Origin: an uncultured Clostridia bacterium
GTDB taxonomy: Bacteria; Bacillota; Clostridia; Oscillospirales; Acutalibacteraceae
DNA: 35,050 nt
Assembly (NCBI GenBank): GCA_947630285.1
Contig: CANRHD010000020.1
Span: 1-35,050 of the forward strand
Direction: 5' to 3'
Shown here: in pieces, positions 1-35,050 of the stretch
Layout: the number at the start of each line of letters is the position of its first letter
Numbering within the stretch: position 1 is the stretch's first letter
Translations under genes and position numbers: made by a program
Notes under the pieces: generated by a model
What the model was told of the DNA's origin: nothing
Databases searched by the model: none
What the model saw: only the letters and a program-made list of their open reading frames with translations

Positions 1-14
1 TGTTTGGTAATTAC

Positions 15-23
15 ATTATACCA
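15..23 (-). promoter_or_regulatory. Possible extended -10 promoter element
   Basis: On the minus strand this reads TGGTATAAT, an extended -10 box (TGn plus TATAAT). It lies just after the stop codon of the large secreted protein and points off the left edge. I see no good -35 box at 17 bp, and the 59 bases after that stop are also an open frame, so this could be chance. Confidence 0.25.
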
Positions 24-59
24 TATTTTGAAGTTGCTTCTCTTTTTTATTGGTTCATA

Positions 60-3000
60 TCATTTTAACACACACAATCCTGCCAAGGAAGCTGATGACG
101 GATATCCTGTATTCTCAAAGGAAACGGTTACCTCACTGCATTCACCTTTTAATGTAACGCAATTTGCAACATACTGCCAATCGCCTATAAAATCATTTAT
201 CGGTTTTCTGACTGTTTCTGTCTTTTCTGTTTTAACGCCATCTTCAACTACCGTGTAATCATATGAAACCGTCAATCCGCAATAACGGTCATTGGTTAAA
301 CCGAGGGGAATTTCTAACAGTTCATCAAGTCGAGTGTTTTCAGGCGAATTTGATACTATATCAGCTTTAATCCATCCGCCCAAAACAAGAACATCTCCTG
401 CACCGCCTGTAACCGAAAGTGTTTTTGAAAGCGAATAATCATTTGTTTTTGACTCGGCAAATGTCAAAATATTTCTTTTTAGAGTATTTACTGTTTCTTC
501 CTGTATTGAATACGGCAAAGATGAGGTAAATCCGTCAATATTACCGTTTGTAACGCTTTGGAAGCTGCCGTTTTCAAGTATGTTGTATGCACCTTCGCCG
601 CCTCCGCGTTCTAACTGTACACAGTCAATATAAAATGTGCTTTCTGTCTCAGCGCCGTATATTCCAATGTCAATTTGTACAGTATTTTCCGGCACGGAAA
701 TTGTAAGGCTGTAACGGTTGTAATCGTTTTTTAATGCGGCAACAAATCTGGAATTTTCTGCGATACATTCACCGTCCGCATTTAATGCGGCAATTTTAAG
801 CATCATTACCTGATTTGTCTGTACAGCTTCTTCAGATTTTATATACGCAGATAAAATATATGTTCCGCCCTGTGTTACGGGAACACTCTGAGTTACATAT
901 GCACTTTCATTATCATATTTTAACCTTAAAGCTTTTTGACCTGCGTAAGATTCTTTTTTTACGATATCAAAGGAGTTTACATTATATTTTTCCCAACCGG
1001 TAAAGCCGTCTTCAAAGCTATGATTTGTAAGGAGGTTTTCGCCCTCGGTCTGCCAAACTCCGTAATCAGAAGAAATATAATTACCTTTTTCATCTGTGAT
1101 AAGGCTTGTCATACCGTGTGCGTCAAATTGTTTGTTTTCAACTGCGCCGGTATCATCAGAGAATGTAACTTTTCTGGGTCCGTCGGAAGCAATGGTAATA
1201 TGATTACCTGTTAAGTATCCGGAAAGAGTGCTTATGTCCTGTGCTTTTTCAAGTATTTCACACACTCTTCCCATTTCATCGTATGTATATTCAAGTTTAT
1301 ATACATTCCTACTGCTGGCCGCAGTTAAACGGTTACCGCTATATGTGTAATATACCCCTGCGTTATCGGGAAATGACACTTTCGTTAAATTATTACTATC
1401 ATCATAAGCATATTGCATTTTCAGTTTAGTGCTTGTACTGCTTCCTGCTAATATTTCTTTGCCGTCGGAGGTACACGCCTGCACTTTTGTTAAAAGCCCT
1501 GTTGTTTCGTCATACATAAAACGGTATTTTCGCCCTGCACCATCGGTAATTTCGCTTATTGCAAAGAAATTATAATCATTTTTCAGGTCGCTGACATAGG
1601 TTATGTCAATGGACTGTTCAGGATATTTTTCTTTATATACCTTTATAATGCGTCCGGCTTTGTCGAATTTTTCTCTTAAACCGTCCGGACGGATAATTAT
1701 ATAGGGAGATATATTGCTGTTTTCGGCGATGCTATCATCATAAAGCAGATCATATCCGCTTTCACCGATAAATTCTGCATTTTCTTCATTAAAAGTAAAT
1801 GTCCCGTCCTCATGTTCTTCTTTATGGAAGTTTATAATTGAACCGGTATCCGTAGCGTATGATATTTCTTCTCTGAAATTATTTAAATCAACAAACAGAC
1901 ATCTGTTATAGTTGGAAAGCCAGTTGTTACCGTATATTTCCGGTATATTTTTTACATTACCGTCTTCATATAATACAGCTTGAGTTGCAAGAAGATCTTT
2001 CATTCTTGAAAGGAGAGCGGAATTGTAGAAGAATGATAGTTTTACCGGCATAATATTACCGCTTATACCTATATCATCTCTTTGTAAAAACAGCGTCCTG
2101 GTAAAATCATTTACATATGACATTCCGGCTCTTTCTACATCCTGAGAATGATAGTCATATCTACTGTCATATCCTCCGTTCTCTATATAATCCAAATAGA
2201 GAACTGCGCCATTCATAAGTATAGCGATTGCAGGCTCAGCCGAATTATATTCTTTAATGTATATTCCATTATTTACTTTTTCCCCATTAAGCCATTGCCA
2301 AAGCAATTTTGTAATATTAAAATTGATACACTCTATATTTTCATAATCCAACTTACCCTTATAGTAGTCTATAAGAGTTTCTCCGCAATTAGGTTTTGTA
2401 TTATAAGTAACCGTTTCTGCGTCCCATTCGCCTATAGCTTCAAACGCAGCAACATTTGAAGCTATCCCTTCAAAAAGCAAATGAGCGTCTATAGGTGTAA
2501 TATTTTCTGAAATAAGCGGTATTTTTTCAAAATTTATATTGACAAGTACATCGGCGCTTATATCTTCCAAGCCAATTTCATTGTCGTCATCATATAATTT
2601 GCCGTTTGATACAATACGAAATGAATCATCTATGAAATTCAAATCAGGATATTTATCTGTTATAGAAACTGTGGAAAGGAAATCGTTACTGTTTAATGCA
2701 ATAAGTGGGTCAATCGTTACGGGATATTGCCGTTGTGTTGATTTGAGCCAATCCTGTGATGGCAAATAAGTTAATATGTATTCCGTATTTTCTCCCTTTT
2801 CAAGCGTAACTGTTATTTCAGTTGAAACAGCATTAGCAGAGTCACTCATAAAAGGAGCCGGGATAATAAATATTTCCTCGTTTCTTTCATTAAAAAAAGA
2901 TACCGAACCGTTTTTATTAAGAAAAGCAGACAGACCATTTGCATCTATATTAAAAACATATGACTGCCTGACAGCTTTCTCATCAAGAATGATTATGTTT

Positions 3001-3614
3001 TCTTTTATGTTTTTTGAAATTATGCTGTACTCGACATTTGTATCAGGCAAAATTTCTTTATATATTGCAGTTTCGCTCTTTGTATTAAGTTCAGCATTGT
3101 TATTCTCCGAAGTTTCCGCAGTTTCAGAAATATCAATCTTACTTTCCTGAGCTCCGTCAATACCGAAAGAAAGAGAGTGGGAGCCGTTGTAAACAGTAAT
3201 ACCATTGCCTCTTCCGAGTATTTCGGGAAATTCAATGTCTACGGGGTTATCTGTATTTGTATATACTGCCTGTCCGTTTTTATTAGTCCTTTTAAGTGTA
3301 TTATCTATATCAATCCACTTGCCATTTTCTTTATAATGTAACGGATAAGCAGATATCAAAGCAGTATTTGTGCCATCATTCTTCTTATAAACTTTGGTGT
3401 ATTCGTCTCGTTTTTCTTCTATTTCATAAAGAATTTCAGCCGGAGTTTCGTCCTTGTCCTGGATAGGGTCTGAAATATACGGAGTGTCCGGCGGTATTTT
3501 TGAGGCTTTTTCTTCTGCAAATGCCACAAGCGACATCTGCCCGGATTCAATAATGAGCAATACAGATAAAAATATTGACATTATTTTTGTTGCTGTTTTA
3601 ATTGCTTTTGTCAT
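60..3614 (-). CDS. Large secreted RHS/YD-repeat-type wall protein, probably C-terminally truncated
   Basis: An 1184-residue exported protein. The chosen ATG follows a strong GAAGGGGGA site by six bases; an in-frame codon nine codons upstream would translate the ribosome site itself and is rejected. Residues 1-33 are a signal peptide ending AFA. A beta-rich N-terminal part with a DNRLRE-like region follows (the stretch with GEWDAETVTYNTKP and WLNGEKVNNGIYIK). The middle has RHS/YD-type sequence (NWLSNYNRCLF, YRFMYDETTGLL, LEYTYDEMGRV). The C-terminal third holds two carbohydrate-binding-like modules, beginning LLTNHSFEDGFTGW and YNILENGSFQSVTNG. Relatives in clostridia usually run on into a long YD-repeat core and a variable C-terminal toxin or tip domain. 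Here the frame ends at LAGLCVLK inside or just after the second module, so truncation, frameshift or recombination is likely. Role at the cell surface is inferred. Confidence 0.85.
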   Translation of the reverse strand: MTKAIKTATKIMSIFLSVLLIIESGQMSLVAFAEEKASKIPPDTPYISDPIQDKDETPAEILYEIEEKRDEYTKVYKKNDGTNTALISAYPLHYKENGKWIDIDNTLKRTNKNGQAVYTNTDNPVDIEFPEILGRGNGITVYNGSHSLSFGIDGAQESKIDISETAETSENNNAELNTKSETAIYKEILPDTNVEYSIISKNIKENIIILDEKAVRQSYVFNIDANGLSAFLNKNGSVSFFNERNEEIFIIPAPFMSDSANAVSTEITVTLEKGENTEYILTYLPSQDWLKSTQRQYPVTIDPLIALNSNDFLSTVSITDKYPDLNFIDDSFRIVSNGKLYDDDNEIGLEDISADVLVNINFEKIPLISENITPIDAHLLFEGIASNVAAFEAIGEWDAETVTYNTKPNCGETLIDYYKGKLDYENIECINFNITKLLWQWLNGEKVNNGIYIKEYNSAEPAIAILMNGAVLYLDYIENGGYDSRYDYHSQDVERAGMSYVNDFTRTLFLQRDDIGISGNIMPVKLSFFYNSALLSRMKDLLATQAVLYEDGNVKNIPEIYGNNWLSNYNRCLFVDLNNFREEISYATDTGSIINFHKEEHEDGTFTFNEENAEFIGESGYDLLYDDSIAENSNISPYIIIRPDGLREKFDKAGRIIKVYKEKYPEQSIDITYVSDLKNDYNFFAISEITDGAGRKYRFMYDETTGLLTKVQACTSDGKEILAGSSTSTKLKMQYAYDDSNNLTKVSFPDNAGVYYTYSGNRLTAASSRNVYKLEYTYDEMGRVCEILEKAQDISTLSGYLTGNHITIASDGPRKVTFSDDTGAVENKQFDAHGMTSLITDEKGNYISSDYGVWQTEGENLLTNHSFEDGFTGWEKYNVNSFDIVKKESYAGQKALRLKYDNESAYVTQSVPVTQGGTYILSAYIKSEEAVQTNQVMMLKIAALNADGECIAENSRFVAALKNDYNRYSLTISVPENTVQIDIGIYGAETESTFYIDCVQLERGGGEGAYNILENGSFQSVTNGNIDGFTSSLPYSIQEETVNTLKRNILTFAESKTNDYSLSKTLSVTGGAGDVLVLGGWIKADIVSNSPENTRLDELLEIPLGLTNDRYCGLTVSYDYTVVEDGVKTEKTETVRKPINDFIGDWQYVANCVTLKGECSEVTVSFENTGYPSSASLAGLCVLK

Positions 3615-4148
3615 AAAAATTCCCCCTTCAAACTTTTGCAATATAAATATAGTTAAAGTTTTTCAACAGTTGTATGAACTATAAATATAAAACATCGGAT
3701 TTACTTCCTTGTAATTTTATTGTCCGAGTTTTTTATGTTATATATCTTACAACCTAATATTTTTTCTCTTTTTCGCCCTGTTATATATAAGCAAGCAGGC
3801 AGGAGAGCGAGTAGGCTTATGTACGGCCGTCAGAAACGCACTTTGATATTATACATATATGTTTTCATATGTACTGCAAGGTGATTGGCTCGGTGTGATT
3901 TTCTGAATTATCGGTACAGTCGGCCTGGGACTCAGCTCTGCTGTCGCTTGTTGTCGGGAAATGCGGCAGGTCTTAATTCTGCTATGTTTAACTAATTATA
4001 AATTCCTTTTGCACACTCATTTACTATTACATTTTAAAGCTTCGATTAATTATTTTCTTGTTATCTATCTTTTACGATATTTCCTATAGATATATTTTAT
4101 CTAAGATAAAAGTCCTGCCTATTCATTTTAGCTTACGGTTGCGGGATT
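3615..4148. other. Gene-free stretch of 534 bp
   Basis: No convincing gene, terminator or RNA gene is seen. The outer parts are AT-rich. A more GC-rich block lies around 3790-3970. Read on the plus strand from about 3878 it gives a short hydrophobic, glycine-rich peptide-like stretch (IIGTVGLGLSSAV) broken by a stop and lacking a start. It may be the remnant of a decayed gene. The region must also hold the promoter of the large secreted protein, but no box pair is clear enough to call. Confidence 0.5.
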
Positions 4149-4559
4149 TTACCCATAAGTTTTTTCAATATTTTTTGTGATTTTGTCATCACTTCCGCCT
4201 GTACCGGAAATAGTGAACTCAACATGCGATCTGTATGTTCCGGTTTTTGATAACTGTAACGAATGGCTTTGTGAAAAGCTATTCGCAGTTGATGTATCGG
4301 TCCACTTGCCGTTATCAACAGTTATCCAAATCAAGCCAAACTTTTTCTGAATCTTTGTCTCAATTGTTCCTTTTGTTACAAGCCCTGATTTCCCTATATA
4401 ACTATTAGATACTGTAGCTTTTCCGGTGCTTGATATGTAAAACGATGTTTCTGCAGTATAAATATTATTTGCGCACGGAGTAATGCTGCTTGCATATACA
4501 GGAAAAGTTACTGTGAACAGCGTAACAAAACACAAAACTGCTGCAATAAGTTTTTTCAT
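4149..4559 (-). CDS. Small secreted protein of unknown function
   Basis: 136 residues starting MKKLIAAVLCFV. The start is fixed by an AAAGGAGGGG site seven bases upstream; a longer reading begins inside the upstream hairpin and is rejected. Residues 1-23 form a signal peptide ending VYA. The mature part is Thr/Ser/Gly rich, mostly beta by pattern (ETSFYISSTGKATVSN, HVEFTISGTG), with one cysteine and no catalytic motif that I recognise. It lies 76 bases downstream of the DUF4367-like gene on the same strand, separated by a perfect inverted repeat. It may be read with the ECF sigma operon or from its own signal. Similar small secreted proteins occur in clostridia with no known role. Confidence 0.75.
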   Translation of the reverse strand: MKKLIAAVLCFVTLFTVTFPVYASSITPCANNIYTAETSFYISSTGKATVSNSYIGKSGLVTKGTIETKIQKKFGLIWITVDNGKWTDTSTANSFSQSHSLQLSKTGTYRSHVEFTISGTGGSDDKITKNIEKTYG

Positions 4560-4576
4560 AAAAAATCCCCTCCTTT

Positions 4577-4613
4577 CAACTGTTATTTTTCCCTTCACTA
4601 TATATAACAGTTG
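4577..4613 (-). repeat. Perfect 10-bp inverted repeat directly before a ribosome site
   Basis: CAACTGTTAT at 4577-4586 pairs exactly with ATAACAGTTG at 4604-4613, with a 17-base loop. On the minus-strand transcript it falls after the DUF4367-like gene stop (4636), and its 3' arm abuts the AAAGGAGGGG ribosome site of the small secreted protein. There is no T-run after it, so it is not a standard terminator. It could be an mRNA processing or stability hairpin, or an operator. Confidence 0.6.
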
Positions 4614-4635
4614 AAAAAGAGGGTGTAGCTACAAA

Positions 4636-5310
4636 TTATTCAATTTTTTCTGAAATATTTTCTTGAAGAGTTGTAATATCGTTTTTAATACTGTTTGGAA
4701 CTTTTATTGTAAAACAATAATAGCCATCACTCCATCTAAGTGTTCTACCGTATTTATCTTCTGTTAAATATGCTTTTAAACCGTTAATTTCAAGTTCGCG
4801 ATATTCGTGCTCATTATCAATCAAAACATTTGAATCAAGGATATTTTGACTAAATACAATTTCTTCTCCGCTTTCATTCAACCAAACAACAAATACATTG
4901 ATATCACTTTTTTTGTATTCGCTTATCTCATATCCCTCCGGTAAATTTGTTAATGTATATTCCGTTTGTATCGTTTCAACAGGTGGAATTGAATTTTCGC
5001 TCAGGGTTATTTCATTAAACTGTGAAAGCACTCTTTTCACAAATTCAATAATCGGTTCCCTTGTTGCCGCCACGCTCATTAAGCCCGTAAACAAAACCAT
5101 AATCGCAATGATTGCGGCAATCAGGCTTTTGGTAAGCGTTCTTCGTGTTGAAAACTTAATGCGGTTGTTCTTTTTAACAAGCCTATCCATTGACCTGACG
5201 AATTTTTCCGAAAACTCCCATTGGATTTCGTCCTCGCTCGGAATTTCGGCGTTGTCAAGTCTCTCGGCTTCCATAAACGCTTTTACAAATAATTCTTTTG
5301 CATTTTCCAA
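4636..5310 (-). CDS. Membrane anti-sigma-like protein (DUF4367-type) paired with the ECF sigma factor
   Basis: 224 residues. A cytoplasmic N-terminal part (1-60) is acidic then basic, one transmembrane helix spans about 61-83 (LIAAIIAIMVLFTGLMSVAA), and an outside domain follows. That domain has the pattern of DUF4367 (YTLTNLPEGYEISEYKK, ELEINGLKAYLTED, LRWSDGYYCFTIKV). The only in-frame start is TTG, one base after the sigma gene stop and seven bases after a GAGGGAT site, so translation is probably coupled. In clostridia, genes of this form directly after an ECF sigma gene are taken to be its membrane regulator; I infer that here from position. It could instead be a substrate of that sigma system. 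Confidence 0.75.
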   Translation of the reverse strand: MENAKELFVKAFMEAERLDNAEIPSEDEIQWEFSEKFVRSMDRLVKKNNRIKFSTRRTLTKSLIAAIIAIMVLFTGLMSVAATREPIIEFVKRVLSQFNEITLSENSIPPVETIQTEYTLTNLPEGYEISEYKKSDINVFVVWLNESGEEIVFSQNILDSNVLIDNEHEYRELEINGLKAYLTEDKYGRTLRWSDGYYCFTIKVPNSIKNDITTLQENISEKIE

Positions 5311-5311
5311 G

Positions 5312-5857
5312 TTAATCCCTCAAATCGTTTTCCAATATTTCAAGCAGTTTCTTCTTACCTCTAATTATTTGCTGATGCACAGTAGAATTTTTCCGTCCCA
5401 ACAAATCTGCAATTTCCTTAATTTTCATTCCTACGACAAAATGATAAAACAAAACATCTTTGTATGTATTGCTAATGCTTTGTATGGCTTTTACCACTTC
5501 TTCGTAGTTTTCCTGTATATTCAGTTTATCAAAAAATTGTTCATCAGTCATATTTTCAACATCTTCAAGCTGAATATGCTTATTCCTTGTTGCGTTCTTT
5601 TGAGAAAGGTTGATTGCATTGTTTTTTGCGGCCTTTAATACATATGAAAGTGTTTCGTCGGAGTTCGGATTTCCTATCGACTGCATGTTTCGTGCAATTT
5701 TTATAAAGGCGTCGTGGACGGCGTCCTCTGCGTCTTCTCTGTTCTTTAAAACAGAGAAAGCAACGGATACCATTCTTTTTCTGTAATTTTTATATAGCAA
5801 TTCAAATTTTGCTCTGTCATCATCGTTGTCGATGAGCGACATGTAGAACATCAGCAT
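5312..5857 (-). CDS. ECF-type RNA polymerase sigma factor
   Basis: 181 residues from the ATG that begins MLMFYMSLIDNDDD, ten bases after a GAGGGA site. An upstream in-frame GTG overlaps that site and is less likely. Region 2 is clear (FELLYKNYRKRMVSVAFSVL, then NREDAEDAVHDAFIKIARN), and region 4 is a helix-turn-helix (YKDVLFYHFVVGMKIKEIADLL then STVHQQIIRGKKKL). Length and layout fit an extracytoplasmic-function sigma factor. It heads a unit with the TTG-started membrane gene and perhaps the small secreted protein. Upstream (5991-6004) lies a short palindrome GTTTGT-tg-ACAAAC that could belong to its promoter region. What signal it answers is not visible. Confidence 0.9.
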   Translation of the reverse strand: MLMFYMSLIDNDDDRAKFELLYKNYRKRMVSVAFSVLKNREDAEDAVHDAFIKIARNMQSIGNPNSDETLSYVLKAAKNNAINLSQKNATRNKHIQLEDVENMTDEQFFDKLNIQENYEEVVKAIQSISNTYKDVLFYHFVVGMKIKEIADLLGRKNSTVHQQIIRGKKKLLEILENDLRD

Positions 5858-6009
5858 CTTTTTAATGTCCCTCACTTAATAAAACACTTTAAAAGCCGTT
5901 TTTATTACAATTTTTATAAAATTTATTTTACACTCTATTCTTTGCTTTCGCAACAATCCGTGTCGAAATTTATCAAATATACACGAAAATGTTTGTTGAC
6001 AAACGCATA

Positions 6010-6040
6010 AAAACAGGGCTGACAGGTAGAATGTCAGCCC
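6010..6040 (-). terminator. Rho-independent terminator of the kinase/regulator operon
   Basis: GGGCTGACA at 6016-6024 pairs perfectly with TGTCAGCCC at 6032-6040 over a seven-base loop. On the minus strand the stem is followed by TGTTTTTA. It lies 18 bases after the sensor kinase stop codon. Confidence 0.9.
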
Positions 6041-6057
6041 TTATGTCATCTCAGTTT

Positions 6058-7362
6058 TTATGTTTTAAAATCATTTTTCCTCGTAAATACAATATTCGTT
6101 TCAAATGTTTTTAAATTATCATCATACTCCCAGTCATAAACGGCTTCGTATTTTTCAAGTATCTTTTTAATGCTTTGCGTGCCTATGCCGTGGAGTTTTT
6201 TATTTTTCTTAGTCGTTTTAAGCTTGCCGCCGTCTGTTATCGGGGCAACGGAACAGTTATTTTTTACAGAAAGTCCGTCGCACATACCGTTTCTTGAAAA
6301 AATATCTAACCGAACGAAGCCGTTATCGGTTTTTTCGGCCGCTTCGACTGCATTATCAAGCAAATTGTTCATCAGCGAAGATAAATCGGTATCGTCTATA
6401 TACGACAAGTTTGCAGTTTTAACATCAACGGAAAACTTAATATTTTTCTTTTCGCAAAGCATGGCATATTTGCTGATTATCAAATCCAATACTTTATTTT
6501 TGCTTATTCCCGTGCGGTTAAATCTTTCAACGGTCGGATATATTCCGTCAATATATCTTTGCACCTCTTCCATATTTTCAAGGTTGCTTATCTGTATTAA
6601 ATGATTTTTAATATCGTGTGAAAACACACGCATTTCTTTATTTGACTGCTCAATAATTTCAAAATACCGTCTATCCTGTTCTTCACGGTCCTGAATGGAT
6701 TTTAATTCATACAGCTCTTTTGTGTTTTTTAAAGAAAATTCATAAATAATGAAAACCAATATGTTGGCAAACAATAAGCCTACGCATGAAATTATCCACA
6801 GAACGCTCATAGTCTTTGTAAGCTGCATTTGATATGAAATATATCTGAAACAGATTAGCACGATTACGCTTGTGAGCGGCATTACAAACAGCGGCCAAAA
6901 ATATTTGTTGTAATGCTCTTTACCTTCTTTTTGGGCAAACAGCTTAAGGATAATTAACATTAACCCGGAATATATTAATTTACTTGTCGTTACTATTAAT
7001 AAATAATCAAGTTGGTTGGTTTCAAAAGCATTAAAGCCCTTGTAGAATACGGAGCTTAACGCCATTACCAATATTTCGGAAACAAACATTACAAATAAAA
7101 ATATAAATGTGTGAAATACCGCTGTCTTTAAAGAAACCTTGTAAAAGCAAAAAAGGAGCAGAGTATATATAATAAACATAAGAATTGTATTCAGGTATGT
7201 AATATTTAACTGGTATATCACACCCAAAAAGGCTATGCTTAAAAAGATTAAAGGAACCCTTATCCGAGCGCTCTTTTTGGCGCTGAAAAGAGAATCGGAA
7301 TAATACAAAAACAACAGGAACTCAAAAAAGTATATAAATATGTCCGTTATAATTTTAATCAT
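6058..7362 (-). CDS. agrC: AgrC-like sensor histidine kinase (GHKL ATPase)
   Basis: 434 residues. The first 210 hold about six hydrophobic membrane helices with few charged residues, as in AgrC-type peptide receptors. After a linker comes the dimerisation box with the phospho-accepting histidine (SHDIKNHL, His249). The ATPase domain follows: N-box LMNNLLDNAVEAAE at about 330-343 and a glycine box HGIGTQSIKKI at about 395. The gene starts at an ATG overlapping the last eight bases of the response regulator gene, with an AGGTGAGGAT site nine bases upstream. It most likely binds the cyclic peptide made by the agrDB genes at 8.7-9.4 kb and phosphorylates the LytTR regulator. The peptide partner is inferred from location. 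The symbol follows the family; orthology to staphylococcal agrC is not shown. Confidence 0.9.
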   Translation of the reverse strand: MIKIITDIFIYFFEFLLFLYYSDSLFSAKKSARIRVPLIFLSIAFLGVIYQLNITYLNTILMFIIYTLLLFCFYKVSLKTAVFHTFIFLFVMFVSEILVMALSSVFYKGFNAFETNQLDYLLIVTTSKLIYSGLMLIILKLFAQKEGKEHYNKYFWPLFVMPLTSVIVLICFRYISYQMQLTKTMSVLWIISCVGLLFANILVFIIYEFSLKNTKELYELKSIQDREEQDRRYFEIIEQSNKEMRVFSHDIKNHLIQISNLENMEEVQRYIDGIYPTVERFNRTGISKNKVLDLIISKYAMLCEKKNIKFSVDVKTANLSYIDDTDLSSLMNNLLDNAVEAAEKTDNGFVRLDIFSRNGMCDGLSVKNNCSVAPITDGGKLKTTKKNKKLHGIGTQSIKKILEKYEAVYDWEYDDNLKTFETNIVFTRKNDFKT

Positions 7363-8071
7363 GGCTTATATCCTCACCTATAAATTTTAAAAACCGCTTT
7401 TTAAATTCCGGCTGTTTTCTTGTAGCAACGGAAATTCTTATATTTTGACAGGGCCGGGCCAAGAAGATTTCACTTCTTTGGAAACTCCTTATATAGTTCA
7501 TATTAACTATATAACTGTTATGCGGAACGGCGAAATAAGACGCCGTAAGCATAGGGCGAAGCTGTTTCATAGTCTCTTTTATTACAAATGAGTTCTCCGC
7601 TGTAAAAACAAAAACGCCTCTGAGCTTTGCCTCGGCGTAAATAATATCGGAGGCTTTGAGTCTTATAACCCGACTGTCTTTTGCGTGCAGAACTATAACG
7701 CTTTCGTTTATAACGCTGAGGGCTTTGTCAAGCGCAGAAAAAATACGGTTCTGCTTTATGGGTTTGTCAATATATCTTGTTACCTGAATATCCATAGCGT
7801 CGTCCAGATATTGATTATACGCAGTAACGACAAGAATAACCGTATTTCTGTTTATTTTCTGTATTTCTTTCGCAACCGAAATGCCGTTTAAGTTGCCAAG
7901 CTCTATATCAAGGAACAGTATATCATAGGTTTTATCGGATTTAATTAAATCCTCCCCTGTTTTATATTCATCAATACTGCATTCGATATGGCGTAATTTA
8001 AAATATTCCTCGGCATAACACTTCACAGACAATCTGCACTCCGTTATGTCGTCACATATTGCGATTTGCAT
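7355..8071 (-). CDS. agrA: LytTR-family response regulator (AgrA-like)
   Basis: 238 residues. The receiver domain (1-120) has the acidic pocket (CDD at 6-8), the phospho-accepting Asp55 in FLDIELGN, and a conserved Lys in YIDKPIK. The C-terminal LytTR DNA-binding domain spans about 130-235 (VIRLKASDIIYAEAK, FAVPHNSYIVNMNYI). The start follows a GAGGGT site. It is the first gene of an operon with the kinase (eight-base overlap) and has its own promoter at 8115-8143. By family knowledge it should bind paired direct repeats upstream of the peptide gene; a candidate pair is at 8602-8623. Regulators of this shape control either the agr operon itself or secreted factors. Confidence 0.9.
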   Translation of the reverse strand: MQIAICDDITECRLSVKCYAEEYFKLRHIECSIDEYKTGEDLIKSDKTYDILFLDIELGNLNGISVAKEIQKINRNTVILVVTAYNQYLDDAMDIQVTRYIDKPIKQNRIFSALDKALSVINESVIVLHAKDSRVIRLKASDIIYAEAKLRGVFVFTAENSFVIKETMKQLRPMLTASYFAVPHNSYIVNMNYIRSFQRSEIFLARPCQNIRISVATRKQPEFKKRFLKFIGEDISHD

Positions 8072-8096
8072 AAAATACCCTCAAAAATGACAAAAA

Positions 8097-8123
8097 TCGT
8101 ATAATCACAAATTGATTATACGA
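8097..8123. promoter_or_regulatory. Perfect palindrome over the agrA promoter: likely operator
   Basis: TCGTATAATC (8097-8106) and GATTATACGA (8114-8123) are exact inverted repeats separated by seven bases. The right arm contains the -10 box of the regulator/kinase promoter, and the left arm lies just past the expected start of transcription. On the minus strand a TTTTTG run follows, so the hairpin could also end the XRE gene transcript, although its stem is AT-rich. An operator for the neighbouring XRE protein is the simplest reading and is inference. Confidence 0.65.
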
Positions 8124-8143
8124 CAGTAAAAAAATTATTGCAA
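8115..8143 (-). promoter_or_regulatory. Sigma-A type promoter of the agrA-agrC operon
   Basis: On the minus strand a -35 box TTGCAA (8138-8143), a 17-base spacer and a perfect TATAAT (8115-8120) are present. The start codon of the regulator lies 44 bases beyond the -10 box. The -35 box begins six bases after the stop codon of the XRE gene, so this operon can be switched separately from it. Confidence 0.75.
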
Positions 8144-8149
8144 GTTTAT

Positions 8150-8461
8150 TTATTTTATAAAAGCGTCAATTATATCGGATATTATAATTTTATACTCATC
8201 AGAACACTTTTTAAGTTTTTGTATAATTTCATCATTAATATCCGCATACAGTGTTCCGGAAGCTATGTAATCCGTATTTATTTTCAATTCGGAGCAAATG
8301 TCAAGGAACAGTAAAAAGCTCGGAGCCGCTCTGCCTCGCTCAATATTTGAAAGATGATTGTTGGAAATATTCAGCCTATTGGCAAAATCTTTTTGACTTA
8401 TTCCCAATTCTCTGCGGCGCATAAAAATTCTATTTCCTATTTGCTTTAAATTATGTTCCAT
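8150..8461 (-). CDS. XRE-family helix-turn-helix regulator inside the agr locus
   Basis: 103 residues from the ATG reading MEHNLKQIGN, with a GGGAGAG site nine bases upstream. Residues about 7-62 form a Cro/C1-type helix-turn-helix (RRELGISQKDFANRLNISNNHLSNIERGRAAPS), the recognition helix being NNHLSNIERG. The C-terminal 40 residues are a short helical tail without a ligand-domain signature. The gene lies between the divergent agrD-agrB and agrA-agrC units and shares the 236-base region upstream of agrD. It probably binds one or both agr promoters; the perfect palindrome at 8097-8123 is the best candidate site. Whether it represses or activates is unknown. Confidence 0.85.
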   Translation of the reverse strand: MEHNLKQIGNRIFMRRRELGISQKDFANRLNISNNHLSNIERGRAAPSFLLFLDICSELKINTDYIASGTLYADINDEIIQKLKKCSDEYKIIISDIIDAFIK

Positions 8462-8601
8462 AGTCTGTTCTCTCCCATAAAACAATGTTATCATCATTAT
8501 TTTACAAATCAAACAAACTTATAGCGAAATAGTTTTAAAATAATTGTAATTTATGGGTTGAAAAAGAAAATATTTTGTCATATTTTAAATTTCTGCGATT
8601 A

Positions 8602-8623
8602 ACATTTAAAATGCAGGCATTTA
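8602..8623 (+). promoter_or_regulatory. Candidate LytTR-regulator binding repeats upstream of agrD
   Basis: ACATTTA at 8602-8608 and GCATTTA at 8617-8623 are direct repeats with a 15-base period. They end about 10 bases before the putative agrD -35 box. LytTR regulators bind two short imperfect direct repeats spaced a little over one helical turn, placed just upstream of a -35 box. The match to the known AgrA half-site is only loose. Confidence 0.35.
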
Positions 8624-8633
8624 TCTGAAGCTG

Positions 8634-8662
8634 TTGATTTTCAGCCTCCTTTTTGTTATTTT
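8634..8662 (+). promoter_or_regulatory. Putative agrD-agrB promoter
   Basis: A -35-like TTGATT (8634-8639) is followed after 17 bases by TATTTT (8657-8662), placing the transcript start near 8669, about 29 bases before the agrD start codon. Both boxes are imperfect, as expected for an activated promoter. Confidence 0.45.
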
Positions 8663-8697
8663 TAAAATATCAAAAATAAATATAAAGGAGAATTATT

Positions 8698-8841
8698 ATG
8701 AAAAAGTCATTAACAAAGGTTATCGACAAAATTGTAGGTGGGACATTAAAGCTGAACATCAACAGCACTACAAGTATTGCCGCTTTTCAGCCGAAGGTTC
8801 CGAAAGAATTGTCGGCGTTAAGTAAATTCAGCAATAAATGA
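8698..8841 (+). CDS. agrD: AgrD-like autoinducing-peptide precursor lacking cysteine
   Basis: 47 residues, preceded by AAAGGAG seven bases upstream. Residues 1-20 form an amphipathic basic helix (MKKSLTKVIDKIVGGTLKLN). The core is INSTTSIAAF, and the acidic-type tail QPKVPKELSALSKF carries the PKEL signature of AgrD precursors. By alignment with AgrD, the ring would run from Ser26 to Phe30 (S-I-A-A-F, five residues), cut by AgrB before Gln31. Most AgrD peptides have Cys at the ring position and form a thiolactone; here there is no cysteine anywhere, so a serine lactone is predicted, as known in Staphylococcus intermedius-group peptides. The stop codon overlaps the agrB start (ATGA). The N-terminal cut site of the mature signal cannot be read from sequence. 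Confidence 0.88.
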   Translation: MKKSLTKVIDKIVGGTLKLNINSTTSIAAFQPKVPKELSALSKFSNK

Positions 8842-9440
8842 TTGATAAATTAGCATCTAAAGCGGCCGAAAGATTTTTAAAAAATCCAAATACTAATTAC
8901 GATAAAATCGAAGTATATCAATACGGATTTTTTGTTCTGTTCTCAAACATTATATTCTTTTTGCTGACAATAATATTAGGTGCGGTATTAAATACTTTTT
9001 TATCAAGCATAGTTTTTTACATTGCGTTTTTTTCAATAAGGCAATACGCCGGGGGTTATCATGCTCCGACAGGAACTGAATGCGAGGTTCTGACATCTCT
9101 TTCAATATTAGCTTGCATTGTTGTTATCAGGTTGTCAAAGACATATGATTTTCAAGCTTTTTTGCTTGTTATGAGTGCGGTATCAGCACTGTGCATAGCC
9201 GTTCTTTGTCCGCTCGATACCCCGGAAAAGCCGCTGTCGGAACAGGAGTTTAGGTACTTCCGCAAAATATCGTTGCTGATTTTGGCGGTAATATCTTTTG
9301 CTGTAATTATTTCATATTTCATAAATTTGAAACGGTTGCAAATTTTCTTTACTCCGTGTTGTATGAGCTTGATACTTGAGGCGGTATTGATAACATTGGG
9401 AAAAATCAAAAAAATATCAAGCCGTAAGAAAATAAGCTGA
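8838..9440 (+). CDS. agrB: AgrB-like membrane peptidase processing the AgrD precursor
   Basis: 200 residues. The catalytic pair is visible in RQYAGGYHAPTGTEC: His75 and Cys82, seven residues apart exactly as His77 and Cys84 in staphylococcal AgrB. About four to six membrane helices follow the soluble N-terminal 30 residues (FFVLFSNIIFFLLTIILGAV, TFLSSIVFYIAFFSI, AFLLVMSAVSALCIAVLC and others), and the C-terminus is basic (KKISSRKKIS). It overlaps agrD by four bases, so production of peptide and processor is coupled. By family knowledge it cleaves the AgrD C-terminal tail and forms the ring through an acyl-enzyme intermediate on the cysteine; here the attacking group on the substrate would be a serine hydroxyl. 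Confidence 0.93.
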   Translation: MIDKLASKAAERFLKNPNTNYDKIEVYQYGFFVLFSNIIFFLLTIILGAVLNTFLSSIVFYIAFFSIRQYAGGYHAPTGTECEVLTSLSILACIVVIRLSKTYDFQAFLLVMSAVSALCIAVLCPLDTPEKPLSEQEFRYFRKISLLILAVISFAVIISYFINLKRLQIFFTPCCMSLILEAVLITLGKIKKISSRKKIS

Positions 9441-9446
9441 ACAAAA

Positions 9447-9474
9447 AAGGAAGCGTGAAAACATGCTTCCTTTT
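9447..9474 (+). terminator. agrB terminator; left copy of a 28-bp direct repeat
   Basis: GGAAGCGTG (9449-9457) pairs with CATGCTTCC (9462-9470) over an AAAA loop, with one G-U pair, followed by TTTT. It lies eight bases after the agrB stop. The same 28 bases recur identically at 9735-9762 on the far side of the repeat element, an offset of 288 bases. Confidence 0.85.
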
Positions 9475-9480
9475 AGTATG

Positions 9481-9734
9481 TAGAAAAAGTATGTGTCACT
9501 TGGCAATATGCACAAAAGGAGTAAGATTATGGGGAACCCCAATGCGTGGGTTCCCCACCGAAAAACAGTCCACCGGACTGTTTTTCGCCCCTCCTGCGCT
9601 CCTTGAAGCACAGGTGTTTCGCAGTCTGCGGACTGCGCCGAGGGCTTTGCCCCTCGACCCCACCACCTTTTGAAAAAGGCGGCCGAAAACTTTTGGACAT
9701 TTTGCTATCGCAAAACAATTCATCGACAAGCTGA
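9481..9734 (+). repeat. Dispersed structured repeat element, copy 1 (254 bp)
   Basis: A non-coding element that recurs inverted at 17684-17935 and partly at 30195-30277. It begins TAGAAAAAGTATGTGTCAC and ends CATCGACAAGCTGA, without terminal inverted repeats. Internal hairpins: A at 9531-9556 (GGGGAACCC / GGGTTCCCC); B at 9559-9587 (CGAAAAACAGTCC / GGACTGTTTTTCG, 13 bp, three-base loop); C at 9620-9637 (CGCAGTC / GACTGCG); a GC-rich one near 9639-9657; E at 9663-9682; and a small TTTTGC-TATC-GCAAAA one near 9700. Short open frames across it differ between copies and are not genes. It is flanked by identical 28-bp copies of the agrB terminator. Function unknown; it may be a MITE-like mobile element, a structured RNA or a transcription-blocking repeat. 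Confidence 0.9.
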
Positions 9735-9764
9735 AAGGAAGCGTGAAAACATGCTTCCTTTTTT
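9735..9764 (+). terminator. Second copy of the agrB terminator hairpin
   Basis: The hairpin of 9449-9474 is repeated without change, followed by TTTTTT. It directly abuts the 3' end of the repeat element and lies 20 bases before the convergent FAD enzyme gene stop. The longer T-run suggests this side carries the original terminator tail. Confidence 0.8.
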
Positions 9765-9783
9765 ATATACGCCGTTTTGATTT

Positions 9784-11172
9784 TCACTCTTCGCTTCCGC
9801 TTTTCACCGAATTAATGTGTCTTGCAACATGTATACCGCTTGCGGAAGCGTGCGAAAGCGAATGTGTAATTCCGCTGCAATCGCCTATGACATAAAGCCC
9901 CTTGTGCATTGTTTGCAGATTTTTGTCAATGGAAACCTCCATATTATAAAACTTAACCTCAACGCCGTATATCAGCGTGTCGGTGTTCGCCGTACCGGGC
10001 GCAATCTTGTCGAGAGCGTATATCATCTCGATTACGCCGTCAAGTATCCGCTTCGGTATTACAAGGCTTAAATCGCCGGGCGTGGCATTGAGCGTGGGGG
10101 TGACAAACGCCTCGTTAATTCTTTCGGGCGTGCTTCTTTTGCCGTTGATAAGGTCGCCGAAGCGCTGAACTATTACTCCGCCGCCGAGCATATTTGAAAG
10201 CCTTGCGATGCTCTCGCCGTAGCCGTTGCTGTCCTTAAAGGGTTCGGAAAAATGCTTTGCGACAAGAAGCGCAAAATTCGTGTTGTTAGTCTGCTTGGCA
10301 GGGTCCTCGTAGCTGTGGCCGTTTACCGTGACTATGCCGTTTGTATTTTCGTTTACGACTGCGCCCCTGGGGTTCATACAGAAGGTTCTGACCAAATCCT
10401 CATACTTTTCGGTTCGGTAAACTATTTTACTCTCGTAAAGCTCGTCGGTAAGATGCGAAAAAATCTCGTAGGGAAGCTCGACCCTGACGCCTATATCCAC
10501 CCTGTTGCTCTTTGTGGGGATCTCAAGCTCGGCGCAAACCGTTTCCATCCATTTGCTTCCGCTCCTGCCGACAGAAATAATGCAGTATTGCGCCTCGATT
10601 TTTTCATCGCCGTCGGTTTCGACGCAAAAGCCCTTTTCGGTCTTTTTAATGTGCTGTGCACAGGTGAGGAACCTGAAATCAATTTTATCCCTGAGGTCGT
10701 TATACATATTTTCAAGTACGATGTAATTAATATCCGTACCGAGATGGCGCACCGAAGCGTCCAAAAGCATAAGCCCGTGCTGCAGGCACTGCTTTTTAAT
10801 TTCGGTATTTGCGGTGGAATACAGCTTTGTACCCTCTGCGCCGTATTTTAAATTAATTGAATCCACATAGTGCATAAGCTCCAGCGCCTCGTGCTTGCCT
10901 ATGTACTCGTAGAGCGTGCCGCCGAACTGATTGGTTATATTGTATTTGCCGTCCGAGAATGCGCCTGCTCCGCCAAAGCCGTTCATAATCGAACAGGGCT
11001 TACAGCCGATACAGCTTTTAATTTTTTTGCCGTCAATGGGGCATTTTCGCTTGTTAAGAGGATTTCCTGCCTCAATTACGGTGATTTTTAAATCAGGATT
11101 TGAGTTAATAAGCTCATATGCCGAGAAAATTCCCCCCGGGCCTGCTCCTACAATGGCAACATCGTAAAACAT
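9784..11172 (-). CDS. FAD-dependent oxidoreductase (COG2509-like)
   Basis: 462 residues from the ATG reading MFYDVAIVGAGPGG, eight bases after an AAAGGAT site. The 21 residues upstream in the same frame have no ribosome site and are rejected. The N-terminal dinucleotide fold GAGPGGIFSAYE is followed by a cysteine-rich stretch (KRKCPIDGKKIKSCIGCKPC, four cysteines) and GFGGAGAFSDGKYN. A second FAD motif lies near the C-terminus (GLYVIGDCSGITHSLSHASASG). This arrangement fits the large uncharacterised dehydrogenase family with a CxxC-type cysteine cluster after the Rossmann motif. The substrate is unknown. It has its own promoter right behind the methyltransferase gene. Confidence 0.85.
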   Translation of the reverse strand: MFYDVAIVGAGPGGIFSAYELINSNPDLKITVIEAGNPLNKRKCPIDGKKIKSCIGCKPCSIMNGFGGAGAFSDGKYNITNQFGGTLYEYIGKHEALELMHYVDSINLKYGAEGTKLYSTANTEIKKQCLQHGLMLLDASVRHLGTDINYIVLENMYNDLRDKIDFRFLTCAQHIKKTEKGFCVETDGDEKIEAQYCIISVGRSGSKWMETVCAELEIPTKSNRVDIGVRVELPYEIFSHLTDELYESKIVYRTEKYEDLVRTFCMNPRGAVVNENTNGIVTVNGHSYEDPAKQTNNTNFALLVAKHFSEPFKDSNGYGESIARLSNMLGGGVIVQRFGDLINGKRSTPERINEAFVTPTLNATPGDLSLVIPKRILDGVIEMIYALDKIAPGTANTDTLIYGVEVKFYNMEVSIDKNLQTMHKGLYVIGDCSGITHSLSHASASGIHVARHINSVKSGSEE

Positions 11173-11257
11173 AGTATCATCCTTTAACAAAAGAAATAAC
11201 CGCAGACAGAAAAGTCCGCGGCAACTAAAACCCAAAAATAAATCTTAATTGCATATT

Positions 11258-11287
11258 ATTATAGCATAATATACAATTCATTGTCAA
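11258..11287 (-). promoter_or_regulatory. Promoter of the FAD oxidoreductase gene
   Basis: On the minus strand a perfect TTGACA (11282-11287), an 18-base spacer and a TATAAT with TG extension (11258-11263) are visible. The expected leader is about 80 bases. The -35 box begins directly after the stop of the upstream methyltransferase gene. Confidence 0.8.
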
Positions 11288-11288
11288 A

Positions 11289-12464
11289 TTACATTTTATT
11301 GAGCACATAAAATTTGAGATAAGCGCTCTCCTCCGCCGACAAAAGCGACGGGTGGTCGGGGGCCTGGGTTTTTATTTCCGCCGTGCGTATTTTAACGCCG
11401 CTCTCGTGCGCCGCTTCCCTGAGCATTTTTTCAAAAAGCGGAGCAGTCATATAGTGTGAACAGGAGGCCGTGGCAAGAAAGCCGCCGGGTTTTACAAGCT
11501 TCATGGCAAGTATATTAATATCCTTATATCCCCTGTAGGCGTTTTTGACATCTGCCGCTGTCTTGCAAAATGCCGGAGGGTCAAGTATAACGAGGTCAAA
11601 CCTCTCGCCCTCCGCCTTTAGTGAGCGAAGCTTCTCAAACACATCACAGCGCTGTGTTTTTATTATATTTTCAAATCCGTTAAGCCTTGCGTTTTCGTTT
11701 ACCTCGTTAAGCGCCCTTTCGGAAATGTCAAGGGCGGTTACGCTCTTTGCGCCTGCGGCAGCCGCATTGAGCGAAAAGCCGCCTACATTGCAAAAGCAGT
11801 CAAGCACGCTTGCGCCCTTTGCGTATCTGCGCACGGCAAGCCTGTTTTCCTTTTGGTCTAAAAAATATCCCGTCTTTTGGCCGTTCTCAATATCGGCAAT
11901 CATTTTAAGTCCGTTTTCCTCAATGAGAACCCTTGTGTCAAAATCGCCGTAGAGCTTTGATTTCACAAGCGGCAGACCCTCTTTTTTGCGCACCTCGGCA
12001 TCGCTTCGCTCATATATGCCGACGGGGTTATAGAGTTCAACGAGCGAATCAATTATCTCCTGCTTATGAAGCTCCATACCCAGAGAAAGTATCTGTACGG
12101 AAAAGACATCGGCGTACCTGTCGATTATAACCGCAGGCAGGTCGTCGGACTCCGCAAAAACGGCACGGTAGCAGTTTTTGTAGCCCAATTTTTCACGGTA
12201 ATCGACCGCATTTTTTATTCTCTGTTTAAACAACTGTTTGCACGGTTCTTCGTCCTCGTTTCGGATAAAAATTCTGACAAGGATTTTTGAAACATGGTTT
12301 ATAAAGCCCTTGCCTATAAATCTGCCCGAATGGTCGTAAACCGAGGCAAGGTCGCCGTTTTTCCCCTCGCCCTCGATGCGCTCCGCCTCGTTGGCGTACA
12401 CCCACGGGTGGCCGTCAAGTATTCTCTTTTCCTCTTTTTTCTTTAAATAAACTCTGTACGGCAT
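11289..12464 (-). CDS. rlmI: 23S rRNA (cytosine-C5) methyltransferase, RlmI family
   Basis: 391 residues, the usual length of class I rRNA large-subunit methyltransferases of the RlmI/YwbD group. Residues 1-75 form a PUA RNA-binding domain (KRILDGHPWVYANEAERIEG). The catalytic domain has the SAM motif VLDCFCNVGGFSLNAAAAGA, an acidic loop TALDISERALNEVNENA, and motif IV LVILDPPAFCK. The cysteine in TASCSHYMT is the expected catalytic residue for m5C formation. The start has a GAGGG site. It stands alone between the clpC terminator and the FAD gene promoter. The exact rRNA base (C1962 in E. coli) is inferred from family. Confidence 0.88.
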   Translation of the reverse strand: MPYRVYLKKKEEKRILDGHPWVYANEAERIEGEGKNGDLASVYDHSGRFIGKGFINHVSKILVRIFIRNEDEEPCKQLFKQRIKNAVDYREKLGYKNCYRAVFAESDDLPAVIIDRYADVFSVQILSLGMELHKQEIIDSLVELYNPVGIYERSDAEVRKKEGLPLVKSKLYGDFDTRVLIEENGLKMIADIENGQKTGYFLDQKENRLAVRRYAKGASVLDCFCNVGGFSLNAAAAGAKSVTALDISERALNEVNENARLNGFENIIKTQRCDVFEKLRSLKAEGERFDLVILDPPAFCKTAADVKNAYRGYKDINILAMKLVKPGGFLATASCSHYMTAPLFEKMLREAAHESGVKIRTAEIKTQAPDHPSLLSAEESAYLKFYVLNKM

Positions 12465-12570
12465 AATTCCCTCTGCTTATTTTTTAATAATGATAACACA
12501 AAGAACGGTTTTCTGCAATATTTAAAGTTTTCGCCTGCCTTTTTCAAGGCTCACGCACTTTTATGCACGC

Positions 12571-12601
12571 AAAAACGGCTCCCCGAAACCGAGAAGCCGT
12601 T
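12571..12601 (-). terminator. Terminator of the clpC operon
   Basis: On the minus strand AACGGCTTCTC pairs with GGGGAGCCGTT (two G-U pairs) over a six-base loop and is followed by TTTTTGC. It lies about 15 bases after the clpC stop. Confidence 0.88.
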
Positions 12602-12615
12602 GCAAATTTTTCGCT

Positions 12616-15054
12616 TTACTTTTTTTCAAAGACAAACTCGCCGTCTTTTACCCTGAGGACATAATCGGAGCCTTTTTTCACATTGCCCTTGAGCATTTCC
12701 TCCGAGAGCAAATCCTCGATTTTGCTCTGTATGGCTCTTTTGAGCGGCCTTGCGCCGTAGACCTCGTCAAAGCCTGCGTCTGCCACCTTATCTATCGCCT
12801 CGTCGGAAAACTCCACGCCTATGCCGAGCTTTTCGGTGCGCTGTGCAAGGCTTTTGAGAAGATTGCCGGCAATTTGCCTTATCTCGTCCTTAGAGAGCCT
12901 GTCAAAAACTATAATGTCGTCCACCCTGTTAAGGAACTCGGGACGGAAAGTGTTTTTAAGCTCGTTTGTCACCGCCTGCTTTATCATTTCGGCGTTTTTG
13001 CTTTGCTCATCGCCGCCGTCGGCAAAGCCGAATGAAGTCTGCTTTTGCGTGATAAGCTTTGCGCCCACATTGGAGGTCATAATTATTACGCTGTTTTTAA
13101 AATCGACCTTCCTGCCCTGCGAGTCGGTAAGCACTCCGTCGTCAAGTATCTGCAAAAGCATATTGAAAACATCGGGGTGAGCCTTTTCTATCTCGTCGAA
13201 CAAAACTACCGAATACGGCTTTGTCCTGATTTTGCCGGTAAGCTGTCCGCCCTCCTCATAGCCTACATATCCGGGAGGAGAACCGACAAGCCTGGATACC
13301 GAATACTTCTCCATATACTCCGACATATCAAGCCTTATCATTGCATTTTCATCGCCGAAAAGCGCCTGCGCCAACGCCTTGCAAAGCTCGGTCTTGCCTA
13401 CGCCGGTGGGGCCTGAAAAGATGAACGAGCCTATGGGCTTTTTCGGGTCTTTGAGCCCCGTTCTGCTCCGTCTTATCGCCCTGCATACCGCCCTGACCGC
13501 CTCGTCTTGACCCACAAGCCTTGAATGGAGGGTCTGTTCCATATTAAGCAGTCTCTCGCTCTCGTCCTCGGTAAGCTGTTTAACGGGTACGCCCGTCCAT
13601 GAAGAGATAATCTCCGCAATATCCTTTTCGGTCACCTCGCCGTGTGAGTTGTCGGCCTTGGCCTGCCATTTTTCCTTTGCCTCGCTTAACTGCCTGTCAA
13701 CCTCGCTCTCCTCGTCCCTGAGCTTTGCGGCCTCCTCAAAGTCCTGGGAATTTACTGCGCTTAATTTCCCGGCTTCAAGCTCTTTTTTCCTGCTTTCAAG
13801 CTCTTTTATTTCGGGCGGAACGGTAAAGGTCTTTAATCTGACCCGTGAGGCCGCCTCGTCTATAAGGTCTATCGCCTTATCGGGCAAAAATCTGTCGCCT
13901 ATATACCGTGCGGAAAGCTCTACCGCCGAAGTAACGGCTTCGTCCGTGATTTTTACTTTATGGTGAGCCTCGTACTTATCCCTTATTCCCTTCAGGATTT
14001 CTACCGCCTCCTCCTTTGAGGGTTCGCCTACGGTTACGGGCTGAAACCTTCTTTCGAGAGCGGCGTCCTTTTCAATGTGCTTACGGTACTCGTCAATGGT
14101 GGTTGCGCCGATAACCTGCAATTCGCCCCTTGCAAGCGAGGGCTTGAGAATGTTTGCGGCGTCTACCGCACCCTCTGCGCTGCCCGTTCCTATCAGGGTA
14201 TGCACTTCGTCTATAAAGAGTATAATATCCGGAGAGTTTCTTACATCGTCAATGACCTTTTTTATCCTCTCCTCAAAGTCGCCCCTGTACTTTGTACCTG
14301 CAACCATACTTGTTAAATCAAGGGAAAAAATCCTTTTCCCTTTAAGAGTTTCGGGAATTTCGCCTGAAACGATTTTAAGCGCCAGCCCCTCCGCAACGGC
14401 GGTTTTGCCTACGCCCGGCTCGCCTATAAGGCAGGGGTTGTTCTTTGTTCTCCTGCTCAATATCTGAATTACCCTGTCGATTTCCTCACGGCGTCCTATT
14501 ACGGGGTCGATTTTCCCCTGCCTTGCAAGCTCCGTCAAATCCCTGCCGAATTGGGAAAGGGAGTTATCCTGCCCCTGTCCGTTTGCAGAGGCGTAGCCGG
14601 AGTTTGACGATGGCGAATTAATAAGCTTTTTGGAAATTTCGCTTATGAGATTTTCGGTTGAAATTCCCGAAGCCGTGAGAATTTGTACGGCATAGCAGGA
14701 GCTGTCCCTCAATATGGCAAGCAAAATATGCTCCGTACCTGCCAGGGCAAAGTTTGTACCCTGCGAAAGCGAAAGAGAGGTTTCAAGTATTCTCTTGCTT
14801 CTCGGAGTAAAATCCTCGGCGGAAAGCTGTGTGGGCAAGCCTACGCCTATGGTCTGCTTGATATATTCTTCAACGCCCGAAAAGCTGAGCTTTTTTGAGG
14901 TCAGCACCGTTCCGGCAACGGTTGAGGTGTCGTGCAGAAGCCCCAACAGCAAATGCTCGCTGCCGATATAAGTGTGTCCCAAATTTTCGGCCGCTTCGAT
15001 AGCCTTGTTAAGAGCCTTATTGGCCTTGTCGGTAAATCCGGTAAACTTATACAT
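12616..15054 (-). CDS. clpC: ClpC AAA+ unfoldase
   Basis: 812 residues from the ATG reading MYKFTGFTDKANKALNKA; an in-frame ATG three codons earlier sits almost on the AAAGG site. The N-terminal double repeat (1-145) is the adaptor-binding Clp_N domain. AAA domain 1 has Walker A GEPGVGKTAVAEG and Walker B ILFIDEVHTLIG. A coiled middle domain carries the UVR-like motif QDFEEAAKLRDEE that identifies ClpC rather than ClpB. AAA domain 2 has GPTGVGKTELCKA and VVLFDEIEKAHPDV. It unfolds substrates, including arginine-phosphorylated proteins made by McsB, for ClpP (not in this window). It is the last gene of the ctsR-mcsA-mcsB-clpC operon, 67 bases after mcsB, with a small hairpin in that gap. Confidence 0.97.
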   Translation of the reverse strand: MYKFTGFTDKANKALNKAIEAAENLGHTYIGSEHLLLGLLHDTSTVAGTVLTSKKLSFSGVEEYIKQTIGVGLPTQLSAEDFTPRSKRILETSLSLSQGTNFALAGTEHILLAILRDSSCYAVQILTASGISTENLISEISKKLINSPSSNSGYASANGQGQDNSLSQFGRDLTELARQGKIDPVIGRREEIDRVIQILSRRTKNNPCLIGEPGVGKTAVAEGLALKIVSGEIPETLKGKRIFSLDLTSMVAGTKYRGDFEERIKKVIDDVRNSPDIILFIDEVHTLIGTGSAEGAVDAANILKPSLARGELQVIGATTIDEYRKHIEKDAALERRFQPVTVGEPSKEEAVEILKGIRDKYEAHHKVKITDEAVTSAVELSARYIGDRFLPDKAIDLIDEAASRVRLKTFTVPPEIKELESRKKELEAGKLSAVNSQDFEEAAKLRDEESEVDRQLSEAKEKWQAKADNSHGEVTEKDIAEIISSWTGVPVKQLTEDESERLLNMEQTLHSRLVGQDEAVRAVCRAIRRSRTGLKDPKKPIGSFIFSGPTGVGKTELCKALAQALFGDENAMIRLDMSEYMEKYSVSRLVGSPPGYVGYEEGGQLTGKIRTKPYSVVLFDEIEKAHPDVFNMLLQILDDGVLTDSQGRKVDFKNSVIIMTSNVGAKLITQKQTSFGFADGGDEQSKNAEMIKQAVTNELKNTFRPEFLNRVDDIIVFDRLSKDEIRQIAGNLLKSLAQRTEKLGIGVEFSDEAIDKVADAGFDEVYGARPLKRAIQSKIEDLLSEEMLKGNVKKGSDYVLRVKDGEFVFEKK

Positions 15055-15121
15055 AGCAATCATTCCTTTCCTGTTTTTCCCAAGCGCACGGCACAAGCCC
15101 GGTGACCCGTGCCGCTGCGGC

Positions 15122-16120
15122 TTAAATTCTTTCCCTTACGATTTTCGCCCTTTCAACATCTCTCTCGTCCGCACTTAAAACACGGCCGACAAAGGCGTTT
15201 ATCGTGGCGGGCTGCATGGAAACCATAAGCTCGTTTATCGTTTTGAGATCGGTTTTAATCATTCCCGTAACTGCGCCGAAACGCACCTTTGAAATAAGGT
15301 TCATAAACTCATTCGTATTTAATATTCTTGCCGATTTAAGTATGCCGTATGCCCTGAAAACGGAGTCCTCGGTCGCTATATCCTTTGCCATTTCCTCCCT
15401 TGCGCTTCTCTCCTGGGAGGCAAGCTGTAAGGTTATGGTCTTAAGGTTGTCAATGGCGGCCTTTTCCGAAATTCCGAGCGATACCTGATTGCTTAGCTGA
15501 TACAGGTCGCCCATTGCAAGGCTTCCCTCGCCGTAAGCTCCCCTCAGAGTAAGGCCGAGCTTTGATACGGTCGTTGCCAGCGTTCCCATCTGACCCCTGC
15601 CTGTAAGCGCAGGCAAATGGAGCATTACGGAAGCTCTCATACCCGTGCCGATATTTGTCGGGCACTGCGTGAGAAAGCCCAGCTTTTCATCAAAAGCATA
15701 CTCAAGCTTTTCGTTTATCTCGCTGTCTATTCTGTCGGCAAGCTCATACGCCTCGTTTAGAGCAAGCCCCGGCTTCATAACCTGAAGCCTTATATGGTCC
15801 TCCTCGCAAAGCATTATGCTGATGTCCTCGTTTTCCGAGATTAGCAGGGCTCTGCCGTCGGAATTTGAGGCAAATTCGGGGCTTATTATATGGCGCTCGG
15901 CAAGCGATACGACCTCCGCCCTTGTGAGCGTTTTAAGCTCGATGTATTTTAACTTTTCCCTGTCTGCCACGGCGTCCCTGATTTTTTCGTTCAAGGCTAT
16001 TTTGGACTTATTGTCGAGCCTTACGGGGAAAGGATATTCGGCAATGTTCCTTGCAAACCTTATTCTTGTGGAAATAACTATATCGTTGTGATCTCCCTCG
16101 CCTAAATACCATTTACTCAT
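15122..16120 (-). CDS. mcsB: Protein arginine kinase McsB
   Basis: 332 residues. It has the phosphagen-kinase fold: STRIRFARN (17-25) contacts phosphate, and the active-site cysteine is Cys153 in CPTNIGTGMRASVML. It tags arginines with phosphate, which sends proteins to ClpC-ClpP and inactivates the repressor CtsR. Its ATG follows the McsA stop codon with no gap (TAAATG), which fits the obligate pairing of the two proteins. The C-terminal end is slightly shorter than the 350-360 residues common in bacilli, but the domain is complete. Confidence 0.96.
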   Translation of the reverse strand: MSKWYLGEGDHNDIVISTRIRFARNIAEYPFPVRLDNKSKIALNEKIRDAVADREKLKYIELKTLTRAEVVSLAERHIISPEFASNSDGRALLISENEDISIMLCEEDHIRLQVMKPGLALNEAYELADRIDSEINEKLEYAFDEKLGFLTQCPTNIGTGMRASVMLHLPALTGRGQMGTLATTVSKLGLTLRGAYGEGSLAMGDLYQLSNQVSLGISEKAAIDNLKTITLQLASQERSAREEMAKDIATEDSVFRAYGILKSARILNTNEFMNLISKVRFGAVTGMIKTDLKTINELMVSMQPATINAFVGRVLSADERDVERAKIVRERI

Positions 16121-16618
16121 TTACTTTCCCTCGCTTTCCAATGCTTTAATCTCATCTCTGAGCTTGGCCGCTTTTTCATAATTTTGCTGTGCAACCGCTT
16201 CGTTAAGCTCTTGGCGAAGGGTTGCGATTTTGTTTTCGGTTTTAAGCCCGGCATTGCCGTTGGGGATTTTCCCCTCGTGAACCGTTCTGCCGTGTATTCT
16301 CTCAAGCGACGGCGCAAGCTTGTCGTAAAAGGTTCTGTAGCAGTCGGCACAGCCTATTTTTCCGCTCCTGACTATGTCGTTAAAGGTGCTTCCGCATTTT
16401 TCGCATCTGAGCGTGTGGCCCGACAGCATGGTTGACGCCGCATCGTTAAAGAACGAGCTTAGCATATCGGAAAAATTAAAGCCGAAATCTGAAAATACCG
16501 AATCGTATCCCAGGCTTTTTGCACATTCCGAGCAAAGATGGGTTTGCGTGGCCTCCCCGTTAATTATTCTTTTGATATGAGTAGTCGCTTCGTTTTTCTG
16601 ACAGTTTTGACATAACAT
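16121..16618 (-). CDS. mcsA: McsA, zinc-binding activator of McsB
   Basis: 165 residues with four CxxC pairs (CQNC, CSEC, CEKC, CADC) that bind zinc, and a C-terminal UVR motif (LRQELNEAVAQQNYEKAAKL). Family knowledge: McsA binds and activates the McsB kinase and helps control CtsR. The start is supported by a GGGGAGAG site. It lies 17 bases after ctsR and abuts mcsB. Confidence 0.95.
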   Translation of the reverse strand: MLCQNCQKNEATTHIKRIINGEATQTHLCSECAKSLGYDSVFSDFGFNFSDMLSSFFNDAASTMLSGHTLRCEKCGSTFNDIVRSGKIGCADCYRTFYDKLAPSLERIHGRTVHEGKIPNGNAGLKTENKIATLRQELNEAVAQQNYEKAAKLRDEIKALESEGK

Positions 16619-16635
16619 AATAATCTCTCCCCTTT

Positions 16636-17088
16636 TTAATTCATTGTTGCAAGAAGCATTTGCTTTAGCAGTACCGCTCTGAATGAGTTACGCAATTCTT
16701 CCGGCAAATCTCTGTAATTTTTTTCCGCCGTTGCAGTTAAAATAAGCCTTGCCTGCTCATCGGTTAAAAGCCCCCTGTCAAACAGGTTTATAATATTTGC
16801 GCGGCATGTCTTTTCGTCCACCTGCGAGCCGATTGAGTTAATAAGGTGCATTTTAAGAGTTGAAAGGTCGTAATTTGCTCTTGTAATTCTGATATAGCCT
16901 CCGCCGCCCCTGTGGCTCTCAACTATGTAGCCGTGTTCGGGAGTAAAACGGGACGCTATAACATAATTGATCTGACTTGGGACACAGCCTATTCTCTGCG
17001 CCAAATCGTTCCTGCGGATTTCAGCGGTGCTGTCGCCGTCGTCAAGCATCTTAATTATCATTTCGGCTATCTCTTTACTTAAGCTCAT
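16636..17088 (-). CDS. ctsR: CtsR, repressor of class III heat-shock genes
   Basis: 150 residues. It has an N-terminal winged helix-turn-helix (STAEIRRNDLAQRIGCVPSQINYVIASRF) and the glycine-rich heat-sensing wing RGGGGYIRI at 60-68. The C-terminal four-helix dimer domain bears the McsB-dependent control site. It represses its own operon through the two CtsR boxes at 17113-17129 and 17172-17188 and is released on heating or arginine phosphorylation. The ribosome site (GAGG, 12 bases away) is weak, so expression may be low. Confidence 0.97.
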   Translation of the reverse strand: MSLSKEIAEMIIKMLDDGDSTAEIRRNDLAQRIGCVPSQINYVIASRFTPEHGYIVESHRGGGGYIRITRANYDLSTLKMHLINSIGSQVDEKTCRANIINLFDRGLLTDEQARLILTATAEKNYRDLPEELRNSFRAVLLKQMLLATMN

Positions 17089-17112
17089 TTTTCTTATCGC
17101 CTCTTTTTTGAC

Positions 17113-17129
17113 TTTGACTATCTTTGACC
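17113..17129 (-). promoter_or_regulatory. CtsR operator, downstream of the promoter
   Basis: The minus strand reads GGTCAAA-GAT-AGTCAAA, an exact match to the CtsR heptad repeat (RGTCAAA NAN RGTCAAA). A further TTTGAC half-site follows at 17130-17135. It covers the region just after the expected transcript start. Confidence 0.92.
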
Positions 17130-17142
17130 TTTGACAATTATA

Positions 17143-17170
17143 ATTATAGCCGTTTTGATCTTTTCGTCAA
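17143..17170 (-). promoter_or_regulatory. ctsR: ctsR operon promoter
   Basis: On the minus strand a -35 TTGACG (17165-17170), a 16-base spacer and a perfect TATAAT (17143-17148). One CtsR box lies on each side, so repressor binding would cover the whole promoter. Confidence 0.8.
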
Positions 17171-17171
17171 A

Positions 17172-17188
17172 GGTCAAAAAAGGTCAAA
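17172..17188 (+). promoter_or_regulatory. CtsR operator, upstream of the promoter
   Basis: The plus strand reads GGTCAAA-AAA-GGTCAAA, an exact CtsR heptad repeat abutting the -35 box. Its orientation is opposite to the downstream box. Confidence 0.92.
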
Positions 17189-17193
17189 TTCAG

Positions 17194-17367
17194 CTAAAAC
17201 CATTTGTTTTCATCATCAAACAGGTTAATTTCTTTAATTTTCTCTTTTTTTCTTTTATTTTTAAATGTTATTTTTTCCACATCGTAAACGGTTTTTTCCT
17301 TAAAGGGGTCCTCATTTATCTCTATGGGATATTCCTCGCCGTTGTCATATTCGTTGGGATTAATCAT
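17194..17367 (-). CDS. Small charged protein of unknown function upstream of ctsR
   Basis: 57 residues beginning MINPNEYDNGEEYPIEINED, with a clear AAGGAAGG site six bases before the ATG. The N-terminal half is acidic, the middle is a lysine-rich run (FKNKRKKEKIKEIN), and the end is acidic-aromatic (LFDDENKWF). No signal peptide or membrane helix. It runs in the same direction as ctsR and stops six bases before the upstream CtsR box, so read-through into the ctsR promoter region is possible. I recognise no family. The ribosome site and gene-like codon pattern support it as real. Confidence 0.65.
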   Translation of the reverse strand: MINPNEYDNGEEYPIEINEDPFKEKTVYDVEKITFKNKRKKEKIKEINLFDDENKWF

Positions 17368-17506
17368 TTTTAGCCTTCCTTTCGTTTACCTTATAGCGTG
17401 TTTAGCCTTAATATTAGTTTACTCATAAAAAAATAATTTAATTCAGCTTTAACAAAATTAATTTAATTTCATAGTATGGTATTGAAAACACAAGAAGGGA
17501 GGCCCG

Positions 17507-17644
17507 ATGATGAACCTTTTCTCAAATAACAATCTTCTTATCGTCCTTGTTATCATCATACTTTTGTTCGGTGATAACGGAAATGGCTGCGGTTGTAACA
17601 ACAACGGCTGCGGTTGCGAGCGTACAATCAATACTTGCTGCTAA
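17507..17644 (+). CDS. Tiny membrane peptide with Cys/Gly-rich tail
   Basis: 45 residues (44 if the second of two tandem ATGs is used; the second has better spacing from AAGGGAGG). A hydrophobic segment NNLLIVLVIIILLF is followed by a tail rich in Gly, Asn and Cys (GDNGNGCGCNNNGCGC) and a final Cys-Cys, six cysteines in all. The layout resembles small clostridial proteins with one membrane helix and a GCGC tail, often linked to spores or the envelope, but its role is unknown. A terminator hairpin follows the stop by 15 bases, now duplicated around repeat copy 2. Confidence 0.75.
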   Translation: MMNLFSNNNLLIVLVIIILLFGDNGNGCGCNNNGCGCERTINTCC

Positions 17645-17659
17645 TTGCCGAACGCCCGG

Positions 17660-17681
17660 CTCACAGAGTAAAATCTGTGAG
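17660..17681 (+). terminator. Terminator hairpin of the Cys-rich peptide gene, left copy
   Basis: CTCACAGA pairs with TCTGTGAG over a six-base GTAAAA loop. It is part of a 33-bp direct repeat (17651-17683) whose other copy lies at 17936-17968, with one mismatch. The T-rich tail is missing here because the repeat element follows at once. Confidence 0.7.
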
Positions 17682-17683
17682 CT

Positions 17684-17935
17684 CAGCCTGCCGATAAACT
17701 GTTTTGCGATAGCAAAATGTCCAAAAGTTTTCGGCCGCCTTTTTCAAAAGGCGGTGGGGTCGAGGGGCAAAGCCCTCGGCGCAGTCCGCAGACTGCGAAA
17801 CACCTGTGCTTCAAAGAGCGCAGGAGGGGCGCAAAACAGTTCAGTGAACTGTTTTGCGATGGGGAACCCTCGCCGGGGGTTCCCCATAATCTTATTCCTT
17901 TTGTGCATATTGCCGAGTGACACATACTTTTTCTA
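17684..17935 (-). repeat. Dispersed structured repeat element, copy 2 (252 bp, inverted relative to copy 1)
   Basis: On the minus strand it starts and ends like copy 1 (TAGAAAAAGTATGTGTCAC to GGCAGGCTG) and matches it closely throughout. Hairpin A (17861-17885) keeps the GGGGAACCC/GGGTTCCCC stem with a different loop. Hairpin B (17830-17858) is CGCAAAACAGTTC / GAACTGTTTTGCG: two base pairs differ from copy 1, both changed on both arms. Hairpin E (17735-17754) is fully paired, CCGCC/GGCGG. It is flanked by 33-bp direct repeats of the neighbouring terminator. Confidence 0.9.
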
Positions 17936-17944
17936 AACGCCCGG

Positions 17945-17980
17945 CCCACAGAGTAAAATCTGTGAGCTTTCTTTTTATTT
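17945..17980 (+). terminator. Terminator hairpin, right copy, with T-rich tail
   Basis: CCCACAGA (17945-17952) pairs with TCTGTGAG (17959-17966) with one mismatch, followed by CTTTCTTTTTATTT. This copy keeps the tail that the left copy lacks, so it is the distal half of the original terminator. Confidence 0.75.
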
Positions 17981-18038
17981 AATAAAATTACTCAACGGGG
18001 ACACAATATTCAGAGAAAGTTTAATTCGGAGAGAAAAA

Positions 18039-19337
18039 ATGAAATATTTATGGACCCAAGAGGTAACAAAAAAGGAGTTCCCAAGCCTTGAAAAAGATAT
18101 TAAAACCGATGTCCTCATTATCGGAGGCGGAATGGCAGGCATACTGACGGCGTACAAGCTTAAAGAGGTCGGGACGGAATATGTCCTCGTCGATGCCGAC
18201 AAAATAGGTATGGGCATAACCAGGGGCACAACCGCCGTGCTGTCGGCGCAGATTGACACCCTGTACTCCGACTTCGTAAAAAAGGACGGGGACAAAATCG
18301 CCAAGCTCTATCTTGACGCCAACCTCAATGCGGTAAACGAATTCAGGGAGCTTTCAAAGAAAATTGACTGTGACTTTGAGGAAAGACCGTCCGTTCAATA
18401 TTCCTTAGACGACGAACAGCTTATGCGTGACGAGGCGGAATGTCTTAATTCTCTCGGCTTCAACGCAGAATTTATAAAGGAAACGCCCTTAGACTTTCCC
18501 GTTGCCGGAGCGGTAAAATTCCCCTCGATGGCGCAGTTCCATCCGCTTAAATTCCTCTACGGTGCGGCCGAGGGTCTTAATATATACGAAAACACCTTTG
18601 TACGCTCGCTCGAAGGCACCACGGCCTACACGGACAAGGGAAAAATCTCCGCAAAAAGGGTTATTATCGCCACCCACTTCCCGTTCAAGGACAGTCACGG
18701 GCTGTACTTTATGAAGCTTTATCAAAACCGCTCCTATGTAATTGCAATAAAGGGCGCAAAGGATTTGGGCTGTACCATTGAGGACTGCAAACAGGGCGGA
18801 CTGTACTTCAGGAATTATAAGGATTTACTCATTATCGGCGGAGACGGCCACCGCACGGGCAAAAGCGGAGGCTTTGAAACGGTACGCAGCTTTATAAGAA
18901 AATACTACCCCTCCGCACAAGAGGTTTACGCCTGGGCAAATCAGGACTGCGTAAGCCTTGACGGCAGGGCGTATATAGGCAGGTACAGCCCCAATCTGCC
19001 CAATGTTTATGTGGCTACCGGCTTTAATCTCTGGGGTATGACAACATCAATGATAGCGTCGGATATTCTCTGCGATATGATGCTCGGCAAAAATAACGGC
19101 TACGCCGAGGCAGTTGCGCCGAACAGGAGTATGCTCAATTCACAGCTGTTTTTAAATGCCGGTTCAACGATTATCAATTTTATTAAGCCCACGCTTAAAA
19201 GGTGTTCGCACCTCGGCTGCGCCCTATCATGGAACGACGCCGAGGGGACTTGGGACTGTCCCTGCCACGGTTCACGGTTTGACGCCGAGGGTCGCCTTAT
19301 AAACGGGCCGGCCCTTAAAGGCATTGATATAAACTGA
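18039..19337 (+). CDS. FAD-dependent oxidoreductase fused to a C-terminal Rieske [2Fe-2S] domain
   Basis: 432 residues with a CGGAGAG site before the ATG. The N-terminal part (from about 28) is a DAO-type FAD fold with LIIGGGMAGILTAYKL and a long glycine-oxidase-like middle. The last 50 residues are a Rieske domain: Cys389-x-His391 and Cys407-x-x-His410 in CSHLGCALSW and CPCHGSRF, the four ligands expected for a [2Fe-2S] cluster. This fusion recurs in Firmicutes as a putative amine or amino-acid dehydrogenase; the substrate is unknown. It stands alone between repeat copy 2 and the convergent rnf operon. Confidence 0.9.
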   Translation: MKYLWTQEVTKKEFPSLEKDIKTDVLIIGGGMAGILTAYKLKEVGTEYVLVDADKIGMGITRGTTAVLSAQIDTLYSDFVKKDGDKIAKLYLDANLNAVNEFRELSKKIDCDFEERPSVQYSLDDEQLMRDEAECLNSLGFNAEFIKETPLDFPVAGAVKFPSMAQFHPLKFLYGAAEGLNIYENTFVRSLEGTTAYTDKGKISAKRVIIATHFPFKDSHGLYFMKLYQNRSYVIAIKGAKDLGCTIEDCKQGGLYFRNYKDLLIIGGDGHRTGKSGGFETVRSFIRKYYPSAQEVYAWANQDCVSLDGRAYIGRYSPNLPNVYVATGFNLWGMTTSMIASDILCDMMLGKNNGYAEAVAPNRSMLNSQLFLNAGSTIINFIKPTLKRCSHLGCALSWNDAEGTWDCPCHGSRFDAEGRLINGPALKGIDIN

Positions 19338-19340
19338 AAC

Positions 19341-19370
19341 AGGGCCGCACCGCTCGCACGGCACAGCCCT
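19341..19370 (-). terminator. Possible terminator of the rnf operon
   Basis: On the minus-strand RNA AGGGCTGTGCCG pairs over 12 positions (three G-U pairs) with CGGTGCGGCCCT around a six-base loop. It lies 20 bases after the rnfB stop. The following GTTTCAGTTT is only moderately T-rich. The plus strand pairs less well, so it serves the minus strand. Confidence 0.6.
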
Positions 19371-19390
19371 ATCGGACAATAATTTTATTT

Positions 19391-20194
19391 TTATCCCAAA
19401 TTAACTATATGTATGGCCTTAACCGGACAGCCCTCCGAGCATTTGCCGCAGCCCGTGCATTTTTCATAATCAACATGGGCGGTGTTGTTCTCAACCTTTA
19501 TTGCGTCAAATTCGCAAAGCTTTGTGCATTTCATACAGCCTATACAGCCTGCCGAACATTCTTTCCTTGTGAAAGCGCCCTTGTTGTGGTTCTTACAGGT
19601 TACCACAGCCTTGGTCTTGTGAAGAGGTACAAGCTCAATAAGCTGTTTCGGGCAAGCGCTTATACATCTTTTGCAGGCGGCGCATTTCATAGGGTCTATT
19701 CTCGCAACGCTTTCGCAAATGCTTATTGCGCCAAAGTCGCACACATTCAGGCAGTCGCCGTAGCCGATACAGCCGTAGACGCATTCCTTCGGCCCTCCGA
19801 AAAGCTGTGCCGCCATTTGACAGCTCATAACGCCCTTGTAATCGAGCTTCCTTTTCGAGTTCGTTTTTGTACCGTTGCAGTGTACCACGGCAGCCATAGG
19901 CTCTATAACGCCTGCGTCAACGCCCAATACCGCAGCAATTTCGTTTGAAACATCGTTTCCGCCGGGAGCGCAGAGGTTAGTAAGCGAGGTTTTCCCCGAG
20001 GAAAGAGCCGCCGCATAACCGTCACAGCCCGAAAATCCGCAGGCTCCGCAGTTTGCGCCCGGCAAATGCTCCCTGATTTTTTCCGCAGTTTCATCTTTTG
20101 GCACCGCCATAACAACCGAAGCTATCGAAAGACCTATGCCTGCTATAAGACCTATTGCGGCAACAAGGATAACCGCTAATAAAATTGGATTCAT
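19391..20194 (-). CDS. rnfB: RnfB, iron-sulfur subunit of the Rnf complex
   Basis: 267 residues. An N-terminal membrane anchor (MNPILLAVILVAAIGLIAGI) is followed by the 4Fe-4S domain with CGACGFSGCDGY and a downstream cysteine. Several ferredoxin-like clusters come after it (CAACKRCISACP, CIGCMKCTKLC, CTGCGKCSEGCP). It takes electrons from reduced ferredoxin and passes them through the membrane flavin subunits toward RnfC and NAD+. It is the last gene of the operon in the usual C-D-G-E-A-B order, 13 bases after rnfA. Confidence 0.95.
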   Translation of the reverse strand: MNPILLAVILVAAIGLIAGIGLSIASVVMAVPKDETAEKIREHLPGANCGACGFSGCDGYAAALSSGKTSLTNLCAPGGNDVSNEIAAVLGVDAGVIEPMAAVVHCNGTKTNSKRKLDYKGVMSCQMAAQLFGGPKECVYGCIGYGDCLNVCDFGAISICESVARIDPMKCAACKRCISACPKQLIELVPLHKTKAVVTCKNHNKGAFTRKECSAGCIGCMKCTKLCEFDAIKVENNTAHVDYEKCTGCGKCSEGCPVKAIHIVNLG

Positions 20195-20207
20195 CTATGC
20201 GCCCTCC

Positions 20208-20795
20208 TTATGCAAACATATTCTCAACAAGCCCCGTAAAGCCGAGGAACGACAGCGAAGTAAGGCTTGCGGCAACAAGGGTTATCGGAAGTCCCTGCAA
20301 AAACTTCGGAACCTGACAGGATTCAAGCCTTGAGCGGACTCCTGCGAACATTACCATTGCCACCATAAAGCCGAGGCCGGCTCCCAGGGAGTTTATCATA
20401 GCGTGTGAAAACGAATAACCGTTGTCTATATTGAGTATTGTAACGCCGAGCACCGCACAGTTTGTTGTAATAAGCGGAAGATATATGCCCAGCGAAGCGT
20501 AGAGCGCAGGGATATATTTTTTAAGCACTATTTCAACAAGCTGGACAAGAGCGGCTATTACCAGTATAAAAACTATGGTTTGCAAATATCCCAGATCGTG
20601 TTTGTCAAGGAAAGTGTTAAGCGGATATGTGACGGCAGAGGAAAGCAGCATAACAAATATAACGGCCGCCGACATACCTACCGCCGTATTGAGCTTTTTG
20701 GAAACGCCGAGGAACGGACAAATGCCCAGGAACTTTGAAAGTATATAGTTGTTTGTAAGGATAGCCGTCAAAAGTATTGAAAAAAAGATTTTCAT
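20208..20795 (-). CDS. rnfA: RnfA, membrane subunit of the Rnf complex
   Basis: 195 residues, almost entirely hydrophobic with six membrane helices, including the conserved NNYILSKFLGICPFLGVSKK and TNCAVLGVTILN that carry the cysteines for the RnfA/RnfE inter-subunit [2Fe-2S] site. It follows rnfE with a four-base overlap and has an AAGGAGG ribosome site. It forms the ion channel core with RnfE. Confidence 0.95.
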   Translation of the reverse strand: MKIFFSILLTAILTNNYILSKFLGICPFLGVSKKLNTAVGMSAAVIFVMLLSSAVTYPLNTFLDKHDLGYLQTIVFILVIAALVQLVEIVLKKYIPALYASLGIYLPLITTNCAVLGVTILNIDNGYSFSHAMINSLGAGLGFMVAMVMFAGVRSRLESCQVPKFLQGLPITLVAASLTSLSFLGFTGLVENMFA

Positions 20796-21496
20796 TTTAC
20801 AGCCTCCTTTTCTTTTTCACAGTCCTCGCCTTTTGCAAGCTTTTCACAGCTTGATGCCATCGGGCAGGCTTTACAGCCGCCGAGCTCGGCTTTTTTTCCG
20901 CCGCCTGCTTCCGCAAGCTTATTGGCGCACGCCATCACAAGGCCGAAAACGAAAAATCCGCCGGGCGCAAGTATAAATATTGTCATCGCAGGGAACGGTA
21001 AAATCCCGTGTCCCAAAAGCGAGCCTGCGCCGAGCAATTCTCTTATGGCGCTTATAACTATCAGCGCACAGGTGAAGCCTATGCCCATACCAAGGCCGTC
21101 AACCGCAGAGGCCACAATTCCGTTTTTGCCTGCGAACGCCTCCGCTCTTCCCAAAATGATACAGTTTACGACTATAAGCGGAAGATAAACGCCGAGCTGT
21201 TGGTCAAGCGACGGCACAAACGCCTTAACGAGCAGCTGCACTATCGTAACAAACGAAGCTATAACGACTATGTAGCAGGGTATTCTTACTTTTTGCGGAA
21301 TAACCTTTCTTAAAGCCGATATAACTATATTCGAGCAAACAAGAACAATAGCCGCCGAAATACCCATACCTATTGCGCTCTCCATAGAGGTGGTGGTTGC
21401 AAGCGTGGGGCAGGTTCCGAGAACGAGCCTTAAAACGGGGTTTTCCTTGACTATTCCCTTTGTAAACTCTTCTTTAAGACTTTTCTGTTTAGCCAT
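20792..21496 (-). CDS. rnfE: RnfE, membrane subunit of the Rnf complex
   Basis: 234 residues from the ATG reading MAKQKSLKEE, after a GGGAGGTG site; the in-frame GTG nine bases earlier is part of that site. It has six helices and the motifs NPVLRLVLGTCPTLATTTS and VVNCIILGRAEAFA, paralogous to RnfA. The C-terminal tail is soluble and cysteine-containing (GGCKACPMASSCEK), an extension found in several clostridial RnfE proteins. Start and rnfG stop overlap by eight bases. Confidence 0.94.
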   Translation of the reverse strand: MAKQKSLKEEFTKGIVKENPVLRLVLGTCPTLATTTSMESAIGMGISAAIVLVCSNIVISALRKVIPQKVRIPCYIVVIASFVTIVQLLVKAFVPSLDQQLGVYLPLIVVNCIILGRAEAFAGKNGIVASAVDGLGMGIGFTCALIVISAIRELLGAGSLLGHGILPFPAMTIFILAPGGFFVFGLVMACANKLAEAGGGKKAELGGCKACPMASSCEKLAKGEDCEKEKEAVK

Positions 21497-22070
21497 TGTT
21501 CTCACCTCCCACCTTTTGATAAAGACTCTGCGCCAGATTTACAGCGGTTGTCATTGCGTTTGAAGTTATCGTAGCGCCCGTAAGCGCCTGAATTTCATTA
21601 TCCTTTGCCGCACCGTTTTTTATTACGCTGAGCGCACCGGATTTTTCGTTATATTGGTTTAAAAAATCTTCGTTTTTCGCATTCATTCCGAGTCCTGCCG
21701 TTTCGCTTATAGACAGTATCGAAACGCCCTTTATAACGCCTTCGCCGTCAATGCCCGTCATAACGGAAATATCGCCGCCGTATCCCTTTGCCGAGGTTGA
21801 GAATACATAGCCGATAAGCTTGCCCGAGCTGTCAAGCCCCTCATAGTATGTATAAACCTTCGAGTCAAGCGTAACCGTTTTCGCCTGAGAAAACGAATTT
21901 GCCTGCTTTAAAACCTCTTTTTTGGTTTCATTTTCGGTTTCGGCGGCAAGCTGTTCGATCTTCGGTGCGGTAACACGGTTTGTCACCGCAAGCAACGCCG
22001 TTGCCACAAGGCAGATTAAAAAGAGCGAAACAGCCGGAACAATTACTTCCTTAAAATCAAATTTTTTCAT
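21489..22070 (-). CDS. rnfG: RnfG, FMN-binding subunit of the Rnf complex
   Basis: 193 residues: one N-terminal membrane helix (VPAVSLFLICLVATALLAVT), then an outside FMN-binding domain ending with TGATITSNAMTTAVN. The last Thr of TGAT (Thr167) is the expected site of the covalent FMN phosphoester added by ApbE, whose gene opens this operon. It overlaps rnfD by four bases (ATGA). Confidence 0.95.
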   Translation of the reverse strand: MKKFDFKEVIVPAVSLFLICLVATALLAVTNRVTAPKIEQLAAETENETKKEVLKQANSFSQAKTVTLDSKVYTYYEGLDSSGKLIGYVFSTSAKGYGGDISVMTGIDGEGVIKGVSILSISETAGLGMNAKNEDFLNQYNEKSGALSVIKNGAAKDNEIQALTGATITSNAMTTAVNLAQSLYQKVGGENNG

Positions 22071-23089
22071 TTTGCCGCCTCCTCTTTTACCTTTTTCTCA
22101 CGAACGGCGCCGAAAGGCCTGGGCGTTGTAATGGTTTCGATATGGGGAACAAGTATGTTCATAAGAATTATCGAGAACGAAACGCCCTCCGGAAGCGAGC
22201 CGTAAATTCTGATAAGCGAGGTTATTATGCCGCAGCCTACGGCAAATATGATCTTTCCCTTTGTCTTAATGGGCGAGGTGGTATAGTCGGTAGCCATAAA
22301 TATTGCGCCGAGCATAAGTCCGCCCGAAAGAAGCTGATACAAAACGAACTGTAAATTTCCCCTGCCTGCTATTAGCATTATCAGCGCAACGGTTCCGAGA
22401 TAATAAAGCGGTATTCTCGGGGAAATAACCTTCCTTATGCACAGATAAACGCCGCCGAGTATAAGCGCCGCGGCGCAGGTTTCGCCCAAACAGCCCCCGT
22501 ATATTCCGAAAAACATCTCTGTAAGGGTGGGCATTTGCGAGCTGTTCATCGCCGTAATTACACCCTGCTGTGAATAATTGCCGGCAAACTGTGCAAGCGG
22601 AGTTGCGCTTGTAATTGCGTCCACCTCCGGCTGTCTCCAGGCAAAGGGTTCGGCAAAGTTATTTATATATGTCGGGAAAGAGGTCATCAAAACTATTCTG
22701 CCGACAAGAGCCGGGTTTACAAAATTCTGACCTATTCCGCCAAAGAACTGTTTTACAACAACTATCGCAACTGCGTCGCCTATTACAACCATCCACAGCG
22801 GCATGGTGGACGGCAGGTTAAACGCCAGAAGTATTCCCGTCACTACCGCCGAGAAATCCCCGAGCGTGTTATTTCTTTTCATAACCTTTCGGCATATATA
22901 TTCAAGCACAACGCAGGCTATAACGCTCACCGCCGTAACGAGCAGTGAACGCAGGCCGAAAAGGACTACCGAAAGCACAAGCGCAGGCATAAGCGCAATA
23001 ACAACATCAATCATTATTCCGCCCGTTGTGTCCTCGGTGCGTCTGTGAGGAGAGGCGCTGACGGTTAGAAGCTTATTTTCCTGACTCAT
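22067..23089 (-). CDS. rnfD: RnfD, membrane flavin subunit of the Rnf complex
   Basis: 340 residues from the ATG reading MSQENKLLTV; an AAGGGAGG site lies seven bases upstream, so the longer 373-residue reading is rejected. About nine to ten membrane helices. The covalent FMN site is Thr163 in DAITSATPLAQF, and FGGIGQNFVNPALVGR is a strong RnfD signature. It overlaps rnfC by four bases. Confidence 0.95.
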   Translation of the reverse strand: MSQENKLLTVSASPHRRTEDTTGGIMIDVVIALMPALVLSVVLFGLRSLLVTAVSVIACVVLEYICRKVMKRNNTLGDFSAVVTGILLAFNLPSTMPLWMVVIGDAVAIVVVKQFFGGIGQNFVNPALVGRIVLMTSFPTYINNFAEPFAWRQPEVDAITSATPLAQFAGNYSQQGVITAMNSSQMPTLTEMFFGIYGGCLGETCAAALILGGVYLCIRKVISPRIPLYYLGTVALIMLIAGRGNLQFVLYQLLSGGLMLGAIFMATDYTTSPIKTKGKIIFAVGCGIITSLIRIYGSLPEGVSFSIILMNILVPHIETITTPRPFGAVREKKVKEEAAK

Positions 23090-24420
23090 TTTTGTGCCTC
23101 CCTTAATACTGCTTTCGCATTTCTCATATACTGTACAAGCGGTCTGCCTGCCGGGCAGGAATATGCGCAGGAGCCGCACTCCATACAAACCATTGTGCCG
23201 GCAAGCTTTAAATGCGTTATATCCTTTGCCCGGGCGTGACGCTCAATGAGCGTGGGAACCAGCGACATGGGACAAACTGCGGCGCATCTGCCGCAACGGA
23301 TACAATCTGTCTCCTTTTTAATGCTTATATCCTTTTGCCCGAGTACAAGTATGGCGTTGTTGCTCTTCAATATCGGGTGGTGGGTATCGACTATCGAAGC
23401 GCCCATCATCGGGCCGCCCGTGATAATCTTTACGGGGTCCTCCCTGTACCCTCCGCACGCCTGAATTATGTATTCGATTTCCGTACCCACGGGTACACGG
23501 ACATTCTGCGGAGTCATAACCGCCTTGCCGTCAACGGTCATTGAGCGGCTTACAAGCGGTTTTCCCGTTTTCAAATACCTTGCTATAAACGCCGCCGACG
23601 CAACATTCATAACCACACAGCCCACATCTGCCGGAAGCTTTCCGGGCGGAACCTTTCTGCCCGTTGCGGAAAGCACCATCATTTTCTCCGCCCCCTGCGG
23701 ATATTTTGATTTAAGCGGCATAACTTTTATTTCATCGTTTTCGTCATTGGTCGAAGCTATGTGTTCAAAAAGCTTTATGGCCTCGGGCTTATTGTCCTCA
23801 ACCGCAAGCACGCATTTTTTAAAGCCGAGCAGTTGTTTGATCCAGTGAACGCCGTCAAAAATATTCTCGCTGTTTTCGATACATTCACGGTAGTCAACCG
23901 TTATATAGGGCTCACATTCCGCCGCATTTATTATAAGCGTGTCTACGCCCGAATCGGGTTTAAAATTAAGCTTAACATGCGTCGGGAAGCCCGCTCCGCC
24001 CAGCCCGACAAGCCCGGACTGCCTTACGGCGCTTATAAGCTCCTCCCTCGTTTCAACCTTTGGCGATTCAAGTCCCTCAAGCTCGGTCATTTCGCCGTCG
24101 TTTTCGATTATTACCGCCTGCGAGACATTTCCCGTAGCCGTTCTTATCTCCTTAATAGCGGATACCTTACCCGAAACGGAGGCGTGAATGGGCGCAGATA
24201 CATATTTGTCGCTGTCGCCTATAACCTGGCCGACCTTAACCGTATCCCCGACCTTTACGGTGGGAATACAGGGAGCGCCTATGTGCTGGCTCATCGGCAG
24301 GGTTACAATTTCCGGTGCGGAAAGCCTTTTTACAGGCATATCCTTAGTGTTTTTGCTGTGAGAAACCTTAACTCCGCCTCTGACCTTTTTAACGGGTTTA
24401 ATTATTTCAGATGAGCGCAT
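23086..24420 (-). CDS. rnfC: RnfC, NADH-interacting subunit of the Rnf complex
   Basis: 444 residues. Order: an N-terminal barrel-like domain (HIGAPCIPTVKVGDTVKVGQ), the FMN/NADH fold with GLGGAGFPTHVKL and AAECEPYITVDYR, then two 4Fe-4S motifs (CIRCGRCAAVCP, CMECGSCAYSCP). By family knowledge it is the peripheral subunit that reduces NAD+. It starts one base after the upstream gene stop with an AAAGGAG site. Confidence 0.96.
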   Translation of the reverse strand: MRSSEIIKPVKKVRGGVKVSHSKNTKDMPVKRLSAPEIVTLPMSQHIGAPCIPTVKVGDTVKVGQVIGDSDKYVSAPIHASVSGKVSAIKEIRTATGNVSQAVIIENDGEMTELEGLESPKVETREELISAVRQSGLVGLGGAGFPTHVKLNFKPDSGVDTLIINAAECEPYITVDYRECIENSENIFDGVHWIKQLLGFKKCVLAVEDNKPEAIKLFEHIASTNDENDEIKVMPLKSKYPQGAEKMMVLSATGRKVPPGKLPADVGCVVMNVASAAFIARYLKTGKPLVSRSMTVDGKAVMTPQNVRVPVGTEIEYIIQACGGYREDPVKIITGGPMMGASIVDTHHPILKSNNAILVLGQKDISIKKETDCIRCGRCAAVCPMSLVPTLIERHARAKDITHLKLAGTMVCMECGSCAYSCPAGRPLVQYMRNAKAVLREAQK

Positions 24421-24948
24421 TTATCTTTCTCCTTTGCCAACAAGAGTCTTTTCCAATTTAAGAAGTGCCGGTACCGCCGCCTTTAAAACCGAGCCTGTAA
24501 CGGCGCCGGTAACAACGCCGGCAATTATTAAAACGGGAGCATAGCCCAATGCCGCCGAGCTTCCCACCATAAAGCAGGCAACGGCAAGCTGTCCGAAATT
24601 GTGGCACAGCGCCGAAACAATCCCTATAAGCATATATCCCGTGTTTTTTGAAAACCTGAACATTAAATACATTGCCGCCGTGCTTAACATTCCTCCGGCA
24701 AAGCTCATGGCAAATGCCGTGGGTCCTCTGGTTATACCGGCAAAAAGAGCCTTAATAAGCGTGACGGCCGAGGCCGGGACAAAGCCCAGGGAGGACGCCG
24801 CAAACATGGTTGCCGTGTTTGAAAAGCCGGCCTTTGCGCCCGGAGGCATAAACGCCGCAGTCGGAATAAGGCTTTCGAGGAACGAAAGCGTCAGTGCAAC
24901 AGCCGACAGCATGGCAAATAATGTGATTTTATAAGTTGATTTTTTCAT
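24421..24948 (-). CDS. Gx transporter-family membrane protein (heptaprenyl diphosphate synthase component I-like)
   Basis: 175 residues with five or six helices. It matches the small membrane family annotated as Gx transporter or heptaprenyl diphosphate synthase component I: LESLIPTAAFMPPGAKAGFSN, ALFAGITRGPTAFAMSFAGG. Genes of this family very often sit between the NusG-II gene and rnfC in clostridial rnf operons. A role in polyprenyl or quinone-like precursor supply, or in transport, is suggested for the family, not proven. It abuts rnfC. Confidence 0.85.
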   Translation of the reverse strand: MKKSTYKITLFAMLSAVALTLSFLESLIPTAAFMPPGAKAGFSNTATMFAASSLGFVPASAVTLIKALFAGITRGPTAFAMSFAGGMLSTAAMYLMFRFSKNTGYMLIGIVSALCHNFGQLAVACFMVGSSAALGYAPVLIIAGVVTGAVTGSVLKAAVPALLKLEKTLVGKGER

Positions 24949-24955
24949 ATTAAAT

Positions 24956-25330
24956 TTAGTAGGTAATTATATTGTCCGCCCCGTCTGCGCCCCTGATTTC
25001 AATTACCGTTTTATTCGGTACGCAAACCGAGACTTCGCCCGATTTTGAGATCTCGCCCGTTTTTATGCAGATTTTATCCTTACAGTCGCTTTCGGAAAAA
25101 CAGATTTTCCCGTTTTCGGCGGTGATAACAACGCCGTTGTCTAAGGAAAACTGCGTTTTTTTTGAAAAGTCGGAAAGCCTTATTTCCCTATATACCTTTC
25201 CGTCAACCGAGATTACCGCCGTTTCGCCCTGCGCCCTGAACGCCCGTCCCGACAAAACCAACGCCGCCGAAGCAAATAATATTACGGCGATAATAACTGC
25301 GTCTTTTTTTGTAATCAGCTTTCTTTCCAT
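24956..25330 (-). CDS. NusG domain II-containing exported protein
   Basis: 124 residues. A membrane anchor or signal helix at about 11-30 (AVIIAVILFASAALVLSGRA) is followed by a small beta domain of the NusG-II type (VYREIRLSDFSKKTQF, CKDKICIKTGEISKSGE, VCVPNKTVIEIRG) with a cysteine pair around residues 82-87. It begins two bases after the apbE stop. It is a frequent rnf-operon neighbour of unknown function; the CxxxxC pair hints at a redox or metal role on the outer face. Confidence 0.85.
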   Translation of the reverse strand: MERKLITKKDAVIIAVILFASAALVLSGRAFRAQGETAVISVDGKVYREIRLSDFSKKTQFSLDNGVVITAENGKICFSESDCKDKICIKTGEISKSGEVSVCVPNKTVIEIRGADGADNIITY

Positions 25331-25332
25331 AG

Positions 25333-26376
25333 TTATTTAAGCGTATAATCGGGATTGCTTATCTCTATTTTGCCCTTGAGAGCGTCCGTAACGCTAACCT
25401 TCTTATCAGAGTATATGAAAACCGCCTGGGCGTCATACATTTTAAGTATTTTGGCGGACTCCTTCTCGCCGAGCACATAGCACATTGTAGACAATGCGTC
25501 GCTTTCAAAGCCGGATTTTGCAATTACCGTAACGGCGCACAGCCCGTTCTCAACGGGATAGCCCGTTGAAAGGTCAAGTATATGGTGATAGGTTTTTCCG
25601 TCAATTTCAAACTTCTTTTCGTAGTTGCCCGAAGTGGATATAAAGCTGTTTTCAACAGACAGGCTTGCAAAAATTTCGTTGCTTTTGCCGTATGGGTCCC
25701 GTATGCCGACCTTCCACACGCTGTTGCCGTCGTGTTTGCCGAAAACGGCAACGCTTCCGCCGACCGAGATAACCGCTCCCTCACAGCTCTCGCTTTGGGA
25801 AATTACCTGCGCCGCCCTGTCACAGGCAATTCCCTTGCCCACAGAGCCCAGGTTAAAAAGCTGTCCCTCGGGGACAAAAACCGTGCTTGACATATCCTCC
25901 TCGGTAACGGTGATTTCCGAATCGTCGCACAGCGAAGCGGCAGTTTTTATCTCGTCCTTTTCGGGCAGTCTGAACTGCTCCGTGTCAATGCCCCAAATTT
26001 CGGTCAAAGCCCCTGAGGTTGCGGAAAGCCTGCCGTTTGAGAGAGAATATATTTCGCTCGTCTCAAGTATATAATCCAAAAGCTCGCCGCTTATTTTATT
26101 TTCTTTTCCCGAATTTTGATTTATTTTATAGAGCTCGGACTGCTCGTTGTTCTTTGATATGACAAGGTCAACCCGTTTTACTTCCTCAACGGCGTTATCC
26201 CTGAGCTTCGCCGTTTCCCTTTTGTCGGAGCCGTAAACATCGACGCTTACAATGCTCCCCATAACGACGGGGGCGCTGTCCGCATTTTCGGTCTTGCCGG
26301 AAGAACAGGAGCATAATATTACGCAAAGAGCAACAAATCCTGCGGCCAATGCCGCTGTAATTTTTCCCGTTTTCAA
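25333..26376 (-). CDS. apbE: ApbE flavin transferase lipoprotein
   Basis: 347 residues. The start is a TTG; there is no in-frame ATG near the promoter, and an AGCAGGT site lies about nine bases upstream. A lipoprotein signal (AGFVALCVILCSCSSG, lipidated near Cys24) places it on the outer face. It has the FAD-binding and active-site stretches of ApbE (GSVGKGIACDRAAQV, GGSVAVFGKHDG, ISTSGNYEKKFEIDGKTYHHILDLSTGYPVENG). It moves FMN from FAD onto threonines of RnfD and RnfG, both encoded downstream. As first gene of the operon it links cofactor loading to complex synthesis. Confidence 0.93.
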   Translation of the reverse strand: MKTGKITAALAAGFVALCVILCSCSSGKTENADSAPVVMGSIVSVDVYGSDKRETAKLRDNAVEEVKRVDLVISKNNEQSELYKINQNSGKENKISGELLDYILETSEIYSLSNGRLSATSGALTEIWGIDTEQFRLPEKDEIKTAASLCDDSEITVTEEDMSSTVFVPEGQLFNLGSVGKGIACDRAAQVISQSESCEGAVISVGGSVAVFGKHDGNSVWKVGIRDPYGKSNEIFASLSVENSFISTSGNYEKKFEIDGKTYHHILDLSTGYPVENGLCAVTVIAKSGFESDALSTMCYVLGEKESAKILKMYDAQAVFIYSDKKVSVTDALKGKIEISNPDYTLK

Positions 26377-26411
26377 TACAAAATGACCTGCTTTCCTACA
26401 GTATTCAATTT

Positions 26412-26440
26412 ATTATACTATATTTAAGTAACATCTTCAA
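26412..26440 (-). promoter_or_regulatory. Promoter of the apbE-rnf operon
   Basis: On the minus strand TTGAAG (26435-26440), 17 bases, then a perfect TATAAT (26412-26417). The transcript start near 26405 leaves a leader of about 29 bases before the TTG start of apbE, which supports that start choice. Confidence 0.8.
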
Positions 26441-26468
26441 GAATTGTTTATAAATTAACAATATTTTG

Positions 26469-26498
26469 TTGCAAAACCGCCTGATTTTGTGATAAAAT
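26469..26498 (+). promoter_or_regulatory. Promoter of the alcohol dehydrogenase operon
   Basis: TTGCAA (26469-26474), an 18-base spacer, then TAAAAT (26493-26498). The start codon at 26551 lies about 45 bases beyond the expected transcript start. It is divergent from the rnf promoter with 28 bases between the two -35 boxes, so a shared regulator is possible. Confidence 0.65.
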
Positions 26499-26550
26499 TA
26501 ACAATAAACGGAAGTTTAAATTTTATATTTTCAAAAAGAAGGGTACGGAA

Positions 26551-27666
26551 ATGAGCTTCAGTTTTTACATGCCCGTCAAAATTATGGGCGGCAAGGGCGT
26601 TATTTCAAAACACGGAGAAGAGTTTAAGAGATACGGCGGAAAATGCCTTATTATTTTTACGGGCGCTTCGGCAAAGCTCTGCGGCGCTCTCGGCGATGTT
26701 TGTTCGGCGCTCAAAGAAAACGGGACAGAGTTTGAAACATACGATAAAATTTCCGTAAACCCCAAGGCGCAGGAGTGTTATGAGGCCGGCCGTTATGCAA
26801 GAAGCTGCGGAGCCGATTTTATTGTCGGCATCGGCGGCGGAAGTGCGCTTGACGCCGCAAAGGCGGCGGCGGTTTATGCGGCAAACGAAAATTTATCCGC
26901 CGAGGGCATATACTCGCATACGGTTTCTTCCGCCCTGCCCGTTGTTCTTGTCGGCACAACGGCAGGAACGGGCAGCGAGGTCACGGGCGTCAGCGTCCTG
27001 ACACGGGAAAACGGTAAAAAGAAGAGCGTGAGCGGAGAAAATTACTATGCGAAGCTTGTGCTTGCAGACCCACTTTACACCTACTGCGTGCCATACGATG
27101 TTACCGTTTCGACAGCTATCGACGCTTTTTCGCATGCGGTTGAAAGCCTGTTTTCAAACAGGGCGGAGTTTAACTCAAAAAGCTATGCAAATAAGGCGAT
27201 AAAGCCCCTGTGGGAATGTATCCGTTTCTTTTACACGAACAGGGCCGTTCCCACCGACAAAATGCGTGACACGCTCTACTACTCCTCGCTTTACGCAGGT
27301 ATGGCGCTGAACCTTACGGGAACTTGTTTTCCGCACACCATGGGCTACACGCTCACCGAGGATTATTCGTTTCCCCACGGCTTTGCCTGCGCCGTATTCC
27401 TGCCTGCGTTTGTAAAGAGAGCGATGGAATTTAAAAACGAGCTTGCCGTAAAATTTTTATCGGACATAGGCGCAAGCCTGCCCGAATTTGAGCACATTAT
27501 TTTCTCTTTGGTAAACACAGAAAATATCAGCATGACAAAAGAGCAGATTTCAGCCTACTGCAACGGCTGGCACAATATCAAAAACTTTGAAAACACGCCG
27601 GGAGGATTTTCTGTTACGGACGCCCAAGCGCTTATGACAGAGCTTTTTTGTAAAAATGAAGCTTAA
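26551..27666 (+). CDS. Iron-containing alcohol dehydrogenase
   Basis: 371 residues with an AGAAGGG site. The NAD(P) fold has GIGGGSALDAAK (93-104) and GTTAGTGSEVTG. The four metal ligands of group III alcohol dehydrogenases are all present: Asp191 and His195 (AIDAFSHAVE), His262 (CFPHTMGY) and His276 (FPHGFAC). It oxidises an alcohol or reduces an aldehyde or ketone with NAD(P)H. Its linkage to a GH28 hydrolase and a sugar kinase suggests a sugar-derived substrate such as a uronate or aldose; this is inference from neighbours. Confidence 0.92.
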   Translation: MSFSFYMPVKIMGGKGVISKHGEEFKRYGGKCLIIFTGASAKLCGALGDVCSALKENGTEFETYDKISVNPKAQECYEAGRYARSCGADFIVGIGGGSALDAAKAAAVYAANENLSAEGIYSHTVSSALPVVLVGTTAGTGSEVTGVSVLTRENGKKKSVSGENYYAKLVLADPLYTYCVPYDVTVSTAIDAFSHAVESLFSNRAEFNSKSYANKAIKPLWECIRFFYTNRAVPTDKMRDTLYYSSLYAGMALNLTGTCFPHTMGYTLTEDYSFPHGFACAVFLPAFVKRAMEFKNELAVKFLSDIGASLPEFEHIIFSLVNTENISMTKEQISAYCNGWHNIKNFENTPGGFSVTDAQALMTELFCKNEA

Positions 27667-29188
27667 AAGAACCTTGAAGGACAAATTAAAAACCTTTCTT
27701 TTCGCCAAGGATATTCGGGTGACCGAGGGCGAGCCTTTTCCCCAAGTTTACCATGGCGATTTTTCCTCTTATTTTCCGAAAGAAGAATACATAAAAGCCC
27801 AGACGCCCGACAGGCTTCCCGTTTACGATTTCAGGGATTTTGACGGTACGGACAACTGCGAAAAACTGAACAACGCAATAGATTATTGCAGTGAAAACGG
27901 CGGCGGAACGGTGCTGGTAAAGGGCGGAAGCTATACCGTAAACACCGTAATTTTAAAAAGCGGCGTAACGCTGTTTATAGAGGGCGGCTCTGCCCTTGTA
28001 GCCTCTCACGAAAGCGAAAAATACGAAAGGGAGGCAATGATTTTTGCCGACGGCGCCTCAAATATTGAAATTACAGGCTCGGGTAAAATCTGCGGAGAGG
28101 GCAATTTTTTCGGTCTAAAGCCCATAGAAAAGCCGCTGTTTGACGACCTGCCGTATATCGATATGATACGCATAAGGCAGGAGTACCGCAAAAGAATACG
28201 CTTTGCGCATATGAGCAAGTACGGCTCTATCGCAAACCTCAACAACTGCGAAAACATAAATATACACAACATAATTTTTGAAAATTCCGCTTCGTGGACT
28301 GTCCACATTCAAAACTGCAACAATGTTAAAATCAAGGATATTATGATTAACAATAACCGCCATGTTGCAAACACCGACGGCCTTGATATAAACTCGACCT
28401 CAAACCTCTCCGCCGAGCATTGCTTTATATCCACGGCGGACGACGGAATTTGCCTTAAAAATGCCGTTTACACGGGCAGTAAGGGCGAAATGAAAAACAT
28501 TAAAATTTCGGACTGCGAGGTCATTTCCTGCACGAACAGCTTTAAAATCGGCACCGAAACCACCTACGATATACACGGCGTAGAGGTGGAAAACTGTAAA
28601 TTTTATCTCAACGACATCTATCCCCAGGGCGTTTGCGGAATATCGCTGGAGGCGGTTGACGGCTCGAGGGTGTACGATATAAAAATCAAGAATATCAGCA
28701 TGGACAGGATTTCCTGCCCTGTTTTTATACGCCTCGGCAACAGGAACAGGGCGGCAAAGGTTGACGAAAACACCGCAAGGGCGACAGAGCTCAGGGTAAA
28801 CGAGGGCCTGGAGCCGAAGCTTACGCCGAAAAAGGAATTTGATTTTAAAAGCGAGCTTTACAACATTGAAATTGAGAACATAAGCGCAAACAGTACCGAA
28901 CAGCCCGTCATCATATCGGGTTACCGTGACAGAGGCAGAACAAAACGGGTTAAGAACATAAGTCTTAAAAACATAGATATGAGATACAGGAATGTGCCGG
29001 AGATTACGGACCGCAGGCTGTTTATCCCCGAATACGCAAGGGATTATCCCGAAAGCAACAGGTTCCGCAATCTGCCCGTCTATAAGCTTTTCATAAGACA
29101 TGCCCGCGGCGTCAGGCTTGAAAACATAAACTGTGTTCCTGCCCCGAACAGCCGCAGAAAAGAGATTTACAAAAAAGATGTTAAATAA
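27656..29188 (+). CDS. Glycoside hydrolase family 28 (polygalacturonase-like), no signal peptide
   Basis: 510 residues. Right-handed beta-helix repeats run from about residue 100 to 440. The GH28 motifs are NTDGLD (239-244) and DDGICLK (262-268), which supply the catalytic aspartates, followed by FKIGTET. No signal peptide is present, so it should act in the cytoplasm on imported oligosaccharides. The start overlaps the dehydrogenase stop by 11 bases, and no good ribosome site precedes it, so translation is probably coupled. Substrate is likely an oligogalacturonide or a rhamnogalacturonan fragment, by family; related members act on xylogalacturonan or unsaturated sugars. Confidence 0.9.
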   Translation: MKLKRTLKDKLKTFLFAKDIRVTEGEPFPQVYHGDFSSYFPKEEYIKAQTPDRLPVYDFRDFDGTDNCEKLNNAIDYCSENGGGTVLVKGGSYTVNTVILKSGVTLFIEGGSALVASHESEKYEREAMIFADGASNIEITGSGKICGEGNFFGLKPIEKPLFDDLPYIDMIRIRQEYRKRIRFAHMSKYGSIANLNNCENINIHNIIFENSASWTVHIQNCNNVKIKDIMINNNRHVANTDGLDINSTSNLSAEHCFISTADDGICLKNAVYTGSKGEMKNIKISDCEVISCTNSFKIGTETTYDIHGVEVENCKFYLNDIYPQGVCGISLEAVDGSRVYDIKIKNISMDRISCPVFIRLGNRNRAAKVDENTARATELRVNEGLEPKLTPKKEFDFKSELYNIEIENISANSTEQPVIISGYRDRGRTKRVKNISLKNIDMRYRNVPEITDRRLFIPEYARDYPESNRFRNLPVYKLFIRHARGVRLENINCVPAPNSRRKEIYKKDVK

Positions 29189-29205
29189 CAATTAAGGAGA
29201 AAAAT

Positions 29206-30120
29206 ATGTCTTTTATTTCAGGAAACGGCAAAACAAATACCGATATTTTATACGCAGGACTTCCCCGTCTGCCGGAAATCGGCGAGGAGCTTTATTCGCA
29301 GGGCTTTTCTCTGAAGCTCGGCGGAGGAGTGCCGGGTACCATGGTTAATATTTCAAGGCTGTCCGTTCCCGTTAAAATTTCAACATGGCTCGGTGACGAT
29401 ATGTTCTCACGCTTTTGCCTTGAAGAGTACAAAAAGGCAGGCTGTGAAATAATCAACCTGTATAAGGGCAAAGGCGAACTGCCGCTGAACATAACCTCCG
29501 CCATGATAACCCCGGAGGACCGCACATTTGTAACCTACGGGCCGGAGCCTCGCTACAGCGATACGGAGCTTGAAGAAATTTATTCGGCAAGCGCCGGCGC
29601 AAAAATAGCGGAAATACAGGGCGGCTGTATCGAGGTTTACAGAAAGCTAAAGTCGGAGGGTACTCTGCTTGTGCTTGATACGGGCTATACCGAGGATATG
29701 AGCTTTGATATGTATAGGGAATATATAGAGCTTGCCGATTACTACACGCCCAACCAGAAAGAGGCGCTGAAAATTACGGGAAAGGAAAAGCCCGAGGAGG
29801 CAGTAAAATTCCTGTCCCAATACTTTGAAAAGCCGATAGTAAAGCTTGACAAGGACGGCTGTATGGGTATGGAAAACGGCGAAATTTTCACAGTACCCGT
29901 TATAGACGAATATAAAAGGGTTGACTCCACAGGCGCAGGCGACGCATTCCTTGCAGGTCTTATGTACGGGCTGTTTTACGGCTACAGCTTTAAGGACTGC
30001 ATACTTTTGGGCAACCTGACCGGCGGAAAATGCGTAACGGGCGTCGGCTGTCTTACAAATTATTTTGAAGAAAACGAGCTGCTCGAAAAGCTGAACGAAT
30101 ATAAGAGCAAGCTGTGGTAA
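29206..30120 (+). CDS. PfkB-family sugar kinase
   Basis: 304 residues with an AAGGAG site. The N-terminal substrate signature is KLGGGVPGTMVNISRL (37-52) and the C-terminal ATP/anion-hole signature is DSTGAGDAFLAG (240-251), with catalytic base Asp246. Size and motifs fit ribokinase, fructokinase or 2-keto-3-deoxygluconate kinases; motifs alone do not separate them. In an operon with a GH28 enzyme, KDG-type or fructose-type activity would make sense. It is the last gene of the unit; repeat copy 3 and a bidirectional terminator follow. Confidence 0.9.
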   Translation: MSFISGNGKTNTDILYAGLPRLPEIGEELYSQGFSLKLGGGVPGTMVNISRLSVPVKISTWLGDDMFSRFCLEEYKKAGCEIINLYKGKGELPLNITSAMITPEDRTFVTYGPEPRYSDTELEEIYSASAGAKIAEIQGGCIEVYRKLKSEGTLLVLDTGYTEDMSFDMYREYIELADYYTPNQKEALKITGKEKPEEAVKFLSQYFEKPIVKLDKDGCMGMENGEIFTVPVIDEYKRVDSTGAGDAFLAGLMYGLFYGYSFKDCILLGNLTGGKCVTGVGCLTNYFEENELLEKLNEYKSKLW

Positions 30121-30194
30121 AAAACACGGCATAAAATAATTTAAAGTTTTTATTATTGAAAGAAAGCGTAAAACCAAGGAAAACCCCCGTAGAA

Positions 30195-30277
30195 GGTTTA
30201 GCAGTCTGCGGACTGCGCCGGGGGCTTTGCCCCTCGACCCCACCGTCTTTTTAAAAAAGACGGACAAAAACTTTTAA
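30195..30277 (+). repeat. Partial repeat element, copy 3 (about 83 bp)
   Basis: It matches the 3' half of copies 1 and 2: hairpin C (GCAGTCTGCGGACTGC, from 30201), the GC-rich GGGGGCTTTGCCCC hairpin, the linker CTCGACCCCACC, hairpin E and the AAAACTTTT tail. Hairpin E here is CCGTCTTTT / AAAAGACGG, a C-G to T-A change compensated on both arms compared with copy 2. Hairpins A and B are absent and no flanking direct repeats are seen. Its upstream side (about 30160-30177) resembles the copy 1 flank (GAAAGAAAGCGTAAAAC versus GAAAGGAAGCGTGAAAAC). Confidence 0.85.
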
Positions 30278-30290
30278 AATCAGTTTATAT

Positions 30291-30332
30291 AAAAACAGAC
30301 ACGGCAGAGAATTTTCCCTGCCGTGAATTTTT
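30291..30332. terminator. Bidirectional terminator between pfkB-type and folD genes
   Basis: CACGGCAG (30300-30307) pairs with CTGCCGTG (30318-30325) over a ten-base loop. AATTTTT follows on the plus strand and TCTGTTTTT on the minus strand, so it can end both convergent operons. Confidence 0.85.
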
Positions 30333-30354
30333 AATCTGCCGACAAACCGTCAAC

Positions 30355-31215
30355 TTAAAATATTCTCTTTGCGTTTTGCTGCTTTGCCGCAGTTAAGGTA
30401 TTCTTCATCAAGGTGGCTATTGTCATAGGGCCTACGCCGCCCGGTACGGGAGTTATGTACGAGGCCTTTTTCTCTACCTGCGAAAAATCCACATCTCCGC
30501 AAAGCTTGCCCTCACTGTTTCTGTTCATTCCCACATCAATGACAACAGCACCCTCCTTTACCATATCGGCGGTTACAAATTTTTCTTTTCCCACCGCCGC
30601 AACAAGAATATCGGCACGCTCGGTTATCTCCTTTAAATTTGCCGTTTTGGAGTGGCAAACGGTCACGGTTGCGTCCTTCTGCAAAAGCAGCATCGCCATG
30701 GGCTTGCCCACGATATTGCTTCTGCCTATCACGACGGCGTTTTTGCCGCAGGTTTCAATATCGTAATATTTGAGCATTTCCATTATGCCTGCCGGGGTGC
30801 AGGGCAAAAACGAATAATCGCCTATCATAATATGCCCCGTGTTTATTGCGTGAAAAGCGTCAACATCTTTTTCGGGAGCTATGTTCTCTATAACAAGCTT
30901 TTCGTCAAGATGCTTCGGCAAGGGTAACTGGCACAGTATTCCGTTAATGCTCTTTTTGTGATTGAGCCGGTCTATCAGGGACAGAAGCTCCTCCATGGTC
31001 GTCTGCTCGGGCAGGGCGTACTCCTCCGAGATAATTCCCACGGCCTCGCAGGCCTTTTTTTTGTTGTTTACATATGTTCTTGACGCCGGGTCGTCGCCCA
31101 CGATAATTACCGCAAGCCCCACCGAAACACCTTTTTCCCTAAGGGCTTCCACCTCTTTTTTAACGCCGTCCTTTACAAACTGCGAAACAACCTTACCGTC
31201 AATTATCTTAGCCAT
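30355..31215 (-). CDS. folD: FolD, methylenetetrahydrofolate dehydrogenase/cyclohydrolase
   Basis: 286 residues from the ATG reading MAKIIDGKVVSQ; the in-frame GTG three codons earlier forms part of the AAGGGTGAT ribosome site. Hallmarks are YVNNKKKACEAVGI with the catalytic Lys, GILCQLPLPKHLD, the NADP-binding GRSNIVGKPMAMLL, and TPVPGGVGPMTIATLM. It interconverts 5,10-methylene- and 10-formyl-tetrahydrofolate in the cytoplasm. It overlaps the lgt stop by eight bases and ends the operon. Confidence 0.96.
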   Translation of the reverse strand: MAKIIDGKVVSQFVKDGVKKEVEALREKGVSVGLAVIIVGDDPASRTYVNNKKKACEAVGIISEEYALPEQTTMEELLSLIDRLNHKKSINGILCQLPLPKHLDEKLVIENIAPEKDVDAFHAINTGHIMIGDYSFLPCTPAGIMEMLKYYDIETCGKNAVVIGRSNIVGKPMAMLLLQKDATVTVCHSKTANLKEITERADILVAAVGKEKFVTADMVKEGAVVIDVGMNRNSEGKLCGDVDFSQVEKKASYITPVPGGVGPMTIATLMKNTLTAAKQQNAKRIF

Positions 31216-32263
31216 CGTTATCACCCTTTTTATCGCTTTCTTTAGCCTTGATTTTTTCTTTCTGCGTCTTTTTTACGAGCCTGCGCCTGTTGATTTCTTC
31301 GGTCTTTTCCTCGTCGCTCTGCCCTGCGTCGTAATCCTTTTCGGGCGGCAGAACTTCAACCGGACTGAAGCTGACGGGATTTTTCTTCAATTCAAAATAT
31401 TTTGAAATAAGTATTGCCGCGCAAAGCACCGCTATAACCGCCGAGAGTATCTGCGAAATTCTTATGCTTGTGTTCGGTATATAAAGGCTGTCCGTTCTGA
31501 AGCCCTCCACTATCGCCCTCTCACAGCCGTAAATTACCCCGTACCAAAGAATAAGCTGGCCGGCGAATTTATAATGCCTTCTGCATATGTAATAGATTAT
31601 AAAAAAGCCTATAATGCACCATAAGGATTCATACAGGAATGTCGGGTGAACCGGCATCGAGGGGTCAACGCTTATGCCCTTTTCCTCAAAAAAGGCATAA
31701 TTTTCAATCATATACGAAGAAATTTTATTGCTGAACATACCCCAGGGCATATCGGTATTTGTGCCGAACGCCTCCTGGTTGGCAAAATTGCCCCATCTGC
31801 CTATACCCTGGCCTATGAGGAAGCTCATGGAACACATATCAAGCAGTTTTAGGAAATTAATATCAACCTTTTTGCAAACGAAGTAACCCACAAGCACGGC
31901 GCCTATGAGTCCGCCGTAAATTGCAAGTCCGCCGTTCCAAATCTGCGGTATTTCGGAAAGGTGCTGTGAATAGTAATCCCATTCAAATATGACATAGTAG
32001 AGCCGTGCGCCGATTATTCCGCCTATCGTGCCGAACAAAAGCACATCAAGCATTTTGTTAAGATCTATTTTCCATTTGTAAGCAAGCCTGCCGCCGAAAA
32101 GCACGGCAAGCAGGAAGCCGAACGCAATTATAAGCCCGTAAAACTTAATGCTCACATCAATGTTAAAATAAGGAATTGTAAATTCAACAAAGGTAGAGTA
32201 AACGCTTATGGGCTTGTCAAGGAAAGTGAAATACACTTCCGAATAATCAGTCAGAAATCTCAT
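31208..32263 (-). CDS. lgt: Lgt, prolipoprotein diacylglyceryl transferase
   Basis: 351 residues with about seven membrane helices. The signature GRWGNFANQEAFG (155-167) and HPTFLYES (206-213) are intact. It attaches diacylglycerol to the lipobox cysteine of prelipoproteins, such as the ApbE encoded at 25.3-26.4 kb. The C-terminal 55 residues form a charged, Lys/Glu-rich cytoplasmic tail (EKTEEINRRRLVKKTQKEK), longer than the roughly 270-residue core enzyme and of unknown use. It starts two bases after the upstream peptidase gene. Confidence 0.95.
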   Translation of the reverse strand: MRFLTDYSEVYFTFLDKPISVYSTFVEFTIPYFNIDVSIKFYGLIIAFGFLLAVLFGGRLAYKWKIDLNKMLDVLLFGTIGGIIGARLYYVIFEWDYYSQHLSEIPQIWNGGLAIYGGLIGAVLVGYFVCKKVDINFLKLLDMCSMSFLIGQGIGRWGNFANQEAFGTNTDMPWGMFSNKISSYMIENYAFFEEKGISVDPSMPVHPTFLYESLWCIIGFFIIYYICRRHYKFAGQLILWYGVIYGCERAIVEGFRTDSLYIPNTSIRISQILSAVIAVLCAAILISKYFELKKNPVSFSPVEVLPPEKDYDAGQSDEEKTEEINRRRLVKKTQKEKIKAKESDKKGDNDG

Positions 32264-32265
32264 AA

Positions 32266-33549
32266 TTATTCTCCTTCGGGGTTAATTACGCAAAGCGAAC
32301 AGCAATCGGTATCGATCGACTCGTTAAGCCTTTTGTTTAATTCGTCAAGAGTGAGGCTTTCGAGCGTTTTGATGTCGTCGAAAACGCACTCCCCTGCGAA
32401 CTCGGAGGCTATCATATTGTTTGCTATTTCGTCAATGTCGTTATATGCCATAATGGCTCTGCCGTAGAGCTTGCGCCTTACTCTTTCAAAATCCTCACGC
32501 TCTATCCCGTTTTCTTTCAGGTATTTTATTCTTTGTACTATCTTCTCCTTTACCTGCAAAGCCTTGTCGCTTTCGCCGGTAAATATAGAAGCCGAATATC
32601 CGTAACCGCAGAAATATTCAAAATCAAACGAGGTGTTTATAAGCCCCGACTCAAGCATCTCGTTATAAAGCGGCGAGGTTTTGCCGCACACCGCGTCTAA
32701 AATAATATTGCTGAGCGTTATTTCCCTGTTGGTTCTCTCCGGCGTTTTGATGTTTTCCTTAAATCCGAGGGCAAAAAGCGGAGAAGCTACGGAAAGCTTG
32801 AGCTGAGTATATTCCTCGTTCACCTCTTTCGGCTCTTCAAAAAATTTTCTTTCAATCCTGACGGGTTCCTGCTTTTTCAGCACCTTGTCGGCAACCCTTA
32901 CAACGGCGTCCGGGTCAACATTTCCCACAACGCAGAACGCCATATTGCTTAAATTGTAGAATGTGTTATAGCATTTATAAAGCAAATCTGCGGTTATGTG
33001 CGAAATGGACTCCACCGTTCCGGCAATGTCTATCCTTACGGGGTGCGTCTTATACATTGCCCTGAGCAGAGAAAAAAGCAGTTCCCACGACGGCTCGTCC
33101 TGAGTCATCTTAATCTCCTGCCCTATAATGCCTTGCTCCTTTTCGACGGTAGCTTGGGTAAAATACGGGTGCGTTACAAAATCAAGCAAAATTTCAAGGT
33201 TTTCTTCCAAATTTTTTGAACAGCTGAAAAGATAGCAGGTTCTGTCAAACGAGGTGTAGGCGTTTGCGCTTGCGCCCGTTTTGGCGTATCTTTCAAAGGC
33301 ATCAAGCTCTTCGCTTTCAAATAACTTGTGTTCAAGGAAATGCGCTATTCCCTCCGGAACGCAGGTGTACCCGTTCTCGCCTTCAAGCTTAAACTGTGTG
33401 TCGATAGAGCCGTATTTAGTGCCGAAAATAACATAGGTCGAAGAATAGTTTTCCTTGGGGTAAATCAGCATTTTAAGGCCCGACTGATGGGATATTTCAT
33501 AGTATTTTTCCTTTAGCTTTTCGCTGATTATCTCTTTTACATTATTCAT
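32266..33549 (-). CDS. yfmH: M16 metallopeptidase with intact zinc site (YfmH-like)
   Basis: 427 residues from the ATG reading MNNVKEIISEKL, with an AGGAGGGCGG site upstream. The zinc motif HFLEH is at 70-74 (His70, Glu73, His74) in EGIAHFLEHKLFE. The two M16 halves are present, with RGxxxY-like sequence in the second half. It is the active partner of the next gene, as usual for YfmF/YfmH pairs; in Bacillus the pair is named for a link to elongation factor P modification. The overlap of eight bases with the partner gene supports one heteromeric protease. Confidence 0.9.
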   Translation of the reverse strand: MNNVKEIISEKLKEKYYEISHQSGLKMLIYPKENYSSTYVIFGTKYGSIDTQFKLEGENGYTCVPEGIAHFLEHKLFESEELDAFERYAKTGASANAYTSFDRTCYLFSCSKNLEENLEILLDFVTHPYFTQATVEKEQGIIGQEIKMTQDEPSWELLFSLLRAMYKTHPVRIDIAGTVESISHITADLLYKCYNTFYNLSNMAFCVVGNVDPDAVVRVADKVLKKQEPVRIERKFFEEPKEVNEEYTQLKLSVASPLFALGFKENIKTPERTNREITLSNIILDAVCGKTSPLYNEMLESGLINTSFDFEYFCGYGYSASIFTGESDKALQVKEKIVQRIKYLKENGIEREDFERVRRKLYGRAIMAYNDIDEIANNMIASEFAGECVFDDIKTLESLTLDELNKRLNESIDTDCCSLCVINPEGE

Positions 33550-34822
33550 TGCGGCCGCCCTCCTTTCCTTTGAGCATATAAATCGTATCAAGCGTTATCG
33601 CATTGGCCGCCGCCGTTATATCCTCCCTTGTAACCTTTTCGTAGTTTTCTATTATCTCCTCCAAAGGTATAATCGGCTCGTCAAGCTTGGTATTCAGAAA
33701 TGCGTCAATTCCGTCGGGCGTGTCGCAAACGCCTCTCAGCGAATCGCATATTGCGGTTTTGGACGCCTCGAAGTCCTTTTCCTCAAATTCGCCCTTTTTC
33801 ATTATTTCAAGCTGTTTGGCTATTTCGTCAAGAGCCTTTTGCCTGTTTTCGCTCTCGATACCCGACTGAATTACTATAATTCCCTTTTCCCTGTAAAGGC
33901 GTGCCGAGCAGTAATAGCACAGGCTCAGCTTTTCCCTGACATTCATAAAAAGCCTTGAATACGGGCCGCCTCCGAAAATATCAACCATCATCTGATAGGC
34001 GTAAAAATTGTCGTCCTTGGACTTCATGCCGCTTCTGTAGCCTATTACAAGCTTGGACTGGTTAATATCCATTTCCTCGGTCACTTCGGTTACGCCCTCG
34101 GCGCACTCAACAAATACGGTTTCGTTTTTCAGGGGTCTGCGCTCAACGGCGGAAAAATATTCTTCAACAAGCCGCTTCGATTTTTCCTCATTGAAAGCGC
34201 CTATCAGGTTTACCTGAACTGTTGCGTTTTGCAAAAGCTCGCGCCACGCTTTGTAAGCGGAGCTTTCATCGGCCTTGCGCATATCCTCAAGTATCTCCTG
34301 CTTCGTGATGCCGAAGACCTCTTCGCTGCACATATTCTCAATCATTCTTGTAAACGCATATTGGCGCTTGTCGTTTACCTCGCTCTCAATATCCTCTATT
34401 TTAAGCCTTTTTACGAGTTCGAATTTCTGCTTTTCAAATTTTTCGCCGTCCGTGCAGGGCTCGAAAAGGAGCTTTAATAGAAGCTCAAGCGTCTTATAGC
34501 TTATGTCCTCGCCGTCGAGGGCAAATTTATTGTTGATGCAGGTGGCGCTAAGCTCGATTTTACTGCTTTCGCCCCGTTTTATGACCGAGCCGTTTACATA
34601 TGCGCCGTACAGGTTTTCAAGCCGTGCGCTCAATGCCGCCGGATTGGGATAATCCTTTGATGAATAAGTTAAATATTTCGGAATAATAATATTTTCTGCA
34701 AGGTTAATGCTTCTGGGGACAAGCAATGAAACGCTTATCTGCGAGGTTTTAAAGTCCTCCGCCGGAACGCATACGAGCCTTAGCTTTTCTCCGAGTTCAG
34801 TTACCTTGGGATTTATAACCAT
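33542..34822 (-). CDS. yfmF: M16-family peptidase partner lacking the zinc motif (YfmF-like)
   Basis: 426 residues from the ATG reading MVINPKVTELGEKL, after a GGGAGAAAT site; the 49 residues upstream in frame are AT-rich leader sequence and rejected. The M16 fold is recognisable (RLENLYGAYVNGSVIKRGESS, YQMMVDIFGGGPYSRLFMNVREKLSLCYYCSARLYREKG). HxxEH is absent, so it is the non-catalytic subunit that completes the chamber with the active partner downstream. It is the first gene of the yfmF-yfmH-lgt-folD unit. Confidence 0.9.
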   Translation of the reverse strand: MVINPKVTELGEKLRLVCVPAEDFKTSQISVSLLVPRSINLAENIIIPKYLTYSSKDYPNPAALSARLENLYGAYVNGSVIKRGESSKIELSATCINNKFALDGEDISYKTLELLLKLLFEPCTDGEKFEKQKFELVKRLKIEDIESEVNDKRQYAFTRMIENMCSEEVFGITKQEILEDMRKADESSAYKAWRELLQNATVQVNLIGAFNEEKSKRLVEEYFSAVERRPLKNETVFVECAEGVTEVTEEMDINQSKLVIGYRSGMKSKDDNFYAYQMMVDIFGGGPYSRLFMNVREKLSLCYYCSARLYREKGIIVIQSGIESENRQKALDEIAKQLEIMKKGEFEEKDFEASKTAICDSLRGVCDTPDGIDAFLNTKLDEPIIPLEEIIENYEKVTREDITAAANAITLDTIYMLKGKEGGRNE

Positions 34823-34910
34823 ATTTCTCCCTGACCTTTCGTGTTGAAATATAATGCAAAAATCAAGAGTTAAAAGCCGAATTTTCGCCAATATTAAAAT
34901 ACAATAAATA

Positions 34911-34939
34911 ATTTTAACATAAACAGCATAAAATTTCCA
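34911..34939 (-). promoter_or_regulatory. Putative promoter of the yfmF operon
   Basis: On the minus strand TGGAAA (34934-34939), 17 bases, then TAAAAT with an upstream TG (34911-34916). The leader would be about 80 bases. The -35 box matches four of six positions. Confidence 0.5.
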
Positions 34940-35003
34940 CAGCTTATTGAAAATTAAATAAAAATTCATTAATAATTTTTGCCTGATAATTTTTGTTTAA
35001 ACA

Positions 35004-35032
35004 TTTACAAAAATAATTAAATATGATATTAT
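35004..35032 (+). promoter_or_regulatory. Putative promoter pointing off the right edge
   Basis: TTTACA (35004-35009), 17 bases, then TATTAT (35027-35032) in very AT-rich sequence. A perfect TATAAT lies at 35030-35035 but with a 20-base spacer. It probably serves a gene beyond the window. Confidence 0.35.
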
Positions 35033-35050
35033 AATTTGATAAGAAAAAAG

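Follow-up and report, generated by a model that had tools for sequence, protein, structure and literature searches.

The described agr systems closest to the locus analyzed here include several in which serine takes the place of the ring cysteine. In Staphylococcus pseudintermedius and Staphylococcus intermedius (AIP RIPT[STGFF]), serine substitutes for cysteine, as in our locus, and there closes a lactone; agrB, agrD, agrC and agrA are all present, although in the staphylococcal gene order, which differs from that of our locus. The S. pseudintermedius switch was perhaps a point mutation according to the accessible text of PMC10482373, whereas the family of our locus exchanges cysteine, serine and threonine. 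Enterococcus faecalis Fsr (GBAP, QN[SPNIFGQWM]) produces a serine lactone by means of an AgrB homologue, like the signal predicted here, but its ring has nine residues and fsrD lies inside fsrB (PMC3673130, available portion). A sequence-only reading of our locus had named serine lactones from the S. intermedius group; the accessible parts of PMC12312760 and PMC10482373 bear this out and add E. faecalis. The agr2 locus of Clostridioides difficile, listed as NSA[SSWVA] in Table 1 of PMC12312760, resembles ours in being clostridial, in carrying serine at the ring position and in comprising four genes. Listeria monocytogenes agr (CFMFV) shares the AgrB dyad and the agrBDCA genes with our locus, but its ring residue is cysteine. 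In Staphylococcus aureus agr groups I-IV, signal and receptor vary together, as they do here; the S. aureus hypervariable region takes in part of agrB (PMC10482373, accessible text), whereas two loci compared below, L032 and L035, keep agrB and differ in the agrD core, agrA and agrC.

The window, a 35,050-nucleotide stretch of DNA from an uncultured Clostridia bacterium (GCA_947630285.1, contig CANRHD010000020.1), carries an agrD-agrB pair with a receptor kinase and a LytTR regulator encoded beside it (Table 1). We are fairly confident that this is a complete agr locus with a predicted serine-lactone signal, having a ring of five or four residues, in a family whose ring-residue exchange tracks AgrC more than AgrB.

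Table 1. Features of the agr locus in the window.
Feature	Position	Strand	Basis
agrC-like receptor histidine kinase, GHKL ATPase domain	6058..7362	-	PF14501 E 2.1e-18
agrA-like response regulator, receiver + LytTR	7355..8071	-	PF00072, PF04397
XRE-type regulator between agrA and agrD, likely start ATG ~8461	8150..8512	-	PF01381 E 5.7e-12
Divergent intergenic region, blocks conserved in L018 and L019	8513..8697	.	alignment
agrD, 47 aa, no cysteine	8698..8841	+	translation = MKKSLTKVIDKIVGGTLKLNINSTTSIAAFQPKVPKELSALSKFSNK
agrD regions: amphipathic leader 1-20; INSTT tail 21-25; core starts at Ser26; then QPKVPKEL recognition tail			
Ser26 codon AGT, putative ring-closing residue, -5 from Q of QPK	8773..8775	+	codon table; aligned with relatives' Cys
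Core S-I-A-A-F	8773..8787	+	predicted ring S-I-A-A-F or S-I-A-A by AgrB cut site (spacing, Listeria CFMFV)
agrB, 200 aa, membrane peptidase/cyclase	8838..9440	+	PF04647 E 1.6e-36

The AgrD precursor has the leader, core and charged tail with P-x-x-P of its family. It matches the NCBIfam profile TIGR04223 (quorum_AgrD) with 25.5 bits (E 1.1e-5), above the curated cut-off of 19, and it is the sole match, itself above the cut-off, when its own 2.03 Mb genome is searched with that profile at E up to 1. Control genomes gave matches in 6/14 cases and above the cut-off in 0/14, and of 16 members chosen to represent Ser, Thr and Cys, 15 match the profile (E up to 0.01). On its 5' side the agrD ATG has a ribosome-binding site rich in purines (aaaggag, 8684-8690), and the agrD stop and the agrB ATG overlap by 4 nt. 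With an intact agrB adjoining, these results uphold the sequence-only reading in calling the peptide AgrD-like. Its statement that the precursor holds no cysteine is confirmed by the translation of 8698-8841; the core cysteine of a thiolactone AIP is therefore absent, and alignment places Ser26 in the column of the relatives' ring cysteine, the ring position that had been proposed for it and the one that serine occupies in a serine-lactone AIP.

The other genes of the locus look intact from their sequences. The AgrB residues His75 and Cys82, equivalent to the catalytic dyad, are both present in 66/66 aligned AgrBs and have the spacing of the S. aureus dyad, which is His77/Cys84 (PMC10482373, accessible text). 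agrC overlaps the end of agrA by 8 nt. AgrC reaches 57 bits against NF046015, far under its 500-bit cut-off, and is similar to the kinase module of S. aureus AgrC (6e52; E 7.2e-6). The XRE gene between agrA and agrD is common to many relatives by synteny, and it is better conserved than agrB: its product is 84% and 89% identical to those of the loci L018 and L019, against 63% and 73% for AgrB. No AgrA binding site was identified in the intergenic alignment of the window, L018 and L019 or in a promoter-like motif search over 8400-9800, where matches were near chance (7 against 4.5 in shuffles, sd 2.4), and Rfam gave zero matches over the window at gathering thresholds. Downstream of agrC (4149-5875, reverse strand) lie genes for an ECF sigma factor, a small protein that is probably secreted, and a DUF4367 protein that is possibly an anti-sigma factor.

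An interspersed repeat of about 240 bases follows directly after agrB (9446-9762), with a second window copy on the reverse strand at 17683-17914. Counting the repeat itself, the genome holds at least 40 long matches to it at 85-100% identity (40 of 127 candidates scored). Direct repeats of 14-31 bases flank 15 of the 21 copies examined, several of them being whole terminator-stem-like hairpins, and the copy after agrB lies between two 29-base copies of AAAGGAAGCGTGAAAACATGCTTCCTTTT; it is as if the repeat inserts at hairpins and duplicates them.

The serine is shared with the nearest relatives. AgrB relatives were collected from genome contigs (best 80 of 113 retained), and the nearest two found among them, L019 (AgrB 73% identical) and L018 (63%), have the peptide stretches VNSTTSIAMF and INSTSSLAMF, both with serine at the site of Ser26. 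Ser26 is therefore not a recent point mutation; one confined to the window strain is ruled out, and the case in which close relatives all carry cysteine, against which the sequence-only reading had set its claim, is not what we found. The two loci also have a gene order identical to that of the window's agr locus. Because this order and the peptide recur, with agrD pN/pS of 0.19, 0.56 and 0.21 (point estimates from the three pairwise comparisons of window, L018 and L019), agrD is more than a chance open reading frame; agrB gave 0.24-0.29 in the same comparison. The AgrB clade of the three loci is supported at 100/99 and has serine in 3/3. Within the clade serine is conserved beside AgrB; in the wider family the residue is not tied to AgrB type, and one pair of AgrBs 95.2% identical accompanies a serine and a cysteine signal.

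A decaying locus appears highly improbable in light of these comparisons. The system is often missing, with an AgrB match in only 16/39 genomes of the window's genus, but here the genes are open, the dyad is intact, agrD pN/pS is below 1 in all three comparisons and the serine is common to L018 and L019.

We analyzed how often cysteine, serine and threonine occupy the site. The 16 loci of the genus have cysteine in eight (six at -5, two at -6), serine in three including the window and threonine in three; of the other two, one is truncated and one lacks a recognised AgrD. In the order sample, AgrB was matched in 72/395 genomes (E up to 0.001), with 65 above the cut-off. From 209 AgrB matches, 2 short ones and 43 with identical cores were removed; of the 164 loci kept, 31 lacked a recognised AgrD and the rest gave 133 parsed AgrB-AgrD pairs, two of which (L017 and L159) were judged spurious by eye, while L188, with cysteine at -7, was kept apart. 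Counting back from the Q of QPK, we called loci class A, which is the window's class, when C, S or T stands at -5, and class B when it stands at -6. In a sample steered to AgrB relatives of the window, which is not a census, class A (n=66) has cysteine in 38 loci, serine in 20 and threonine in 8, and class B (n=64) has cysteine in 41, serine in 22 and threonine in 1. Serine at the ring site is not rare within the sampled loci. The rarity claimed for serine AgrD peptides in the sequence-only reading does not survive these counts, and C. difficile agr2 is also listed with serine. Other cysteines are present in the core of 3 of the 20 class-A serine rows (L006, L026 and L174). The single class-B threonine (L170, TVTLFDCYQPKEP) stands at -6, so threonine may have arisen more than once. 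Short peptides with a WPP-x-C core (e.g., EWPPKCNSALFEPVRP) adjoin AgrB in L187, L189 and L258 and are apparently another precursor type.

All but one of the 131 genuine-looking AgrDs carry C, S or T at one of the positions -5 and -6, and the remaining one has cysteine at -7; such a residue at the ring site is by itself weak evidence, because Ser and Thr fill neighbouring positions too (C, S or T at -7 or -6 in 129/131 rows) and the AgrD parser scored these three residues slightly higher at -5 or -6. An alternative nucleophile next to Ser26 can be considered on the same alignment. Thr25, at -6, sits at class-B spacing, where L170 has its threonine, and could close the ring with Ser26 as the next residue (T-S-I-A-A), but class-A cysteine relatives have their cysteine at -5, and 9 of the 66 class-A loci, including the serine or threonine loci L093, L011, L052 and L013, carry G, N or A at -6. 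We consider this arrangement distinctly unlikely and retain Ser26 as the predicted ring-closing residue.

The size of the ring that Ser26 would close depends on where AgrB cuts. Class-B AgrDs share the P-x-x-P tail of the window, but the class-A ring residue lies one position closer to the QPK-x-P motif than theirs, so that a four-residue ring is possible beside a five-residue one: a cut before the aromatic residue would give S-I-A-A, and a cut after it S-I-A-A-F. In the former case Phe30 would be the first residue of the recognition tail. The -1 residue is mostly aromatic or histidine in both classes (class A, n=66: Y 44, F 14, H 5, W 2, N 1; class B, n=64: Y 38, H 16, C 5, N 2, F 2, G 1), as if it were part of an AgrB motif. 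In Listeria, a tyrosine comes next after CFMFV, in parallel to Phe30 on the four-residue reading. The Listeria ring CFMFV has itself been measured (PMC4916163, accessible portion), in a study that made use of heterologous production. Against the smaller ring, position -2 is hydrophobic too, and a five-residue ring with an aromatic end is equally natural. Among rings that have been measured, those of staphylococci and Listeria contain five residues, with six in Clostridium acetobutylicum and nine in E. faecalis (PMC4916163, PMC12312760 Table 1, as available); none of four residues is among the AIPs in that table, and of synthetic Listeria rings of 4-6 residues the five-residue one was the strongest inducer (PMC4916163, accessible portion). 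A sequence search returned no solved AgrB structure that could fix the cut site. We give the four-residue ring somewhat less than an even chance.

We propose that the AgrB dyad His75/Cys82 would cleave the AgrD tail at the predicted cut site and that the hydroxyl of Ser26 would attack the acyl-enzyme, forming a lactone and not a thiolactone. The leader would be removed and the peptide exported; AgrC would then bind it and phosphorylate AgrA, which may switch on the agr locus and its targets. From the gene content and alignment, a serine lactone is the likely product of the window locus. A hydroxyl is, on the other hand, a weaker nucleophile than a thiol, and this would favour a linear AgrD-derived signal with no ring. 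So would the S. aureus enzymes AgrB1 and AgrB2, which failed to process a serine AgrD (PMC10482373, accessible text), so that tolerance of serine by AgrB is not to be assumed. Yet an AgrB with an intact dyad has been kept, and C, S or T stands at the site in 66 class-A loci, an argument that is weak because membership of class A itself requires one of these residues at -5; among the genuine upstream AgrDs without cysteine at -6, only L157 lies outside class A, and it has serine at -6. A linear signal is in our view quite improbable, and we continue with the serine lactone. Neither AgrC1 nor AgrC2 was activated by lactone forms of AIP-1 and AIP-2 (PMC10482373, accessible text), and a Ser-to-Cys substitution lowered RNAIII expression in S. 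pseudintermedius (PMC3673130, available portion).

The exchange of cysteine, serine and threonine in the family fits the AgrC tree better than the AgrB tree. Of the 66 class-A loci, 61 have a divergent AgrC; L013, L026 and L179 have less than 1.5 kb of upstream sequence, and in L062 and L117 none was found in more than 4 kb. On the same 61 loci, the residue changes 10 times on the AgrB tree and 5 times on the AgrC tree, a gap of which part may be due to better resolution of the AgrC tree, since AgrC is longer than AgrB; for serine, bootstrap ranges were 4-5 changes on the AgrC tree and 9-10 on the 66-row AgrB tree. Near-copies, e.g., L007/L039, were left in the trees, which carry warnings for long end branches (L013, L202 and L152 for AgrB, L093 for AgrC) and for odd composition in some rows. 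The window and eight other serine loci are grouped on the AgrC tree (support 99/96). Pairs of loci with differing residues reach at most 43.1% AgrC identity, against up to 95.2% AgrB identity. Partial Mantel correlations with the ring residue were weak and similar for AgrB (0.145, p 0.016) and AgrC (0.099, p 0.018). Distances between AgrD tails correlate with those of AgrB (0.41) and not with those of AgrC (-0.06), as expected if AgrB recognises the tail.

We dropped the idea of an AgrB specialised for serine: no AgrB column separates cysteine, serine and threonine, and the best predicts 82% against 58% (38/66) for a guess of always cysteine. The sequence-only reading had envisaged both an AgrB and a receptor suited to serine; the receptor half is favoured by the five changes on the AgrC tree, whereas the AgrB half is not supported, given the missing column and the 95.2% pair. 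The tree positions hint at a swap in the ancestry of the window locus itself, which is not claimed here, as AU tests on the AgrB data, with groups here and below picked after the trees had been seen, rejected neither a single clade of the nine AgrC-grouped serine loci (p 0.277) nor a placement of the window, L018 and L019 with L053/L054/L066 (p 0.506).

Elsewhere in the family, pairs of loci combine similar AgrBs with dissimilar AgrCs. The AgrBs of L032 (serine, SGFMF) and L035 (cysteine, CWAVY) are identical at 180/189 residues (95.2%) and their AgrCs are 30.9% identical. The two share 94.5% DNA identity over a stretch that opens 25 bases before agrB and runs to where the shorter contig stops, the similarity starting within the AgrD tail codons, and upstream of that point there is no blastn match. 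AU tests rejected L032 and L035 as sisters for AgrC (p 0.004) and a clade of L032, L033 and L198 for AgrB (p 0.007). Both are MAG contigs, one of just 5.1 kb, and the pair could reflect a chimeric contig. Similar AgrBs accompany dissimilar AgrCs also where the residue does not change: L020/L027 (AgrB 81.5%, AgrC 34.9%) and L068/L072 (AgrB 80.4%, AgrC 42.4%) have cysteine throughout. L026/L033 (AgrB 97.4%, both serine) also break inside agrD, the L026 contig stopping before agrC. L068 and L072 are recorded as a Ruminococcus bromii strain and a Pseudoruminococcus massiliensis strain, and this strain pair argues that the exchange is real, though the residue is unchanged there. At least one change of chemistry appears, from these sequence comparisons, to have come about by recombination, with the agrD core and agrA-agrC swapped and agrB and the AgrD tail kept.

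Loci of different predicted chemistry also occur together. A 2.5 Mb MAG (G839; completeness 100, contamination 1), contigs of which match those of the MAG holding L033, has five AgrB genes, with AgrDs that carry cysteine (L242 and L244), serine (L231), threonine (L245) and a class-B cysteine (L254).

Serine lactones are already known; newer are the predicted threonine rings and the exchange of signal and receptor. In the literature searched, of which coverage was partial and subscription papers lay mostly outside, we met neither a threonine AIP nor a swap that leaves agrB in place. We suggest, tentatively and as a possibility open to considerable doubt, that AgrB in this family of gut clostridia is indifferent to the nucleophile, making cysteine thiolactones as well as lactones of serine and threonine, and perhaps a hitherto unseen four-residue ring, and that cassettes of core and receptor are swapped against a fixed AgrB and tail, giving insulated channels within a cell. 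That S. aureus AgrB fails on serine precursors (PMC10482373, accessible text) lends weight to the question of what enables an AgrB enzyme to use serine over cysteine. L032 and L035, whose AgrBs differ at 9/189 aligned residues beside a serine and a cysteine precursor, offer a handle on AgrB specificity, and the cysteine, serine and threonine loci together in G839 are material for the question of the AgrB nucleophile. Threonine rings, if true, would broaden the chemistry of AIP signals. Compared with thioesters, esters should withstand thiols better, and this could matter in the gut.
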